The translations under genes were made by a program, and so were the position numbers. DNA of 64,000 nucleotides from Campylobacteraceae bacterium (GTDB lineage Bacteria > Campylobacterota > Campylobacteria > Campylobacterales > Sulfurovaceae): the NCBI GenBank assembly GCA_027068975.1, contig JALXFN010000029.1, forward strand, positions 1 through 64,000, written 5' to 3'. This document shows positions 1 through 64,000 of this stretch, piece by piece; the stretch's first letter is position 1; every line of letters begins with the position of its first letter. Below the pieces are notes generated by a model. The model searched no databases. It was given only the letters and a program-made list of their open reading frames with translations, and was not told the origin of the DNA.

Positions 1-780
1 CATAAGTATCGAGCTAATATGCATAAGAGGCTGTCTCCACTGATGGGCGATGGAGTCTATCATCATACCCATATTTGCCATACGGTTTTGACAAAGAAGC
101 ATCTGCTCTTGTGCTTGTCGTTTTTGAATTTCTTCTTCGACACGTTTCTCTAAGGTACGATTAAGCTCTTTTAGTTTTTTTGTCTGCTCCTCTACCTCTT
201 CTTGTAGTACCTTTGTATAGTTTAAGAGTAGAGTTTTTTCCCTCTCTTTTACATCTTCATAACGATACATAATAAAAGTAGTCATAAAAAAAGAGGCTAA
301 AAGGGTGACAAATTCTGCTACTGTATAGGGGTAATAGGAGAGTATAAGATAGATAATAAAAGAGAATATTAGCACAAACATATATATTCCAGCTCGACGA
401 TTTAGAAAGAAAAAGATAAAAATAGGTGCTGAGATAACCCACAATATATTTAAGTGATTTTGAGGAACATAAAAAAAGATAATTGCCGTATAGATAAAGA
501 AGAGTAAAAGAAAGAGGCTTGAGTATTTTGTGTATAGGTGTTTATCTTGACGTAAATGAAAAAATCCATAAAAAGAGAGTAGAGAGAAGATAAGTTGACT
601 GCCTCCTACAATGTAATTTCCCTCTGATAGTCTAAAAAAAGAGAAGATAAAAATACCTATACTAAAAAAGAAAGCAATAATTAGCAAAGAGTGTATCTGT
701 TGTTTTAAGAGCCACTCCTTGGTTGAAAAACTATTACGTGACTGAAAAAAGTAAACTAAATGGTTGAGTACTTTTCTCAT
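1..780 (-). CDS. Membrane sensor histidine kinase, N-terminal part (cut by window edge)
   Basis: The frame is open from the ATG at 778-780 to base 1, giving 260 residues with no stop, so the C-terminus lies outside the window. The first ~185 residues hold about six hydrophobic segments with short charged loops. A charged coiled coil rich in E, K and Q follows (about 185-235). The end shows a histidine-kinase dimerisation box with the motif HQWRQPL, in which His is the expected phospho-acceptor; this form is common in Campylobacterota kinases. The ATP-binding domain would follow off the edge. No periplasmic ligand domain is visible, so the signal is probably sensed within or near the membrane. 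The partner regulator is not in the window. Confidence 0.85.
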   Translation of the reverse strand, partial: MRKVLNHLVYFFQSRNSFSTKEWLLKQQIHSLLIIAFFFSIGIFIFSFFRLSEGNYIVGGSQLIFSLLSFYGFFHLRQDKHLYTKYSSLFLLLFFIYTAIIFFYVPQNHLNILWVISAPIFIFFFLNRRAGIYMFVLIFSFIIYLILSYYPYTVAEFVTLLASFFMTTFIMYRYEDVKEREKTLLLNYTKVLQEEVEEQTKKLKELNRTLEKRVEEEIQKRQAQEQMLLCQNRMANMGMMIDSIAHQWRQPLMHISSILM

Positions 781-931
781 ATAGTTTCCTTCTTAATCCT
801 ATATTATCAATATTATAACTGTTGATAATGTTAGTATATAAGTAATTTTCATGATAGAACTATACAATAGAAGCGTTTAATAAAAGTTTAGAGATTCATT
901 CCCAACAGTAGGGAGAGGGGACAATATTTTA

Positions 932-1807
932 TTATCTCTCCTCTATTTTAGCTTTTTCCACTGTTTTTTCATTCATCATTCTAAGTAAAGCAATTTTAGC
1001 TTCAAGCTCACTCTTTAAATACTCTTCATTTTCTCCATAAATAGTCTGTAAAAGTTTGGCAAAAGAGTTTCCTTTTCGTATCTCTTGAATCTCAATAGTG
1101 AGTGTATAAGGAGTTTCGCTATCTATTTGGGGTTTCATCCATGCTGATTGGTAGTTGGCATCGTAACCTTCTTCTTCATTACCAAACTCATACTCTGTAT
1201 GGGCTGTTAAGTTCTCAAAGGTTAAAAAGGTTTGAAACGTTGGTTTTGTAGCATGAAGCGTACTCTCTTCTACAGGTACAAAGGAGACAGCAAGAACTAG
1301 CTCATCTATGACATCTTGTTCTCTATCTACTCCGTTGTAGTAGTATTTTTTAGCTTGAAAGGCTATAGATTCATTATCTTTAGATGCTATAACATCAAGT
1401 TCTAAATATAGCTCTTTAGCTCCTATAAGTGTGGTCTGATGATTACCATTGTCTCCAAAAGCTTCACCTCTGTTATAGTCTACTTTTGGAGCAAAGTCAC
1501 CACGAATAATAGTAATACTCGTTGGAATAGATATTTTATCTTTGTTAATAGTATCTATATTATGTTTTACAACAGTCTTGGTAACATCTTTTTGGGCAAA
1601 TTTATTAATAGTTCCAGATAGTAGTTCTAATCCCTCTTCTACAAGCTTTGGCGCAGCATTTAGGAGAATGGTTGTAACAGGGTCTCCTATAGGAGCCATT
1701 TTTGACATATTTCTTGTGCTTTCAACACTTTTTGCTTGTGGAATTACTTCTGAAATAGTAATAAACATTTTTGTTTGGCTTTTACTTTCAGATGAAAAGA
1801 AACTCAT
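932..1807 (-). CDS. Hypothetical protein, 291 aa
   Basis: I do not recognise this family. The start at 1807 is preferred over an in-frame ATG 13 codons upstream because AAGGAG sits five bases before it. The product (beginning MSFFSSESKSQ) has no signal peptide and no clear membrane segment. It begins with a polar stretch and is otherwise rich in E, K, T and alternating beta-type sequence, with a charged helical C-terminus. It stands alone: the kinase upstream and the lipoprotein downstream are separated by AT-rich gaps. It could be a structural or stress-related cytoplasmic protein, but nothing in the sequence fixes a role. Confidence 0.7.
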   Translation of the reverse strand: MSFFSSESKSQTKMFITISEVIPQAKSVESTRNMSKMAPIGDPVTTILLNAAPKLVEEGLELLSGTINKFAQKDVTKTVVKHNIDTINKDKISIPTSITIIRGDFAPKVDYNRGEAFGDNGNHQTTLIGAKELYLELDVIASKDNESIAFQAKKYYYNGVDREQDVIDELVLAVSFVPVEESTLHATKPTFQTFLTFENLTAHTEYEFGNEEEGYDANYQSAWMKPQIDSETPYTLTIEIQEIRKGNSFAKLLQTIYGENEEYLKSELEAKIALLRMMNEKTVEKAKIEER

Positions 1808-1985
1808 GGTAACTCCTTTTTGTTGGCTTTCTTTATTATAACTCATATATTTTATGTTTATAAAGTTTTTTAGATTATTTTGAAAAAAATATAGTAATTT
1901 AATATAAAATAATAAAAATAAACTTTAATTATATTTTAATATTAATTTATAAATAATATTTTATTATTAGATAATTTTATTTGAT

Positions 1986-1991
1986 TATAAT
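1986..1991 (+). promoter_or_regulatory. Putative -10 box for lipoprotein gene
   Basis: TATAAT lies about 82 bases before the start of the lipoprotein gene at 2073. The long leader also holds a small perfect hairpin (TTCTGC at 2020-2025, GCAGAA at 2031-2036). The surrounding DNA is very AT-rich, so a chance match is possible. Confidence 0.4.
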
Positions 1992-2072
1992 AGTAATAAG
2001 GGCAAAGAATAAACTCCTCTTCTGCTTTAGGCAGAACTCAATCAGATTAGACTAATTTTTTAGGAGTTAATC

Positions 2073-3302
2073 ATGAAAAAATTAATTATAACAAGCATGT
2101 TTTTACTATTGGTTATTGGTTGTAATAAACCTAATCAAGGTGTTAGTATCGCTTTTGAAGAGTTGGGTGGAGAAGTTGGTTTGAAAAAAGGTAATGAGCA
2201 AACCAACTATCGTAGTTCTGTCTCTGTAAGTGGCTTAGGTCAAAATCAGATAGTAGGTAGTATTTTAACTGTACCTGGTCGAAATATACCCGATACCTAC
2301 TCTATTCCTATTGTTACTGGTTGTTCTAAGGTTGCAGAGACTATTTATGGAACAGAAGCTACTTTAGCAGATGTGAAAAAGGTTAGAAAAATTTTAGATA
2401 ATTTTGTAGAGTTGAATACTAAGTTAGTTGTTTTAGAAAGTGAGCAATTTCTATTGAAAGAGCTTACTCATAAATTCAAAATAGCAGAGACTAATAGTGA
2501 AGATGAAAAGAGTATAAAAAGAGGAATTGTTTATCTTTATCCTTTTGATATAAAAAATAGTGATAAAAAAGAGGAGATATTAAAAAAGTTAAAAAACAAG
2601 TCTTTTGCTTTAACAGATGAGATAGGGAAACTTGATAAAAATATTTCACTAGAGACAAGCAGGTTACGAGATGCACAAAATAAAAATGGACTTATTATTA
2701 CCAATTGGAGTAATAGTTATGAGAGCAGAAACTCTGGAATATTAGGAACTTTTAGTAGCGTCTCTGGTAGTAAAGAGAGAGAAAAGGGTGGATATTTGGT
2801 CTTGGCTGGTATACGAAGTGCATCGTTGTGGTTGGGTGATGATTTTGCTGCATATATTAAAAAGAGATATAATCATGTAAGTGGTTCAGATTCTATTATG
2901 TCAGACCATGGATATATAGTAACTTTTGCACTTATGGCAAAACATCGTGCTTATTCTGAGTCGTTAGATTATAAAAAAGCACTTTTTTCAAGACTAGATG
3001 CAAAAATAGAAAATTTGGCTAAGTTGATAGGGAAAGATTATAAAACATACTTAAAAGAGCAATCAATACATTTATCCAGAACAGTAGATAGTGCGATTAG
3101 AAGTACCAATAGTGGATTACTCTCTAATCCTAAGAAAAATGTTTATCCATTTAGATTTAGAAATGATGAAAATTTTTCAAAAATGATGGAAAAAGAGTAT
3201 AACCGTTCAAATGGCTATCTTCCTGTTTATGCAGTTAGAAGTGATATTGCAAATATAGCAAAAGGAGTTGTTACTCCAAGTGATGAGTGTTGGGAAAAGT
3301 AA
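2073..3302 (+). CDS. Predicted lipoprotein, 409 aa, function unknown
   Basis: The N-terminus is a type II signal peptide: MKK, a hydrophobic run and lipobox LVIGC with Cys17 as the lipidated residue. A Shine-Dalgarno TAGGAG precedes the ATG. The mature part contains a charged helical or coiled section (about residues 95-205). The later part is mixed, with a short GSGS-like turn and many Ser and Tyr residues. I recognise no domain. The gene faces ribE tail to tail with 19 bases between stops, and it has its own leader, so it is probably monocistronic. The product is expected to sit in the periplasmic or outer-membrane leaflet. Confidence 0.8.
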   Translation: MKKLIITSMFLLLVIGCNKPNQGVSIAFEELGGEVGLKKGNEQTNYRSSVSVSGLGQNQIVGSILTVPGRNIPDTYSIPIVTGCSKVAETIYGTEATLADVKKVRKILDNFVELNTKLVVLESEQFLLKELTHKFKIAETNSEDEKSIKRGIVYLYPFDIKNSDKKEEILKKLKNKSFALTDEIGKLDKNISLETSRLRDAQNKNGLIITNWSNSYESRNSGILGTFSSVSGSKEREKGGYLVLAGIRSASLWLGDDFAAYIKKRYNHVSGSDSIMSDHGYIVTFALMAKHRAYSESLDYKKALFSRLDAKIENLAKLIGKDYKTYLKEQSIHLSRTVDSAIRSTNSGLLSNPKKNVYPFRFRNDENFSKMMEKEYNRSNGYLPVYAVRSDIANIAKGVVTPSDECWEK

Positions 3303-3321
3303 TGATATCGTTTAAAGTATA

Positions 3322-3939
3322 TTAATACACCATCTGAATATTATCAACCTCATCCCACGACATAGATTCTTTTCTATCTCTATGTTGCAAAATATGGTCG
3401 ATGTATCGTGCAAAAACATCGGTCTCTATATTGAGTTTGGTTCCTATCTCATAGTCACCCATAAGTGTTTCTCGTAATGTATGGGGGATGATGGTTAGTC
3501 TAAAGCTCTTTTCTCCCACATCGTTAACTGTAAGTGAAATACCATCTATGGTAATGGAGCCTTTTGGGATGATGTGAGCTATGAACTTAGGGTCTACTTC
3601 TATAATAAAATCGGTAGCATTCTCTAGCTGGTTTATCTCGACAACTGTCCCCACACAATCTACATGACCTTGAACGATATGACCTTCAAAACGGTCACTC
3701 ATCTGCATAGCTGGTTCTATGTGTACTCTTCCAGATAGTTTAGACTCATCTATAATAGAGCGTGTTTCATCGGCTAGTTCTAGGTCAAAACCATCTTCAT
3801 TTACCTTTATGACAGTGAGACAGACACCATTAATAGCAATGCTGTCACCCAGTTTTGCTTTGTGTTTTGATTTGATGGTTAGAATGTTGTTAGAGTAGTT
3901 TTTAACGGTGGCTATCTCTCTTATAAGACCTGTGAACAT
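3322..3939 (-). CDS. ribE: Riboflavin synthase, alpha chain
   Basis: Riboflavin synthase dismutates two 6,7-dimethyl-8-ribityllumazine molecules into riboflavin and a pyrimidinedione in the cytoplasm. The 205-residue product starts with the family signature MFTGLI. It shows two lumazine-binding repeats: the first has GDSIAINGVCLTV (about residues 31-44), the second has KGSITIDGISLTV (about 126-138). The HIVQGHVD block lies near residues 87-94. Length is normal for the trimeric enzyme. It is divergent from mnmG with a short gap containing that gene's promoter. The rest of the riboflavin pathway is not nearby. Confidence 0.96.
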   Translation of the reverse strand: MFTGLIREIATVKNYSNNILTIKSKHKAKLGDSIAINGVCLTVIKVNEDGFDLELADETRSIIDESKLSGRVHIEPAMQMSDRFEGHIVQGHVDCVGTVVEINQLENATDFIIEVDPKFIAHIIPKGSITIDGISLTVNDVGEKSFRLTIIPHTLRETLMGDYEIGTKLNIETDVFARYIDHILQHRDRKESMSWDEVDNIQMVY

Positions 3940-3959
3940 GATACCTCAATTTACTTTGA

Positions 3960-3965
3960 TATAAT
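3960..3965 (+). promoter_or_regulatory. Putative -10 box for mnmG
   Basis: TATAAT lies 30 bases before the chosen mnmG start, in the short gap between the divergent ribE and mnmG genes. Confidence 0.5.
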
Positions 3966-3995
3966 TGCGATAATTATAGCGAAAAGAGTTTGAAT

Positions 3996-5864
3996 ATGAA
4001 TTATGATGTAATAGTAATTGGTGGTGGTCACGCAGGAATAGAGGCTTCTTTAGCACCTGCACGTATGGGGGTTAAGACCCTTTTGGTGACCATATTGGCA
4101 GAGCAGATAGGAGCTTCATCTTGTAACCCAGCCATTGGTGGTTTGGCTAAAGGGCATTTGGTAAAAGAGTTAGATGCCATAGGTGGTCAGATGGGACTGG
4201 CTACTGATGCCACAGGTATTCAGTTTAGAATCTTAAATGGTTCAAAAGGTCCTGCTGTCCGTGGTTCAAGAGCTCAGATAGATATGGATAGATACCGTAT
4301 CTATATGAAAGATGTGGTTTTAAACACAGAAAACTTAGAAGTTAAACAAGAGATAGTAGAAGCACTTATTATAGAAGATGGTGTGGTAAAAGGGGTTGAA
4401 ACTCAACTTGGAAACAAGTATATGGCTCCTAAAGTTATTATCACAGCTGGGACATTTCTAAATGGTCTTATACACATTGGTGAGAAACAGCAGAGTGCAG
4501 GGCGACAGGGTGAGTTTGCTTCGGTGGAGTTGGCAGAGTATTTGCGAACATTAGGCATTGAGATAGGGCGACTAAAAACAGGTACTTGTGCTAGGATAGA
4601 TGGAAAATCTATAGATTTTTCTGTTATGGAAGAGCAGGGGGGCGATGAAGTACCGATTCCTTTTTCGTTTAGAACCGACAGAAAAACATTTAACCCAACA
4701 CAGCTTCCTTGTCATGTGACCTATACCAATGAGACAACGCATGAGATAATAGAGAGTAACTTCTACCGAGCACCTCTTTTTTCGGGGCAGATAGACGGAA
4801 TGGGACCTCGTTACTGTCCAAGTATTGAAGATAAGATAAACCGTTTTCGTGATAGACCACGACATCAGATTTTTGTAGAGCCTCAGACTTTGGAGTCAAA
4901 TGAGTTTTATATTAATGGAATGAGCACCTCTTTACCCACAGATGTGCAGTTAGAGATGATTCATTCGGTCAAAGGGATGGAGAATGCAAAGATAGTTCGT
5001 TATGGTTATGCCATCGAGTATGATTATGTACAACCAACAGAGCTAAAACATACACTTGAAACTAAAAAGATAGAAGGACTCTACTGTGCAGGTCAGGTTA
5101 ACGGTACAACAGGTTATGAAGAGGCAGCAGCACAAGGGCTTATGGCAGGAATAAATGCAGCGTTAAGCATTCAAGGAAAAGAGCCACTGATTTTAGGTCG
5201 TGATGAAGCTTATATAGGGGTGCTTATTGATGACTTGGTGACCAAAGGAACCAAAGAGCCTTACCGAATGTTTACGAGTCGTTCAGAGTATCGTCTACTT
5301 TTACGTGAAGACAATGCCGATGTTCGTTTGTATAAGTATGGAAAAGAGCTTGGTTTGTTAGATAGTGACTACTTAGCAAAAGTGGAACAAAAAGAGAGAG
5401 ATGTCAATGAAGCTATAAGTTACTTAAGAGAGAACTATGTAACCCCTACCAAAGAGTTTATAGAACTACTTTCAACTATTGGTGAGAGCAAGATAAATGA
5501 TAAGATTTGTCTTTTAGACCTCTTAGGTCGTTCAACTATGACTCAAGAGAAGATACTTACTTTAGTACCAGAGTTTGCTAAGTATAGTGATGAGGTGATG
5601 GAGCAGTTGGTTATAGAGACTAAATATAGCCGATATATAGAGAAGCAGCAAAAGCAAGTAGACAAAATGAAAGATATGTTAAAAGTTAAGATACCTAAAA
5701 ATTTTGAGTTTGAAAAAGTTTCAGGTTTAAGTAACGAGATAGTAGAGAAGTTAAATGCCATAAATCCTCCGACACTTTTTAATGCATCAGAGATTTCAGG
5801 GGTTACCCCTGCTGCTTTAGAGATTTTGCATATCTACATCAAAATGGCTCAAAAAGCACGATAG
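3996..5864 (+). CDS. mnmG: tRNA uridine-5-carboxymethylaminomethyl modification enzyme MnmG (GidA)
   Basis: MnmG is the FAD-binding partner of MnmE; together they modify the wobble uridine of several tRNAs. The 622-residue product has the Rossmann motif GGGHAGIEA near the N-terminus and the signature [17 protein letters not shown]. The second conserved block [17 protein letters not shown] lies about residues 370-386, and the C-terminal helical domain is complete. An in-frame TTG six bases upstream could also start it, but the ATG at 3996 has better spacing to AAAAGAG and matches the family start ([10 protein letters not shown]). Length is normal. It is convergent with the next gene, with a shared hairpin between. 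Confidence 0.97.
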
Positions 5865-5875
5865 ATATTTATGCA

Positions 5876-5900
5876 AAGAGCTTATTTTTTTAAAGCTCTT
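5876..5900. terminator. Bidirectional terminator between mnmG and lipoprotein gene
   Basis: AAGAGCTT (5876-5883) pairs with AAGCTCTT (5893-5900) around an A/T-rich loop between two convergent genes. The right arm overlaps the last codons of the minus-strand gene. Confidence 0.55.
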
Positions 5901-6553
5901 TTATAGTAAAATTTAACCTCTTTACCACTTTTGAGTTTGTTTATCATATAGAATTCATTTGCGTCTATTAACTTGATTTCTTTTGAACCATTAAGGTTAT
6001 AGTTTCCATTTTTACTATATGTCCAAGAGCTCTCATCATCGCCTTCTACTTTTCCATTTTCAAGAAATACAAATTTATAGTTAGAGCTTAATGCTTCTAC
6101 TACTTCAGCCATTTCCTCCTCATTGAGTTTAGTCTCTTCTTTTGTTTTTGTGAGGTTTGCGGTCCATGTACCTATAATAGAACGAACTTTAACAGTCACT
6201 CTTTTTGCTTTGCTACTTACTTGCCCATTTTGGGCAATAAAGTCAAAATAATAGGTTCCTTGTTTATCAGCTTTAAAAGAGATATCTGTTTTTGTCGCAT
6301 CGGTTAAAGAGAGTTTACTCTCTTTTGGTTTTGCAGCTATTCTCCATTGATAGGTTAATATCTCTTCTTTATTGTTACTTGATACAGTAGCATGTAGCTT
6401 AACTGTTTCACCTATATTAACAATTTTATCATTAGATACTTTTACTATAGGTGGATGGTTTAAACTGGGGTCTTTTTTGCATCCTGAGATACTCAATATT
6501 GCTATACTAACAATAGCAACAGTTGCGAAGTTCTTCTTAAGTATATTCTTCAT
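5882..6553 (-). CDS. Lipoprotein with PKD/Ig-like domain and C-terminal lipocalin-like region
   Basis: The 223-residue product has a signal peptide ending in the lipobox SISGC (Cys25). Residues ~33-125 resemble a PKD or bacterial Ig-like domain: NHPPIVKVSNDK, then GETVKLHATV, TYQWRI and a final YYFDFIAQNGQVSSKAKRVTV strand. After that, IGTWTANL, FLENGKVEG and a run of strands suggest a small lipocalin-like barrel of the kind found in cell-surface lipoproteins. It is likely exposed in the periplasm or on the outer membrane. It lies downstream of the sox accessory genes on the same strand but is separated by a long inverted repeat. Ligand unknown. Confidence 0.8.
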   Translation of the reverse strand: MKNILKKNFATVAIVSIAILSISGCKKDPSLNHPPIVKVSNDKIVNIGETVKLHATVSSNNKEEILTYQWRIAAKPKESKLSLTDATKTDISFKADKQGTYYFDFIAQNGQVSSKAKRVTVKVRSIIGTWTANLTKTKEETKLNEEEMAEVVEALSSNYKFVFLENGKVEGDDESSWTYSKNGNYNLNGSKEIKLIDANEFYMINKLKSGKEVKFYYKRALKK

Positions 6554-6621
6554 TTTTATCCTTTGAGTAGTATTATAGTATAAAAATAAAATATTACAAA
6601 AAATAAATATAAATAAAAAGT

Positions 6622-6741
6622 ATTTATCTTGGAGTCTGTAAACTAATATAGCTTGAGTGTAACCTATCTATTAAAAGGAAAGAGTAGTAATTAGATTAGT
6701 AAATAACCGTTGCTATGCAGGTTACAGACTCCAAGATAAAT
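6622..6741. repeat. 120-bp element bounded by a perfect 20-bp inverted repeat
   Basis: Bases 6622-6641 and 6722-6741 are exact reverse complements (core CTTGGAGTCTGTAA). They enclose about 80 bases that hold no gene. The element fills the gap between the DUF302 gene and the lipoprotein gene. It could be a MITE-like insertion or a very long transcript hairpin; no target-site duplication is obvious. Confidence 0.7.
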
Positions 6742-6770
6742 TTTATGCTAAACCTCCTTATGGAGGTCTA

Positions 6771-6790
6771 TAACAGAGATTACTCTGTTA
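6771..6790 (-). terminator. Hairpin at the end of the DUF302 gene
   Basis: TAACAGAG and CTCTGTTA form an eight-base stem around ATTA, overlapping the stop codon of the minus-strand DUF302 gene. A second small hairpin (ACCTCC / GGAGGT, about 6752-6767) lies just beyond. These may end the sox accessory transcript. Confidence 0.45.
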
Positions 6791-7793
6791 ATCCCTTTAG
6801 AATAGTTGTCATACGTTTTTGAGCATCTTCTAAAACATCTAACTCTTTTTTATCGGTAATGGCTAAAGAACTCATCCAGTTATAGACAGAAGGGAATCCA
6901 AAGTTTAGCTCACCTTCACCTTTTTTCTTTTCTAAATAGAGAGAACAAGGAGCAAAAGCACCAGCTTCTGGTCGACTTTTTGCAATAGTGTAGATAACAG
7001 GAAGTTTACAGATAGAGTAAACTTCATAGATATCAAAACCATCATACTTTGCCTCTTCAAAATCATCGCCTAAATTGTTATGACCTGCAATAACAAAGCC
7101 ATTGGTTACTAAGTCTCCTTCAAATCCCATTTTAAACTCTTCAAGTTCATCATCCCAGTCACCTTTATCTATTTCCATAGAAAAATGTGTGACCAATTCA
7201 CCTTTAGGTTTCACCATTTTATAGCTTGGTTCTTCTACTTTTCCATCAGGAAGAGCCTCTTTAAGTGTTTTTTCTACCAAAGCTCGTAGGTCGGTTAAGA
7301 GCTTCTCATCAGCTGGAATTTTCATGATTTTTTGCATGGCTTCTGCTGAAAGTGAAGCGACAGAAATCTTTTTTTCGCCTTTTTTAGTGTAGATAGACAT
7401 ACTCATAGGTGCAAAAAGTCCAACATTTGGGTATTTTTTTGCCAATTCCAGTACAGTATCTTTTTTATAAAATGTAAAAAGATTGTAGACTTCAAAACTT
7501 GACTCTTTAAACTGCTTTTTAAAAGGTCCATTCATATCACGGTTCGCAGAGATAAAGAAACCAGCTTTTTTAAATGCTTCTTCTATACTCTTTGTTGTGA
7601 TTTTCCCATCTTTGTTTTCAGAACTAAAGATAACAACATCACTGTTTGTTGCTTTACTCTCCTCTTTTTTTACTTCAGTAGCTTTTTTGACTGGAATAGG
7701 CTCTTTTGCCTCTTTTGTACTGTTGGTATCTTTGGCTATACCTGTTGTGACAAGTAGTGAACTTAGTAGTAAACTTTGCATGATTAGTTTCAT
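6780..7793 (-). CDS. Secreted protein with two DUF302 domains
   Basis: The start at 7793 (MKLIMQSLLL) follows AAGGAG at good spacing, and an upstream in-frame ATG lacks a site. A signal peptide ends near GIAKD, followed by a Lys/Glu-rich linker. Two DUF302-like modules follow: about residues 75-165 (EVYNLFTFYKK, NVGLFAPMSMSIY) and about 215-330 (DIYEVYSICK, GAFAPCSLYLEKK). DUF302 proteins have no settled biochemical function, but they often occur beside sulfur and redox genes. Here the gene is last in the run cytochrome-thioredoxin, DsrE-like, DUF302 downstream of sox, with only 28 bases to its upstream neighbour. I infer a periplasmic accessory role in sulfur handling; this is not proven. 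Confidence 0.85.
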   Translation of the reverse strand: MKLIMQSLLLSSLLVTTGIAKDTNSTKEAKEPIPVKKATEVKKEESKATNSDVVIFSSENKDGKITTKSIEEAFKKAGFFISANRDMNGPFKKQFKESSFEVYNLFTFYKKDTVLELAKKYPNVGLFAPMSMSIYTKKGEKKISVASLSAEAMQKIMKIPADEKLLTDLRALVEKTLKEALPDGKVEEPSYKMVKPKGELVTHFSMEIDKGDWDDELEEFKMGFEGDLVTNGFVIAGHNNLGDDFEEAKYDGFDIYEVYSICKLPVIYTIAKSRPEAGAFAPCSLYLEKKKGEGELNFGFPSVYNWMSSLAITDKKELDVLEDAQKRMTTILKGLTE

Positions 7794-7821
7794 GATATCT
7801 CCTTTTGTTAATTTAAATTTA

Positions 7822-8259
7822 TTATGGTCTAATGTAAATATAGCCACGAAGTTGTCGCTCTATGAGTTCAACAATTCCTGCTGTGACTACTTCTACACCA
7901 TCAAGTAAATCTTTTTTCTTTATATCTAGGGTTGTCATGGTATTTTGACAGGCGATGAACTCTACATCATATGTCATGAGTGATTTAACACGGGCAGCGA
8001 TTTTGCTATCCCGTGTTTTTAGTAAAGCATTAATTCCTTGTGCATAAGCAACAATAACCACTTCAGTGTTGTCCACACCATAAAATTTAATGACATTGTT
8101 TGCTGAGCCTAATATATGATTTACTTCATCTCTCTCCCATTTAGTAATAGGAAATATAAACTTTCTAGGATTTTCCATAGAGGGTTTAGGTTCAGCCATC
8201 TCAGTCTCTGCAAACATAAATGTACTTATTATAAGAAACAGCATTAAAAATTGTTTCAC
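7822..8259 (-). CDS. DsrE-family-like secreted protein
   Basis: This 145-residue protein has an N-terminal signal peptide (MKQFLMLFLIISTFMFA) and a DsrE/DsrF-type alpha/beta fold. It shows strands such as TEVVIVAYAQGI and VEFIACQNTM. The Cys in the IACQNT segment sits where DsrE-type proteins carry their conserved sulfur-binding cysteine. VVTAGIVELIERQLRGY matches the usual C-terminal helix. Its start overlaps the stop of the upstream gene by four bases, so translation is probably coupled. Family members bind or transfer sulfane sulfur; a periplasmic sulfur-carrier role next to Sox is inferred. Confidence 0.85.
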   Translation of the reverse strand: MKQFLMLFLIISTFMFAETEMAEPKPSMENPRKFIFPITKWERDEVNHILGSANNVIKFYGVDNTEVVIVAYAQGINALLKTRDSKIAARVKSLMTYDVEFIACQNTMTTLDIKKKDLLDGVEVVTAGIVELIERQLRGYIYIRP

Positions 8260-9044
8260 TTTTTCTCTCCTTTCTCTTTAGCTTTAACAGCCTCTTTTAA
8301 AATCTCTAAAAAATCTTTTTTTGACCAAGAACCTGGAATTTTTGCCATAATCTCTTCATCTTTATGTACAAATACAAAGGTAGGTGTCATCCCTTTTTTG
8401 AGTTCAAGAGGAAGTTCCTCTTTTCCAATGTCTATCTCAACAACAAGGAAATCTTTATTGAGTGCTTCTCGAACTTCAGTATCAGAAAATACTTCTCGGT
8501 CCATTTTTTTACAAAAGTGACAATTCTCACGTGTTAATTTCAAAAGGATAATCTTATTCTCTTTTTTTGCACTCTCTAAGGCTTTTGTGTAGCCCACAAA
8601 CTCTAATTTTTTTTCAACATGGTCATCAGGATTATAGTCATATAAAAAAGTTGATACGGCATCAATTTCATCCACGGATATTTCTCCTTTCATGCTGGGC
8701 ATGGTTTTAAAATGTTTTAATACCTTAGGGAGACAAATTGATTTTGATTTGTCAGGATTCATAAGGTAATCAGCTACAAAACTATCTACCTCCATACGAT
8801 GTATATCTTTATCGCCTTTTGGGTCACCAATGCGGGTTTTAAGTCGAAACACTATTTGGTTAATTGTTGGTGCAGAGAGCTTTAAAATGGTGTTATTATG
8901 CTCCATAAAATTCTCAATGAGTTCAGAAGCTGGAATGTAGAGTTTATGGCAAGAGGCACACTTAGTTTCATAGACCTCTTTACCTGTTACTTCTGCTGCA
9001 AGTAGAGAAGAAAACAGTAATAATGGGGTGAGATAAGCTCTCAT
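8256..9044 (-). CDS. Cytochrome c-thioredoxin fusion protein (SoxW-like context)
   Basis: The 262-residue product has a Sec signal peptide (to about residue 17) and then a c-type cytochrome domain. Heme motif CASCH is at 29-33, and HFKTMPSMKG near 111-120 is a likely Met-ligand region. Residues ~145-255 form a thioredoxin fold with the CHFC motif at 175-178 and the cis-Pro segment GMTPTFVF. Thioredoxins near sox genes (SoxW) are thought to reduce SoxY or mixed disulfides. Joining this to a heme domain in one chain suggests electron exchange with the cytochrome pool. It heads the cytochrome-thioredoxin, DsrE-like, DUF302 run. Confidence 0.88.
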   Translation of the reverse strand: MRAYLTPLLLFSSLLAAEVTGKEVYETKCASCHKLYIPASELIENFMEHNNTILKLSAPTINQIVFRLKTRIGDPKGDKDIHRMEVDSFVADYLMNPDKSKSICLPKVLKHFKTMPSMKGEISVDEIDAVSTFLYDYNPDDHVEKKLEFVGYTKALESAKKENKIILLKLTRENCHFCKKMDREVFSDTEVREALNKDFLVVEIDIGKEELPLELKKGMTPTFVFVHKDEEIMAKIPGSWSKKDFLEILKEAVKAKEKGEKK

Positions 9045-9114
9045 ATAAATCCTTTTTCATTCTCAAATTTTACTCAGACTATTGAAATAGTCTCAATAAA
9101 ATTTAAATATATGT

Positions 9115-9173
9115 GTGCAGATAGAAGTTGAAGGAGGGAAAATGTGAAAAAATCTCCTTAACCCTATCTGCAC
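9115..9173 (-). terminator. Two-tier hairpin after the porin gene
   Basis: GTGCAGATAG (9115-9124) pairs perfectly with CTATCTGCAC (9164-9173), and AAGGAG (9131-9136) with CTCCTT (9154-9159) inside it. It lies eight bases after the porin stop on the minus strand. A second small hairpin (AGACTAT / ATAGTCT, about 9077-9094) follows. It may end or process the porin mRNA before the cytochrome-thioredoxin gene. Confidence 0.55.
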
Positions 9174-9180
9174 TAGCTAT

Positions 9181-10341
9181 TTAAAACTTAAATTGGTATT
9201 GTGCTAAGATTGTATTGTCTTTAAACAATGCACCTACACCTTTAAAATTATCATCAACATCAGCAACAACATAGTTTAACTGAACTCTATGTTGGTTTCT
9301 TGAACGTCTATTTTTTCTATCCATCTTGTTGTTTTTAGGATTAATATAGTAGTTCACACCAAGATAGGTATTGGCAGCATCTGCATCATTCCCTCCTCGT
9401 GTTTCAGTACCACGAATATCTTTAATGGCTAACTCTACAGTATCACTCACATAGTAAGTACCTGTAAGTGCTAGAGTATTCATGTCCCAACCATCAACTC
9501 CTTTGATGTTTTGTGCATCATAATACTCTGCTTTAACATTTGAACCTTCAAAATGAGAATCAAGACCAACGTTGATAAGTTTATAATCTTCGGTTCCGTT
9601 TGCACCTATTACTGTATTATCTGCTTTTTTAAAACCAGCAATACCCCCAGCATTTTTAGAGACACCATACCCTGCTTCAATGTGTAATTCTTGACCTTTA
9701 TCATACATAATACGACCTGTATAAGCGTTGTCATCTCCCACTTTAGCATTGGTAACAGCACCTGAACGACCTGTCTGACCTGATACCATAATATCATATC
9801 CAAAACCAGTCCATGGACGCTCATGACCCATCTCTAAACCATTTACTTTTCCACTTCCACCAATGGCACGTCCTGAAAGCATAATCCCTGAGGCTCTTTC
9901 AAATGCTAGTTTTTTGTCAAATCCACGTTTAATAACATCTAGGTTCCAACCTGGAATGGTGAATCCCATACCTACAGGAGTTTTAATCATACCAGCTTTA
10001 ATAACAGCTGCATTGTTTATCTTATAAGAGATAAATGCATCTTTAATTATATTTGGCATACCTGAACCTGAATCACCTGTTTTAGCAAAATCTAAAAATA
10101 CTTTACCTGCTAACGGACCAGAGAAGTACTTCCAACCAAGACGAATACGGTCTGCATCCATTCTAAATTTAGCATTATCATCTTTTTTAGCACCATCACC
10201 TGCTTGTAAACCAATTTGTGAAAAACCAAAAAACTTATGTTTACTAAATGGTTTTTTTGAATCCTCTGCTGATGCAGTGCTTGTTACTAAAAGTAGCGTT
10301 GCTAAACCTGTAGCGATTTGAATCATTGTACTCTTTTTCAT
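9181..10341 (-). CDS. Outer-membrane porin, about 386 aa
   Basis: The start at 10341 (MKKSTMIQIATG) follows AAAGGA, and a signal peptide ends at TASAED. The mature chain is built of alternating amphipathic strands, for example RIRLGWKYFSG, AYTGRIMYDKGQ, KAEYYDAQN and ALTGTYYVS. It ends in LAQYQFKF, with the C-terminal Phe expected for BAM-inserted barrels. It resembles OprP/OprO-like porins, but the substrate cannot be read. It lies just after soxB on the same strand but has its own upstream region with a perfect CRP-type palindrome and a hairpin behind it, so it may be transcribed alone at high level. Confidence 0.85.
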   Translation of the reverse strand: MKKSTMIQIATGLATLLLVTSTASAEDSKKPFSKHKFFGFSQIGLQAGDGAKKDDNAKFRMDADRIRLGWKYFSGPLAGKVFLDFAKTGDSGSGMPNIIKDAFISYKINNAAVIKAGMIKTPVGMGFTIPGWNLDVIKRGFDKKLAFERASGIMLSGRAIGGSGKVNGLEMGHERPWTGFGYDIMVSGQTGRSGAVTNAKVGDDNAYTGRIMYDKGQELHIEAGYGVSKNAGGIAGFKKADNTVIGANGTEDYKLINVGLDSHFEGSNVKAEYYDAQNIKGVDGWDMNTLALTGTYYVSDTVELAIKDIRGTETRGGNDADAANTYLGVNYYINPKNNKMDRKNRRSRNQHRVQLNYVVADVDDNFKGVGALFKDNTILAQYQFKF

Positions 10342-10363
10342 TTGACATCCTTTGTAATAGTTA

Positions 10364-10380
10364 TTATCTTTATAAGATAA
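10364..10380. promoter_or_regulatory. Palindrome in the porin leader
   Basis: TTATCTT and AAGATAA flank TAT, a perfect 17-bp palindrome 23 bases before the porin start codon. It could be an operator or a leader hairpin. Confidence 0.35.
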
Positions 10381-10398
10381 ATTTATGTATACTAAGTA

Positions 10399-10414
10399 TG
10401 TGATTTTTATCACA
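10399..10414. promoter_or_regulatory. CRP/FNR-family-type operator upstream of the porin
   Basis: TGTGA-TTTTTA-TCACA is a perfect inverted pentamer with a six-base spacer, identical in form to the classical CRP site. It is centred about 65 bases before the porin start codon. No CRP-family gene is in the window. Confidence 0.6.
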
Positions 10415-10425
10415 ACCAATATTTT

Positions 10426-10456
10426 CTCACCCTAGAACTTGCAGGTTAGGGGTGAG
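10426..10456 (-). terminator. Hairpin after soxB
   Basis: CTCACCC (10426-10432) and GGGTGAG (10450-10456) form a seven-base GC-rich stem just after the soxB stop on the minus strand. No strong T run follows, so it may be an mRNA-stabilising or weak terminator structure. Confidence 0.4.
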
Positions 10457-10474
10457 AGACTCTCTAAATGCTCA

Positions 10475-12250
10475 TTAACATTTAGCTCCTTTTGCTGGAC
10501 ATCCACAATCATAATCTAAAACTTTAACGTTAGACTCTAGTGGAATATCTATTACTTTCTTTTTACGAATATAGTCGGAGACTACTTCATAAACAGCTGG
10601 TGTCTCTTTGTCAAGATTTTCACCTGCACTTTGTAGGTTCCCACCCCACGAAGAGACTCGATACGTTTTTTTAACATCAATCGGTTTACCTCCTATTTTG
10701 AAGTCAGAAATTCTTTTTCCTGATGGTGCGTCAATCTTAATGCTATAAGTAGCACCTGTTAAACGGCTCATGTCTCCACCTTGTTGAAGCAGTGGATTAG
10801 CATTGAACACATTGTCAGCAATATCTTCCATAAGGTTTGCAATTACTTGACCTTTTAAGTCAAAAGTGTAAACTTCAGGGTAGGTAATGGCTGTCATCTC
10901 ATAGACATTGTCTTTTAAGATGTCACCACCTGGAAGAACTGTTGTTCCCCATCTGTATCCTGGAGTAAAGACAATATCACTCTTCATTTTCTCTTGAATG
11001 GCTTGACCAATTAGAGCATCAAATGTAGAGTAGAATGTATCTCTTTTGTAGAGAAGACCTTTGGTTGTACCCAACACTTCGTTTAACTCTTTATCGAATG
11101 GCTTATACTCTTTAGCTATTAACTCTTCCCCAGCTTTGTCAGCAGGAATAAGGTTTGAAGCCACAGGAATAAGTTTGAAGTTGTACCCTGCTACTTTTTT
11201 ATCTTTAATATCAAGGTCAAGTCGTCCAATGTATTTACCATGGCTCCCTGAGATAATAATCACAGTGTCATTAACAATAATAGGTTCAGGACTTGGGTCA
11301 TGTGTATGACCACTTAAAATAAAGTCAACACCTTTTACCTTTTTAGCCAACTCTTGGTCAACCGAAAATCCATCATGACTTAGCACAACAACACAGTCAA
11401 CTTTCTCTTTTTTACGAAGATGGTCAACGTGTTCTTGCAGTGACTCATGACGCAGTGCAAAACTCCAGTTCTCTGTAAATCGTTTTGGATTTGCAGTTGA
11501 GGTAAACGGGAATGACTGCCCAATGATACCGATTTTTGCTCCACCTATCTCTTGAATGGTGTAAGGCTCAAATACTGACTCTTCAAACGTATCAGAGAAT
11601 GGGTCGTTGTCTAGTACATTTTGAGAGATAAATTTACCATCCAACTTCTCAATAAGCTCCATAACACGTTCTTTACCATAAGTAAACTCCCAGTGACCGA
11701 CCATTACGTCAACGCCCAAGTAGTTTTGAGCATTGACAATGGCTTCACCATCGGTTTTAAGTGCAACGGCTGTTCCTTGCCATGTATCACCAGAGTCAAG
11801 AAGAATAACGTTCTTTTCCCCTCTCTCTTTTTTTACATGGTCAATAATAGGTTTCATGTGTGCAATTCCACCCATTTTACCAAACTTTTTTGCCAGTTCT
11901 GAAAAGTCATTGTAGGTATCAAAATACTGGTCCAATGAACCAGCTTTAATATTATAATGCTTCATAAAACTGTCTCCACAGATAAAACCAGGCGTTCCCA
12001 CCAAGTTTTTTGCAGAGATAAGGGTAGAAGGTTCTCTCCAGTATAGTGGTTTAATATGAGCATGAAGGTCACAAATATGTAAAATAGTTGCTTTACCTTT
12101 GGCTTTAAAATCTACAATGTCAGAAAAAGTTAGATTTTTAATCTTCTCTTTAGCTGCTTCTCCTGCAAAGAGATTGGTTCCTCCACCAACTGTACCTATA
12201 AGCCCTAAAGCCATCGCAATTTGTAGGAAGTCACGTCTGTTAATATCCAT
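10475..12250 (-). CDS. soxB: SoxB, thiosulfohydrolase
   Basis: SoxB hydrolyses the sulfonate from sulfur compounds bound to SoxY, releasing sulfate in the periplasm. The 591-residue protein starts with a Tat-type signal (NRRDFLQIAM). Metal-binding motifs of the 5'-nucleotidase/metallophosphatase fold are present: HICDLHAHIKP, LLDSGDTWQG, VGHWEFTYG and SGHTHDPSPEP. The C-terminal nucleotidase-like domain follows (residues ~400-570), and the end has a CGC cluster. Length is close to known SoxB proteins. It is the last gene of the contiguous soxXYZAB cluster, ten bases after soxA. Confidence 0.97.
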   Translation of the reverse strand: MDINRRDFLQIAMALGLIGTVGGGTNLFAGEAAKEKIKNLTFSDIVDFKAKGKATILHICDLHAHIKPLYWREPSTLISAKNLVGTPGFICGDSFMKHYNIKAGSLDQYFDTYNDFSELAKKFGKMGGIAHMKPIIDHVKKERGEKNVILLDSGDTWQGTAVALKTDGEAIVNAQNYLGVDVMVGHWEFTYGKERVMELIEKLDGKFISQNVLDNDPFSDTFEESVFEPYTIQEIGGAKIGIIGQSFPFTSTANPKRFTENWSFALRHESLQEHVDHLRKKEKVDCVVVLSHDGFSVDQELAKKVKGVDFILSGHTHDPSPEPIIVNDTVIIISGSHGKYIGRLDLDIKDKKVAGYNFKLIPVASNLIPADKAGEELIAKEYKPFDKELNEVLGTTKGLLYKRDTFYSTFDALIGQAIQEKMKSDIVFTPGYRWGTTVLPGGDILKDNVYEMTAITYPEVYTFDLKGQVIANLMEDIADNVFNANPLLQQGGDMSRLTGATYSIKIDAPSGKRISDFKIGGKPIDVKKTYRVSSWGGNLQSAGENLDKETPAVYEVVSDYIRKKKVIDIPLESNVKVLDYDCGCPAKGAKC

Positions 12251-12259
12251 AATATCTCC

Positions 12260-13021
12260 TTATCTTTTCAAACCAGGAATGGCAATGGCTTTTTTCTCTT
12301 TTTGAGCCAAAGTTGAAATATAAACTTCAAGTCCTACCATCTCTTTTGAACCAATAGGAATTACTTTGAGTAGAGCATTTTTCATACAACCTTGGAACCT
12401 TCTTTGTAATGTTCTAAGACTAGACTTTGTCATACGGTATGCTGGCCATGTTGCACCTGCACCTACTTTTCCAAGGTCTGGAAGAGGTTGTGTTCTAAGT
12501 ACTTGACCAACAATATCAGCTGAGTGACAAGACAAACATGAAAGTCCACGTCCACCTCGAGGTGTTTCAAATGTTTTTTTACCTAAGTCATAAGAGGCTT
12601 TAATATGCTCATCTGCATTAATGTCAATGGTGAACTGTTCATCATTTGCTAATGATTTTACATATGCCAACATAGAGAACATTTTTCCACTTTTAAGTTT
12701 GTATTTCTCTTTACCTTGTTCTACCTGCATGGCTTGTAAAACTTGGTCAATACCTACAACGTTACCTAGTTTTTTAATGTATCGTGGAAAACCAGCAATA
12801 TATTTAGGAAGTTCTTTTTCAGAAACACCTAAAAATTTTGCTAAGGCTTTTTCATCACCAAGCTCTTCAAATAACTCTCCACCTTCTTCTACAAATATAT
12901 CAGCTGGATTGTTCTCTAACATCTCTTTGTACATGGCTCTATCGGCATCACTCATAGCAAACTGCTCACCAGCAGTTGCCACAGTTACCATAAGAGCTAG
13001 AGGTAATAGTAAATTTTTCAT
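12260..13021 (-). CDS. soxA: SoxA, L-cysteine S-thiosulfotransferase cytochrome subunit
   Basis: SoxA pairs with SoxX to couple thiosulfate oxidatively to the SoxY cysteine. The 253-residue product has a Sec signal (cleavage near TAG). A single heme motif, CLSCH, is at residues 162-166, and the RRFQGCMKN block holds Cys212, the expected cysteine heme ligand and catalytic residue. The first CxxCH present in diheme SoxA proteins is absent, so this is the monoheme type. It follows soxZ by three bases and precedes soxB by nine. Confidence 0.96.
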   Translation of the reverse strand: MKNLLLPLALMVTVATAGEQFAMSDADRAMYKEMLENNPADIFVEEGGELFEELGDEKALAKFLGVSEKELPKYIAGFPRYIKKLGNVVGIDQVLQAMQVEQGKEKYKLKSGKMFSMLAYVKSLANDEQFTIDINADEHIKASYDLGKKTFETPRGGRGLSCLSCHSADIVGQVLRTQPLPDLGKVGAGATWPAYRMTKSSLRTLQRRFQGCMKNALLKVIPIGSKEMVGLEVYISTLAQKEKKAIAIPGLKR

Positions 13022-13024
13022 GCT

Positions 13025-13363
13025 CTACTCCTTTGGTTTAACTTTTTTACTTTTAGAGTTTTTTTCACCTTGGTTGTCAGTATAATCAACTGTAATTTTA
13101 CCTTTTCCTGTAATCTTGTAGTTTACAGAGAAGTAAGGGTTTGTAGAAACAGACTCCCATACTTTCATGGTTGTAAATGGTTTTCCTTCAAATGAGAAAG
13201 TGATATTGTCGATATAGTGAGCAGGTTTAATTTTTCCTGTTTTTTTATCTTTTTGCATTCCTGTATCCATTGGGTGAATAACAATAAAGTCTACTTTTAC
13301 GGTGTCACCTACTTTATACTTTTTTGGTTTAATTTTTATCATTGCTTTTCGTGCTTCAGCCAT
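13025..13363 (-). CDS. soxZ: SoxZ, sulfur carrier partner of SoxY
   Basis: SoxZ forms the heterodimer with SoxY that presents the carrier arm to the other Sox enzymes. The 112-residue protein has no signal peptide, as expected, because it is exported with SoxY. It shows the family pattern: VDFIVIHPMDTGMQKD near residues 25-40, then HYIDNITFSFEGKPF, ISTNPYFSVNY-type strands and a Lys-rich tail. The gap to soxY is 82 bases, larger than elsewhere in the operon, and contains a REP-like palindrome. Confidence 0.95.
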   Translation of the reverse strand: MAEARKAMIKIKPKKYKVGDTVKVDFIVIHPMDTGMQKDKKTGKIKPAHYIDNITFSFEGKPFTTMKVWESVSTNPYFSVNYKITGKGKITVDYTDNQGEKNSKSKKVKPKE

Positions 13364-13397
13364 CTTTTGTCCTTTGTATATACTAATTCTTTTTATT

Positions 13398-13419
13398 GTT
13401 CGATAAAATCGAACCTACA
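13398..13419 (-). repeat. REP-like palindrome between soxY and soxZ
   Basis: On the minus strand it reads TGTAGGTTCGAT, a TTTT-type loop, then ATCGAAC. It is the same unit that bounds the 102-bp elements at 21367 and 24881. It lies inside the sox transcript and could affect mRNA stability. Confidence 0.75.
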
Positions 13420-13445
13420 GCGTTAATGAAAGTCTGTTTTATGGA

Positions 13446-13928
13446 TTAACCACATCCACCAATGGTTACTTTTACACTTTTTCCAGCCTTAATAAAGCTA
13501 CCATCGCTTAGTGCTACAAGTGCTACAACCTCTTGTGTTTTACTCAGTTTTACTCTGGTTGCAAAGTAAGCTTTGTCATTTGCAGGAGTTAACATAACAT
13601 CTGCACATCGTGCATTACCATTTGCAGTGTTAAGAATATGAATTGCAGTTACTGACTCTTTTTCGGTCATTGGGTAGTCTACCTCAACTTTTACAGGTAC
13701 AACAGCACCATTTTCAGCAATCTCTGGAACAGTGAGTTTGATTTTGTCACTATCTTTAACCTCTTTACCCTCTGTAATGGCTTTGACTGCCTCGTCAAAG
13801 GTCATATCATTAGGTCCTTTTTTAGCAGTTTTCTTTTTAGCTTCCTCTGCGAATATTGTTGTTGGTGTTGCGATAGCTGCTACAGCTGTTGCTGCAAACA
13901 TACTTTGAATAAATTTTCTTCTTTCCAT
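13446..13928 (-). CDS. soxY: SoxY, sulfur-carrier protein
   Basis: SoxY carries the sulfur intermediate on a C-terminal swinging arm. This 160-residue protein begins with a Tat-type signal (ERRKFIQSMF) and ends exactly in GGCG, with Cys159 as the substrate attachment site. Between them lie the Ig-like strands of the family (LTVPEIAENGAVVPVKVEVD, TRVKLSKTQEVVALVALSDG). It is three bases from soxX upstream. Confidence 0.97.
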   Translation of the reverse strand: MERRKFIQSMFAATAVAAIATPTTIFAEEAKKKTAKKGPNDMTFDEAVKAITEGKEVKDSDKIKLTVPEIAENGAVVPVKVEVDYPMTEKESVTAIHILNTANGNARCADVMLTPANDKAYFATRVKLSKTQEVVALVALSDGSFIKAGKSVKVTIGGCG

Positions 13929-13930
13929 AT

Positions 13931-14518
13931 TTACTTCTCCTTAGTTTGTTTTTTTTCAGACATAACGTATGCTGTTAGGTCACAGATTTCTGACTCATCA
14001 AACAGTTTTGTTGTTAAGTTAATGGTCATGTGTGTTTTTGGATTGTCTATTCTTGCATCTGCAATTTTTTGATAAACAAATTGTGCATCACGAGTTTTTG
14101 TATCAACAAACATTTTTTTGTATCCCGTTAAGTCTGGACCGATATTTCCTCCACCTTTTGCACCTTCAATGTTATGACAGGCTACACAGTTACCATACTG
14201 TTTAGGTTTCTTTTTCATCTTTCCATCTTTACCTTTTGTTTCAATAAACTTTTTAACACCTTTTGGTGCTTCACCTTTGGCTTTTTTCCCATTAAGATTA
14301 TGGAAGAAAAATTCTCCTCGCTTAATAGCCTCTGCATCATCAAGGTTACAACTTTTTGGCATAGTGAATTTTGTAGGTTCTTTAAGTAAATCTTTTTCAA
14401 TCAATTTACTTGCATCGGGCATATCGTATGCTTTTGTTAAATCTGAAGCGATAAGTGCTACAGAGCTAGAGAGAACAAAAGTGGATATGAGAGTAATATT
14501 TTTTATACTTCTCTTCAT
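13931..14518 (-). CDS. soxX: SoxX, cytochrome subunit of the SoxAX complex
   Basis: SoxX accepts electrons released when SoxA joins thiosulfate to SoxY. The 195-residue protein has a Sec signal (to about ALIAS) and one heme motif, CVACH, at 111-115. A downstream Met in the THMTINLT segment is a likely axial ligand. A Lys/Gly-rich insert precedes the heme motif. It is the first gene of soxXYZAB; the gap before it carries the tandem 11-bp repeat and a -10 box. Confidence 0.95.
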   Translation of the reverse strand: MKRSIKNITLISTFVLSSSVALIASDLTKAYDMPDASKLIEKDLLKEPTKFTMPKSCNLDDAEAIKRGEFFFHNLNGKKAKGEAPKGVKKFIETKGKDGKMKKKPKQYGNCVACHNIEGAKGGGNIGPDLTGYKKMFVDTKTRDAQFVYQKIADARIDNPKTHMTINLTTKLFDESEICDLTAYVMSEKKQTKEK

Positions 14519-14551
14519 TGTTTAAACTCCTTTTTTTAGTGTTTCAACCGT

Positions 14552-14585
14552 ACTATAACGAAGAAGTGTAAAAAAAGTGTAAAAA
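14552..14585 (-). promoter_or_regulatory. sox promoter with tandem 11-bp repeat (putative OmpR-type operator)
   Basis: On the plus strand AAGTGTAAAAA occurs twice back to back (14564-14574 and 14575-14585). On the minus strand this is TTTTTACACTT repeated, directly upstream of TATAGT (14552-14557) and covering the -35 position. An 11-bp direct repeat is the spacing used by OmpR/PhoB-family regulators, and such a gene lies 1.2 kb upstream on the same strand. Confidence 0.65.
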
Positions 14586-14611
14586 ATATTATTTTAAACT
14601 ATAAAATTTAC

Positions 14612-15766
14612 TTATGTTTTAGGAAAAGTATATTTAAAGAGTGTACCTTTACCTACTTTTGAGTTGATGTAGAGTACTATCTTCTCCTCATCAATAATCT
14701 CTTTAACGATATTTAGCCCAATTCCAAAACCACCTTTAGATTCATTTTCTCTGTAGTATCGTGAAAATATTTTATCTATCTTCTCTATACCTATACCGTA
14801 GTCTTGAACCTCAAAGATATATTGAGCATCTTGTTTATAAAATTTTATCTCTACAGTAGCATGGTCATGGCTATATTTTATGGCATTTGATATGGTGTTG
14901 TCTACAATACGTTGAAGTTTTGTTTTTGAAAAGGTGTAATAGATATCTGCATCTATCTCTGTCTTTATTTCAATATTTTTTAAATTCGCAATCTCTTTAA
15001 AGTAGTCCACACGGTTTTGAATAAACTCTGAGATGTTTATATTTTGACGTTTATGTTGAACACGTCCTTTCTTTATAAGATAGTCCATATCATCATATAT
15101 CGTTGCTAATGTTTTAGAGGCAGATTTAATTCGTGTGAGGTATTTGCTTTCACCAAATTTGTTGGCAAAGAGGTCAGAATTTAGATTAATAATACTTAGT
15201 GGGGTATTAATCTCATGCATAGAATCTTTTATAAAGTTATCGAGTTGATTGTTCATCTTCTCAAAGGGGGCTGAAAAATTTTTAAGTAGCAGTAGGGAAA
15301 AAACAAAAAGTAAAAGGAGTATGCCTAAAATGGTTAAAAGTGCAAAAAAGTAAATCTCATTGGCTGTATGAATAGTAGCTATTAAAAGGTATTTTGCTCC
15401 AAAATAGTAGTTATTCGGAAGGGGATAAATTAGATAGTAGTAGTTGCCTTTTTTATACGTCCCCTTATTAAAAGAGTCTGGTTCAAAACTAAGTGTAGAA
15501 AAAATCTCTTCATATTGTTGAGTATAAAGTGCTGTTTCATACTCTTTGTATCTAGGAAAGTGATAGATTTTATCATCATTATTATAGCGTTGCATAGAAG
15601 CAATGACTTTTTGTGCTTGTTGATTTAAAGATAATTTAACTTTAGCTTCATCTATTTGTAATAGTAGGTTGACATATATAACCAGAGGGGTTATTAGAAT
15701 AATGGCTAAAATAGAGGTATAGATAGTGGCATATTTTAAGGCAAATTTTTTAGAATCAAAGGTCAA
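14612..15766 (-). CDS. Sensor histidine kinase upstream of sox
   Basis: This 384-residue kinase has two membrane segments (about residues 12-35 and 134-165) around a periplasmic region of ~100 residues. A cytoplasmic HisKA domain follows with the H box SMHEINTPLS. The ATPase domain has an N box (NTISNAIKYS), G1 (DYGIGIEKIDKIF) and G2 (GGFGIGLNIVKE). Its start overlaps the regulator's stop by 11 bases. Its stop is 93 bases before soxX, so the kinase, regulator and Cache genes sit directly ahead of sox. The signal is unknown; a sulfur compound or redox state is inferred from context. Confidence 0.92.
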   Translation of the reverse strand: MTFDSKKFALKYATIYTSILAIILITPLVIYVNLLLQIDEAKVKLSLNQQAQKVIASMQRYNNDDKIYHFPRYKEYETALYTQQYEEIFSTLSFEPDSFNKGTYKKGNYYYLIYPLPNNYYFGAKYLLIATIHTANEIYFFALLTILGILLLLFVFSLLLLKNFSAPFEKMNNQLDNFIKDSMHEINTPLSIINLNSDLFANKFGESKYLTRIKSASKTLATIYDDMDYLIKKGRVQHKRQNINISEFIQNRVDYFKEIANLKNIEIKTEIDADIYYTFSKTKLQRIVDNTISNAIKYSHDHATVEIKFYKQDAQYIFEVQDYGIGIEKIDKIFSRYYRENESKGGFGIGLNIVKEIIDEEKIVLYINSKVGKGTLFKYTFPKT

Positions 15767-16415
15767 TGCTATATCCTACGCCACGTATATTTTTAATAAA
15801 GTCTATCTCTAACTTTTTTCGTAAGTTTCCAACCTGAACACGTATATTTGTTGGCTCTATCCATTCTCCCCAAACCTCTTCCCAAAACATATCATAGGTG
15901 ACGGCATTACCTCTACATTGTATGAGTAACTCTAACATTTTTGTCTCTGTTTTGCTAAGAACAATGCTCTTGTTATTTCGTGAAAGTTGCATTTTTTTAG
16001 TATTGTAGGTGTAGTTAAATGGTAGTTGTATATTCTCTTCAACACTATTAAAACAGTGTAGTTTTATCACTTGTTCAACACGCAACTTAAGCTCTGCAAG
16101 GTCAAATGGTTTACGTATGTAGTCACATCCCCCACTTTCATAACCATGTGTTAAGTCTTCAATATCACTCAAAGATGTTATAAAAATAGCAGGTGTCATA
16201 ATGTCGGCTTGGCGTAAATCACTTAAGAGGTCAAATCCATTACGATTACCCAGTACTTTGACATCAAATAGTAGCAGGTCAAAAGAGTCTTTATATATTA
16301 GGTCAAAAGCTTTTTCTGAATGGTTAACAACGGTTACTTCATAACCAGAGTCTTCTAAAAACTCTTGCATACTAATGGCTAAGATGGTCTCATCTTCCAA
16401 AATAAGGATTCTCAC
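15756..16415 (-). CDS. OmpR/PhoB-family response regulator
   Basis: The 219-residue protein has a receiver domain with acidic pair Glu7-Asp8, phospho-acceptor Asp51 (LLLFDVKV) and the conserved Lys of IRKPFDLAEL. It is followed by a winged-helix DNA-binding domain (LSKTETKMLELLI, RVQVGNLRKKL, IRGVGYSI). Members of this family usually bind pairs of direct repeats with 11-bp spacing; exactly such a repeat lies at the soxX promoter. It overlaps its kinase and is overlapped four bases by the Cache gene, so the three are probably one transcript. Confidence 0.94.
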   Translation of the reverse strand: MRILILEDETILAISMQEFLEDSGYEVTVVNHSEKAFDLIYKDSFDLLLFDVKVLGNRNGFDLLSDLRQADIMTPAIFITSLSDIEDLTHGYESGGCDYIRKPFDLAELKLRVEQVIKLHCFNSVEENIQLPFNYTYNTKKMQLSRNNKSIVLSKTETKMLELLIQCRGNAVTYDMFWEEVWGEWIEPTNIRVQVGNLRKKLEIDFIKNIRGVGYSIDL

Positions 16416-17518
16416 TCTATTTCTCCTCTTTTTAGCTCTTTGTGTTTGCTCTCTAAAATAATATCAATGAGTTCATCTTTGTTGTATTGTTGTAGCATTT
16501 TTTTTGCATCCTCTTTGAGTGTTTTTTTGTCTTCATCGCGTAGTTTGGGTAGTAGTTCTATGAGTGCCTTATCTTTTATGTTTCTGTAGCTTCCTGATGG
16601 ATTTTCCCATGATTGAACAACTTTATAGACATCATCATCTCTGAGTCTTGTTAGCGTTGAAATATTTTGGTAATGATTTTGGTAACGCTTTAGGCTTTCA
16701 GGAGGTAAGATGACTAGGTATTTACCTATCTCCTCTTGTTCTCCATTATACATCGGTTCTAAGAGATATAAATAGTTGTCTTCATAATAGTACCCCTCTG
16801 TTTCTAATTCACTCCAGTCGATAAACTCTATTCTATCTCTGAGTTTGACATTATAGTTTTTATTGGCAATAACATACTCTTTTAGTTGTGAAAAATCTTG
16901 CATTAAAGATGCCTGTTTTAAATATTTTTTTTTCATTAGTGTGAAGAGTTCAATGCCCTCTTGATGGAGTTTTTCCGTAAATTCATCTACAAACTTAATC
17001 ACCTCAAGATAGCCGATATTCTTTTTGCCATTACTCATAGGAATGGTTGCTTTAAAAGTAAGCCTTCGACCTGTCTCCATACCAACCTTTGGTTTTCTAT
17101 TTCTAATTAACTGCTCTAAATCATCACGAAACCACCAAAGAGGGAGTCCTGCTGAACTGTTTCCCCAACTTTGAGCAAAAATAAAAAATTCATTGTCTAA
17201 AAGCTGAATACGTAAGGTTTTTATGTGCGTATACTCTTTAAATCGTTTGGTGATTTCGCTAAGTATCTCGTAGGCTTGTTGTTCATTTTCACTTATGAGT
17301 GCATTTTTTAATGCACCATTCTCAGAAAGAGCCAAAGAAAAAGAGAGTAAGTTAGCATTTTCATAGGCTAAACTCTCTCTAAACTCTTCAGCCAAGAAGT
17401 GACTAAGCTCTTGTATTTTATCTTTTTGACTCTCTTTTGCAAAAAAAAGAATAGAAGAAGATAATAGTAAAAGAATTATAAAGGTAATAAAGAGATATAA
17501 GTTTGAGATATGTTTCAT
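16412..17518 (-). CDS. Membrane-anchored Cache-type sensor protein
   Basis: The 368-residue product starts with one membrane helix (LYLFITFIILLLLSSSILFF). A helical linker and a periplasmic sensor domain of the double-Cache class follow. Recognisable are HIKTLRIQLLDNEFF, SSAGLPLWWFRDDLEQL and KKNIGYLEVIKFVDEF. A second small domain (about 230-290) and a charged C-terminal tail with a heptad-like stretch complete it. There is no kinase, cyclase or methyl-accepting domain, and no second membrane helix, so it cannot signal through the membrane alone. It likely presents a ligand to the neighbouring kinase, making a three-component system. Confidence 0.8.
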   Translation of the reverse strand: MKHISNLYLFITFIILLLLSSSILFFAKESQKDKIQELSHFLAEEFRESLAYENANLLSFSLALSENGALKNALISENEQQAYEILSEITKRFKEYTHIKTLRIQLLDNEFFIFAQSWGNSSAGLPLWWFRDDLEQLIRNRKPKVGMETGRRLTFKATIPMSNGKKNIGYLEVIKFVDEFTEKLHQEGIELFTLMKKKYLKQASLMQDFSQLKEYVIANKNYNVKLRDRIEFIDWSELETEGYYYEDNYLYLLEPMYNGEQEEIGKYLVILPPESLKRYQNHYQNISTLTRLRDDDVYKVVQSWENPSGSYRNIKDKALIELLPKLRDEDKKTLKEDAKKMLQQYNKDELIDIILESKHKELKRGEIE

Positions 17519-17647
17519 ACAGACAACTATAGTTTAAATTAAGTTAATAGTTAATTAAACGTTTATCTAAAAAAGAGACTCCTTCTCTATAAATTTTAAT
17601 CTATTTTGATTAGAATGAGAAAAAATTGATTTTAAGGAACATACTAA

Positions 17648-18508
17648 ATGTTATATTATTACGCATTTACAGGACATAAACATGGACTTGATAGAGTGAA
17701 GAGAGCGGCTGTTGTTTTAAATAAGCTGAGAGACAATGGCATAGAAACAATGCTACTTGTAAATGATTTTAGAGCAGGGCTAGTGGCAAGAGAGTTTGGA
17801 GTACCTGAATCGGTGACCATTGAGACCATTCAAGACATAGATGCCATTGCAGAGATTGGGGATTCGGTTATTATAGATTCTCCTGAAGATGACCATGGAC
17901 GTTTGGTGAAATATTGTTCCGACTTTAAATCGGTGTTTCGCTTTGCACAGAGTGCTGATGATAAAAGTATTCATGGTGAGACCATGTTACGCATTAATTG
18001 TGATGATGAAGAGTGTATCTCTTCTATTATAGTAGACGATGTCTATTTTGAAGAGCATAAAAAAGAGGAGAGAACACTTTTCTTTTTAGGTGACTCTGAT
18101 GCAGATAAAATTATACTGAATCATGCTGACTTTTTTAAAGATAACAGAATGGAACTGCTTTTAGGACACTACTTTTATGTAAAATATGAAGATGATTTGA
18201 AAAAAATATTTGATACATTGCATGAACCAGAGGAGTATATTGATTTAATATGCTCTTCCAAACGTGTGGTTACAGCATCTTTTCAAACAGCTTTAGAAGC
18301 TAGTGTTGCTAGAGCAGAAGTTATATTTATAGATATAAATATAATATCTAATGAAGAAAAAGAATTACTAAAATTACTTAAAGTTATAATGATTATTTCT
18401 TTTGATAATAATAAATATAAACAACTTATAATAGATAGTGTTCCCTTAAAGCCCACTATGGTAGGAAGAAGTGACACAATTATAGAAAAACTTATCAATC
18501 GGTTATAA
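17648..18508 (+). CDS. Hypothetical protein, glycosyltransferase-B/PseG-like fold suspected
   Basis: The 286-residue soluble protein begins YYYAFTGHKHGLDRVKRAAV, which resembles the GSGHVMRC start of PseG-like sugar-nucleotide enzymes. It then has Rossmann-like strands (ETMLLVNDF, GDSVIIDSPEDDHGR). Near the C-terminus ASFQTALEASVARAEVIFID resembles the nucleotide-binding loop seen in GT-B enzymes. These resemblances are weak, so a function is not assigned. A Shine-Dalgarno AAGGA precedes the ATG. It sits between the divergent sox regulators and petA, 62 bases ahead of the latter, which has its own -10 box. Confidence 0.7.
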   Translation: MLYYYAFTGHKHGLDRVKRAAVVLNKLRDNGIETMLLVNDFRAGLVAREFGVPESVTIETIQDIDAIAEIGDSVIIDSPEDDHGRLVKYCSDFKSVFRFAQSADDKSIHGETMLRINCDDEECISSIIVDDVYFEEHKKEERTLFFLGDSDADKIILNHADFFKDNRMELLLGHYFYVKYEDDLKKIFDTLHEPEEYIDLICSSKRVVTASFQTALEASVARAEVIFIDINIISNEEKELLKLLKVIMIISFDNNKYKQLIIDSVPLKPTMVGRSDTIIEKLINRL

Positions 18509-18537
18509 ATTATTAACAGGATTAACTTTTTTTGCTT

Positions 18538-18543
18538 TATAAT
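18538..18543 (+). promoter_or_regulatory. Putative petABC promoter (-10 box)
   Basis: TATAAT preceded by a T-rich stretch and TTTGCT lies 28 bases before the chosen petA start, the usual form of a sigma-70 promoter in Campylobacterota. Confidence 0.55.
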
Positions 18544-18570
18544 AGGTTAAATTTATTATAAAGGATGAGT

Positions 18571-19098
18571 ATGAGTAGTAGACGTGATTTCATGGGTATG
18601 GCTCTGGGTGGTTTTACTGCCTTAGGTGGTATCGGTGCTTTAATGGCAATGAAAAAAACTTGGGATCCACTTCCAAGCGTCAAGGCAGCTGGTTTTACAA
18701 CCATTGACTTGAAAGATGCACAAGAGAATGTTCTTGTGACAGAGAAATGGAGAGGTAAACCAATATTTGTTTTAAAGCAGTCTAAAGAGATGGTTGAAAA
18801 AGCTAAAAAATCTGATGAGTTAAAGAGACTTATCAACATTGGAGATGAATATTATATGGTTGCTGTAGGTCTCTGTACACACCTAGGGTGTATTCCAGGT
18901 TATGATTCATCTAAGCAAGGCTTTTTGTGTGCTTGTCATGGTGGACAATATGATGGAACAGCTATGGTAACAAAAGCTCCACCTCCAAGAGGACTAGATA
19001 TTCCTCCATTTAAGATAGATGGAACAAAACTAGTACTTGGTGAAGAGGGACCTGAATATAAAAAGATGTTGGCTGATGGCACAACAATGAAAGTATAG
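18571..19098 (+). CDS. petA: Rieske iron-sulfur subunit of the cytochrome bc1 complex
   Basis: The Rieske protein takes electrons from quinol at the Qo site. The product (175 residues from 18571) has a Tat-type N-terminus (SSRRDFMGMALGG) that serves as signal-anchor. The [2Fe-2S] motifs are CTHLGC and CACHGG. The ATG at 18571 is chosen over one six bases upstream because AAGGA then has normal spacing. It is followed by petB after 11 bases. Confidence 0.96.
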   Translation: MSSRRDFMGMALGGFTALGGIGALMAMKKTWDPLPSVKAAGFTTIDLKDAQENVLVTEKWRGKPIFVLKQSKEMVEKAKKSDELKRLINIGDEYYMVAVGLCTHLGCIPGYDSSKQGFLCACHGGQYDGTAMVTKAPPPRGLDIPPFKIDGTKLVLGEEGPEYKKMLADGTTMKV

Positions 19099-19109
19099 GG
19101 AGGGTTTAA

Positions 19110-20333
19110 ATGGCACATTTTGAAAAAGCAAAAAGTTTAAACGAGTGGTTAGATCAACGTATTGGGATAAACACCCTTAAAAAAGTAATGCAGTCTGAGT
19201 ATTGGATTCCAAAAAATATTAACTTCTTATGGGCAATGGGTATGGTCCTTGCAGCTACATTTGGTATTCTTTTAGTTTCAGGAATTTTCCTACTTATGTA
19301 CTACAATCCAAGTACAGATTTAGCCTTTGACAGTGTAAACTACACGATTATGACAGAAGTTGGATATGGTTGGTTGTGGAGACATATTCATGGTGTTGGT
19401 GCATCTTTGGTCTTCTTAATCATCTATATTCACATGTTTACAGGTATCTACTATGGTTCATACAAAAAAGGTAGAGAGCTTATCTGGATTTCAGGTATGT
19501 TACTATTTGTACTTTTTTCTGCTGAAGCATTCTCAGGATACATGTTACCATGGGGACAGATGAGTTACTGGGCTGGTATGGTTATTACTAACCTATTCTC
19601 TGGTGGTTCACTCCATGCAGATGGTTTAGTTGAGTGGATTAGAGGGGACTACGTTCCTGCACAAGCATTCTTAAGTCGATTCTTTATGCTACATGTCCTT
19701 CTTATGCCGTTAGCAATTATTGGTGCTATTGTATTCCACTTTGGAACACTTAGACTTCCACACGTTAATAACCAAGACGGTAAAGAGATTGATTTTGAAG
19801 AGTCTGCACGATTATGGAAAGAGGGCACAACAGAATCTCGAAGAAAATCAGAAGTTATTCCATTCTCTCCTGTATTCTTAAGTAAAGATGTATTTGTAAT
19901 GGGTGTCTACTTTATTCTGTTCTTCTACTTGGTATTCTACCACTTTGAGTTTGCAATGGACCCTGTAAACTTTGACCCAGCTAATGGTCTAAAAACTCCA
20001 ACACATATTTACCCTGAGTGGTACTTCTTATGGTCTTATGAGATTTTACGTCCATTCCCAACTGACCCAGGTCTTGTAGCATTTGCTATTGCACAGGTTA
20101 TTTTCTTTACACTTCCATTCTTGGATATGAGTCCAAATGTTGCACCTGCAAACAAAAGAGGGGCATTTCATATTTGGTTCTGGTTGATGTTGATAGATAT
20201 GTTGGTCTTAACATTTATGGGTAAACTACCTCCAGAGGGTATTTGGAGTACAATTGGTCTAGTGGCTGCAATAACATTCTTTGTTCTTTGGATTTCACTA
20301 CCAATTATTACAAAATTAGAAAAAAAGCTGTAA
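19110..20333 (+). CDS. petB: Cytochrome b subunit of the bc1 complex
   Basis: The 407-residue protein holds the two b hemes and the quinone sites. It has the expected membrane helices and paired His ligands (RHIHGVGAS and IYIHMF in one helix region, MLHVLLMPL and IVFHFGTLRLPH in another). A Qo-site PEW motif is present (YPEWYFLWSYEILR). Length corresponds to the one-piece mitochondrial/proteobacterial form. It sits between petA and petC in a tight operon. Confidence 0.97.
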   Translation: MAHFEKAKSLNEWLDQRIGINTLKKVMQSEYWIPKNINFLWAMGMVLAATFGILLVSGIFLLMYYNPSTDLAFDSVNYTIMTEVGYGWLWRHIHGVGASLVFLIIYIHMFTGIYYGSYKKGRELIWISGMLLFVLFSAEAFSGYMLPWGQMSYWAGMVITNLFSGGSLHADGLVEWIRGDYVPAQAFLSRFFMLHVLLMPLAIIGAIVFHFGTLRLPHVNNQDGKEIDFEESARLWKEGTTESRRKSEVIPFSPVFLSKDVFVMGVYFILFFYLVFYHFEFAMDPVNFDPANGLKTPTHIYPEWYFLWSYEILRPFPTDPGLVAFAIAQVIFFTLPFLDMSPNVAPANKRGAFHIWFWLMLIDMLVLTFMGKLPPEGIWSTIGLVAAITFFVLWISLPIITKLEKKL

Positions 20334-20343
20334 GGAGTATAGG

Positions 20344-21315
20344 ATGAATAAAGAGTTAAAAATACTTGGAATTGTAGCAGCTTTTACACTTGTACTATAT
20401 TGGGGAGTTGAGCCATTTGCTCACTCTCAAATGCACAAACATGTAGAAGGTCATAACTTTGTTTATGACGGAACTGCTGATATTGAAGAGGCTTCTAAAG
20501 ATAAAAAAGAGGCTAAAAAGAAATTTTGGTCAGAGGTAAAAGAGATAGCTAAACTTAAAGGTGACCCAGTTGCTGGTGAAGCTACTTTTGCTATGTGTGC
20601 AGGGTGTCATATGGATGGTGCTACAAACATGGGTGGTGTTACACCTCCTAGTCTTGACCATGCAGGTGCAATTTATGACAAAAACTTCTTAATTGCACTT
20701 ATTAAAGACCCAGCAATGGCAACCAATGTTGACCATAAATACCCTAATGGAACCATGAGTCACCCAATGGGTAGCATTACAACTATGGTAAATACTCCAC
20801 AAGATATTGCAAACGTTGTTGCATACTTGAAAGCTAAAAAAGCTGGAGAAGTAACACCAAAAGAGGCATTTAAAGAGGCTTGTGGTAGATGTCACGCTAA
20901 CCGTTATGGTAAGTTGACTCAATTAGGAGAGATTCCTAAAACCAAGTCAAACATTAAAACAGGTCAAGATATAGACAGAATGAAGTATGACCAAAAAGTG
21001 GCTACAGAGCAAAATGCTTTAGCTGATTACCTTGGTAAACTTCCACCAGATTTATCTATTATCTACAGAGCTAGATCTGAGCATTTCTTAGAGACACTTG
21101 TTGAGAACCCACAAAGCCAACTTCCAGGCACAGCAATGCCTAGAACAGGTCTCAACAAAGAGGGTTATGAGAAAGTAGTAGAGTACTTAGCTGAAACAGG
21201 TGACCCGTCTGCTCCAGCAAGAGCTATGGCAGGTCCATGGGTACTTGGATTCTTCTTATTGTTTACAATTTTAGCTTACTTATGGAAGCAATCTCAATGG
21301 AGAGATTTACATTAG
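20344..21315 (+). CDS. petC: Diheme cytochrome c subunit of the bc1 complex
   Basis: The 323-residue protein has an N-terminal membrane segment or uncleaved signal, two heme motifs (CAGCH at 85-89 and CGRCH at 180-184) and a C-terminal anchor (GPWVLGFFLLFTILAYLW). Epsilonproteobacterial bc1 complexes typically carry such a diheme c subunit in place of the monoheme cytochrome c1. It ends the petABC operon; a strong hairpin terminator follows. Confidence 0.95.
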   Translation: MNKELKILGIVAAFTLVLYWGVEPFAHSQMHKHVEGHNFVYDGTADIEEASKDKKEAKKKFWSEVKEIAKLKGDPVAGEATFAMCAGCHMDGATNMGGVTPPSLDHAGAIYDKNFLIALIKDPAMATNVDHKYPNGTMSHPMGSITTMVNTPQDIANVVAYLKAKKAGEVTPKEAFKEACGRCHANRYGKLTQLGEIPKTKSNIKTGQDIDRMKYDQKVATEQNALADYLGKLPPDLSIIYRARSEHFLETLVENPQSQLPGTAMPRTGLNKEGYEKVVEYLAETGDPSAPARAMAGPWVLGFFLLFTILAYLWKQSQWRDLH

Positions 21316-21324
21316 TAGGAACAT

Positions 21325-21345
21325 AACTAGAGCCAAGCTCTAGTT
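21325..21345 (+). terminator. petABC terminator
   Basis: AACTAGAGC and GCTCTAGTT form a nine-base stem with loop CAA, followed by an ATTATTA tail, ten bases after the petC stop. Confidence 0.75.
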
Positions 21346-21366
21346 ATTATTAGACATCTAAATTAC

Positions 21367-21468
21367 TGTAGGTTCGATTTCATCGAACATCAAAACCAAA
21401 CACCATAAATAAAATGATATTTATGGAAATTGAATTTTAATATCACGTTCGATAAAATCGAACCTACA
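21367..21468. repeat. 102-bp BIME-like element, copy 1
   Basis: Two palindromic units face each other: TGTAGGTTCGAT ... ATCGAAC at the left and GTTCGAT ... ATCGAACCTACA at the right. A conserved spacer containing ATGATATTTATGG lies between. An outer inverted repeat (TTAGACATCT at 21350-21359, AGATGTCTAA at 21473-21482) flanks it. The same 102-bp element occurs at 24881. Confidence 0.85.
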
Positions 21469-21574
21469 AAAAAGATGTCTAAATATTTAACTATTCTTCT
21501 TTTTAATTGACACACATCATCACACTTTTATCTACTTTTAGTTAATCTAAGCAAAATTATTATTATGGATTATT

Positions 21575-22555
21575 ATGCTTATAGATGGACACGGTCGAAC
21601 CGTAAATTACCTCAGAGTTTCTGTTACTGAACGTTGTAACTTTAGATGCCAATACTGTATGCCAGAGAAACCTTTCTCATGGGTTCCACGCGAAAATCTA
21701 CTCTCTTTTGAAGAGCTATTTTTGTTTATGAAAGTAGCCATAGATGAGGGTGTTACCAAAATTCGTATAACAGGTGGTGAACCACTTCTGCGTGAGGGCT
21801 TAGATAAGTTTATTAAAATGATTCATGACTATAAGCCTGATATTGATTTGGCTTTAACTACCAATGCTTACCTACTTTTTCAAACAGCACAAGCACTTAA
21901 AGATGCAGGACTAAAACGACTCAATATATCACTAGACTCTCTAAAGCCTGAAGTTGCTCATAAAATAGCCCAAAAAGATGTTTTAGAACAAGTTCTTAAA
22001 GGAATAGATAAAGCCTTAGAAGTAGGCTTAGGGGTTAAAATAAACATGGTTCCTCTAAAAGGAATTAATGATGGTGAAATTATTGATGTCATGGAGTATT
22101 GTATGGAGCGAAAGATAAAAATTCGTTTTATTGAGTACATGGAGAACCGTCATGCAAATGAGTCTCTTAGAGGAATGCACGGAAGAGAGATTTTAGAAAA
22201 AGTTAAAGAGAAATACACCATTCACGCTCTTGGACGTGAGGGGGCAAGTCCCTCTTTTAACTATAGTATTGAAGAGAATGGTTATGAGTTTGGGCTTATT
22301 GACCCACATAAACATGACTTTTGCGAAAACTGTAACCGTATTCGATTAACAGCTGAGGGACATCTAATTCCATGTCTATACTTTGATGAGGCGATGAGTA
22401 TTGCAAAATCGGTTAAAGAGGGAGACATAGAGGGAGCAAGTCAAGTCTTGGCACAAGTACTTAGAGACAAACCTAAAGAGAACCGTTGGACAGAAGACGA
22501 CCCTAGTGAAGAGAAAGAGATTTCTTCTAGAGCTTTTTATGAGACTGGTGGGTAA
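21575..22555 (+). CDS. moaA: GTP 3',8-cyclase MoaA (molybdenum cofactor synthesis)
   Basis: MoaA is a radical SAM enzyme that makes the 3',8-cyclo-GTP precursor of molybdopterin. The 326-residue protein has the N-terminal cluster motif [10 protein letters not shown]. The C-terminal cluster motif is [18 protein letters not shown], and the chain ends exactly in the conserved GG tail. Length is normal. It stands alone between pet and the MntA/HepT pair. Its product would serve the formate dehydrogenase-like protein at 51 kb. Confidence 0.97.
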
Positions 22556-22590
22556 TTTTTTTATGATAAGGCTTAATAATCTTTTTTTGC

Positions 22591-22596
22591 TATAAT
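22591..22596 (+). promoter_or_regulatory. Putative mntA-hepT promoter (-10 box)
   Basis: TATAAT preceded by a T run and GC lies 27 bases before the mntA start, with AAGGAG between. Confidence 0.55.
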
Positions 22597-22623
22597 AAAA
22601 CAAAGTAAAAAAGGAGCAAAGCT

Positions 22624-22914
22624 ATGACCCAAAAGCAGATATTAGATTATCTCTCAACGCATAAAGAGAGATTTCAAAAACTCTATAATGTTAACAAAAT
22701 TGGTATCTTTGGCTCTTATGCTCGTAATGAGGCTACTCCTGACAGTGATATAGATATTGTTGTAGATTTAAAAAAGAGTACAATGTTTGGATTGGTTGCT
22801 ATTAAAAGTGATATAGAGGAGTATTTTAAAACTCATGTAGATATTGTTCAGATTAGAGATAGAATGAATGAACTTTTAAAAAAGAGAATTGAACAAGAGG
22901 CGATTTATGTATGA
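22624..22914 (+). CDS. mntA: MntA-like minimal nucleotidyltransferase antitoxin
   Basis: In characterised MntA/HepT systems the nucleotidyltransferase inactivates the HepT RNase by AMP transfer to a tyrosine. The 96-residue product has the family motif GS-x10-DxD: Gly30-Ser31 and Asp42/Asp44, with a third acidic residue at Asp73 (THVDIVQ). This suggests an active enzyme. It has its own -10 box and overlaps the HepT gene by eight bases. Confidence 0.92.
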   Translation: MTQKQILDYLSTHKERFQKLYNVNKIGIFGSYARNEATPDSDIDIVVDLKKSTMFGLVAIKSDIEEYFKTHVDIVQIRDRMNELLKKRIEQEAIYV

Positions 22915-23278
22915 TAAAGAGATAGTTCTAAACCTACTTGAAAATATGATTGGAGCTACAGAAAAAATTTTATATCGAAATAGAGATATTACTTCTATTG
23001 ATGACTATCTAAAAGATGATAGTAGTTTAATGCTTCTTGATAGTTTATGTATGCAACTTATAGCTATTGGTGAGGCTGTAAAAAAAATTGATAAAGAGAC
23101 AGATAAACAATTACTCAAAGCTTATACTCAAATTCCTTGGCGTGAAGTAGCAGGTATGAGAGATATATTGTCTCATCACTATTTTGATTTAAATGCAGAG
23201 GTTGTATTTGAAGTCACTACAGAGCATATTGAAGAGTTGCAGATTGTTTTGAAGAAGATTGTAGAGGATATATCATAA
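22907..23278 (+). CDS. hepT: HepT-like RNase toxin (DUF86)
   Basis: The start at 22907 (MYDKEIVLNLLENM) is preferred over an ATG 18 bases upstream because AGAGG lies at proper spacing; this gives 123 residues. It is an all-helical HEPN protein with the RX4HXY motif RDILSHHY (Arg85, His90, Tyr92). Arg and His form the RNase site, and Tyr is the residue AMPylated by MntA in known pairs. It overlaps mntA, the standard antitoxin-first order. Confidence 0.92.
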   Translation: MYDKEIVLNLLENMIGATEKILYRNRDITSIDDYLKDDSSLMLLDSLCMQLIAIGEAVKKIDKETDKQLLKAYTQIPWREVAGMRDILSHHYFDLNAEVVFEVTTEHIEELQIVLKKIVEDIS

Positions 23279-23307
23279 GGTATATTTTTTCTTAGACCTC
23301 TCTCTGT

Positions 23308-23366
23308 CACTTTTTTTTCTTTGTTTCGCAACGAAAGAAAGAAAAGTAACCAAAAAAAAGAAAGTG
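23308..23366. repeat. Nested A/T-rich inverted repeat after hepT
   Basis: The arms CACTTTTTTTTCTTTG (23308-23323) and CAAAAAAAAGAAAGTG (23351-23366) are near reverse complements. Inside them lies TTTCG-CAA-CGAAA (23324-23336). It can fold in transcripts of either strand and may end the mntA-hepT message. It is also a possible insertion remnant. Confidence 0.6.
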
Positions 23367-23448
23367 CGAAGGGCTATCGCTGTAAGATATTTCAATTAAA
23401 AGAAATGGTTAAAAATAATATTTTAAAGCCTAATATGGAGATAAATAT

Positions 23449-23788
23449 ATGAATGATTTGATTATTATTGAAGAATTAAAAGAATGGGATGTTCTAAAAA
23501 ATTTTGATGAATCTCAAATTCGTAAAAGTTGGTAAAAAGTAGGTAAATCCGACGAGAAAAAAAGCCAATTTTAAGAAAAATAAGCTCTAATATCAAACAT
23601 GAAGATGAAAAAGAAAAAAGAGCTATTATCAGAGCTAAAAAAAGTAAGTGACTTTAGAGTAGATGAACATAAGATAGAATATCCATTATACGAGCTATCC
23701 TATAACTGTTAAGGAGGATTTGAGTTCAGGGTTTGTGGAGTATATAGATAACAGTGAATATATAAATAATTTTAGAGAAAAACATTAA
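23449..23788 (+). pseudogene. Decayed gene remnant
   Basis: A plausible start with GGAG upstream opens a 28-codon frame (MNDLIIIEELKEWDVL) that stops at 23533-23535. Coding-like sequence then continues in shifting frames: LRKISSNIKHEDEKEKRA, then ELLSELKKVSDFRVDEHK, then VKEDLSSGFVEYIDN, ending at a stop at 23786-23788. The pieces read like one protein of about 110 residues broken by frameshifts. I do not recognise the family. Confidence 0.45.
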
Positions 23789-23801
23789 ATCGGATAACTT
23801 T

Positions 23802-24077
23802 ATGAACGAACTAAACCCCCAAACCCTAGCCCAACAACTAAAAACCCTAGCCAAACAAGCCATACCTATATACACACAAAAAGTAGAAGCCATAATCAAC
23901 AACAAAATCCAAGACCATAACCAAATAGAGCTAACATTTGACTATATGCTAGATTTTTGTTATGACGATGAGATGCTACTTTTGTATAAAAAATTAGCTC
24001 GGTACTATTTTACTATTAATCCACAAGGTACAGCAAACTATATTAACTACTATAGAGAGAGGTACGAAGATGAGTAA
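23802..24077 (+). CDS. Small hypothetical protein, 91 aa
   Basis: A short helical soluble protein beginning MNELNPQTLAQQLKTLAK, with a Tyr-rich C-terminal half (YYFTINPQGTANYINYYRERY). No signal peptide or membrane segment is present and the family is not recognised. Its first third uses C-rich codons unlike the neighbouring genes. It ends 42 bases before queE and is on the same strand, so the two are probably co-transcribed. Confidence 0.65.
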   Translation: MNELNPQTLAQQLKTLAKQAIPIYTQKVEAIINNKIQDHNQIELTFDYMLDFCYDDEMLLLYKKLARYYFTINPQGTANYINYYRERYEDE

Positions 24078-24119
24078 ATACAAAAGTGCAACAGCCCGTT
24101 GCACAATTAAGGAGCTAAA

Positions 24120-24878
24120 ATGTTCTACCTAACCGAACAGTTCTTCTCAATCCAAGGAGAAGGCAAATACGCAGGTGTCCCATCGTACTTTTTAAGAACA
24201 GGTGGGTGTAATCTAGCTTGTGCTGGATTTAAAGCTAGTTATAATGTTAAAGGGCAAGAGAAGATGGGGTGTGATACCTATTTTGCTGTAGATAGTCACT
24301 TTGCTTCCTCTTGGGAGAAAGTAGAAGAGGCTTTTGAACTTATTGAACATTTAAAAGAGGAGTTTTCTACTATTGGGTATCTGCCTCAAGTGGTTATTAC
24401 GGGGGGTGAGCCGTTGATGTACCATAAGGATGAGGCTTTTTATAGTGTAATCACTTGGTTAGTAGAGCAGGGCATTCGTATAACCTTTGAGACCAATGGA
24501 ACAGTAGAGATTGATTTTGAGGCTTATCCTAGTTATAAAAAAACTATTTTTGCTCTATCTATTAAACTTGCAAACTCAGGTGAACCAAAATATAAACGCA
24601 TTAAACCACAAGCCATTTCCAATATTGTAAATAACTCATCTGATAGCTTTTTTAAATTTACGATTGATAAAAAGTTGGTAAATAGTACAGCTTTAGAAGA
24701 GATAAGAGAGATAACCTCTGCTTTTACAAATCCTACTATCTACTGTATGCCTGTAGGTGAGAGTCGTGCTAATATTTGGCATAATGACCGAGCTGTCTTT
24801 GAGTTTTGTATGAAACATGGGTTTAACTACAGTGATAGGTTACATATACGGGTTTTTGATACTACTCAGGGGGTTTAA
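24120..24878 (+). CDS. queE: 7-carboxy-7-deazaguanine synthase QueE
   Basis: QueE is a radical SAM enzyme that contracts carboxytetrahydropterin in queuosine synthesis. The 252-residue product starts with the family signature [25 protein letters not shown] split by its first Cys. Its cysteines are Cys30, Cys34 and Cys51 (GCDTY), a CX3C-X16-C spacing instead of the textbook CX3CX2C. I recall a similar GCDT arrangement in campylobacterial QueE, so it is probably active. [11 protein letters not shown] and FETNGTVEI are the expected SAM-binding blocks. Other queuosine genes are not in the window. Confidence 0.92.
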
Positions 24879-24880
24879 TA

Positions 24881-24982
24881 TGTAGGTTCGATTTTATCGA
24901 ACGTCAAAATCAAATATGAAAAACAAAATGATATTTATGGAAATTAAATTTTAATATCACGTTCGATGAAATCGAACCTACA
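24881..24982. repeat. 102-bp BIME-like element, copy 2
   Basis: The same layout and length as the element at 21367: TGTAGGTTCGAT at the left edge, ATCGAACCTACA at the right, and the same ATGATATTTATGG-containing spacer. A few substitutions lie in the spacer and hairpin loops. It begins three bases after the queE stop. Confidence 0.85.
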
Positions 24983-25045
24983 GGACGTTATAAGTTTAAA
25001 TCATTGACAGAGAAATTGCCCCTACGGGTTAAACAACTTTTGATA

Positions 25046-25051
25046 TAATTC
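25046..25051 (+). promoter_or_regulatory. Putative leuC promoter (-10 box)
   Basis: TATAAT lies about 29 bases before leuC, with AAGGA between. Confidence 0.5.
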
Positions 25052-25079
25052 GCGTAATATATATTTAAGGATTTATAAA

Positions 25080-26357
25080 ATGGGACAAACCATTACTGAA
25101 AAGATTTTCTCTGAACACGCTGGGCGTGAGGTGAAAGCAGGGGAGATTGTTAGAGTTGATATTGATATGATTATTGGGAATGATATTACAACTCCAATAT
25201 CTATTAGAGCATTTGAAGAGTCAGGAGCTGAGAAATTGGCTCGACCTGACAACTTTTGTATTGTTATGGACCACTACATTCCTGCAAAGGACATTGCTTC
25301 TGCAAACCAAGCGAAGATTTCGCGTGATTTTGCGATTAAGCATGACATGAAACACTTTTTTGATGAGAAAGATATGGGGATAGAACACGCCTTGCTTCCT
25401 GAAAAAGGTTTGGTTGTTCCTGGTGATGTGATTATTGGGGCAGACTCACATACCTGTACTCATGGTGCGTTGGGAGCATTTTCTACAGGTATGGGAAGTA
25501 CCGACTTGTCGTTTGGTATGATTACTGGTGGAAACTGGTTTAAAGTACCAGAGACCATTAAGGTAGAGCTTTCAGGGAAACCAAGTGAGCATATCTATGG
25601 AAAAGACATTATCTTGGAGCTTATTCGTCTAATTGGGGTTGATGGGGCGTTGTATAAGACCATTGAGTTTACTGGTGATACCATTGCTCATTTAGGAATG
25701 GCAGACAGATTCTCTATAGCAAACATGGTTATAGAAGCTGGAGCAAAAAATGGGATTTTTGCTGTAGATGAGGTAACAACACAATACTTAGATGAGAGAG
25801 CCAAGGCAAATGGTGGATTAAGAGCTGAACCAAAAGTTCACTACTCTGATGACGATGCAGAGTATTGTCAAGTTATCAAAATAGATGTAGCAAACCTCTC
25901 ACCTGTAATCGCTTACCCATTCTTACCAAGTAATGGTAAGAGCATGGAAGAGGCTGCTGCTGATAACTTAAAGATAGACCAAGTAATGATAGGTTCATGT
26001 ACCAATGGACGTATAGAAGACCTTAGAATAGCTGCAAAAATAATGGAGGGTAAAAGGGTTGCACGTCATACACGTATGATTGTTACTCCTGCTACACAAA
26101 AGATATTGCTTCAAGCTCAAAAAGAGGGCTTAATGGAGATACTTATTAACGCTGGTGCTGTTGTCTCTAATCCTACATGTGGTGCATGTTTGGGTGGTTA
26201 CATGGGAATCTTGGGTGATGGTGAACGTTGTGTTGCTACAACCAATAGAAACTTTGTAGGTCGTATGGGTGCTAGAACCTCTGAAATTTACTTAGCAAAC
26301 TCTGCTGTGGCTGCTGCTTCTGCCATAGCTGGGTATTTGGTTGACCCTAGAGCTTAA
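25080..26357 (+). CDS. leuC: 3-isopropylmalate dehydratase large subunit
   Basis: LeuC with LeuD interconverts 2- and 3-isopropylmalate in leucine synthesis and carries a [4Fe-4S] cluster. The 425-residue product has ADSHTCTHGALGAFSTGMGS, cluster Cys in IGSCTNGR and in NPTCGACLGG, and the aconitase-family end. Length fits the shorter archaeal-type LeuC/HacA branch rather than the ~470-residue E. coli type. leuD is not adjacent; a terminator hairpin follows, so the gene is monocistronic here. Confidence 0.94.
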   Translation: MGQTITEKIFSEHAGREVKAGEIVRVDIDMIIGNDITTPISIRAFEESGAEKLARPDNFCIVMDHYIPAKDIASANQAKISRDFAIKHDMKHFFDEKDMGIEHALLPEKGLVVPGDVIIGADSHTCTHGALGAFSTGMGSTDLSFGMITGGNWFKVPETIKVELSGKPSEHIYGKDIILELIRLIGVDGALYKTIEFTGDTIAHLGMADRFSIANMVIEAGAKNGIFAVDEVTTQYLDERAKANGGLRAEPKVHYSDDDAEYCQVIKIDVANLSPVIAYPFLPSNGKSMEEAAADNLKIDQVMIGSCTNGRIEDLRIAAKIMEGKRVARHTRMIVTPATQKILLQAQKEGLMEILINAGAVVSNPTCGACLGGYMGILGDGERCVATTNRNFVGRMGARTSEIYLANSAVAAASAIAGYLVDPRA

Positions 26358-26673
26358 TTTTACCTTTTTGGTTCCCTCTTTTTAGGGAACTAAGCAACTT
26401 TTACATTTTCATGCTTTCTAATATAAATATCTACTTTTTATGAAATAATTCCTTTTGACCTCTTCTAAAACTACTTTTCTATATGTAAAATAATGTAATT
26501 CAATAGAATTAATGCTTTTCAATATAGATAAAAACAATAAAAATTAATTCTTAATCTAAACTTAAAACAATTTTACTGTTTTTAATAAAAAATATATATT
26601 TAATGATTTAACTTATGATAATATTCTATATGTTAATTATATATTATATTTAATAAAATTATAAGGTAATGAA
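26358..26673. other. AT-rich gap ahead of the DUF11 operon
   Basis: Apart from the leuC terminator this 316-base stretch has no reading frame or RNA gene that I can see. It is extremely AT-rich near 26510-26670 and probably carries the promoter of the exported-protein operon; several TATAAT-like strings make the exact -10 box uncertain. Confidence 0.5.
26371..26390 (+). terminator. leuC terminator
   Basis: GTTCCCT (26371-26377) and AGGGAAC (26384-26390) form a seven-base stem around CTTTTT, 13 bases after the leuC stop. Confidence 0.65.
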
Positions 26674-27576
26674 ATGAGTAAATATATTTTATCTATTTAT
26701 ATTTTTATTATTCAAGTTTCATATGCCGTAGGTGTTCCTGCAGGAACAGAGATTAAAAACGTAGCTCACCTTGCCTATACGGTAGATGAAGTTGAGTTTT
26801 CTACTACGAGTAATACGCTTGTTGATATTGTAGACCAAAAAGTAGATATGAAGATGGTTTGTCAAGAGAGTGAATCTGTTGTTGTAGGTATTGGTGAAAA
26901 AAAGAGAGCCATGAGCTTTATTTTGAACAATACAGGTAATGGAAAAGATACTTATAACTTCTCTCCTATAGAAGGTGAAACTTTGGATTTTACCGTTTCA
27001 AATAAAGAGATTTATCTTGATAATGGTGATGGTGTTTTCTCTGAAGAGGATAGCTTGGCATCTGATGTTGATATTCCAGCTGATGGAAATGTTACGCTTT
27101 TTTTAGTAAGTGACATACCTGATGATGCTGATAAATTTTCTTACAATGGAATAAAAGCATCTTCAGCCATACAAGACTCTTTGGTTTATGGTGACTCTAA
27201 AAAGTTAGATAACTTTTATGCCGTTATGGCAACTCATGAAGATGCTAAGTCAGATGTTTGTGCCTATGAGGTCTCTCATTTGGCTTTGGCATTGGAAAAA
27301 ACAGCCACGCTATCTAGCGATAAAGTTTATAGTGGAAGCACCATTCACTATAAGATAGATGTTAAGGTTATAGGTGAGGGTACGATAAAAGATATTGTAG
27401 TTAATGACAATATCCCAAAAGGTACAACCTATATAGAAGATAGTCTGAAGCTAGATGGTGTAACAGCAGGTGACTTTAATGGTACGGCTGTCTCGGTAGT
27501 TTTGGCTTCTATAACGCAAACAAAAGCAAGTTCTGACCCTAAACATCAAGTTACCTTTGATGTACGGGTTCAGTAG
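26674..27576 (+). CDS. Exported DUF11-type repeat protein, 300 aa
   Basis: A signal peptide ends at SYAVG. The mature N-terminus (AGTEIKNVAHLAYTVDEVEF then SNTLVDIVD) matches those of the 360- and 1483-residue proteins in the same operon. The middle has loops rich in Asp, Gly and Asn (YLDNGDGVFSEEDS). The C-terminal part is a DUF11-like domain: LALEKTATLSSDKVYSGSTI, VVNDNIPKGTTYIEDSLKLD. The chain ends with the strand VTFDVRVQ. It is first of six exported proteins and 24 bases ahead of the next gene. A structural surface role is inferred. Confidence 0.85.
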   Translation: MSKYILSIYIFIIQVSYAVGVPAGTEIKNVAHLAYTVDEVEFSTTSNTLVDIVDQKVDMKMVCQESESVVVGIGEKKRAMSFILNNTGNGKDTYNFSPIEGETLDFTVSNKEIYLDNGDGVFSEEDSLASDVDIPADGNVTLFLVSDIPDDADKFSYNGIKASSAIQDSLVYGDSKKLDNFYAVMATHEDAKSDVCAYEVSHLALALEKTATLSSDKVYSGSTIHYKIDVKVIGEGTIKDIVVNDNIPKGTTYIEDSLKLDGVTAGDFNGTAVSVVLASITQTKASSDPKHQVTFDVRVQ

Positions 27577-27600
27577 TAAATTTAATATAAAGGAAAAAAA

Positions 27601-28062
27601 ATGAAAAAATTCGTAATGGCATCAGCCCTATTATTGACAATGGTTCAAGCAAACGTAACAATTAACACTGCTTCGTTTCAAGAGCGGACAAAAGTAAGCC
27701 CAAGTGGTGAAAAAGTAAAAGAGTGGGTAAAAGCATCAAAAGTTGTTCCTGGAACAGTCATTAAATACGTGAATACTTTAGATAATTCTGGTGATAAACC
27801 TGCAACTAAATTGGTAGTTAATAACCCTGTTCCTGAAAACATGGAGTATGTGGCGAACTCTGCATCTTGTCAAGGTAGTTGTGTTATCTCTTATTCTGTA
27901 GATGGTGGAAAAACCTACAAGCAACCAGAAGAACTTTTTTTAGGTGTTGGAGAAGATAAACATTTGGCTAAAGCTTCAGAATATACAGATATTAGATGGG
28001 TGATTGATAGTTTAGGTGCAACTTCACAAAGCTCTGTTGAGTATAAAGCTCGATTAAAATAA
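27601..28062 (+). CDS. Small exported DUF11-type protein, 153 aa
   Basis: After a signal peptide (to VQANV) the protein is a single DUF11-like beta domain. It has the motif SKVVPGTVIKYVNTLDNSGD, also seen as KRIPGS or KRIPGA in its neighbours. VVNNPVPENMEYVANSASCQ and an SVDGG loop follow, and it ends in VEYKARLK. Two Cys residues (CQGSC) are close enough to form a disulfide. A single-domain subunit of this type would suit a building block of a larger assembly. AAAGGA precedes the ATG. Confidence 0.85.
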   Translation: MKKFVMASALLLTMVQANVTINTASFQERTKVSPSGEKVKEWVKASKVVPGTVIKYVNTLDNSGDKPATKLVVNNPVPENMEYVANSASCQGSCVISYSVDGGKTYKQPEELFLGVGEDKHLAKASEYTDIRWVIDSLGATSQSSVEYKARLK

Positions 28063-28151
28063 GTGGTTTTTTTGACCCTTAAAGAGAGTACTTTTTAGAG
28101 CGTTGTTCTTAAGGGTTGAAAGACTCGAAATTGGAAAATAAGGAAAAGATT

Positions 28152-29234
28152 ATGAAGAAAATTATAAGTATTGCAGCAGCAATGGTGTTATGTTCTGTAG
28201 CTGTTAGTGCTGCAGGAACAGCGTCAGGAACTGATGTTACCAATACAGCAACACTCAGTTTTAGTGTGGGTGGAGTTGCTCAGACAGATGTTGTATCAAA
28301 TACAGATACATTTAAAGTGGATAAGAAAATTGATTTTATTTTAAGCCATGAAGATACACCAAAACATTTAATTGTTGTGGCTAATAAGCAAGACAATGAG
28401 CGTAGCTTTAAGCTAGTAAATGAATCGAATGAAATTCAAGACTTTACAGTAGCTGTTAGTAATTTAAGTGGAAATGAGAGTTATGATGGTAAAGCAGACA
28501 GTGCTGATATGCAAAATCTTGAAATCAGTATTGATGGTGGAACAACTTGGGATGCAGGACCTGTAACTGTAACTGATTTAGGTGTAGATGCAGAGTTAAT
28601 TATTAAAGTTCGTGGTGATGTACTTGCAAATGCTACTGATGGTGAAGTAATGAACGTACAACTTGAAGCAACAGCAGTTCAAGATGGTACAACAACAGCA
28701 GAAGTGAATACAGGTGATGCCACTGGTGCTGATAGAAAAACTGAAAAAGATACTGTACTTGGAGAAGGTGCTGGTGTAACAGATTTTGCCAATACAGAAT
28801 TTGATGGTAAATACTCTGCATGGTCAGGATATTTGGTTAATACACCAAATGTTAGTTTGACAAAGCTTTCATGTGTTTGGAAAGATGAAGTGACAGCAGA
28901 TTTAACAAAGTCTAAACGTATTCCTGGTTCAACAGTTGTTTATGTTTTTGATTTGAAAAATACAAGTGCCTCTACTGATGCAACAGGTGTTGCTTTGACA
29001 GATAGTATGTCTGATAACTATGATGTATCAGGTACAGCTGCTAGTGCAAAAGCGATAACGGGTGTCGATATAGCTACTCCTTGTTCTTGTGATAATGGTA
29101 ATGAGACAGGTGGAAATGGTGGAGTAGATATTAGTGCTGATGCTTCTTTATCTGGTCAAGACCTGACACTTTCAAATTTAAGTGTAACAAAAAATTCACA
29201 TACATGTGTCTCAGTGCAAGTAAAACTTAAATAA
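28152..29234 (+). CDS. Exported DUF11-type protein, 360 aa
   Basis: The ATG at 28152 with AAGGAAAAG upstream is chosen over an in-frame TTG at 28116, because it gives a clean signal peptide ending VSAAG. The mature N-terminus (AGTASGTDVTNTATLSFSVG, SNTDTFKVDKK) matches the 300- and 1483-residue neighbours. The middle is acidic with many Asp, Thr and Gly. The C-terminal third repeats the family block SKRIPGSTVVYVFDLKNT, has a CSCDNG cluster and ends VSVQVKLK. It is likely a major secreted subunit. A REP-like hairpin lies after it. Confidence 0.85.
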   Translation: MKKIISIAAAMVLCSVAVSAAGTASGTDVTNTATLSFSVGGVAQTDVVSNTDTFKVDKKIDFILSHEDTPKHLIVVANKQDNERSFKLVNESNEIQDFTVAVSNLSGNESYDGKADSADMQNLEISIDGGTTWDAGPVTVTDLGVDAELIIKVRGDVLANATDGEVMNVQLEATAVQDGTTTAEVNTGDATGADRKTEKDTVLGEGAGVTDFANTEFDGKYSAWSGYLVNTPNVSLTKLSCVWKDEVTADLTKSKRIPGSTVVYVFDLKNTSASTDATGVALTDSMSDNYDVSGTAASAKAITGVDIATPCSCDNGNETGGNGGVDISADASLSGQDLTLSNLSVTKNSHTCVSVQVKLK

Positions 29235-29245
29235 GTTTCAAAACC

Positions 29246-29271
29246 CGTAGGGTGTAGTCCCCGACTACACC
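29246..29271. repeat. REP-like palindrome inside the DUF11 operon
   Basis: A GTAGG head is followed by GTGTAGTC (29252-29259), loop CCC and GACTACAC (29263-29270). It lies between the 360-residue subunit gene and the giant barrel gene and could lower expression of the latter. Confidence 0.7.
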
Positions 29272-29329
29272 GTCAAAACAGAATTAAAATGTTCAAAACA
29301 AATAAACCAAATGAAAGGAGAAACAAACA

Positions 29330-32300
29330 ATGCAAAAAATAATTAAATACTTTATCCTCACTATGCTGTTTCTCTTTTCGTCTGTTTTATATGCGTTAGA
29401 AGCAGGTGATATTATTTCCAACACAGCAACTGTAAACTACAGTGTTCATGGAGTAAGTAAAAAAGTAAAATCAAATACTTTAACACATACCATAGAAGAG
29501 AGTGAAGCAGAGATTTCATTTTTGTACTCAACTCAAAGTGGTACACAAACAGCTGTTATGGGAGCCAGTGCTTACCGTGATGAAAATGGGATTTGGCAAG
29601 TGAGTGAGAGTGCTACTTTGGCAGATGGAACGGTTATAGGAGCTGACTCTTTAGTAAACTTAGAAGATACAGGTTTTTATGGGACTAAAGATACAGCCAT
29701 TATAAGAGTGGTTGACCTTGACCAAAATGTAGACCGTAATGTTCGTGATGTGATTGAGGTAACCGTTACTTCTAAGAATGGAGATACCGAGGTACTGAGA
29801 CTAGAAGAGAGCAGTGCTGATAGTGGAATTTTTATTGGGTACATTGTTCTTTCTGATAGTAAAAATAAATCTTATGACAATCGTCTTTATGTTGAAGTGG
29901 GTGATACCATTGTTGCCAATTATGATAACGATAGCATCGCTGTTAAGAGTGACTCAGCTGTAGTGGTTTTGAAAAAAGATTTTAACATTTGGGTAGAGAA
30001 ACAGGTCAATAAAACGGAAGCATCTGTTGGTGAGCTTTTGGAGTATACCTTAACCGTACATAATGATGAGGCGTTTAAAGTAGATGACTTGACTATCCAT
30101 GATGCTCTGCCTTTGGGCTTGAAGTATAAAAGTTCTAAAGAGCGTGTTAATCTTTCTTCTGATGGTAAAACATTGGATTTTACTGTAGATAGTATGGAGG
30201 CAAATTCTGAAGTAGAAGTAAAATTTATAGCCTCTGTTACAGCTGGAGTTCATAATGGAAAAGTGACCAATAGAGCTTGGGTAACACAAAGTAATGTCTT
30301 TAGCTCAAACATCGCAACGGCTACTACTAGCATAAAAGAGGAGCTGATGAGAAGCAAGGGGATTATCATCGGTCATGTTTATGATAAAAAGCAAAAATCT
30401 AAAGGTATAGCAGGAGTAAGACTCTATCTTGAAAATGGAATGTATGTTGTAACAGATACGCAAGGAAAGTACCACTTTGAGGGGGTAGATACTGGACGAC
30501 ATATTGTTCAAGTGGACAAAGCTTTACTTCCTAAAGGTTACGAGATGGCAACTTGTGAAGAGACTGCACGTAGAGCAGGTAAAAACTTTTCAGAGTTTGT
30601 AAATGTGGGACGTGGAGCTTTAAAACGTGTAGATTTCTGTCTAAAACGCAACAAAGAGAAGTTGGCTAAAAAGGTAGAAGAGAAAGCATTTTCTATTCCT
30701 ACCAAAGTAGCAACTATGCCAGAGTATAGGGTAAAAGATTTGAATACTAAAGATAGCAGGGCTATCTTATGGCCACCTAAAGGGCATGTGCCTTTTATTC
30801 CTAGTATAAAAATGGCGATTAAACACCCTAAAGGTGAACGTGTTGATATTTGGCTTAATGGGCAGAGAGTCTCTAAGATAAACTATGATGGTAATGTTGC
30901 CTCTAAAAAGTCTAAAAATGTTATTGATTTGTATAAAGGGGTTGATTTACTAGAAAGAGGCAATCTTATTAAAGTGGAATATTTTGACAAGTCTAATAAA
31001 CTAGTAGAGACATTAACACGTAAAGTTCATGTCTCTTCGGCTCCTGTGCAAGTGGTTTATGTGAAAAAGAACTCTCACGCTGTGGCTGATGGTAAAACTT
31101 CACCAGTAATAGCTGTGAAGTTTTTAGATGATGCAGGGAAGCCTCTACGTTCAGGAATTACTGGAACATTTTCGGTTGAGGCTCCTTATGTTTCACAAGG
31201 GGTTATAGACCAATTAAAAAATAACCCACTAGTAACAACTGCTACGCAGAGTCGTTATACGGTTCACTCTGATGGAATTGCCTATATTAAACTGCAACCT
31301 ACCACAGAGTCGGGTGAAGTGACGCTACATTTTCAACTTCAAGGTCATGATGAGGTGGTTCGTGCTTGGTTAAAGCCTGAACTACGTGAGTGGATTATGG
31401 TTGGATTTGCAGAGGGAACAGTAGGGTACAACACTTTAAAAGGTCATAAAGAGTCATTACAAGATATAGGGGCAGAAGATAAGACCATTACAGAAGGTAG
31501 GGTTTCATTTTTTGCCAAAGGAGCCATAAAAGGTGACTGGTTGCTTTCAATGGCGTATGATACAGGTAAAGACACCTCAAAGAGTAAATTTTTTGATGAG
31601 ATAGACCCGAATGCGTACTACACGCTTTATAATGACAACAGTCAACAAAACCAAGAGGCAGCGAGTCGAAAGAAGCTCTATGTAAAAGTGGAGAAAGAGC
31701 AGTTTAATTTGCTCTATGGGGACTATAGCACAGATTTGTCCTATACGGAACTCTCTAGTTACTCTCGTAGATTTACAGGGCTTAAGGGTGAGTATCATGG
31801 TGAGAAAGTAGAGGCTAAAGCTTTTGCAACACATACAGAACAGCTCTTTATAAAAGATGAGATTCGTGGTGATGGAACGTCAGGGTATTATTATCTGAAA
31901 TCTAAAAATATGATTCAATTCTCTGAAAAAATCACCATAGAGGTTCGTAACCGATACCGAGCAGAAGAGGTAGTCTCTACTAGAAGTCTGCAACGTTTTA
32001 GAGACTATGAGATAGATTACGCTTTAGGTAGAGTCTACTTTAAAGAGCCTGTTTATAGTAATGATGAGAACTTTAACCCTCGATTTATAGTAGTAGACTA
32101 TGAAGTTAAGGGCGATGGTGGTGAACACTACACTTATGGTGGGCGAGGAGCTGTGAAAGCTCTTAATGGAAAAGTAGAAGTAGGTGGAACGTATATTTCA
32201 GAAGATTCAGGTAAAAAAGTCTCTAAACTTATGGGTGCAGATACCACCGTTCAGATAGGAACAGCTACCCGTCTTAAAGCTGAGTATGCAAAAACTAAGA

Positions 32301-33781
32301 CTACTGAAGATGGTATCTCTAGTCAAGGTGATGCAAAATTAGCAGAGATAGAACATGTTAGTAATGGTGTTTTTGCCAGAGCCTACTACCGTGAACAGGA
32401 GTCAGCTTTTGGTTTGGGTCAGTTGAGTTCCTCTTTGGGTGCAACGCGTAAGATAGGGCTAGATGTTTCACAACAGTTTGAAAATCGTCAAAGTCATAGA
32501 CTCTCTATGTACCGAGATAGTGACTTGCTAACCGATGTAGACTCTGATGTAGTAGATTTTAGAATGGAGTTTGACAAGCTAAACTGGGATGCCTTTGCTG
32601 GGTACAGATACTCAAAAGTAAGCACCGAAGAGGAGATGGCACAGCAGTTACTTTTTGGTGGCTCTTATGGTTTCTTTGACCAACGTTTAAAGTTGTCAGC
32701 AATGCATGAGCAGACCATTTCAGACAAAGAGAGTGAGCTTTTCCCTACCAAAACAACGCTTGGTTTAAACTATGCTTTGAACTCCTCTATGGACTTCTTC
32801 TCTGCTTATGAGTGGACAGAGAAGCTAGAGCAGGGAAGAGCAGGGGTGAGAGTGAGACCTTGGTCAGGTATGACCATAGAGAACACGACCCTTTCGGAGT
32901 TTTCTAATGACAGCCGAAACATCTACAACACTTTAGGTGGTGTTCAGAGTTTCCAAGTGAATGAGAAGTTGGGGTTAAATATTGGCTATGAGAGGGGTGA
33001 GATGCTTCGCTCTTCAAATACCTTAGAGGAGAATTTATCTTTGGAAGATAAATCTTTTTCAGCGTATCGTTTAGGTCTTAACTATAATGAGGGAACGTAC
33101 TCTGCTAATGTAAATGGAGAGTTACGAAAAGGAGAGGATGAAGAGAAACTAAATCTCTCCTCTGCTGTCTATAGTCAAACAAGTGATATGTTGGCATTGG
33201 CTCTAAGTGGAAGTTACAGTGATGAAGATGGAAAAAAGCGAAAACAAAACGATGCAAATGTACGTTTTTCTTTAGCCTACAGACCTGAAGATGATGGAAT
33301 GATAGTTTTAGATAAGTTGGATTTTATCTCTTCTAAAACCGAAGAGGAGGCAGAAGTATTTAAAACTCAAAAGATGGTAAACAACTTAAATGTAAACTTG
33401 ATTCCAACAGATAAAAGCGAACTCTCTTTACAACACGGCTTTAAATATGTAGTAGATACAGCTAATGATTTTGAGTACAAAGGGGTAACACAACTCTTTG
33501 GCTTAGATGCACGTTATGAGCTTAGTAAATCTTGGGAGCTTGGTGTTCAGGGTTCTATGCTTTATGCACAAAGTGCGAACAATATGGACTATGGTTTTGG
33601 ACTCTACTCGGGGCATAACTTGTTTGATAATATGGTGTTGACTCTTGGTTATAACTGGGAAGGTTTTGAAGATAAAGATTTCTCTTTGCAGACCTATAGA
33701 GTGGAAGGTCCTTACTTTAGATTTAATATGAAGTTTGACCAAGATAGTTTAAAAGATGTGGTTAAGGGTATGTCGTGGTAA
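29330..33781 (+). CDS. Giant DUF11/carboxypeptidase-like/Ig-like protein with C-terminal outer-membrane barrel, 1483 aa
   Basis: The protein has a signal peptide (to about residue 23) and the shared mature start AGDIISNTATVNYSVHGV. A DUF11 domain follows at ~215-335 (VNKTEASVGELLEYTLTVHN). An SdrD-B or carboxypeptidase-regulatory-like domain is at ~344-400 (IIIGHVYDKKQKSKGIAGVR, TDTQGKYHFEGV). An invasin-like Ig region is at ~577-690 (NSHAVADGKTSPVIAVKFLD). From ~700 to the end come alternating amphipathic strands with many Tyr and short acidic turns, ending GMSW with a terminal aromatic residue, as expected for a BAM-inserted barrel. It is probably the outer-membrane anchor of the operon. 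It overlaps the next gene by seven bases. Confidence 0.85.
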   Translation: MQKIIKYFILTMLFLFSSVLYALEAGDIISNTATVNYSVHGVSKKVKSNTLTHTIEESEAEISFLYSTQSGTQTAVMGASAYRDENGIWQVSESATLADGTVIGADSLVNLEDTGFYGTKDTAIIRVVDLDQNVDRNVRDVIEVTVTSKNGDTEVLRLEESSADSGIFIGYIVLSDSKNKSYDNRLYVEVGDTIVANYDNDSIAVKSDSAVVVLKKDFNIWVEKQVNKTEASVGELLEYTLTVHNDEAFKVDDLTIHDALPLGLKYKSSKERVNLSSDGKTLDFTVDSMEANSEVEVKFIASVTAGVHNGKVTNRAWVTQSNVFSSNIATATTSIKEELMRSKGIIIGHVYDKKQKSKGIAGVRLYLENGMYVVTDTQGKYHFEGVDTGRHIVQVDKALLPKGYEMATCEETARRAGKNFSEFVNVGRGALKRVDFCLKRNKEKLAKKVEEKAFSIPTKVATMPEYRVKDLNTKDSRAILWPPKGHVPFIPSIKMAIKHPKGERVDIWLNGQRVSKINYDGNVASKKSKNVIDLYKGVDLLERGNLIKVEYFDKSNKLVETLTRKVHVSSAPVQVVYVKKNSHAVADGKTSPVIAVKFLDDAGKPLRSGITGTFSVEAPYVSQGVIDQLKNNPLVTTATQSRYTVHSDGIAYIKLQPTTESGEVTLHFQLQGHDEVVRAWLKPELREWIMVGFAEGTVGYNTLKGHKESLQDIGAEDKTITEGRVSFFAKGAIKGDWLLSMAYDTGKDTSKSKFFDEIDPNAYYTLYNDNSQQNQEAASRKKLYVKVEKEQFNLLYGDYSTDLSYTELSSYSRRFTGLKGEYHGEKVEAKAFATHTEQLFIKDEIRGDGTSGYYYLKSKNMIQFSEKITIEVRNRYRAEEVVSTRSLQRFRDYEIDYALGRVYFKEPVYSNDENFNPRFIVVDYEVKGDGGEHYTYGGRGAVKALNGKVEVGGTYISEDSGKKVSKLMGADTTVQIGTATRLKAEYAKTKTTEDGISSQGDAKLAEIEHVSNGVFARAYYREQESAFGLGQLSSSLGATRKIGLDVSQQFENRQSHRLSMYRDSDLLTDVDSDVVDFRMEFDKLNWDAFAGYRYSKVSTEEEMAQQLLFGGSYGFFDQRLKLSAMHEQTISDKESELFPTKTTLGLNYALNSSMDFFSAYEWTEKLEQGRAGVRVRPWSGMTIENTTLSEFSNDSRNIYNTLGGVQSFQVNEKLGLNIGYERGEMLRSSNTLEENLSLEDKSFSAYRLGLNYNEGTYSANVNGELRKGEDEEKLNLSSAVYSQTSDMLALALSGSYSDEDGKKRKQNDANVRFSLAYRPEDDGMIVLDKLDFISSKTEEEAEVFKTQKMVNNLNVNLIPTDKSELSLQHGFKYVVDTANDFEYKGVTQLFGLDARYELSKSWELGVQGSMLYAQSANNMDYGFGLYSGHNLFDNMVLTLGYNWEGFEDKDFSLQTYRVEGPYFRFNMKFDQDSLKDVVKGMSW

Positions 33782-34758
33782 AGTTTTTATTTATAATTTT
33801 ATTCTCTTCATTTGCTTTTGCAGATTTGCAGTATTTGAAAAAGAGTATTGTTTCCCAAACAGCTTTTGAAAATGTCACAACAGATTGGGTTGAAGATGTA
33901 CACTCTTCTGGTTCTGCTAGAGATGATGGGATAGACCAAGATGTACCATTAGGATTTACATTTAGATTTAATGGAACAGATTATACAGAAGTAGATATAG
34001 ATTCAAATGGTTATCTTGTATTTGGTGATGACCCAAAATCAGTCTATACAAATGAAGAGCTTCCTCAGACAAACAAAAGCCAGAGTATATACCCTTATTG
34101 GGATGATTTAAACCTTGCTAAAGGGGGAACTTTAAAGTATGATACGCTAGGTTCGGGTGAAAATATTCATTTTGTTGTTTCATGGGAAAGTGTACCTCAA
34201 TATCCATCCAATGGTTTATATAGTTTGCAAGTAGTCCTTTATAAAAATGGAGATATTCGTTTTCGCTATGATTCTACTAGTAGTGTTGATGGAGGTTCTG
34301 CAACAGTTGGTGTGCAAGAAAGCAATGATAATTATGATGCACATTCATATAATAGTACAGAAAATTTTGATGCCAGTAAAGATATTTTATATACTTTTCT
34401 TTCTGCAAAACTGGCTGTGTCTAAAACTTCTTGCATACTCTCTGATTTGGTCAATGGTACAAATAATCCGAAACGTATTCCAGGAGCAACCATTCGATAT
34501 GCATTAGAAGTTAGTAATACAGGTGAACTGGATGCAGAAGATGTATTGGTCAATGATAGTTTGAGTTCTGAATTTGATGAAACAACCATTCAAAATTTAC
34601 AGATTCAAGATGGAGCTTGTGATTGTCTAGGTGTTACTTCAGCAAGTAATAATGGTGTAAATGGAACGGATAATGGAGAAAATCCAATAGCTTTAGATTT
34701 TGGAACAGTAGCTAGTAAAACTGTTGAATGTGGCTATTTTGAAGCAGATTTAAAATGA
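33775..34758 (+). CDS. Exported protein with nidogen-like and DUF11-like domains, 327 aa
   Basis: The GTG at 33775 overlaps the end of the barrel gene, so translation is coupled. A signal peptide ends at AFAD. Residues ~20-205 resemble nidogen-like extracellular domains: PLGFTFRFNGTDYTEVDIDS, SIYPYWDDL, LQVVLYKNGDIRFRYDS, then VGVQESND. The C-terminal domain has the operon's block NPKRIPGATIRYALEVSNTG, a CDCLG cluster and the final strand YFEADLK. This suggests an adhesive or matrix-like surface protein carried by the barrel. Confidence 0.82.
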   Translation: MVKFLFIILFSSFAFADLQYLKKSIVSQTAFENVTTDWVEDVHSSGSARDDGIDQDVPLGFTFRFNGTDYTEVDIDSNGYLVFGDDPKSVYTNEELPQTNKSQSIYPYWDDLNLAKGGTLKYDTLGSGENIHFVVSWESVPQYPSNGLYSLQVVLYKNGDIRFRYDSTSSVDGGSATVGVQESNDNYDAHSYNSTENFDASKDILYTFLSAKLAVSKTSCILSDLVNGTNNPKRIPGATIRYALEVSNTGELDAEDVLVNDSLSSEFDETTIQNLQIQDGACDCLGVTSASNNGVNGTDNGENPIALDFGTVASKTVECGYFEADLK

Positions 34759-36758
34759 AAATAGTCTCTCTATTATTACTCTTAACCATCTCACTCTTCT
34801 CTCATGCAATTACAGAAGATTTAGAGTATCAAAAAATCTCAGGAGTAGGGTATAGTTGGAGTCATGTAAGCTTTGCTAATAACTATAGTGATGCCATTGT
34901 AGTCTGTTCAAATGTTTTACCTAGTAGTAATGATAATGAAGCAGTGGTTCGTGTTAACAATATTAGCTCTACAGGATTTGATGTCAAAATTCAACGACCT
35001 CAAGATAGTGATGCAGGGTACAGTACCGATGTCTATTGTATTGTCTCTGATGAGGGGAGCTACTCTGTACCTTTTAAGTATGAAGCTCATAAGGTACTCT
35101 CTACTGGAACAAGTGGACAGTATGTTACGGATGATTGGAGTGCATCAAATACTGAAGATGTTTCAAATGCAATTGTTCAAACCTATACAAAACCAGCTGT
35201 TTTAGGACAAGTAATGAGTTTTAATGATGCTAAATTTTCTACTTTTTGGTCGTTTGATTGTGACAATCGAAAAAATAGACCTTTTCAAGATGGTATGGCA
35301 GATGGTATTTGTGTCGGAAAACATATAGGGCAAATTAATGAGTCACGAGCCAATGAGACCTTAGGTTATATGGTTGCTGAAGCAGGAGTTTATGAGCTAA
35401 AAGATTTCTCCATCGCTGTAGATTATGGGGCTGATAGTGTTAAAGGGGTAGGTGACTCTCCTGCCTATAGCTATACCTTAGATAAAAGCTATAGCGAGGG
35501 GGTAGTAACCCAAGAGGCGATGGATGGAGTTAATGGAAGTTGGTCTGTACTCTATGGAAACACTCCTTTTGGAACAACTTTAGACTTGGCTGTAGATGAA
35601 GAGACTGTAGCTAACGATACAACAAGAAAACATACAAGCGAAAATGTTGCCTATTGGCTTTTTGCTTATGACCCTATTACTCCTGCTGAGATGAAGATAA
35701 ATGAGGTGCTTTACCAAGAAGTTACAGGAGGAAGTTCAAATGAGGAGTTTATTGAGTTTTATGTAACACAATCAGGGAACTTAAAAAACTATCTTACCTC
35801 TGACCAAGATGGTAAGTCGCATCAGTATCGCTTTCCCAAACACGCTGTATCTAAAGGTGACTATATTGTTTTACATACAGGAACAGGTATAGACTCAGTT
35901 AACGGAAATGTACATCATTTCTATCAAAACTCAACAGAACTTTTAAATAATACAGGTGATGAAATTTTACTTATAAAACCAAGTAATGACGACACTACCA
36001 TCGTTGATGGAGAGATTATTAGTGGGTATCCTTTTGACTATATGAGTTATATCTCAGCAGGAGATGGCATTCCTACAAGTACTAATGGAGTAACACTCTC
36101 TTGGGATAGTAGTGAAATCTCTCGTTTAGACAATGCCTCAGATGGTACCTCTATCTCTTTAACCCCTAATGGTCAAGATGGAGACAGCTCTCTTTGTTGG
36201 GAGTTAACAGCTACGACCATTGGCTCTGAAAAAGCTACAAACTGTACCAACTATATAGCCACAGTAGATAGTAATACCAATGCAAATATGGTCAACAGTA
36301 TTGGCTCAATTAATACCCTCTTGCCCGATATAAAACTGAGTAAAACATCAGTGACTATCTATGACCCTATTAATGGAACTACTAATCCAAAAGCAATACC
36401 CAATGCTCTTGTAAAGTATACGATTGATGCTAGAAATGAAGGCTTAGGAAAAGCAGACAGTGATACTCTTGTCTTAACCGATGCTGTCCCTGCAAAAATG
36501 AAAATGTGTGTCAGCACAGTAAGCCAATGTAAAGAGGTAACGTTTGTAGATGGAGCAATAAGTTCAGAATTGACACTAGGTACTGTAAAATATTCAGACA
36601 ATGGAGGTTCAGATTTTACCTATACTCCAACAGCTGATGCAGAAGGTTTTGATATGGCTGTTACCAATATTCAAGTTAAGTTAGATGGTGCTTTTAAAGA
36701 GAGTGATGGAACAAATCATCCCTCTTTTGATATAGAACTCTATATGGGTGTCAAATAG
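34755..36758 (+). CDS. Exported protein with lamin-tail-like and DUF11-like domains, 667 aa
   Basis: The start overlaps the previous stop by four bases. After the signal peptide (to SHA), residues ~22-110 form a beta domain with WSHVSFANNYSDAIVVCSNV, faintly like H-type lectin modules. Residues ~310-450 resemble a lamin-tail domain (MKINEVLYQE, NEEFIEFYV, GDYIVLHTGTG), a module of secreted bacterial proteins. The C-terminal DUF11-like domain has NPKAIPNALVKYTIDARNEG and ends IELYMGVK. It closes the exported-protein operon; a 73-base gap follows. Confidence 0.8.
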   Translation: MKIVSLLLLLTISLFSHAITEDLEYQKISGVGYSWSHVSFANNYSDAIVVCSNVLPSSNDNEAVVRVNNISSTGFDVKIQRPQDSDAGYSTDVYCIVSDEGSYSVPFKYEAHKVLSTGTSGQYVTDDWSASNTEDVSNAIVQTYTKPAVLGQVMSFNDAKFSTFWSFDCDNRKNRPFQDGMADGICVGKHIGQINESRANETLGYMVAEAGVYELKDFSIAVDYGADSVKGVGDSPAYSYTLDKSYSEGVVTQEAMDGVNGSWSVLYGNTPFGTTLDLAVDEETVANDTTRKHTSENVAYWLFAYDPITPAEMKINEVLYQEVTGGSSNEEFIEFYVTQSGNLKNYLTSDQDGKSHQYRFPKHAVSKGDYIVLHTGTGIDSVNGNVHHFYQNSTELLNNTGDEILLIKPSNDDTTIVDGEIISGYPFDYMSYISAGDGIPTSTNGVTLSWDSSEISRLDNASDGTSISLTPNGQDGDSSLCWELTATTIGSEKATNCTNYIATVDSNTNANMVNSIGSINTLLPDIKLSKTSVTIYDPINGTTNPKAIPNALVKYTIDARNEGLGKADSDTLVLTDAVPAKMKMCVSTVSQCKEVTFVDGAISSELTLGTVKYSDNGGSDFTYTPTADAEGFDMAVTNIQVKLDGAFKESDGTNHPSFDIELYMGVK

Positions 36759-36831
36759 AAGCTTACTACACGATTAATGGGTTATTCTTATGCTATTATA
36801 ATTTTTTAGATTAGATAAAAAAGGAACATAT

Positions 36832-37800
36832 ATGATTCGAGTGCTATTTGTTATTTTACTTATGGTAAATATCTCTTATGCTGGGGAAGCACGTTATTTT
36901 ATTAAATTTGGAAGTTTTAAAAATTTACAAGTAGTAGAGAAGAGTATTGCTAAAATGCCAAAATCTTTACGTTCACATGTAAGTATAGTGCGTTCTAAGG
37001 GCTGGTATATTCCTTTTGCTTATTATAAAAAAAGTAAAAAAGGACTTTATAAAAAAGTAAGAGCCTATAGACGATATTTCCCAGATGCTCAGGTTGGTCA
37101 TGGACGTAAGATGTTTGGTAAAAAAGTGGTTTATAAATTTGGAAAGAGAATAAAAAATGTATCAGCCAAAAAAGTATTAAGTAAAAAAGTAAAACATAGT
37201 AGAAAAAAAAGGGTGAGAAGAGAGAGACCCGTAACACTTCAAAATGTAGCTATCTCATCAGATGATAATACTTTAAACATACCCGTTCAAAGCTATAGTA
37301 GCCAAAATATCCCCTCTATTTTAGAAGCATTACCTATGAACTCATCTATTGCTTCCACTACAAAAAAAGAACCAAAAAACTCTAAAAACTTTACGAAACA
37401 GATGTTAAGTGGACATCATTATTACATGACATACAAGGCAGATAAGGGTGGAACAAATCTACTTATAAAGGTAAGCTTTGGAGCAGATAGTGTAACGTAT
37501 CAACCTGTGTTGGGAGATATGCAAATGACTCAAGCACACTATCTTGTAGAGAATAATAGGCTCTATATGTTTGCAGATAGTTTCTCTAGTGATGGAGCCT
37601 ACTCAACGCTTGATAAGCATAGAAAAAACTACTTTTTAGTCTCATCTTGGATGGGTAAAAAGAAGTTAAATACACTTCGCTACTACTATAGGTTAAATGA
37701 TGCAAAAAAGTATTTGGGTGAAGATACCTCAACAGGATTATCAGAAGTTTTACAAGAGGGTAATTTTGATGAGTTCTTTTTAGATGAAGATGATTATTAA
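36832..37800 (+). CDS. Secreted basic protein with SPOR-like N-terminal domain, 322 aa
   Basis: A signal peptide ends at SYAGE. The segment RYFIKFGSFKNLQVVEKSIA through YFPDAQVG resembles a SPOR-type peptidoglycan-binding fold. A very Lys/Arg-rich linker (about residues 100-140) follows, then a C-terminal beta-rich domain (HHYYMTYKADKGGTNLLIKV). A periplasmic wall-associated role is inferred. It follows the DUF11 operon on the same strand with its own AT-rich upstream region and may be linked to it. The SPOR match is by pattern only. Confidence 0.7.
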   Translation: MIRVLFVILLMVNISYAGEARYFIKFGSFKNLQVVEKSIAKMPKSLRSHVSIVRSKGWYIPFAYYKKSKKGLYKKVRAYRRYFPDAQVGHGRKMFGKKVVYKFGKRIKNVSAKKVLSKKVKHSRKKRVRRERPVTLQNVAISSDDNTLNIPVQSYSSQNIPSILEALPMNSSIASTTKKEPKNSKNFTKQMLSGHHYYMTYKADKGGTNLLIKVSFGADSVTYQPVLGDMQMTQAHYLVENNRLYMFADSFSSDGAYSTLDKHRKNYFLVSSWMGKKKLNTLRYYYRLNDAKKYLGEDTSTGLSEVLQEGNFDEFFLDEDDY

Positions 37801-37893
37801 AGGGGTGTAATAACTATTTGATATTATTATATAAAAGTTTTAAGTAAAGTTATATATAATAAAATAAAATATTTTATAACAAGGATAGTTAAA

Positions 37894-39738
37894 ATGAAGA
37901 AACTATTTCCACTGCTTTTTCTGACAACGTTAGTACAGGCAGAAATGACACCTCAAAATGTATTTGTAAAAAATTGCTTGGGTGACTATAAAAACAGCTA
38001 CCTTTCACAAAAAAATCATAAAGCCTTTGTCTATGCAAGAGAGAGTGATACAGGAAAAGATAGATGTAATTGGTCGTATGGGTATGCTACGGTTGAAGAA
38101 GCAATAGAGAGTGCCATGAAAGGGTGTCAGTCTGTGATGCTCAATGCAGAGTGTAAAGTAGTGGACAAAGATGGTGTATTTAAGGTGTCAGATGGTGCAT
38201 TTACGAAGCTTGTTCCCGTTGATGATACTCCTTTGAGCAAAGAGGAGAGAGAGAAACTTAATAAAGAGGCAAAAGGAGTTATCAGGGGAAACTGCTTACC
38301 TTTTTTTAACAAAAACTACTTGACAGCAAAAGGGCATAAGGCTTTTGCATACAGTATAGATGCCAATGGTAACTATGCCTGTGGCTATGCTTATGGTCAT
38401 TCGCTTATAGAATCCTCTAAAAAACAAGCCATAAAATCATGTGGTGAAAATAAGTTAAAACGTGCTAACAAGGCACCTAAATCACCCTGCAAAGTCTATG
38501 CTATAGACAAACAAATAGTGATGGATTTAAGTGATTTTGGGATTAAAGTAGAGCCTAAAAAAGATAAGTTTTTAAGCTCCGAGGAGTATTCAAAGCAACT
38601 TGAACTGGCTAAAGAGATAATTGATGATGGTGCGTGTTTGATGCAGATGAAGTACTACTTACGAGGAAAGACACAACAAGCATACTACTTTGCAAAGTCT
38701 AGTAATAAACAAGCTTGTGGACGAAAAGAGGAAGCATTTACCATGAAACAAGCTAAAGATGAAGCTAAAAAGAGCTGTGAAAAAATGGCAAAAGAGAAAG
38801 GCATTAAAAGTGGATGTAAACTTCTAGCCCAGAACTATGAAATAGTAGGTAAAGCAAGTGATTTTGGTGGATTGAAAGAGGGAAAAGAGGATTTTGTAAA
38901 TGCTATCTATAAAGGCAATATCAAAAAGATAAAATCCTACATAGAAAAAGGTTATGATGTAAACACCATCTCACCTAAAGCTGGTATGACTCCTCTTTTT
39001 GTTGCAGGAGGAAAAGGTGACAAAGAGTTTTTTGATGAACTTATTAAAAAAGGTGCAGACATCAACCACAAAGCAAATGATGGAAGCTCACTTCTTATCG
39101 CAGCTGTACTTGGTAGAAATGTAAATATTGTTAGAACTCTACTTAAAAAAGGGTTGGATATTAACCTAAAAGGTACTGATGGAAACACGCCTCTGCATGC
39201 TTCTTTTATAATGCTAAATACCTATATAGCTGGTATTTTGATGAGACATGGTGCAGATGCAAGTATCAAAAATGATAAGGGAGTTAGTGGATATGATTTG
39301 GCAAAAAAATGGAAAGTAGATTTAGACAAGATGAAAACGCTCAAGGCTAATGAGCCTGACTATGATGGTACATTGCCTCTCTTTTATGCTGCTAAAAATG
39401 GAGATGAAGAGGGTATAAAAAAGCTTGTCGCTCAAAAAGCAAATTTGAACCATGTAGACAGTAGAGGTTTTTCTCCTCTTTGTATTGCAAAAGATATTAA
39501 AACAATGAAACTTCTACTTAAATTGGGGTCTGATATTAATGCAAAGGATGAGGATGGAAACACTCCTCTTATGAACCTAGCTACAATGATAGGTGAAAAA
39601 GAAAAAGTTAAAGCACTTCTTGACTTGGGTGCTGATACCTCTATTAAAAATAAAGAGGGGAAAATGGTTTTTGATTTGGTAGCAGAGGATAAATTTGTGA
39701 GTAAAGAGATTAAAGAGTTGTTTCAAAAGAAAAAATGA
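37894..39738 (+). CDS. Exported ankyrin-repeat protein with three DUF4189-like modules, 614 aa
   Basis: A signal peptide ends at VQAE. Residues ~27-310 contain three related Cys-rich modules of ~75 residues. Each has KAFxYA-like, CGYAYG-like and KSCG-like segments and a CKVYAID-type end, resembling DUF4189. From ~325 to the end come about seven ankyrin repeats (KAGMTPLFVAGGKGDKEF, DGNTPLHASFI, DGNTPLMNLAT). It is likely a periplasmic or surface protein-binding protein. Its stop overlaps the WD40 gene start by four bases, so the two are made together. The same Cys-rich module recurs in the lipoprotein at 46674. Confidence 0.82.
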   Translation: MKKLFPLLFLTTLVQAEMTPQNVFVKNCLGDYKNSYLSQKNHKAFVYARESDTGKDRCNWSYGYATVEEAIESAMKGCQSVMLNAECKVVDKDGVFKVSDGAFTKLVPVDDTPLSKEEREKLNKEAKGVIRGNCLPFFNKNYLTAKGHKAFAYSIDANGNYACGYAYGHSLIESSKKQAIKSCGENKLKRANKAPKSPCKVYAIDKQIVMDLSDFGIKVEPKKDKFLSSEEYSKQLELAKEIIDDGACLMQMKYYLRGKTQQAYYFAKSSNKQACGRKEEAFTMKQAKDEAKKSCEKMAKEKGIKSGCKLLAQNYEIVGKASDFGGLKEGKEDFVNAIYKGNIKKIKSYIEKGYDVNTISPKAGMTPLFVAGGKGDKEFFDELIKKGADINHKANDGSSLLIAAVLGRNVNIVRTLLKKGLDINLKGTDGNTPLHASFIMLNTYIAGILMRHGADASIKNDKGVSGYDLAKKWKVDLDKMKTLKANEPDYDGTLPLFYAAKNGDEEGIKKLVAQKANLNHVDSRGFSPLCIAKDIKTMKLLLKLGSDINAKDEDGNTPLMNLATMIGEKEKVKALLDLGADTSIKNKEGKMVFDLVAEDKFVSKEIKELFQKKK

Positions 39739-42677
39739 TGAAAAACTTATTAACAGAGATTGAAAAAGAGTTAAAACGATTAAAACTTCTTAACAAAGAA
39801 AGAACACTCAATGGAATATGTGATTTACCTTTATTTTTAATACAAGACTCTCATGCTAAAACGTTTCATATGATGAGTTATGATATGGAAGAGGAGAAAG
39901 AGTATTTACGCATTGAGCATTTTTTTAAAAATAATGAGAGTGTAGAAATAAAAAAATTCAATAGTGAAAACAATGCATTAGAGATAGAATTAGAAGTTAA
40001 TGGTCAAACATTTAAACGTGTCTGTAATGAGGATGAGGTCTATTCAGATTTTCATCCTTTTTTTGAACTACTTGTTGAGATGAACGCTGCTTTAAATGGT
40101 CGATTTCTTTCTGTTCCACATTTAGGAGCATATGTCTTTTGTGGAATCTATATTGAAGAGAGTAAAGAAGCAAAGAGACTAGAGGAACTTTTTAGTTTAT
40201 ATGCTGTATCGGCTAGAGAGACTCCTCAATTAACTATAAACGTCTATCCAAGTAAAGCTCAAAATAGTAAACTACAAGATGCAGACTTCGAGTTACTTAA
40301 AGAGAATATTCCTCAAAGTACAAGCATTAATCACAGTATTATCTCTCCTGATAAACAGAAGTTTATTATGGCTTGTACTGATGAAAATATCTATATTTGG
40401 AATAAAAAAGAGAAAAGCTTAGAGCGAAAACTTGTGGGACATAGTGACCATGTTAATGTACTGGCTCATCACCCTAGAAAAGATATTTTAGTCTCAGGTG
40501 CTTGTAGTGTAGATAGTACACTTAAAATTTGGGACAGCAAAAACTATAAGCTCCTAAAAACCATCGGTGAGCAAGGAGATGAAAATACCAATGTAGATGA
40601 CCCTAAGAATAAAAGCTACTATCGACTAGAGTTTATAGATGGTGGAAATTATCTTGTTGCTATATACGTTAACCCTGAAGATGAACATACATTAGAAATT
40701 TTTGAAAGCGAAAACTTTACCTTAGTTCAGACTACGGCTCTAAGATTTAAAGTTGATCTGTTTAGTGCTTCTTTAAATGGAGGGCTATTGGCTTTTTACA
40801 ATGACAGATATGAAACCACCATACAAATTTTAAGTTTTAAAAACAACACAATAAAAGCATACAAAGAGTTCTTTGCCCATATACCTGAGTTTAGCAAATT
40901 ATTTTTTAGTGAAGATAACCGATACCTTTGTGAATACGATAGCCAAAATAACTGTAAGAATTTATGGGAAATAGAAAAAGAAAGTTTTTCTGTAAAGAAA
41001 CATAAAGGATACATAGACCAAAGTCAAGTTAGTTTAGCGTTTTGCATGTTAAGTAAAGAGAATTTATTTGCTATTCAATACCGATATAAAATTGTTGTTT
41101 GGGACAGTACAACCAAAAAAATAAAACTTGAAATTAAAGAAGATTCTCATAACTATCAAAGCATTAACTTTAGTCAAGATGCTCTCTATCTTATTAAATA
41201 CTATGATGAGACACAGAAGGTTTGGTCTATAGAGAGTGGAGAACTGCTAGAGGAGGAAAATGAGATAGATGAAATTGTATCAACAGCTTCAAATTCAAGC
41301 TTTTTGTTAAAAAACTTAGATAGAATCGCCATGAATGATTCAGCCTCTTCTATGGTTTTCCTTCAAGAGCTTTACGATAGCCAAACAGATACTTTAAGTC
41401 GAAACCTTATCTTTTTTAACCGTGAGAAAAAAGAGCTAAAACGTCTTTTTATAGATGATTTAGTAGATACAGATGGCATCTACTTTATAGGCAATGAAAA
41501 ATATATTTGTGTTACTCAAAACAATGCTTTACGTATATTTGAAGCAGAGAGTCAAAGAGAAATTATCGCTGATGAGTATAGAGAGCTTTTAGAAAAAAAG
41601 TTAATGTTTAATATTACAAAAATAGAAGAAATAGTAGATGAATCAAGAGCTATAAAAAAAGAGGAAGATGAGTATCTATTTTTTACTAAAGAACTCTACG
41701 CACAAGCCTTTAACCCCAAAGGAAACATACTAACTGTTGGAACAGAAAAAGGCATAGAGTTTTGGGACATAGAAGCTAAAAATTTTGTAATGAGTTGGGA
41801 GATTAGTGATGGCACCTATTTAAATCATGCAGGTGAACTTTCATATATTGATGAGAACCATTTATTGGTCACTTTAAATGCTGGTTTATTTATTATAACC
41901 GTTGATAAACAAGAGATAAAACAGTGCTTTCCTAATGTAGATGCTTTTGCACTACATCAAGAAAAACAACTTTTGGCTTTTTCTCAAAGAGATGAAAACA
42001 GAGTGGTACTCTTTTCTCTAGCAGAGAATAAAGTTTTAGAAATTCTACATCTGAGTGATAGCCTAGACTCATTGGCTTTTAATCATGATGCAACGCTTCT
42101 TACTGGTAGTCAAATCAACCACTATTTAAGCGTATGGGAAAGTCCAACACTAAAAAAAGTCTATAGAGAATCAAGCGAACAAACAGCTTATTGTGATAAC
42201 TTCTCTAAACTTATGTTTACAAATGATGGAGAAGAACTTATAGCCATTAACAGTTGGCATAATGAGATAGAGGTACGACAAGTAAATGCTTTTTTTTCTT
42301 GGAGAAAGTGGGCGATTGTTAAAGAGTTTGATGCTATTGCTATTGCCATAAATCCCAAAATTAAAGAGTTTGCTATTGCTTGTAATGAAAAGGAACAGTT
42401 AGCCTTTTTGAATCATAAATTAAAAAAACAAAAAAGCCTTCCACTTGACCCTAGTGAACTGCGTAGTAACGCTCTTCTTTACTCTCCTGATGGTAAATAT
42501 TTATCGGTTATAGACAGTAAAGGTTTTGTGAGACTTTTTTCTACAAAAAAGAGAGAACTCGAAAGCATACTTGTAGCAGGAAGAGAGGGTGAGTGGTTAA
42601 CTGTAAATGATGATGTAATAGAGAGTTCAGGTGGTTTAAACTTTTTAAATATAAATAATGGAGAAAAAAATGAATAA
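39735..42677 (+). CDS. Large WD40-repeat protein, 980 aa
   Basis: There is no signal peptide, so a cytoplasmic location is expected. The first ~190 residues are a helical/beta domain of unknown kind. WD40-like blades then run to about residue 940 (IWNKKEKSLERKLVGHSDHV, LKIWDSKNYKLLKTI, VWSIESGELLEEEN, FWDIEAKNFVMSWEI, SVWESPTLKKVY). The C-terminus has GREGEWLTVNDDVIESSGG, which resembles the EW-x-T-x-DG segment that follows WD40 repeats in caspase-like bacterial proteins; here no peptidase domain follows. A scaffold role is inferred. It may pair with the ankyrin protein it overlaps. Confidence 0.85.
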   Translation: MMKNLLTEIEKELKRLKLLNKERTLNGICDLPLFLIQDSHAKTFHMMSYDMEEEKEYLRIEHFFKNNESVEIKKFNSENNALEIELEVNGQTFKRVCNEDEVYSDFHPFFELLVEMNAALNGRFLSVPHLGAYVFCGIYIEESKEAKRLEELFSLYAVSARETPQLTINVYPSKAQNSKLQDADFELLKENIPQSTSINHSIISPDKQKFIMACTDENIYIWNKKEKSLERKLVGHSDHVNVLAHHPRKDILVSGACSVDSTLKIWDSKNYKLLKTIGEQGDENTNVDDPKNKSYYRLEFIDGGNYLVAIYVNPEDEHTLEIFESENFTLVQTTALRFKVDLFSASLNGGLLAFYNDRYETTIQILSFKNNTIKAYKEFFAHIPEFSKLFFSEDNRYLCEYDSQNNCKNLWEIEKESFSVKKHKGYIDQSQVSLAFCMLSKENLFAIQYRYKIVVWDSTTKKIKLEIKEDSHNYQSINFSQDALYLIKYYDETQKVWSIESGELLEEENEIDEIVSTASNSSFLLKNLDRIAMNDSASSMVFLQELYDSQTDTLSRNLIFFNREKKELKRLFIDDLVDTDGIYFIGNEKYICVTQNNALRIFEAESQREIIADEYRELLEKKLMFNITKIEEIVDESRAIKKEEDEYLFFTKELYAQAFNPKGNILTVGTEKGIEFWDIEAKNFVMSWEISDGTYLNHAGELSYIDENHLLVTLNAGLFIITVDKQEIKQCFPNVDAFALHQEKQLLAFSQRDENRVVLFSLAENKVLEILHLSDSLDSLAFNHDATLLTGSQINHYLSVWESPTLKKVYRESSEQTAYCDNFSKLMFTNDGEELIAINSWHNEIEVRQVNAFFSWRKWAIVKEFDAIAIAINPKIKEFAIACNEKEQLAFLNHKLKKQKSLPLDPSELRSNALLYSPDGKYLSVIDSKGFVRLFSTKKRELESILVAGREGEWLTVNDDVIESSGGLNFLNINNGEKNE

Positions 42678-42924
42678 AAAACTAAAAAAAATTAAGAAAT
42701 TTTGTACAGAAGTAGAGACTAAGTACCCACCTCAAACCAAAGAAGAGTGGAAAATTTGTATGGATGCACATGGAGCAGATAAGCTTGATATGTCTATTGA
42801 GATGTTTCAACAAATGGCTAAAAGTATAAATGCGAATATTCTTATTACCAATAGGGAAACGACTCCTTTTGCATTTTTTATTAATTTTAAGAAGTTAGTA
42901 GAGCATAAATTAAAAGCAAGTTAA
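42670..42924 (+). CDS. Small hypothetical protein, 84 aa
   Basis: The ATG at 42670 is chosen because GGAG lies seven bases ahead; another ATG at 42658 lacks a site. The start overlaps the end of the WD40 gene by eight bases. The product is basic at its N-terminus (MNKKLKKIKKFCTEVETK) and otherwise a short helical protein ending FKKLVEHKLKAS. No family is recognised. Tight coupling suggests a partner of the WD40 protein. Confidence 0.65.
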   Translation: MNKKLKKIKKFCTEVETKYPPQTKEEWKICMDAHGADKLDMSIEMFQQMAKSINANILITNRETTPFAFFINFKKLVEHKLKAS

Positions 42925-42944
42925 TAGGAGAAGGAGACAACATA

Positions 42945-44792
42945 ATGAAAGATATAGAAAAATTAAGCAAAGAACCTTTAGGTGAATGTTTGGTTGCCAA
43001 AGTAGCACATATGTTGCAAAATGGTAGAGTTTTGATGAACTATCATGAAGAAGCTTATTATGGTCATGGGCTTGACTATATAGACGGAAAATTTTCTCTT
43101 TTGGAATCGGTTGGTGTTGAGTCTGAGGAGAAGAAGATTCTGCATGAGTGGGAAGATGAAGAGGAGTTTATTGAGTTTTTTGCTCGTCAATCAGACTACT
43201 CAATGAGTGGAGTCGATGAAAATGAAAAACTTTTTTATACTACAGATGAGTTATTGCTAAATATTGAAAGATTAACAAAAGAGAGATTTGAGCAAAATGC
43301 TAATTTTAAATACGATGAGAAGTATCTAAATGTTTTTAGAGAATTTATCTGTACACAATCTTCTGTACGACAAGAGGAGTTAGAAAAGACGCTCTTACAA
43401 CACGACAATAAAGTTGAGTATGCGATTCAAAATACTCTAACCAATGAGACAACCCATCTGCTTTTTGCCTTAGATGTTATAGACAAAGATTGTTTTGAGC
43501 ATGAAGCTGTAGAGAATGCAAAAGAGATAGGCATTAATGAATCATATGAACCAAAAGAAGAGGAAAAACTCTTTGATGCAGTAGAGGCGTATGCCCAGTG
43601 GCTAGAGACAAAGGGGTATCGTTTTGTCTATTGGACGGTGCATTCATGTAGCATTTGGGGTGTGGTTGTGCCAAAAGAGAGGGTAGATGCGTTGCTCTCT
43701 CTTGCAAAAGAGGTAGAGTTTCTAATGGTTCCTCTGCTTTTAGCACCTGAGCGTCCTGATTGGATAGAGACTCTCAAAGCAAAAAGAGTTCAAAATGGAG
43801 AAATCTATGTAGAAGAGAACTTTTATGAGACGCTTCAGACCTACGCTAAGAAAGCTCAAGAAATGGGACGGTCACTCTATCTCTACATTGGTATGGAGGG
43901 GTGTGGTACTTGTGCCATGCTTGAAAATAGTCTAAATTACCCTGAAATGCAGAGACTCTTTCAAGATGCTTTTCTTCTAAAGATTGACATTGTCCCTTTT
44001 TTAGCAACACTAAGAACAGTTTTTGTAGATACAACTTCTGCACCAACATTTTTTTACATCACACCCGAGGGAAAACTTACCAATCATACTATTGGTGGGT
44101 ATGCGTGGGAGAAAGATACCATAGAGAATAAAGTGTCAGCACTCACACCTTATCTGGAAGATAAAAACCATAAGCCAAGAGTGCTTGATGAAACATTTGC
44201 TAAAGAGATGATACTCAATGTTATTTTACTCTATCCAAAACGATCAATAGTCAAACAGATGATTAAAGAGAGTAGGTTAGATGTCTCTAAGCCTGAAAAC
44301 AACCTCTTGTTTGGCATTGTTGATGGTTACCAATTTGATATGGATGCACTTAAAGAGATTGTTGTCTATCTTCTAAAACATAAGACCAATATCAACCAAC
44401 AAAATGAGTTTGGAGAGACTGCACTTATTAAAGCTATTCATGCTCCTAGAATGGACCTTGCAAGACCTTTTATAGAACTTGGTGCCAATATTAACCTAAA
44501 AGATAACGAAGATAACACTCCTCTGCATCTTCTTATCAACTGCTCGTGGCAAAGGGAAACCTTTGCTGACGATGTAGCTTTTTTTGTAGAACATGGAGCA
44601 GATTTAACTCTAAAAAATAGAGATGGACTTACTCCTTTAGAGCTTTTTAAAACATTACCGTTTAACTATATTCCTTTTTATCTTTATGTTGAGGGGTTGG
44701 AGTGGGAAGTATTACATATCGAGTTAGTGAGAGGGAGAGAGATGGATAGGGTGCATTGGAGAGTGATGGGGTTGTTGGGTAAGAGAAGATAA
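42945..44792 (+). CDS. Thioredoxin-fold and ankyrin-repeat protein, 615 aa
   Basis: No signal peptide is present. The N-terminal ~200 residues are acidic and helical. A segment at ~205-265 (AYAQWLETKGYRFVYWTVHS) recalls small DUF6630-like domains, seen only by pattern. Residues ~285-400 look like a thioredoxin fold of the thioredoxin_7 type: EMGRSLYLYIGMEGCGTCAM with a CGTC motif, and SAPTFFYITPEG with the cis-Pro. The C-terminal part has three to four ankyrin repeats (EFGETALIKAIHAPRMDLA, EDNTPLHLLIN). A cytoplasmic redox-active binding protein is inferred. It follows the small gene by 20 bases. Confidence 0.78.
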   Translation: MKDIEKLSKEPLGECLVAKVAHMLQNGRVLMNYHEEAYYGHGLDYIDGKFSLLESVGVESEEKKILHEWEDEEEFIEFFARQSDYSMSGVDENEKLFYTTDELLLNIERLTKERFEQNANFKYDEKYLNVFREFICTQSSVRQEELEKTLLQHDNKVEYAIQNTLTNETTHLLFALDVIDKDCFEHEAVENAKEIGINESYEPKEEEKLFDAVEAYAQWLETKGYRFVYWTVHSCSIWGVVVPKERVDALLSLAKEVEFLMVPLLLAPERPDWIETLKAKRVQNGEIYVEENFYETLQTYAKKAQEMGRSLYLYIGMEGCGTCAMLENSLNYPEMQRLFQDAFLLKIDIVPFLATLRTVFVDTTSAPTFFYITPEGKLTNHTIGGYAWEKDTIENKVSALTPYLEDKNHKPRVLDETFAKEMILNVILLYPKRSIVKQMIKESRLDVSKPENNLLFGIVDGYQFDMDALKEIVVYLLKHKTNINQQNEFGETALIKAIHAPRMDLARPFIELGANINLKDNEDNTPLHLLINCSWQRETFADDVAFFVEHGADLTLKNRDGLTPLELFKTLPFNYIPFYLYVEGLEWEVLHIELVRGREMDRVHWRVMGLLGKRR

Positions 44793-44896
44793 GATTTTTA
44801 TGATATAATAAAAAATAATACAAAAAAATAGGAATTAACAATGAAAAAATATTTATCTACAGTTGCAATAGCAAGTTTACTTTTTGTCGGATGTGG
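44791..44896 (+). repeat. Duplicated promoter/signal-peptide cassette, copy A
   Basis: This 106-base stretch aligns without gaps to 46624-46729. It covers a TATAAT box (44804-44809), the ribosome site and the lipoprotein signal sequence through the lipobox Cys. The downstream mature proteins differ. Confidence 0.8.
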
Positions 44897-45533
44897 TTCT
44901 AGTGGTGGTGGTACAGATGGTTCTGGAGGAAGTTCAAGTACTGGGAATAATACTAGAAACCCTGGAACAGGAGGTGATGGGGAAATTCCAAAAAATTTTG
45001 TTGGGCAATTTTCTTGTGAAGAGTCCATACCTTTTGGAGGGAAAACGGTTACCCTCAAAGGTGGAAGCCATGGAGAGATATCTGTCTCCTGTGATGGAGA
45101 GAGTGAACATTATAGTCTATCTGGTGTTAGTCATACTATTCGTGATGCACGTGTAGTAAGAGCAACCATTGAAAAATCTTCATCTGGGAAGACAGTATCA
45201 ATTATTGATATAGATTACAAAACAAGAGATGATTATGGTGAGGTTAAATATTATATGTCTAACTCAGAAACCAATGAAGTAATGAGTTGTAAAGCTACTT
45301 TTCGTTCTCCCCTTACTTTAACTGTCTCTACCGATGAAGAGATTTCTAAGTTTATTGACCCTATACAAGATTTACCCTTAATGCTCTCTTCTGATTGTCC
45401 GACGAACATGCCTTCTTTAGATTTATCAAGTGAAATTAACCATGAGCTGTCCATATCTGAAAATGCAGAGATATATTTAGATTCTGACCTAGCTATACCG
45501 AGTAGAACAACTTGGACTTATGAGTTAAAGTAA
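44841..45533 (+). CDS. Predicted lipoprotein with Gly/Ser linker, 230 aa
   Basis: The signal peptide ends with the lipobox LLFVGC (Cys18). A flexible Gly/Ser/Asn-rich linker of ~35 residues follows, then a beta-rich domain with four or more Cys (FSCEESIPFGG, ISVSCDGE, MSCKATF, SSDCPTNM). It probably hangs from the outer membrane. The promoter and signal region duplicate those of the lipoprotein at 46674. No family is recognised. Confidence 0.8.
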   Translation: MKKYLSTVAIASLLFVGCGSSGGGTDGSGGSSSTGNNTRNPGTGGDGEIPKNFVGQFSCEESIPFGGKTVTLKGGSHGEISVSCDGESEHYSLSGVSHTIRDARVVRATIEKSSSGKTVSIIDIDYKTRDDYGEVKYYMSNSETNEVMSCKATFRSPLTLTVSTDEEISKFIDPIQDLPLMLSSDCPTNMPSLDLSSEINHELSISENAEIYLDSDLAIPSRTTWTYELK

Positions 45534-45549
45534 TTAGTGAATAAACATT

Positions 45550-45762
45550 ATGGAAATAGAACTATTCAATATAAAATGTAATCTCTTTGGTTATGGTGAT
45601 GTTTGTATGATAGGTTTGACAGCTATTATGTTTGTACTATTTTTATTTGCCATAGGTAAAATTAGAGTGAATGAAAATACATTATACTATTGGCTTATGT
45701 TGCCTTTTATTCTTTTATTAATATATTGGGTAGCATTTTTAGGGATAGGTTTTCCTTGGTAA
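45550..45762 (+). CDS. Small two-helix membrane protein, 70 aa
   Basis: The product has hydrophobic segments CMIGLTAIMFVLFLFAIGKI and YYWLMLPFILLLIYWVAFLG joined by a short polar loop, with no other features. It lies 16 bases after the lipoprotein gene and 28 before the next. The family is unknown; coding status rests on the membrane pattern and operon position. Confidence 0.6.
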   Translation: MEIELFNIKCNLFGYGDVCMIGLTAIMFVLFLFAIGKIRVNENTLYYWLMLPFILLLIYWVAFLGIGFPW

Positions 45763-45790
45763 TATATAGATTTATAAAAGCAGGTAAAAG

Positions 45791-46594
45791 ATGAAAAAGT
45801 TTATAAAGATCTATCTTATTGTTGCACTTGTCTCTTCTGCTTTGATATTTTTCATAACGGGCAGTTTTGGTTTAGCCGACTATGAGCTTGAACAGTTAGT
45901 AGAACATAAAGAGAGATATAAGAGCGTTATAGAGACGATAAAGAGTGCTAAAAGAGATAAAAACAACAATCTTTATCTCTGTTTGACTATGATAAAAGCA
46001 CCTCAAAACACTACAAAAGAGTATCAGCTTAAAGTTCCTTTGAGTGCCTATGAGAATTATGATGCTTCATCTTTTCGTAAGTGGTATTATGAAAAGAACA
46101 TCTCTGTAGAGGCAAAAGAACAAGGCTTTATCGAAAGTCATCAAGAAGGGTACACTGTCTCTTTTCCAGAAAGTGCACTCATTGAAGGATGCAACTTTAG
46201 TCATGGGCTGTCAAGCATAAACATCAGCAAAGAGAACCCACCATTTAAAAAACCAGCTGGTAACAGTGTGAATGATTATCCAGCTCATTTAAATATAAAG
46301 ACATCAACAAAAGATATACTATACTATCCCTTGGAGATAAAACAGCGTTATGTGAATGCTAAGAATTTTTTTCTCTATGCTACTCAAAAAGATTTCATAG
46401 GAACATCGTGGAGTGATGAGAAATCAAACTATCTTATCATTGAAGTAAGAGGGGATAGATATTATTCCCCTAACAAAGCACTCCAATGGAGTAAACCTTT
46501 AGCTATTATATTCGATATACTTACTGCACCATTGCAGATACTAGTATCAATTTTTTTGTTTGGTAGAATGATGATTAATGGAGTGAGTTGTTAA
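45791..46594 (+). CDS. Membrane-anchored hypothetical protein, 267 aa
   Basis: One membrane helix lies at the N-terminus (IYLIVALVSSALIFFITGSF) and one at the C-terminus (PLQILVSIFLFGRMMI). About 200 residues between them are probably periplasmic and include Cys-containing strands (NNLYLCLTMIKAPQN, IEGCNFSHGLSSINIS). The double-anchor layout with a middle ectodomain is typical of small surface or immunity-like membrane proteins, but no family is recognised. It precedes the duplicated promoter cassette copy B. Confidence 0.7.
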   Translation: MKKFIKIYLIVALVSSALIFFITGSFGLADYELEQLVEHKERYKSVIETIKSAKRDKNNNLYLCLTMIKAPQNTTKEYQLKVPLSAYENYDASSFRKWYYEKNISVEAKEQGFIESHQEGYTVSFPESALIEGCNFSHGLSSINISKENPPFKKPAGNSVNDYPAHLNIKTSTKDILYYPLEIKQRYVNAKNFFLYATQKDFIGTSWSDEKSNYLIIEVRGDRYYSPNKALQWSKPLAIIFDILTAPLQILVSIFLFGRMMINGVSC

Positions 46595-46623
46595 TAATGA
46601 ATTAGTTAGCATAAAATTTCCTT

Positions 46624-46729
46624 AAAATTTTTATGATATAATAAAAAACAATATAAAAGAATAGGAGTTAACAGTGAAACAGTATTTATCTATATTGGTA
46701 ATATCAAGTTTACTTTTTATAGGATGTGG
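46624..46729 (+). repeat. Duplicated promoter/signal-peptide cassette, copy B
   Basis: It aligns gap-free with 44791-44896, including TATAAT (here 46637-46642), ribosome site and lipobox. The start codon changed from ATG to GTG. Confidence 0.8.
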
Positions 46730-48401
46730 AAGTGATGGAAGTACACCTTCTAAAAACAATGGCTTAACCTCTACTCAGCACAATAGTATTCCAAATATAT
46801 TTTTTAATGATCCCATAGTAAATAAAGTAAAAGAATTTAATGTTGCTACACTTCCTGCAAAATTAAACAATATCTCTAAAGATAATTATATAGAAGTTTA
46901 TAAAAGAGTGCAACAGATTCAACTCTCTGGGTTTCCTAAGCTTGGTGATACATTTAGCTTAAATGCACGACACACAAACTCTTCAAAAGCATTACAAAAA
47001 AACAATAAAGTTGTCTATGAAAATAGATGGAGTCGAGAAGATGAATACAACTGTATAGAGAGTGGTTCTGTAACAAAGGAGGTTAGACTGATACCACGAG
47101 AGAATTTTGATGCTGATACCTATAAAGTAGGAGATAATACAGACTTTAGCTACAGTAACTGTGATATGAGGAATGTGCGATACAATGGTAAAGTGACCTA
47201 TCATGTTAATGATTTTAAAAAATTTGATTATACTTTTGGTGCCATACCTTTAGGAGAATTCACCTCTAATTTTAATCATATGAGTAGAGAGACAGAAACT
47301 CAAAAAATAACTTTAGATGGTACTATTAAATTTAACTCATCGGCTCGTTATAAACCAAAACCTGATGGCTCTCTTACGTGGCTAGAGATGAAATATTCAA
47401 CAGTTGGGGATTTTACAGTAACAGTTTATGATAAATACACTGGTGAGACTACAAAGTTAACCTATAATGGTGTATTAGAGAAGATAGATTATAATCATGA
47501 AGGTTCAAGCTCTTCCTCTTCAACAAGTGTCAATAATAATAGTTCACATTTTAGCTATAGAAAAACTTCAGATTATAGATTGTTCATTGAAAATGGTACT
47601 AAAGTAGCTACACTAAGAATGGTTGATAATATACCTGGTATGTTAAATAGTGATGGAAGCGTTGCTGTTAGAGCAGTAGGTGGAGACTATATTCATTTAA
47701 ATATGTCTGAATTAAAGGTTGGATGGAATCAGGTATACCAAATACAATTAGCTGATGGAACAACTAAATATATCTTTGATAAAGATGCAGACTTGTTCCC
47801 AGAGGCAAGTGAAGTAGAGGGAACCCCAAAATATACACTTCCTCTTAGCAATGTAGGTTTAATGCAAGGAGTAGTTGTTATAGGATTTGATGCCTGTCCA
47901 TACACAGTAGGGTTGCGTAAAAACCTAGAAGAGCTTGGTATTGAGTATAAGTATGTAAATACAAAAGCTAGTCAAGAGGAACATAATATTCTAAATTGGT
48001 TTGGAATATATTCTGTACCATATATTGGAATAGATGGAGCCTATTTCGCTATTGGTGGGAGTAGTAAATATAAAAGCTACACAGCAGCAATATTAAGTTT
48101 ATATGGACATGAGTCAGATGTAGAAGCTGTTAAGAGAGGACGCCAAGCAAGTGCTTCTATAAAGCTTAAAGGTTGGTTTGAAGAACTACAATCAAAACCA
48201 AAACATACAGCTTTAGCAGTAGCTGTCGATACACCATATCTTTATCAGGCATGGTGGGTATGGGGCTATAGTAGCAAAGAAAAAGCTCGTATCAATGCTT
48301 TACAAAAATGTGAAAAAGCTAGAAGTGAGCGTGTAAGTAAAGGTAAAAAGCCTGTATTATCTACTTGTAAAATTTACTCAATAGATGGGGTAAAACAGTA
48401 A
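46674..48401 (+). CDS. Lipoprotein with glutaredoxin-like and DUF4189-like domains, 575 aa
   Basis: A GTG start preceded by AGGAG gives a signal peptide with lipobox LLFIGC (Cys18). Residues ~30-290 are a beta-rich domain without known relatives, with a Ser-rich linker. Residues ~400-475 resemble a glutaredoxin: GVVVIGFDACPYTVGLRKNL with CPYT, and the VPYIGIDG segment with cis-Pro. The last ~75 residues (HTALAVAVDTPYLYQAWWVW, STCKIYSIDG) match the Cys-rich module repeated in the ankyrin protein at 37894. A periplasmic redox protein is suggested. Confidence 0.8.
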   Translation: MKQYLSILVISSLLFIGCGSDGSTPSKNNGLTSTQHNSIPNIFFNDPIVNKVKEFNVATLPAKLNNISKDNYIEVYKRVQQIQLSGFPKLGDTFSLNARHTNSSKALQKNNKVVYENRWSREDEYNCIESGSVTKEVRLIPRENFDADTYKVGDNTDFSYSNCDMRNVRYNGKVTYHVNDFKKFDYTFGAIPLGEFTSNFNHMSRETETQKITLDGTIKFNSSARYKPKPDGSLTWLEMKYSTVGDFTVTVYDKYTGETTKLTYNGVLEKIDYNHEGSSSSSSTSVNNNSSHFSYRKTSDYRLFIENGTKVATLRMVDNIPGMLNSDGSVAVRAVGGDYIHLNMSELKVGWNQVYQIQLADGTTKYIFDKDADLFPEASEVEGTPKYTLPLSNVGLMQGVVVIGFDACPYTVGLRKNLEELGIEYKYVNTKASQEEHNILNWFGIYSVPYIGIDGAYFAIGGSSKYKSYTAAILSLYGHESDVEAVKRGRQASASIKLKGWFEELQSKPKHTALAVAVDTPYLYQAWWVWGYSSKEKARINALQKCEKARSERVSKGKKPVLSTCKIYSIDGVKQ

Positions 48402-48418
48402 AATATCAAGAGCTAACA

Positions 48419-48853
48419 ATGAAATTTGAAAAGCAGATAGAAATTTTTAAGACTTTAGATTATGAGTTTGTAGATGGAGTAACCAAAGAGCTAATTCTTG
48501 ATGATGTATATGAAATGACATGGGAAGAAGAGACTGAAAAGTACATTGAAGAGAACCCTTTTTTGATACTATACTATCTATTTGGATGGAGAAGTCCAGC
48601 TATAAAAAACTATAACTATTCAGACAAGTGTATTTATTTTGATTTAGAGTTTTTTGATACTAGCTTACAATACAAATGGTTTATGGAAAGAATGGGTGCA
48701 ATTACTAATGGAGAAATACATTTCTCAGATATAACAATAGAAACCGATTTAAATGACGGAGAGTGGATTAACTTCAAAGTAAACAATATATCTAAGCGAT
48801 GGAAAATAGGACAAACAAGCGTTTATCTCTATGTTTCACCACTTCTATGCTAA
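48419..48853 (+). CDS. Hypothetical protein, 144 aa, with displaced C-terminus
   Basis: A soluble acidic protein starting MKFEKQIEIFKTLDYEF. Family not recognised. Its last ~14 codons run out of frame over DNA that encodes YgiQ in another frame (from about 48810), so the native C-terminus was probably lost at a recombination point. Whether the protein is still functional is unknown. It is 17 bases after the lipoprotein gene. Confidence 0.6.
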   Translation: MKFEKQIEIFKTLDYEFVDGVTKELILDDVYEMTWEEETEKYIEENPFLILYYLFGWRSPAIKNYNYSDKCIYFDLEFFDTSLQYKWFMERMGAITNGEIHFSDITIETDLNDGEWINFKVNNISKRWKIGQTSVYLYVSPLLC

Positions 48854-49952
48854 CAACGAACCAGGGGTCTCAAAAGGGCTTATGCAAGAGCATGATGGTG
48901 GTCGTTACCTTATTCAAAATCCACCACAAGAGAGCATGACAGAAGAGGAGATAGACCACATTTATGACATAGGGTATGAGCGTGATGTTCACCCTTACTA
49001 TAAGTCGCAAGGTGAAGTACGTGGACTACAAACCATCCAGTTTTCGGTGACGACCCATCATGGTTGTTACGGTGAGTGTAACTTCTGTGCTATTACGGTT
49101 CACCAAGGGCGAACTATTCGTAGTCGTAGTCAAAAGTCCATTGTCTCTGAGATAGACCAGTTTAAAGAGCATAAAGATTTTAAAGGCATCATTAACGATG
49201 TGGGTGGAGCAACAGCCAACATGTATGGTTTTGAGTGTAACAAAAAGCTCAAAAGTGGAGTCTGTCAAGACATACCTTGTACCAGTTCACAAGTCTGTCC
49301 CATACTCAAACCAACCCACGCCCCACAGATAGAGCTGTTAGGAAAAATTCGTAAGCTACCTCATGTGAAAAAAGCTTTTGTTAACAGTGGTATTCGTTAC
49401 GATTTGATTCAAGAAGATACCAAACATGGAAAGCAGTACCTAAAAACATTGGTAGACCACCATATATCTGGGCAGATGAAAGTCGCACCTGAACATATAG
49501 ATGATAAAGTCCTTAAATACATGAACAAGCCAGATAAGTCTACACTGATGAGGTTTAAGAAAGATTTTGATGACCTAAACAAGAAGTCAGGGAAGAAACA
49601 GTTTTTGACCTACTACCTCATAGCAGCACACCCAGGAAGTCAACTTAAAGATATGGAGAACCTAAAAGAGTTTGCCAACAGTGAGTTGCAGTTGAACCCA
49701 GAGCAGGTTCAAGTCTTTATTCCTACACCCTCTACTTATTCAGCACTGATGTACTACACCGAGATGGATCCTTGGACGAGAGAGAAGATGTTTATAGAGA
49801 AAGACCCCATGCGCAAACAGAAGCAAAAAGATGTGGTGACAGAGAAGACAAAGTATAGAAAGAGTAGTAAAAAAGAGAGTTATATTAAAGCAAAAGAGAA
49901 GTTTAACTATAGAGCCTATAAAGAGTTACATGGCTTTAGAAAGTATTATTAG
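48831..49952 (+). pseudogene. ygiQ: YgiQ-family radical SAM protein, N-terminally truncated
   Basis: The 373-residue frame corresponds to the C-terminal part of YgiQ (UPF0313) proteins, which are roughly 600-750 residues. Retained are the YANNEP/LIQNPP entry block, the cluster motif Cys79-Cys83-Cys86 (HHGCYGECNFC) and the HQGRTIRSRSQKSI segment. The SGIRYDL, KVAPEH and FIPTPSTYSALMYYT blocks are also kept. Coding-like sequence extends back only seven codons (from 48810) before a stop. The missing N-terminal ~250-300 residues are not upstream. It may be a pseudogene or a shortened enzyme; an assembly join is also possible. Confidence 0.85.
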
Positions 49953-49959
49953 ATTGTGA

Positions 49960-49965
49960 TATAAT
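49960..49965 (+). promoter_or_regulatory. Putative yajQ promoter (-10 box)
   Basis: TATAAT lies 31 bases before yajQ, with AAGGAT between. Confidence 0.5.
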
Positions 49966-49996
49966 TTTTTAAAAATTTAGATAAAAAGGATAAAAA

Positions 49997-50494
49997 ATGG
50001 CAAAAGACCACTACTTCGATATTACAGCAAAGCTAGATATGATGGAGATGAAAAATGCAATTATTATGGCTCAAAAAGAGGTGGCAACACGTTTTGATTT
50101 TAAAGGCTTGGTTGCAGAGATTGACCTGAATGAAAAGGCAAAGATAGTCTCTCTTAGCTCCTCTAGTGAACAGAAGATTGATGCACTAAAAGATATACTT
50201 ATCTCAAAACTTATTAAACGAAACATTGCAGGAAAGTCACTTGAAGAGGTAAAAACAGAGGGAATTTCTGGTGGAAATACAAAGGTTATTTATAAAATAG
50301 TAGACAGCATCGAAAAAGATGAAGCCAAAGAGATAGTCAAAGCCATTAAAGCTTTAAAGTTAAAAGTTACGCCATCTATTCAAGGTGATGAGGTTCGTGT
50401 AAGTGGGAAGAAGATAGATGATTTACAAACTGTAATGAAAGCCGTTAAAGAGCTTGATTTAAAAGCTCCATTGGTATTTGGAAATTTTAAATAA
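49997..50494 (+). CDS. yajQ: YajQ-family nucleotide-binding protein
   Basis: The 165-residue product matches the YajQ (DUF520) family over its whole length: HYFDITAKLDMMEMKNAI, TRFDFKG, KIVSLSSSSEQKIDALKDIL, VTPSIQGDEVRVSGKKIDDL. Family members bind tRNA, nucleotides or cyclic di-GMP. It is a single-gene unit between its own -10 box and a REP-like hairpin. No cyclic di-GMP genes are adjacent. Confidence 0.95.
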   Translation: MAKDHYFDITAKLDMMEMKNAIIMAQKEVATRFDFKGLVAEIDLNEKAKIVSLSSSSEQKIDALKDILISKLIKRNIAGKSLEEVKTEGISGGNTKVIYKIVDSIEKDEAKEIVKAIKALKLKVTPSIQGDEVRVSGKKIDDLQTVMKAVKELDLKAPLVFGNFK

Positions 50495-50496
50495 GC

Positions 50497-50520
50497 GTAG
50501 GGTGCGATTGCTATCGCACC
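50497..50520. repeat. REP-like palindrome / yajQ terminator
   Basis: A GTAGG head followed by GGTGCGAT (50501-50508), loop TGCT and ATCGCACC (50513-50520), two bases after the yajQ stop. Confidence 0.7.
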
Positions 50521-50542
50521 AAATGGTAGAAAAGGGAGACTG

Positions 50543-50791
50543 TTATGAACAGTGTCCACCACCACAACAACCAGAGTGTGCTTGAGGTGCAGGTGCATTC
50601 ATAGCAATACTAAAGTTCTCACCATCTTCACTTAGTGTAAAATCATGTTTTCCACAAAATTTTGTATTCATGTGGTTTACCATGCTTTGTGCTTGAATTA
50701 GAGCATCATCTTTATTGTCGAAACTCATGTTGTTGTCGTAGGCACTTTTTTTGAAACATCCACACTCTTTATCTACTGTGATTTTAAACAT
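50543..50791 (-). CDS. Small Cys-rich-tailed protein, 82 aa
   Basis: The start at 50791 (MFKITVDKECGCF) follows AAGGAT; an upstream in-frame ATG lacks a site. The protein has Cys residues near the N-terminus (ECGCF), a middle alpha/beta part (AQSMVNHMNTKFCGKHDF) and ends in GCCGGGHCS. A Cys/His-rich tail of this sort suggests metal or sulfur binding. Family unknown. It is convergent with yajQ and divergent from the formate dehydrogenase-like gene. Confidence 0.75.
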   Translation of the reverse strand: MFKITVDKECGCFKKSAYDNNMSFDNKDDALIQAQSMVNHMNTKFCGKHDFTLSEDGENFSIAMNAPAPQAHSGCCGGGHCS

Positions 50792-50977
50792 ATTTAAATC
50801 CTTTATTGATTTGTATTTTTTGGATAATAACACACTTTACTTAAAAATAGGAGTAATATACTCCTATTTTATTTATAAAACTTTACTTAAGTAGAAAAAT
50901 GTTCAGTAAAATCTCCTAACTTTAAGTAAAAATAGGATAAAAATAGTCTTAATTAAAAGTTCATCAAGGGTTAGTTT

Positions 50978-53062
50978 ATGACAGCAAAATTTGACGTAAA
51001 AGAGATAGAGAGTGTCTGTACCTATTGTGGTGTGGGTTGTGACATTACAGGGGTAGTTGAGAACAATAAGATTACTAAAATCTATGCTCAAAAAGATGGG
51101 GTGGTTTCGCAAGGGAAGCTCTGTATCAAGGGGAAGTTTGGGTTTGATTTTGTTGACTCCGATGAGAGGGTGCGTGAACCACGTATTCGTAAAACTTTTT
51201 TAGATAAAAATCCAACTATAAAAGCTAAATTTGAAGATAAGATGAAAATCTTTGATGATACCTTTTGGACGTGTGATTTAGATACGGCAACCTCTATAGC
51301 TTCTATGAAACTCACAGAGATAAAAGAGACCTTTGGAGGGGATAGTTTTTGTGCCATTGGTGGAGCAAGGACTAGTTGTGAAAGCTCTTACTCTTTTCAG
51401 AAGTTTTGTCGTGAAACGATGGACTCTCCACATGTTGACAACTGTGCTAGGGTTTGTCACTCACCATCGCTTAAAGGGATGAGAGCAACCATAGGTGAGG
51501 GGGCAGCGACCAATCCTTATGATGACATTTATGATTGTGAGTTTATGCTGGTCATTGGTTCAAATACCATGGAGGCTCATCCGATTGTTTCCAATCGTAT
51601 GATAGACATGGCAAAAAAGCATAACAACTTAGCCATTATAGATGTACGTGAGACCAAGATGGTTAAGTATGCAAAGCATAATTGTATTATTCCTTATGAA
51701 GCAAATCTTCTTGTACTAAATATGATGACCTATGTTATTTTAGATGAAGAGATTTATGATAAAGATTTTGTTAAAAACCGAACTAAAGGGTTTGAGGAGT
51801 TTAAAGAGAAGATTCTAAATGACCCTTATGCTAACCCTAAGTTTTTTGAGAAAATTGAGGGGTATGAGTATTTGGCAAAGATGATTCCAAATATTGCAAG
51901 AGAATATGCTGTTAAGAAGTCAATGATATTTTGGGGGCTTGGAGTTACGGAACATTTAGATGGTTCTCACGCAGTTATGGCGATTACCCACTTAGGACTG
52001 CTTACTGGAAATGTAGGAAAACGTGGAGCAGGGCTAATGCCTCTTAGAGGTCAAAACAATGTGCAAGGGGCGTGTGACATGGGTTGTCTGCCTTACTTTG
52101 CACCTGACTATGAGCAACCAAAAGTTGAGGGGTTAATGACACCTCAGCTAATAGATGCAATGATAGAGGGGAAGATAAAAGCTCTGCTCAATATGGGAGA
52201 GGATATTACCCATATTCACCCGAATCTTAACAAAATAGACAAAGCAATTGAAAACTTAGAGTTTATTATGGTGCAAGAGCTCTTTATGACTGATATTGCT
52301 AAGAGAGCTGATATTGTTATTGGGGTAAAGTCAGCTTATGAGAAGACGGGTGTTTATGTCAATGCAATGAGACGGCTTCATCTTTCACAACCTTTAGTAG
52401 AGAGTGATTTACCTGATGATTGGGAGGTACTCAAAGAGCTAACCAATAAACTTGGAGGTGACTTTAAACATGAGACAAGTGAGCAGGTTTGGGATGAGGT
52501 CACCAAAGTTGCACCTAAACGTTTCTCTGGAGCTCAATATTACCGATTAGCTCGTCACCGAAAGCGTGGAATGCAGTGGCCTGTTTACTTAGAAGATACT
52601 CCAATCTTACACCTACTTGACTTTAGAACCGATGATGGACTTGGAAAGTACGTTTACAAACAGTATGAACCTCGTGGAATGATTCAAGAGATTTTAGACA
52701 AAGAGTTTTATGCTGATGGGTTAGATGGTTTCTACTTAACCACAGGGCGAACTTTGGCACACTACAACAACGCGGCTCAAACCAAACAGACTGTAAAACT
52801 TTATAATAACCATAGTGAAGATACGCTTTTAGCTTCGGTAGAAGATGAGGGAAAATTTGGTGATAAAGTGATTTTAAAAACAGAGTATGGTGAGACTTCG
52901 GTGCTTAACGTCAAATATACTAATAAAGTTAAACCTCGAACACTCTTTATTACTTTTCACCATGCTCGTTCTAAGATAAATGCTATTTTTGGAGATGAGG
53001 CTGATGAGTTGATTATGACGGCTCGGTTTAAGTCACTTCGAGTTACGGTTGTACCTCAATAA
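50978..53062 (+). CDS. Formate dehydrogenase-like molybdopterin oxidoreductase (Cys type)
   Basis: The 694-residue protein belongs to the molybdopterin/[4Fe-4S] family closest to FdhF/FdhA. The cluster motif is CTYCGVGCDIT near residues 14-24 plus KLCIKGKFG. Cys160 in NCARVCHSPSL sits where E. coli FdhF has selenocysteine. GLGVTEHLDGSHAVMAITHL and MPLRGQNNVQGACDMG are family blocks, and a molydopterin-binding C-terminal domain is present. No Tat signal and no electron-transfer subunits lie nearby, so a soluble enzyme is likely. Nitrate-reductase-like relatives cannot be fully excluded. Confidence 0.88.
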   Translation: MTAKFDVKEIESVCTYCGVGCDITGVVENNKITKIYAQKDGVVSQGKLCIKGKFGFDFVDSDERVREPRIRKTFLDKNPTIKAKFEDKMKIFDDTFWTCDLDTATSIASMKLTEIKETFGGDSFCAIGGARTSCESSYSFQKFCRETMDSPHVDNCARVCHSPSLKGMRATIGEGAATNPYDDIYDCEFMLVIGSNTMEAHPIVSNRMIDMAKKHNNLAIIDVRETKMVKYAKHNCIIPYEANLLVLNMMTYVILDEEIYDKDFVKNRTKGFEEFKEKILNDPYANPKFFEKIEGYEYLAKMIPNIAREYAVKKSMIFWGLGVTEHLDGSHAVMAITHLGLLTGNVGKRGAGLMPLRGQNNVQGACDMGCLPYFAPDYEQPKVEGLMTPQLIDAMIEGKIKALLNMGEDITHIHPNLNKIDKAIENLEFIMVQELFMTDIAKRADIVIGVKSAYEKTGVYVNAMRRLHLSQPLVESDLPDDWEVLKELTNKLGGDFKHETSEQVWDEVTKVAPKRFSGAQYYRLARHRKRGMQWPVYLEDTPILHLLDFRTDDGLGKYVYKQYEPRGMIQEILDKEFYADGLDGFYLTTGRTLAHYNNAAQTKQTVKLYNNHSEDTLLASVEDEGKFGDKVILKTEYGETSVLNVKYTNKVKPRTLFITFHHARSKINAIFGDEADELIMTARFKSLRVTVVPQ

Positions 53063-53068
53063 TGATGT

Positions 53069-53098
53069 GTAGGTTGTAGTCCCTGACTACACCCTACA
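53069..53098. repeat. REP-like palindrome after the formate dehydrogenase gene
   Basis: TGTAGG ... CCTACA encloses TGTAGTC, loop CCT and GACTACA. It resembles the element at 29246 and starts seven bases after the stop, so it may also act as terminator. Confidence 0.7.
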
Positions 53099-53174
53099 AA
53101 AAAATGACAATTTGACATATTTTACTCTTCTATAATCTTTTTTATATATAATTGAAATAAAAAGGAGCTTTTCT

Positions 53175-53519
53175 ATGCGAAATGAACTCAATACTCTTAT
53201 TGGAAGTCAGAATGAAGCTAAAGCAATCGAATTTTTAATTGCTGAGGGCTTTAGCATTGTTGAGCAGAACTATTATGCTCGTAAGTTGGGGGAGATAGAT
53301 ATTATTGCTATGCAAGATGGGGTGCTTCATTTTATAGAAGTGAAGTCAGCTCAAGCAGATTTTGACCCTATTTATAACTTTACTCCATCAAAGCAACGTA
53401 AGGTTATTAACTCAGCCTACTATTATATGAAAGAGAAAAATTTAGATATAGTGTTTTCTATAGATTTAATTTTGATTCGTTGGGGGGAGATTGAGTTTTT
53501 AGAAAATGTGACCCTTTAA
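53175..53519 (+). CDS. yraN: YraN-family (UPF0102) endonuclease-like protein
   Basis: The 114-residue product has the restriction-endonuclease-like core of the family: IVEQNYYARKLGEIDIIAMQ with the conserved GEIDI, and LHFIEVKSA with the EVK motif. R and K residues (SKQRKVINSAYYYM) follow. The family's role is unsettled, though a DNA-processing nuclease is expected from the fold. AAGGAG precedes the start. It has a normal length and stands alone. Confidence 0.93.
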   Translation: MRNELNTLIGSQNEAKAIEFLIAEGFSIVEQNYYARKLGEIDIIAMQDGVLHFIEVKSAQADFDPIYNFTPSKQRKVINSAYYYMKEKNLDIVFSIDLILIRWGEIEFLENVTL

Positions 53520-53625
53520 AACACTTTAAGTAGGGCAGTTATATTTAGTTTTTGTTATTTTTAGCTATAATCTTTAAAATATGTTTAGCAGTGTTTAAAT
53601 ATAATTCTTTATATTGAGGATAGTA

Positions 53626-55065
53626 ATGGCTTGGCGAACTAAAAAAACAAAGAATGGTTTAGTTTTTGAAGAGTTTGGATGGTATGATATTGAGAGAGCA
53701 AATAAAAAATTAAAACCTAGATTAGAGGGTGGAAAGTTTGCTTCTAATAATCCCATGCCAAATGAAGATGAGCGTACGGATGATGAAAATAGTTATATAG
53801 CAGAAGTCAATCAGTACATTAAACAACTTAATGAGTATGGTTCAAAAAAGGCAATAGAAATAAAAAAAGAGGTTCATGACCTTGTTGAAAAAGTTGAACT
53901 TGAAAATATTAATTTCTCTAAACTCTATAGATTTTTTAAAGAGAAGTCTAGCAGTATAAATGATGCATTTATTTATGAAGAGGAGGAGAATCAAGAGAGA
54001 AGACTTGACCTTCGTAATGAACTCAATACTTTTCGTTTAGCCAATAAGTTAAGTAAGCGTGAGGCTTATTATCCTAAAAGTTATATTTTGCATTTTGCAT
54101 GGATATTTGTATTTATCTTTATAGAAGCACTTATTAATGCCTACTTTTTTGGAGAAGCTTCAAGCTTAGGGCTTCTTGGTGGTGTACTTATAGGATTTGT
54201 TACCTCTTTTTTTAATGTGACATTCTCTACCATAGCTGGTTATGTTTTACGCTATAAAAATCATGTTTCATGGTTTAAAAAGATATTAGGACTTTTTACT
54301 TTTACACTTCTGTTGGCAGCTATCTTTGTGTTGCATCTTTTTATTGCTCATTATCGTGAGATTTTAAGTATCAATCCTCAAGTAGAGATATGGTCTGTTG
54401 TCGAACCTATGTTAAAGCAACCATTTAATTTAAATGATATGGAGACAATTATTTTAATATCTTTAGGGCTTTTAGTGACTCTATTTAGTATTTTTAAAGG
54501 GATGAGTTTAGATGATAGGTATCCTGGATATGGAGCTGTCTATCGTAGATGGAGAGAGAAAGAAGACCAATTTTTAGCTTCTAAAAAACAGGCAAGAAAA
54601 TTGATGCGAGAACTTTACTCTGTCTCATTAAAAAAGTCTGATGAGATGGTGGCAAAACTAAGTAGCTCTAAAAAAGCTTTAGATAATCTTCATTCAGACA
54701 TGAGTGCTTTTCTTAATGCCTATACAAGCTATCATCTTCGAGCCATAGAGGGGGCAAGAACATTGATAAGTACATATAGAAATGGAGCAAGGTTTGTCTA
54801 TGGAGATAGAGTAAGTTTTAATTATAATGACAAACTTTTAGTAGGAGAGGGTGGTTTAATTAGGCTTAACAATAAAGCATTATTGGAGTCACAGCAACTA
54901 CTTGAAGATACTTTAAAAAATGTAAATGGACATATTGAAGAGTTTTATAAAAATCAAAGGCTCTTTGAAAATGAGCTTGATGAGTTAAAAGAGAAATATT
55001 TAAGTCATGAAAGTATAGAAAATATACTCTATCAAGTTAAAAAAAATAGGGAGCTTGAGCTGTGA
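53626..55065 (+). CDS. Four-helix membrane protein with coiled-coil C-terminus, 479 aa
   Basis: The start at 53626 (MAWRTKKTKNGL) follows GAGGAT. The cytoplasmic N-terminal part (~150 residues) is highly charged and helical. Four membrane segments lie at about residues 150-300 (LHFAWIFVFIFIEALINAYF, LLGGVLIGFVTSFFNVTF, LGLFTFTLLLAAIFVLHLF, TIILISLGLLVTLFSIF). The C-terminal ~180 residues are predicted coiled coil around a short YGDRVSFNYNDKLLVGEGG section. The next gene overlaps by four bases. It is probably an envelope complex component; family not recognised. Confidence 0.75.
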   Translation: MAWRTKKTKNGLVFEEFGWYDIERANKKLKPRLEGGKFASNNPMPNEDERTDDENSYIAEVNQYIKQLNEYGSKKAIEIKKEVHDLVEKVELENINFSKLYRFFKEKSSSINDAFIYEEEENQERRLDLRNELNTFRLANKLSKREAYYPKSYILHFAWIFVFIFIEALINAYFFGEASSLGLLGGVLIGFVTSFFNVTFSTIAGYVLRYKNHVSWFKKILGLFTFTLLLAAIFVLHLFIAHYREILSINPQVEIWSVVEPMLKQPFNLNDMETIILISLGLLVTLFSIFKGMSLDDRYPGYGAVYRRWREKEDQFLASKKQARKLMRELYSVSLKKSDEMVAKLSSSKKALDNLHSDMSAFLNAYTSYHLRAIEGARTLISTYRNGARFVYGDRVSFNYNDKLLVGEGGLIRLNNKALLESQQLLEDTLKNVNGHIEEFYKNQRLFENELDELKEKYLSHESIENILYQVKKNRELEL

Positions 55066-55835
55066 CAAGAGAGGATAAAAAGGGTATAGCTATTATTGTT
55101 TCGTTGGTTCTCTTGGGGCTTTCTATATTTTATCTATCATATCAGCTAAAAGCTAAAAAATATAATGTTGATAAAAAATCACTCTGTTCAAAAGATAAAG
55201 TAGTTCAACTAAAGAAGATAGTATTGATTGATAAAAGTGATAAATGGAGCAGTCACAATATAGAAAAAATGCACAGTTGGCTTTCAGAAATACACGAAGG
55301 TGTGGCAATGAACAGTCGTCTAAATATTTTATCTATCTATGGAGATGATGAAAATAAGACAAAGGTAAAAACACTGTTTGATAAGTGTAGCCCTGGTAAC
55401 TATACAGATTGTAATGCACTTTATGAAAATTGTCGTGATATAAAAAATAACTATAACCATGCATTTCAAGAACCTTTGGTTGAAATTACAGAGATGTTAG
55501 CAAAACCAGATGAGTCAAAAACTTCTCCTCTTTTTGAGACTGTAACAGAGATAGTAGACAATATTCAAAGTCAAGAGGCTGAAATTCATATTATAAGTGA
55601 TTTTATGGAAAACGCTTATAAGTTTAATTTTTATAAAGAGGTAGTCTCTGCTGATGAGGCTATTAAGGAGTATGCTCTTCCCCATAGTTCCAAAATTCGT
55701 GTTTATATGCATATTATAGAACGTCGTAAACATCCAAGAGAACTTTTAGATAAAGTTAAGAGTGTATGGAAAGCGTATTTTGAAAAACAGGGGATAACCG
55801 TGGTAAGTGCGAAAAGGTTTTTTATTACAGATTAG
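55062..55835 (+). CDS. Membrane-anchored VWA-like protein, 257 aa
   Basis: The GTG start overlaps the previous stop (GTGA). One membrane helix (GIAIIVSLVLLGLSIFYLSY) anchors an extracytoplasmic domain. This begins VVQLKKIVLIDKSDKWSSHN and later has EIHIISDFMEN, the alternation of a central strand and DxS-like loop seen in von Willebrand A domains. The metal-site motif is degenerate (DKSDK). Several Cys residues (CSPGNYTDCNALYENC) could form disulfides. It is surely a partner of the coupled membrane protein. Confidence 0.72.
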   Translation: MTREDKKGIAIIVSLVLLGLSIFYLSYQLKAKKYNVDKKSLCSKDKVVQLKKIVLIDKSDKWSSHNIEKMHSWLSEIHEGVAMNSRLNILSIYGDDENKTKVKTLFDKCSPGNYTDCNALYENCRDIKNNYNHAFQEPLVEITEMLAKPDESKTSPLFETVTEIVDNIQSQEAEIHIISDFMENAYKFNFYKEVVSADEAIKEYALPHSSKIRVYMHIIERRKHPRELLDKVKSVWKAYFEKQGITVVSAKRFFITD

Positions 55836-56004
55836 CTTTTTTATAAAAAATCATATTAATACATATTAATTATTTTTATTAGCATTTGTAGGGCTTTTAA
55901 CAGAGGATATTAGAAAGTATAGAATAAGATTATTTTTTTTATATATTTCTTTTAAAATACCGTGATTCTTATGTTTTAGAGTATCTATTTGCTATAATAC
56001 CTTC

Positions 56005-56130
56005 ATGAGAGTCATTCATTTTTTCCCTTTTTTTGAGGCTCTCATACGATAACTTTTAATTTTATAAATTTTAACTCTTTCCCTTTTTTTTCTAAATAGA
56101 AACGGTTAAAAGTTATCTTCTCTTTTTTCT
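56005..56130 (+). ncRNA. Candidate small RNA with two UUUCCCUUU-loop hairpins
   Basis: Seven bases after TATAAT (55993-55998), ATGAGAG (56005-56011) pairs with CTCTCAT (56039-56045). GATAACTTTTAA (56048-56059) then pairs perfectly with TTAAAAGTTATC (56106-56117) and is followed by a T-rich run, the form of an intrinsic terminator. Both loops hold TTTCCCTTTTTTT. It could be an independent RNA or the leader of the ATPase gene. Confidence 0.45.
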
Positions 56131-56161
56131 TTTATTTTACAATATACTCATATAGTTTGGT

Positions 56162-56167
56162 TATAAT
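56162..56167 (+). promoter_or_regulatory. Putative AAA ATPase promoter (-10 box)
   Basis: TATAAT lies 30 bases before the TTG start, with GGAGGAG in between. Confidence 0.5.
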
Positions 56168-56197
56168 AGATATAGACTATTTCATGGAGGAGATATA

Positions 56198-57934
56198 TTG
56201 AAACATCTTATTGATTTTATAGAAGCTAAAACAGTTTCTAAAGCTAAAATATTTAAACACCTAAATGCTACTTCACAAGAGGCAAAAATACTTCAATACA
56301 TCTGTCGTCGTTTTGTTAAAGGAATAGAGGAGACAGCTGTCTTAGATATTTTACAAGATAATTTTGAGTATGAGGGCTATGACTATTTAGCTTATCTCTC
56401 TGTCGTTAAAAAACTTATGGATATGGGTTGGATAGTTCAGGTGAGTTTTGGTCAAGTACAAGTACAAGAGGTTTCTCAACTAGAACTTCTCAATACTTCA
56501 GTGGGACCTAGTATGAGTCTCCTTCGTCTTCTTGAAGAGGGTTCATTAGAGATATCTTTACCAGATATAAAGCCTTATACAGACCATTTGGAGTACTTAC
56601 AAGACCAATTTGATGTTATAGACCTTTTACATAAAATGTCTGTTAAAAAACAGGGTTTTTCAGATAGTTCATTAAGTATCGGTCGTCTGAAAAATAAACT
56701 GGTACTTTTAACTCAGCGAATTATAGAGAGACTTAAAATCACTAAAGAGCCAATAGTAGTAGAAGAGTTTTTTAAAGAGAAGAAGTTTGATGAGAGAGAA
56801 CAGAGAATCTTTTTAGCCCTGCTTAAAGAGGAGTACTCTGGAGGAGAAGGGCAGTTTCGTGATATGAATACACTTATAGAACTTATCTCTCTTGATGAGT
56901 ATGATAAAATTCGTAACCGTGCTTTGCTTGAAGATGGCTCTCGCTTGATTTCTGATAAGATTATTGACTATGAAGAGATACTCAATATGTTTGGGGGAAT
57001 TAGCCGTTCTTTTTACTTGCAAGAGGATGTGATGCAGAAGATTATTCACCCAAATAAAAAGAAAAAAGTTACGAAGTTAAAACTGGACAAACTTATAGAA
57101 GAGCAGGAGCTTTTTGAATACTTAAACCCAACTACTGACCTAAGTGATGTGGTACTTCATCCAAAGACCAGAGAAGTACTCAATACTGTCATAAAACAGG
57201 TTGATAAAGATGTTTTTGCAAAGTTAAAGGCTTGGGGTATTAAGAGTAAAAGAAAAGGGATAGATGCCCGTATTATTTTTTATGGAGCTCCTGGAACGGG
57301 TAAGACCATGACAGCTGTCTCTTTGGCTAAAACACTTAAACGTCCTATTTTGAGTTTTGATTGTTCAAAAATTTTATCTATGTATGTTGGTGAGAGTGAA
57401 AAGAATGTTCGTAAGATTTTTGATGAGTTTAAAGCTCTAAGTAAAAAGGCAAAAGTTGACCCTATTTTACTACTTAATGAAGCTGACCAGTTTCTAAGTA
57501 GTAGAACTCAAGGAGCAGGAAGTTCAGCTGATAAAATGCACAATCAGATGCAAAATATTTTTTTAGAGCAGATAGAGCAGTTTGAGGGGATACTTATAGC
57601 AACAACAAACCTACTTGACAACATAGACAAAGCCTTCTCGAGACGCTTTAACTATAAAATAGAGTTTAAAAAACCAGGTAAAAGAGAGAGAAAACGACTT
57701 TGGCATTTTATGTTGCCTGAAAATGCAGATTATGATGAAAAACTAGATGTTGCAGAGCTTTCTAAGTATGAGTTAACAGGTGGACAGATAGACCTTATTA
57801 TAAGAAACACAGCCTATAAAGTAGCCGTTAGAGAGGAGAGTGTCTTTACGTTAGAAGATTTTTTAGAAGAGATAGAAAAAGAGTTAGGTGCTAGTTTTGA
57901 AAGTGAAGGTAAGAGCATGGGGTTTAAAGTTTAA
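56198..57934 (+). CDS. AAA ATPase, 578 aa
   Basis: A TTG start follows the strong site GGAGGAG. The N-terminal ~300 residues are helical and charged, with no recognised domain, and may select substrates. The AAA module begins near residue 340: Walker A GAPGTGKT at ~363-370, pore-like SMYVGESEKNVR, Walker B LLLNEAD with Asn where many have Asp, sensor IATTNLLDNID and an Arg finger at SRRFNYKIEF. It is of the CDC48/spastin-like type with one ATPase domain. A remodelling role is inferred; it stands after a probable small RNA and before a 65-residue gene. Confidence 0.9.
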   Translation: MKHLIDFIEAKTVSKAKIFKHLNATSQEAKILQYICRRFVKGIEETAVLDILQDNFEYEGYDYLAYLSVVKKLMDMGWIVQVSFGQVQVQEVSQLELLNTSVGPSMSLLRLLEEGSLEISLPDIKPYTDHLEYLQDQFDVIDLLHKMSVKKQGFSDSSLSIGRLKNKLVLLTQRIIERLKITKEPIVVEEFFKEKKFDEREQRIFLALLKEEYSGGEGQFRDMNTLIELISLDEYDKIRNRALLEDGSRLISDKIIDYEEILNMFGGISRSFYLQEDVMQKIIHPNKKKKVTKLKLDKLIEEQELFEYLNPTTDLSDVVLHPKTREVLNTVIKQVDKDVFAKLKAWGIKSKRKGIDARIIFYGAPGTGKTMTAVSLAKTLKRPILSFDCSKILSMYVGESEKNVRKIFDEFKALSKKAKVDPILLLNEADQFLSSRTQGAGSSADKMHNQMQNIFLEQIEQFEGILIATTNLLDNIDKAFSRRFNYKIEFKKPGKRERKRLWHFMLPENADYDEKLDVAELSKYELTGGQIDLIIRNTAYKVAVREESVFTLEDFLEEIEKELGASFESEGKSMGFKV

Positions 57935-57937
57935 ACT

Positions 57938-58135
57938 ATGACGATATGGAAATATGAAGAGAAAAACATCGTAAAGTTCTATAAAGAAGACCATGGTGAG
58001 GGTGAGTTTTTAGGTGATTTAGAGGAAGAGGTTATCAAAGAAATGATTTTAGAGGTAAAGCCTGACATTAATATTGTTCAGGCTTATGGAACATTGATTT
58101 ATTTTGGTATGTTACCTATTTTGGTGACAAGATAA
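57938..58135 (+). CDS. Small hypothetical protein, 65 aa
   Basis: The gene starts three bases after the ATPase stop. The product is acidic at the N-terminus (KYEEKNIVKFYKEDHGEGEF) and ends in a hydrophobic strand (YGTLIYFGMLPILVTR). It converges on and overlaps the next gene's end by 20 bases. No family is known. It is probably co-translated with the ATPase. Confidence 0.55.
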   Translation: MTIWKYEEKNIVKFYKEDHGEGEFLGDLEEEVIKEMILEVKPDINIVQAYGTLIYFGMLPILVTR

Positions 58136-58940
58136 AGTAGCTACCAAGAGCAAAAAGAGTAGCTAGAGTTACTCTTTTGATAATGACTCCTATATTATTC
58201 CCTATTTGACATGAGCTACACTGTCTATATTTTTTAGCTTCATATTGTGCATAGAAGAAAAATCCTATCATAAGAGCTATAATGGATGGAAATATGATTT
58301 TATCTATATTGTAAATAGTAGCTATAGTCTCTTTGGAAAAATTGAAAAGAGGGGAAAACAACGATAATCCTATAATTAACAGAAGTTTATCGGTGAAACT
58401 TACAAAGTAATCTTTTTTAGAAAAAGTAGGGCAGACATCGTCCACTGGCATAGGGGTTAACCCATTATCTGCAAGATGGTCAAGCATCTTTTCACGCTCT
58501 TTTTTCTCTAGTTTATCTAGTAGATTTCCTCCAAAAGTATAGTCCATTTTTCTTTGAAGGGTAGAGGCAAGTTTTTTATCAGATATATCTCTATGGTGTA
58601 CTTTACCTTCTCTATCTTCATAAACAATTTTTATATTCTCATCACGCTTAACAGTTATTTCAAGGTCTGGGTAGTACGCTGTACTCTCTTTGGATTCAAA
58701 GCTACCAGACTGAGTAAGAGCTCTAGGGTTAATAAGCTCCCAATACTCTTCACCCTCTTTAATGATAATAATATTGTAAGGGTAGGCTATCTGGATAGCA
58801 GCCATAGCATCCATATTATGCTCTTGCATCGTATCTTTCATATCTTGAAGAATATCCCAGAGTGTTTCATTAAATGTACGTACATCAGTTGAGGTGCTGT
58901 TTATACGTGGGTCGGGGTATACTACTAATTTTTGTACCAT
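58116..58940 (-). CDS. Peptide deformylase-like pseudoenzyme fused to a membrane domain
   Basis: Residues 1-160 align with peptide deformylase: LVVYPDPRI start, motif 1 NMDAMAAIQ with Gln50, and LINPRAL. The catalytic motifs are lost. EGCLS reads ESTAY (Thr87 for the metal-ligand Cys). HEMDH reads RKMDY (Arg130, Lys131, Tyr134 for His, Glu, His). The remaining ~95 residues hold three membrane segments and a CSSC pair (241-244). Normal deformylases are ~170 residues and soluble. This is therefore a membrane-tethered, non-catalytic homologue that may bind nascent-chain or ribosome surfaces; its role is inferred. Confidence 0.85.
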   Translation of the reverse strand: MVQKLVVYPDPRINSTSTDVRTFNETLWDILQDMKDTMQEHNMDAMAAIQIAYPYNIIIIKEGEEYWELINPRALTQSGSFESKESTAYYPDLEITVKRDENIKIVYEDREGKVHHRDISDKKLASTLQRKMDYTFGGNLLDKLEKKEREKMLDHLADNGLTPMPVDDVCPTFSKKDYFVSFTDKLLLIIGLSLFSPLFNFSKETIATIYNIDKIIFPSIIALMIGFFFYAQYEAKKYRQCSSCQIGNNIGVIIKRVTLATLFALGSYFILSPK

Positions 58941-59064
58941 TTGAAACCTTTAAAAATATTTGTGAAAGTTAATAAGCGAACTATTAAAATTTAAAAAATA
59001 TTTTGGGAGGGTAAAAGAGGGTTGGACAAGGATACCCCTTGTCCAAGAATGTTTTGTAAAAGTC

Positions 59065-59226
59065 TTAGTGACTCTTCATAACAACAAGAATCATCTTGAT
59101 GTTGATGTGTACAAATCTGATAAATTGCCAGATTACACAAGTTCTAAAAAACTTTACCATTGGAGTTGGTACCATGGTTGTAAAGTTTTGGTCATATGGT
59201 TTAATTACATCTTCAAGTTTTTGCAT
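59065..59226 (-). CDS. Small basic/hydrophobic protein downstream of the SQR-like gene, 53 aa
   Basis: A clean frame with AAGGAATAA ahead of the ATG lies 53 bases after the SQR-like stop on the same strand. The product starts MQKLEDVIKPYDQNFTTMV. It continues with a basic aromatic helix (KFFRTCVIWQFIRFVHINIK) and ends MKSH. The balance of charge and hydrophobic residues fits a small membrane-associated subunit. It was not called by length-based methods. Operon position suggests it assists the flavoprotein. Confidence 0.65.
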   Translation of the reverse strand: MQKLEDVIKPYDQNFTTMVPTPMVKFFRTCVIWQFIRFVHINIKMILVVMKSH

Positions 59227-59279
59227 ATTTATTCCTTTGCTTTAATTATTTTATATTTCAATAAGACTAAAGTCCCTGA

Positions 59280-60746
59280 TTACTCAGGAATTAAAGTCCA
59301 ACCTGGCTTAAGTTTTGCTTTGTAGATAAACAGGTGGTGTAATACATGTTTAATCCAGTGTCCAGCAAGACCAATTTCACCAAAGGTATAACCAAGGTCT
59401 CTTCCTAATCCTGGATATTTTTCAAAGTCAGGAACAACAGGGTAAACAGTAAGTGCTGCCGCAGTACCATCAGTTAACCCTTTACCAGCTGAAGCAACAC
59501 ATGCTGCACCCATTTCAGCCATAGAAGCTTTATGAAGTTCAGCATTTGGGTCTTTAATAAGGTCACAAATAGAGTGAGCAACTGTTTTACCAATAATACC
59601 TGAAGGCATACCTGTTCTAGGTGGTGTAGGGAAAATTGGTGTTCCAGCAGGAGAACTCATTGGTTTAGAGATTGGGTGTGGAGGAGCAAATGCAATACCA
59701 CAAGCAAACATATTTGGATAGTCAGGGTTTTGGTATGTAGAAGGCCAATCAGATGCTTTCCAGTTTGCATAGTCACCAGCATCATATTTTGCATCAACTT
59801 TCATAAATCCATTTGGTGCGAAAATTTTATCTGTCATGTCTGAACCATCTTTTGCAACAGCAGTTAGACCAACACCAGCAAATGGTGGGATAAGCATTGC
59901 AAAGTCAAACTCCTCTTCACCAGTTGAACCATCAAGAAGTTCATACTCTAATTTTCCAGCTTCTACTTTAGAAACGTGAGCCCCAATTAACCATGGAATA
60001 TTTCTTTCAGAGTATAGCGATTCTGCAAACAGTCTTGAAGATGCAGCATAACCACCACGGTTCATATGAAGACCACCAATTCCGAAGTCACCAAGGAAAG
60101 ACTCATTTGAAATCCACTTGATATCTAGCATGTCTCTTACACCAGCTTTTTTAGCTTCATGTTCGATGTTAAAGATGTACTCAAATGCAGCACCTTGACA
60201 AGTACACATACCATGACCTGTACCTACAACAATCTTCTGTCTCTCTCCAGCTTTAGCTTTGTCAAATACTTTTCTAAGCTCTTCATTAGCGTGAACAGCA
60301 TGGTCAGCTGTACATACTGAAACAGTATGCTCACCAAGAGTTGTACCCTCACCAAGACCTGGAGTTGCACCAAAGTTTAGTTTTGGACCAGTTGCATTGA
60401 TAAGGTAGTCATATTCAACCTCTTCTGTCTCACCAGCAGTGTCCTCTTTTGTAGACTCTATAGTAATGTATGGAGTATCACTATCAGCATTTCCTTCTGG
60501 GTGAATTGAAATAGCTTTCGCTTGTTTAAAGTCAATTCCGGCTTTTTTATAAACTGGTGCTAAAGGAAATACCACATCCTCTTTTGTCATTTGACCAACA
60601 CCAACCCAAATGTTTGATGGAATCCAATTCCAGTTACTATTAGGTGTTACCACAATTACTTCGTGATCTTTTCCTAGCCATTTTTTTGCAAATGTTGCTG
60701 CTGTATGTCCAGATACACCACCACCCATTATTACTACTTTTGCCAT
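59280..60746 (-). CDS. sqr: Sulfide:quinone oxidoreductase-like flavoprotein
   Basis: The 488-residue protein has the FAD-binding start KVVIMGGGVSGHTAA and the second Rossmann segment ATGPKL. The three Cys of the SQR catalytic scheme are present: Cys145 (VSVCTADHA), Cys181 or Cys183 (GMCTCQGAAFEY) and Cys349 (NMFACGIAFAPP). A C-terminal amphipathic region (IKHVLHHLFIYKAKLKPGW) fits membrane attachment. The extra length against ~430-residue SQRs lies in inserts. The SQR subtype cannot be told. Sulfide oxidation to polysulfide with transfer to quinone is expected. Confidence 0.88.
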   Translation of the reverse strand: MAKVVIMGGGVSGHTAATFAKKWLGKDHEVIVVTPNSNWNWIPSNIWVGVGQMTKEDVVFPLAPVYKKAGIDFKQAKAISIHPEGNADSDTPYITIESTKEDTAGETEEVEYDYLINATGPKLNFGATPGLGEGTTLGEHTVSVCTADHAVHANEELRKVFDKAKAGERQKIVVGTGHGMCTCQGAAFEYIFNIEHEAKKAGVRDMLDIKWISNESFLGDFGIGGLHMNRGGYAASSRLFAESLYSERNIPWLIGAHVSKVEAGKLEYELLDGSTGEEEFDFAMLIPPFAGVGLTAVAKDGSDMTDKIFAPNGFMKVDAKYDAGDYANWKASDWPSTYQNPDYPNMFACGIAFAPPHPISKPMSSPAGTPIFPTPPRTGMPSGIIGKTVAHSICDLIKDPNAELHKASMAEMGAACVASAGKGLTDGTAAALTVYPVVPDFEKYPGLGRDLGYTFGEIGLAGHWIKHVLHHLFIYKAKLKPGWTLIPE

Positions 60747-61025
60747 AGCTTTCCTTTGTTAAATTAATTTATTTATCTTCTATTATAGGAGTAATAAATT
60801 TAAATGAAAATTAAAAAGAGTAAATTCATGAACTTTATTTATTGAAAATACTCAATTATAGTGATAATTATAATTTATAATTATTTATCTTATAAAATTA
60901 CTTATGATAGATAACATTAATTATTTTATTATATTTTTTAATGTTATCTATCTTCAAAACTAATATTTTCTATGAAAGGATTATTCAAGTATAATCACTT
61001 AATGAATTTATAGAGAGTAAAACCA
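60747..61025. other. Divergent promoter region
   Basis: This 279-base AT-rich gap separates the SQR-like gene from the ABC transporter genes. Several TATAAT-like strings occur on both strands; no clear palindromic operator or RNA gene is seen. Confidence 0.45.
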
Positions 61026-63203
61026 ATGAATCGATATTTTTTTAAAGTCCTCTTACTACTACTTATGAGTTTAGATATCCATGCTGATGTTTGGAACACT
61101 CCTCATGATAGTGAAAAAGTGAAAAAAGAGGTTCTGTTCTCCTCTTTTTCTATTCCCCCAAAACGTTTAGACCCTGTTGTATCGTACAGCTCTAATGAGT
61201 GGGCGATTATGGGGCAGATTTATGAGCCACCTTTGCAGTACAACTACCTAAAACGTCCCTATGCTTTGGAGCCATTAACTTTAATAAAGATGCCTACTAT
61301 ACGGTATTTGGATAGTAAAGGAGATGAAGTAGAAGAGGGCGATAAGAATCTGGCTTTTTCAGAATATACCTTAACTCTTAGAGACGATATAAACTACCAA
61401 AACCACCCCTCATTTGTAAAAAATGAAAAAGGTGAGTTACTCTATGGTGCGTTAAGTAATTATGAGTTAGAAAAAATTAAAACACTTGATGATTTTGAAA
61501 AAACAGCATTTCGTAAACTAAAAGCAGAAGATTATGCCTATGCCATCAAAAGAATGGCAGTACGTCAAAATCACTCACCTGTGCTAGATGTATTTCAAGA
61601 GTATATAGTAGGGTTAGAGGAGTTCTCTAAAAAGATTACAGCCATTGCCAAAGAGAAAAAAGCTAAAAATAAGCCACTGGATTTACGTGCCTATAATATA
61701 GAAGGAGTTACGGTTGTAGATGACCACACTTTAAAAATCAAGCTTAAAGGTCTCTACCCTCAGTTCTCTTATTGGCTGACCATGAATTTTTTTGCACCCA
61801 TCCCTTGGGAGGCAGACCTGTTTTATCAGCAACAAGGTTTGGTAGAAAAAAACCTAACCTTGCGTTGGTTTCCTGTGGGGACAGGGGCGTACTATTTGGC
61901 AGAGAACAACCCAAATAAACAGATGAGATTGGTTGCAAACCCCAACTATCATAGTGAATACTACCCCACACTTAGTCAAGAAGAGGCAGAAAAATCAAAT
62001 GTTCCAAAAGAGTTACTTAAAGATAGTGGAAAAAAACTACCATTTATTAAAGAGGTAATCTACTCACTAGAAAAAGAGAGCATTCCTCTGTGGAATAAGT
62101 TTCTTCAAGGCTACTATGATGCTTCAGGAATCAGTTCTGAAGCCTTTGACCAAGCTGTCCAAATATCTTTAGGTGGCGAGATGGCTTTAAGTGAGGAGAT
62201 GGTTAAAAAAGGCATTGTCTTAAAAGGTTCAGTTGAACCTTCTATTTTTTACTTAGCATTCAATATGGTAGACCCTGTTGTGGGTGGCTACTCTGAGTCG
62301 GCTAAAAAGTTACGACAAGCCATAAGCATTGCTCAAAATGAGGAGGAGTATATCTCTATCTTTAGAAATGAACGAGGGCTTCCTGCACAAGGGCCTATTC
62401 CTCCTGGAATTTTTGGATATGAAGAGGGTGAAGCAGGAACCAACAAAGTAGTTTATGATTGGAAAGAGGGAAAACGTGTTAGAAAACCCTTAGAGGTAGC
62501 CAAACAACTTTTGGCAGAAGCAGGGTACCCTAATGGTGTCTCAAAAGAGACAGGTAAACCTTTGGTTCTCTACTATGACACTACAGCTACAGGACCTGAT
62601 GATAGGTCGCTAATGGATTGGAGACGAAAACAGTTTGACAAATTGGGCATACAACTGGTTATTCGCTCTAGTGACTACAACCGTTTTCAAGACAAAATAA
62701 GAAAAGGAAAGGCACAACTATACTCATGGGGTTGGAACGCAGACTACCCCGACCCTGAAAACTTTCTGTTTTTGCTTTATGGTGGTAATGCCATAGTAAA
62801 AACAAATGGTGCAGGAATAAACTCTTCAAACTACCAAAACCCAAAGTTTGACAAACTTTTTGAGGAGATAAAAACCATGAAAAACTCTCCTTTACGTTTA
62901 GAGAAAATAAGAAAAATGATAAAAATAGCCCAAGAAGATGCCCCATGGGTGTGGGGTTTTCACCCTAAATCACTAGCACTAACACACAAATGGTTTAGCA
63001 ACGTTCTGCCCCACGCCATGGCAAACAACACACTAAAATATAAACGAATAGATGCTAAGTTACGGGTTGAAAAACAAGAGGAGTGGAATCAACCTGTGGT
63101 ATTGCCTCTTGTTTTGTTATTAATTTTCATACTATTGGTGAGTTACCCTTTGTACCGAGCTTATCAAGGTCGGCAGAGAGCTGTGATAAAAGGAGATGAT
63201 TAA
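61026..63203 (+). CDS. Peptide/nickel-type ABC transporter substrate-binding protein, 725 aa
   Basis: A signal peptide ends at DIHAD. The protein belongs to the solute-binding family 5: FSIPPKRLDPVVSYSSNEWA near the start, the DDHTLKIKLKGLYPQFSYWL segment, WFPVGTGAYYL and a C-terminal GWNADYPDPENFLFLLYGG block typical of oligopeptide binders. At 725 residues it is longer than usual (~500-600). It ends with a membrane helix (LPLVLLLIFILLVSYPLYRA), so it is anchored at both ends or held by the C-terminus. The permease gene follows directly. Confidence 0.9.
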   Translation: MNRYFFKVLLLLLMSLDIHADVWNTPHDSEKVKKEVLFSSFSIPPKRLDPVVSYSSNEWAIMGQIYEPPLQYNYLKRPYALEPLTLIKMPTIRYLDSKGDEVEEGDKNLAFSEYTLTLRDDINYQNHPSFVKNEKGELLYGALSNYELEKIKTLDDFEKTAFRKLKAEDYAYAIKRMAVRQNHSPVLDVFQEYIVGLEEFSKKITAIAKEKKAKNKPLDLRAYNIEGVTVVDDHTLKIKLKGLYPQFSYWLTMNFFAPIPWEADLFYQQQGLVEKNLTLRWFPVGTGAYYLAENNPNKQMRLVANPNYHSEYYPTLSQEEAEKSNVPKELLKDSGKKLPFIKEVIYSLEKESIPLWNKFLQGYYDASGISSEAFDQAVQISLGGEMALSEEMVKKGIVLKGSVEPSIFYLAFNMVDPVVGGYSESAKKLRQAISIAQNEEEYISIFRNERGLPAQGPIPPGIFGYEEGEAGTNKVVYDWKEGKRVRKPLEVAKQLLAEAGYPNGVSKETGKPLVLYYDTTATGPDDRSLMDWRRKQFDKLGIQLVIRSSDYNRFQDKIRKGKAQLYSWGWNADYPDPENFLFLLYGGNAIVKTNGAGINSSNYQNPKFDKLFEEIKTMKNSPLRLEKIRKMIKIAQEDAPWVWGFHPKSLALTHKWFSNVLPHAMANNTLKYKRIDAKLRVEKQEEWNQPVVLPLVLLLIFILLVSYPLYRAYQGRQRAVIKGDD

Positions 63204-64000
63204 ATGCTAAGCTACATAATAAAAAGAATACTATACGCTATTCCTATTCTCATAGGGGTCAACCTCATAACCTTCATGCTCTTTTTCATGGTCAACACAC
63301 CCGATGACATGGCACGGGCTCAGTTGGGAGCCAAACAGGTTACGCCTGAACTCATACAGTCATGGAAAGAAGAAAAAGGCTACGACAAACCACTTTTTCT
63401 TAACCAAAAAGCAGAAGGCATAGAGGTTGTAACCGATACTCTTTTTGTCAAAGAGTCCCTCAAACTCTTTAGCTTTGACTTTGGATTCTCGGATGCCAAC
63501 CGTGACATTGGTTCGGACATAAAAGAGAGAATGATGCCAAGTTTAGCCATTGCTTTACCCACCTTTGTCATAGCGTTAATCACCAACATCTCCTTGGCTC
63601 TCTTACTTGTGTTGTTTCGTGGTTCCACCCTTGACACAAGCATGATGATCGTAGCCGTCATGATAATGTCCGTCTCTGGACTCTTCTACATCATCGCTGG
63701 GCAAGTACTCTTTTCTAAAGTGTGGCACTGGGTTCCCATCTCTGGCTATGAGAGTGGCTGGGCTGGGTTAAAGTTTATTATTTTACCTGTCATGATAGGC
63801 GTATTTGCAGGTATCGGTTCAGGGGTGCGTTGGTATCGTTCCATTTTTTTAGAACAGATAAACCAAGACTACGTACGAACAGCCAGAGCTAAAGGCTTGT
63901 CCGAACTACGTGTTCTCTTTGGGCATGTTCTACGCAATGGTATGTTGCCTATTTTAACAGGTGTGGTTGTGGTTATTCCCCAACTCTTCATGGGTTCACT
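63204..64000 (+). CDS. ABC transporter permease (OppB/YejB type), 5' part
   Basis: The frame starts right after the binding protein's stop (AAGGAG lies within that gene's end) and is open to the window end, giving 265 residues. It begins MLSYIIKRILYAIPILIGVN, the usual first helix of OppB-type permeases. A long periplasmic loop and further helices follow. The coupling (EAA-like) loop DYVRTARAKGLSELRVLFGH for contact with the ATPase is complete. It continues beyond the window, where a second permease and ATPase are expected. Confidence 0.92.
   Translation, partial: MLSYIIKRILYAIPILIGVNLITFMLFFMVNTPDDMARAQLGAKQVTPELIQSWKEEKGYDKPLFLNQKAEGIEVVTDTLFVKESLKLFSFDFGFSDANRDIGSDIKERMMPSLAIALPTFVIALITNISLALLLVLFRGSTLDTSMMIVAVMIMSVSGLFYIIAGQVLFSKVWHWVPISGYESGWAGLKFIILPVMIGVFAGIGSGVRWYRSIFLEQINQDYVRTARAKGLSELRVLFGHVLRNGMLPILTGVVVVIPQLFMGS

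Follow-up and report, generated by a model that had tools for sequence, protein, structure and literature searches.

A metal-free deformylase fold with a membrane tail encoded beside sulfide:quinone oxidoreductase in Campylobacterales

What might a peptide deformylase homologue be doing once it has lost its metal ligands and gained a membrane tail? A gene for such a protein, here called PDFL, lies in the 64,000-nucleotide stretch of DNA analysed here (the window). We examined its sequence, predicted structure, relatives and gene neighbourhood, and conclude that its partner is probably to be sought in sulfide oxidation. Literature searches on deformylase together with sulfide oxidisers, hydrosulfide or pseudoenzymes returned nothing relevant to PDFL, and a search for a small protein associated with sulfide:quinone oxidoreductase (SQR) was equally unproductive. 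The formyl-THF deformylase in a paper on Aquifex (PMC10052474) is an unrelated enzyme.

A deformylase-like domain without the metal site

58116..58940, minus strand: PDFL, a pseudo-deformylase (aa 1–155) followed by a membrane tail (aa 160–274); from the open reading frame, profile, alignment and model
58494..58934, minus strand: deformylase-fold domain of PDFL; from the Pfam match coordinates and alignment

The PDFL reading frame runs from an ATG at 58940 to 58116 on the minus strand and encodes 274 aa. Residues 3–149 match the Pfam Pep_deformylase profile (5.5e-25; 88.2 bits against a gathering cut-off of 22.8), and the protein scores under the NCBIfam deformylase equivalog cut-off (TIGR00079; 61.5 vs 103.95 bits). 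In the alignment with Escherichia coli PDF, Cys90 is replaced by T87, His132 by R130, Glu133 by K131 and His136 by Y134; that is, the metal-binding Cys and both His (T87, R130 and Y134 in PDFL) as well as the catalytic Glu of HExxH (K131) are absent. Gln50 is retained, as are E85, R99 and D133. Both the four replacements and the overall similarity to deformylases, Gln50 included, had been pointed out in an earlier sequence-only reading of this DNA, and the alignment and the Pfam match bear them out.

The AlphaFold model (pLDDT 76, pTM 0.56; moderate confidence) combines a core resembling deformylase with three long helices, and a Foldseek search of the PDB with this model retrieved deformylases as the top matches (1xen at 2.7e-10), in agreement with the fold expected from the earlier reading. 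None of the PADLOC models matches PDFL. That reading had also asked for a check on a separate, active def gene; the source genome holds two further def genes, on contigs C88 and C41, both with intact EGCLS and HExDH motifs; the former stands in a tig-clpP-def neighbourhood. The C41 def (L001:574-2019) shares one open frame of 481 codons with TatD-like sequence, which may be a natural fusion or a case of overlapping genes.

It is well supported that PDFL is a pseudo-deformylase, a membrane-tethered deformylase fold whose metal centre has been lost. With that centre gone, the domain is predicted to be unable to deformylate by the known chemistry.

Conservation and phylogeny of the PDFL family

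The family sample comprised 121 relatives, all distinct and full-length, drawn from eight families in a single order, Campylobacterales, the titled members being Sulfurovum and other Campylobacterota MAGs. The profile scan was confined to this phylum; in a draw of 397 genomes, for which the share of other orders is not given, PDFL occurred only in Campylobacterales among the matches listed. Neither the catalytic Glu nor the second His is present in any member (0/121 in both cases). The position of the first His is occupied by Arg in 101 sequences, Gln in 18 and His in two, and that of the Cys ligand by Thr, Ser or Asp in 115, Cys in five and Asn in one. The full ligand set is kept by none of the 121, and members with two or more of the canonical four owe this to isolated reversions. 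The substitutions are fixed among the orthologues, a point that the earlier reading had wanted checked. Every sequence has E85, R99 and D133, and R21, like F23, is found in 120/121, which argues that the domain is constrained for something other than deformylation. Pairwise dN/dS values are about 0.06–0.2 for pairs with unsaturated synonymous sites, and the family is under purifying selection.

In the phylogenetic tree all PDFL sequences form one clade, separate from 31 canonical deformylases of the same order and from E. coli PDF, and the clade persists when the ligand columns are removed (support 0.67). The family can be accounted for by a single duplication, a single loss of the metal site and a single fusion. 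Two apparent relatives were rejected: L060 has the EGCLS and HExDH motifs of a canonical deformylase, and L107 (genome G098), which resembled a decayed PDFL, is likewise a canonical def and was taken out of the neighbourhood counts. A separate def gene is present in most of the PDFL genomes examined. In one genome (G185, 82% complete) PDFL was seen with no other def, and in another (G187) the second match contains a stop.

The membrane tail and its cysteines

58119..58466, minus strand: PDFL tail with three helices, C170 and C241-x-x-C244-Q245; from the model, hydrophobicity and alignment

Hydrophobicity of PDFL peaks near residues 186–195, 214–226 and 258–263, and the model places helices at 175–193, 203–237 and 246–271. 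The CSSC motif corresponds to C241–C244 and lies between the second and third helices, and C170 precedes the first; the three membrane segments and the CSSC pair of the sequence-only reading are thus confirmed. That reading had passed over the constancy of this pair, as well as the small gene described below: C241 and C244 are invariant in the 121 tails, Q245 is found in 118 and C170 in 110. By the positive-inside rule, the deformylase-like domain, C170 and the C241–C244 pair would lie at the surface of the membrane that faces the cytoplasm. A stand-alone tail of this type was sought and none was found, the tail always occurring with the deformylase-like domain. Residues 61–87 of the tail, over the CxxC, are hit by the profile of FeoB-associated Cys-rich membrane proteins (PF12669) with an E-value of 0.047 and 14.4 bits, against a curated cut-off of 27.

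Linkage to sulfide:quinone oxidoreductase

59280..60746, minus strand: SQR homologue of 488 aa with three Cys conserved with Aquifex SQR; best PDB match 3hyv (1.2e-42)

Judging from its similarity and its three cysteines, the gene at 59280..60746 (minus strand) is predicted to encode an SQR. C145, C183 and C416 are present in 116/116 orthologues, which share one more invariant Cys. The gene lies directly upstream of PDFL on the same strand at 100 of 117 loci in eight families, the 117 being the PDFL loci with room for a neighbour, L107 left out. By family the counts are 73/78 (f1), 3/3 (f4), 2/9 (f6), 1/1 (f8), 10/15 (f16), 1/1 (f17), 9/9 (f18) and 1/1 (f22). SQR is the sole PDFL neighbour common to all families; rplM-rpsI, a solute-binding protein, a HAD hydrolase, oxoacid oxidoreductase subunits and an exonuclease are each restricted to one family or nearly so, rplM-rpsI being found downstream of PDFL, on the opposite strand, in Sulfurovaceae only. 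The 17/117 loci away from SQR, in varied settings, include most of those of f6, the genus g11 and second copies in f16. Four of the f16 loci (L133, L135, L139 and L142) hold such second copies, and the same genomes also carry an sqr-linked one.

Within the window, PDFL is flanked on the other side by genes on the opposite strand (53614–57934, plus strand) for three proteins of 483, 257 and 578 aa; the first is a membrane protein, and the third an AAA+ ATPase that matches the PADLOC IetA (5e-34) and TRIP13 models.

In an order-wide draw, this SQR was also present in 93 of the 95 genomes with PDFL, the remaining two being 57% and 80% complete, a co-occurrence whose test ignores shared ancestry, which confounds the association. 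The same SQR was found without PDFL in 64 genomes and hence does not need it. In the SQR tree, the proteins from PDFL genomes fall inside a crown group (node support 0.03), alongside those of PDFL-less genomes. In some of the latter, sqr, the small gene and rpsI-rplM are all in place and only PDFL is missing from the arrangement, a picture that suggests clean loss. PDFL is thus linked to SQR and co-occurs with it at the genome level, and the two proteins may also associate physically.

The order sqr, small gene, PDFL recurs on a plasmid of Sulfurovum mangrovi (NZ_CP087125.1), where the three are annotated as an FAD oxidoreductase, a 53-aa hypothetical protein and a 'peptide deformylase'. PDFL of this plasmid (L190:8001-8816) contains stops in the deposited sequence and is annotated as two 'peptide deformylase' genes.

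An overlooked small gene between sqr and PDFL

59065..59226, minus strand: unannotated 53-aa protein MQKLEDVIKPYDQNFTTMVPTPMVKFFRTCVIWQFIRFVHINIKMILVVMKSH with a Cys at C30; homologues at sqr-PDFL gaps and behind other SQR genes
59022..59046, minus strand: terminator-like hairpin downstream of the small gene and upstream of PDFL, with an 11-pair stem and an imperfect T run CCCTCTTTTA; identified by consensus match only

The small gene was recognised because the plasmid annotation listed a 53-aa hypothetical protein at the equivalent position. In the window it is preceded by a ribosome-binding-like AAAGGAA. Most sqr-PDFL gaps measure 220–375 bp. A homologue is encoded in 101/101 gaps, a count in which the window's own gap figures twice (window and L003). 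These homologues follow the pattern RTC..Q..RF..IN.KM..VV.KSH. Between the window and its nearest relative there are one, zero and six differences at the first, second and third codon positions, respectively, and pN is far below pS. The protein is modelled as one long helix (residues 21–52) and has no match in Pfam, NCBIfam or the PDB. Due to the terminator-like hairpin at 59022..59046, a single transcript across the small gene and PDFL is not assured.

The small gene also stands behind 38/39 further SQR genes, including those of PDFL-less genomes with an SQR only 54–55% identical; in this set the most distant small proteins are without the C-terminal KSH, and one member has Asn in place of the Cys. 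Since the small gene is found there without PDFL, SQR and the small protein would be the core and PDFL a later accessory; it appears that the ancestral unit was sqr plus the small gene, and that PDFL joined later and was sometimes lost. At two loci (L100 and L135) the small gene directly precedes PDFL and SQR is absent; at L100, transposase-like ORFs, as read from the sequence, lie just upstream and coincide with the missing SQR. At four loci (L217, L218, L225 and L226) there is a second SQR copy of greater divergence, and the small protein encoded behind it is a variant whose C-terminus differs and lacks KSH. Across Campylobacterales the small protein generally accompanies SQR, and its distribution is wider than that of PDFL.

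Proposed role and alternative explanations

SQR makes sulfane sulfur from sulfide. To our knowledge, it is not settled where the sulfur that leaves SQR goes in vent and sediment chemolithotrophs. With an invariant thiol pair in PDFL and a partner enzyme that makes sulfane sulfur, the simplest account is that PDFL serves as a thiol/persulfide accessory of SQR. We consider it fairly probable that PDFL is a metal-free deformylase fold recruited as a dispensable membrane accessory of one SQR clade and engaged in sulfur or disulfide thiol chemistry. A deformylase gene would have been duplicated in Campylobacterales and its product would have lost the metal centre once; the PDFL ancestor would then have gained the three-helix tail with its invariant C-x-x-C-Q and been recruited to one SQR clade, where SQR and the ~53-aa protein would form the core unit and PDFL a dispensable addition. 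In the membrane, the deformylase fold, C170, C241 and C244 would face the cytoplasm, the fold most likely acting now as a binding or docking module. The CxxC could join the thiol chemistry of sulfide oxidation by taking up sulfane sulfur or polysulfide or, alternatively, might reset disulfides or trisulfides of SQR or of the small protein. Taken by itself, the sulfur chemistry is the weakest step, and we regard it as possible but rather doubtful.

The sequence-only reading had suggested that a dead deformylase fold at the membrane binds formyl-Met ends or ribosome exit sites without cleaving them. The dead fold at the membrane is well supported; for the binding, nothing beyond the fold speaks, as the metal centre is gone, and no translation gene is shared as a PDFL neighbour across families, sqr preceding PDFL instead. 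A broader form, in which the fold binds nascent N-termini without cleavage as a membrane co-translational or quality-control factor, be it for proteins in general or with SQR or the small membrane protein as its dedicated client, is in our opinion unlikely. It would account for the retained fold and Gln50, the membrane tail and, in its dedicated version, the linkage to sqr, and rplM-rpsI downstream of PDFL in Sulfurovaceae is in line with it. However, the formyl/metal site is lost in 121/121 sequences, the ribosomal genes are neighbours in one family only and on the opposite strand, and the invariant CxxC is left unexplained.

PDFL might also be a general membrane thiol or redox protein, handling disulfides or binding a metal or Fe-S centre through C170 and the CxxC, with uses beyond sulfide oxidation, and the sqr linkage would then reflect only frequent co-regulation. 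The invariance of CxxCQ, the frequent C170, the unlinked copies in varied settings, the second copies in f16 and the weak match to the FeoB-associated Cys-rich profile over the CxxC (0.047, under the cut-off) all fit such a role, but this SQR is present in nearly all PDFL genomes and the linkage to sqr holds across eight families while the other neighbours change, which makes the role quite unlikely. We find it highly improbable that PDFL is still an enzyme, whether deformylase or hydrolase, that uses a different metal site or a metal-independent mechanism. Polar residues around the former metal site are conserved (E85, R99, R130 and D133), and deformylases have been crystallised with hydrosulfide at the metal (titles of PDB entries 4al2 and 4az4), so that doing without the metal could be sensible where sulfide is present; against this, the catalytic Glu is found in 0/121 sequences, more than one canonical residue appears solely by isolated reversion, and a separate def is kept in most PDFL genomes.

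Extending the thiol/persulfide accessory reading to the whole locus, we tentatively entertain, as a somewhat unlikely possibility, that Campylobacterales SQR works as a multi-protein membrane system made up of SQR, a ~53-aa Cys-bearing subunit and a deformylase fold serving as persulfide/polysulfide carrier or redox partner that handles SQR sulfur on the cytoplasmic side. In vent and sediment chemolithotrophs, PDFL and the 53-aa protein are candidates for new parts of the sulfide-oxidation machinery, and both genes can be tested in culturable Campylobacterales. PDFL, fixed across the order as a pseudo-deformylase, carries the plain annotation 'peptide deformylase', for example on the S. mangrovi plasmid.

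Comparison with known systems

The tail of PDFL resembles FeoB-associated Cys-rich membrane proteins (PF12669) in having a membrane helix followed by a Cys pair, but it stays below the cut-off and no FeoB is encoded nearby; the likeness is probably due to chance or convergence. With peptide deformylase (Def; PF01327, TIGR00079) PDFL shares fold and sequence over 150 residues, including the equivalents of Gln50, E88, R102 and D135. It differs from this enzyme in the replacement of the Cys, both His and the Glu across the whole family, in the fusion to a three-helix membrane tail with a CxxC, and in its surroundings, the genes around it being concerned with sulfide oxidation. The SQR of the window aligns with the Aquifex-like SQR (PDB 3hyv) over 420 residues and keeps the three cysteines, whereas behind Campylobacterales SQR genes there is a gene for a helical protein of ~53 aa, to which one clade adds PDFL.
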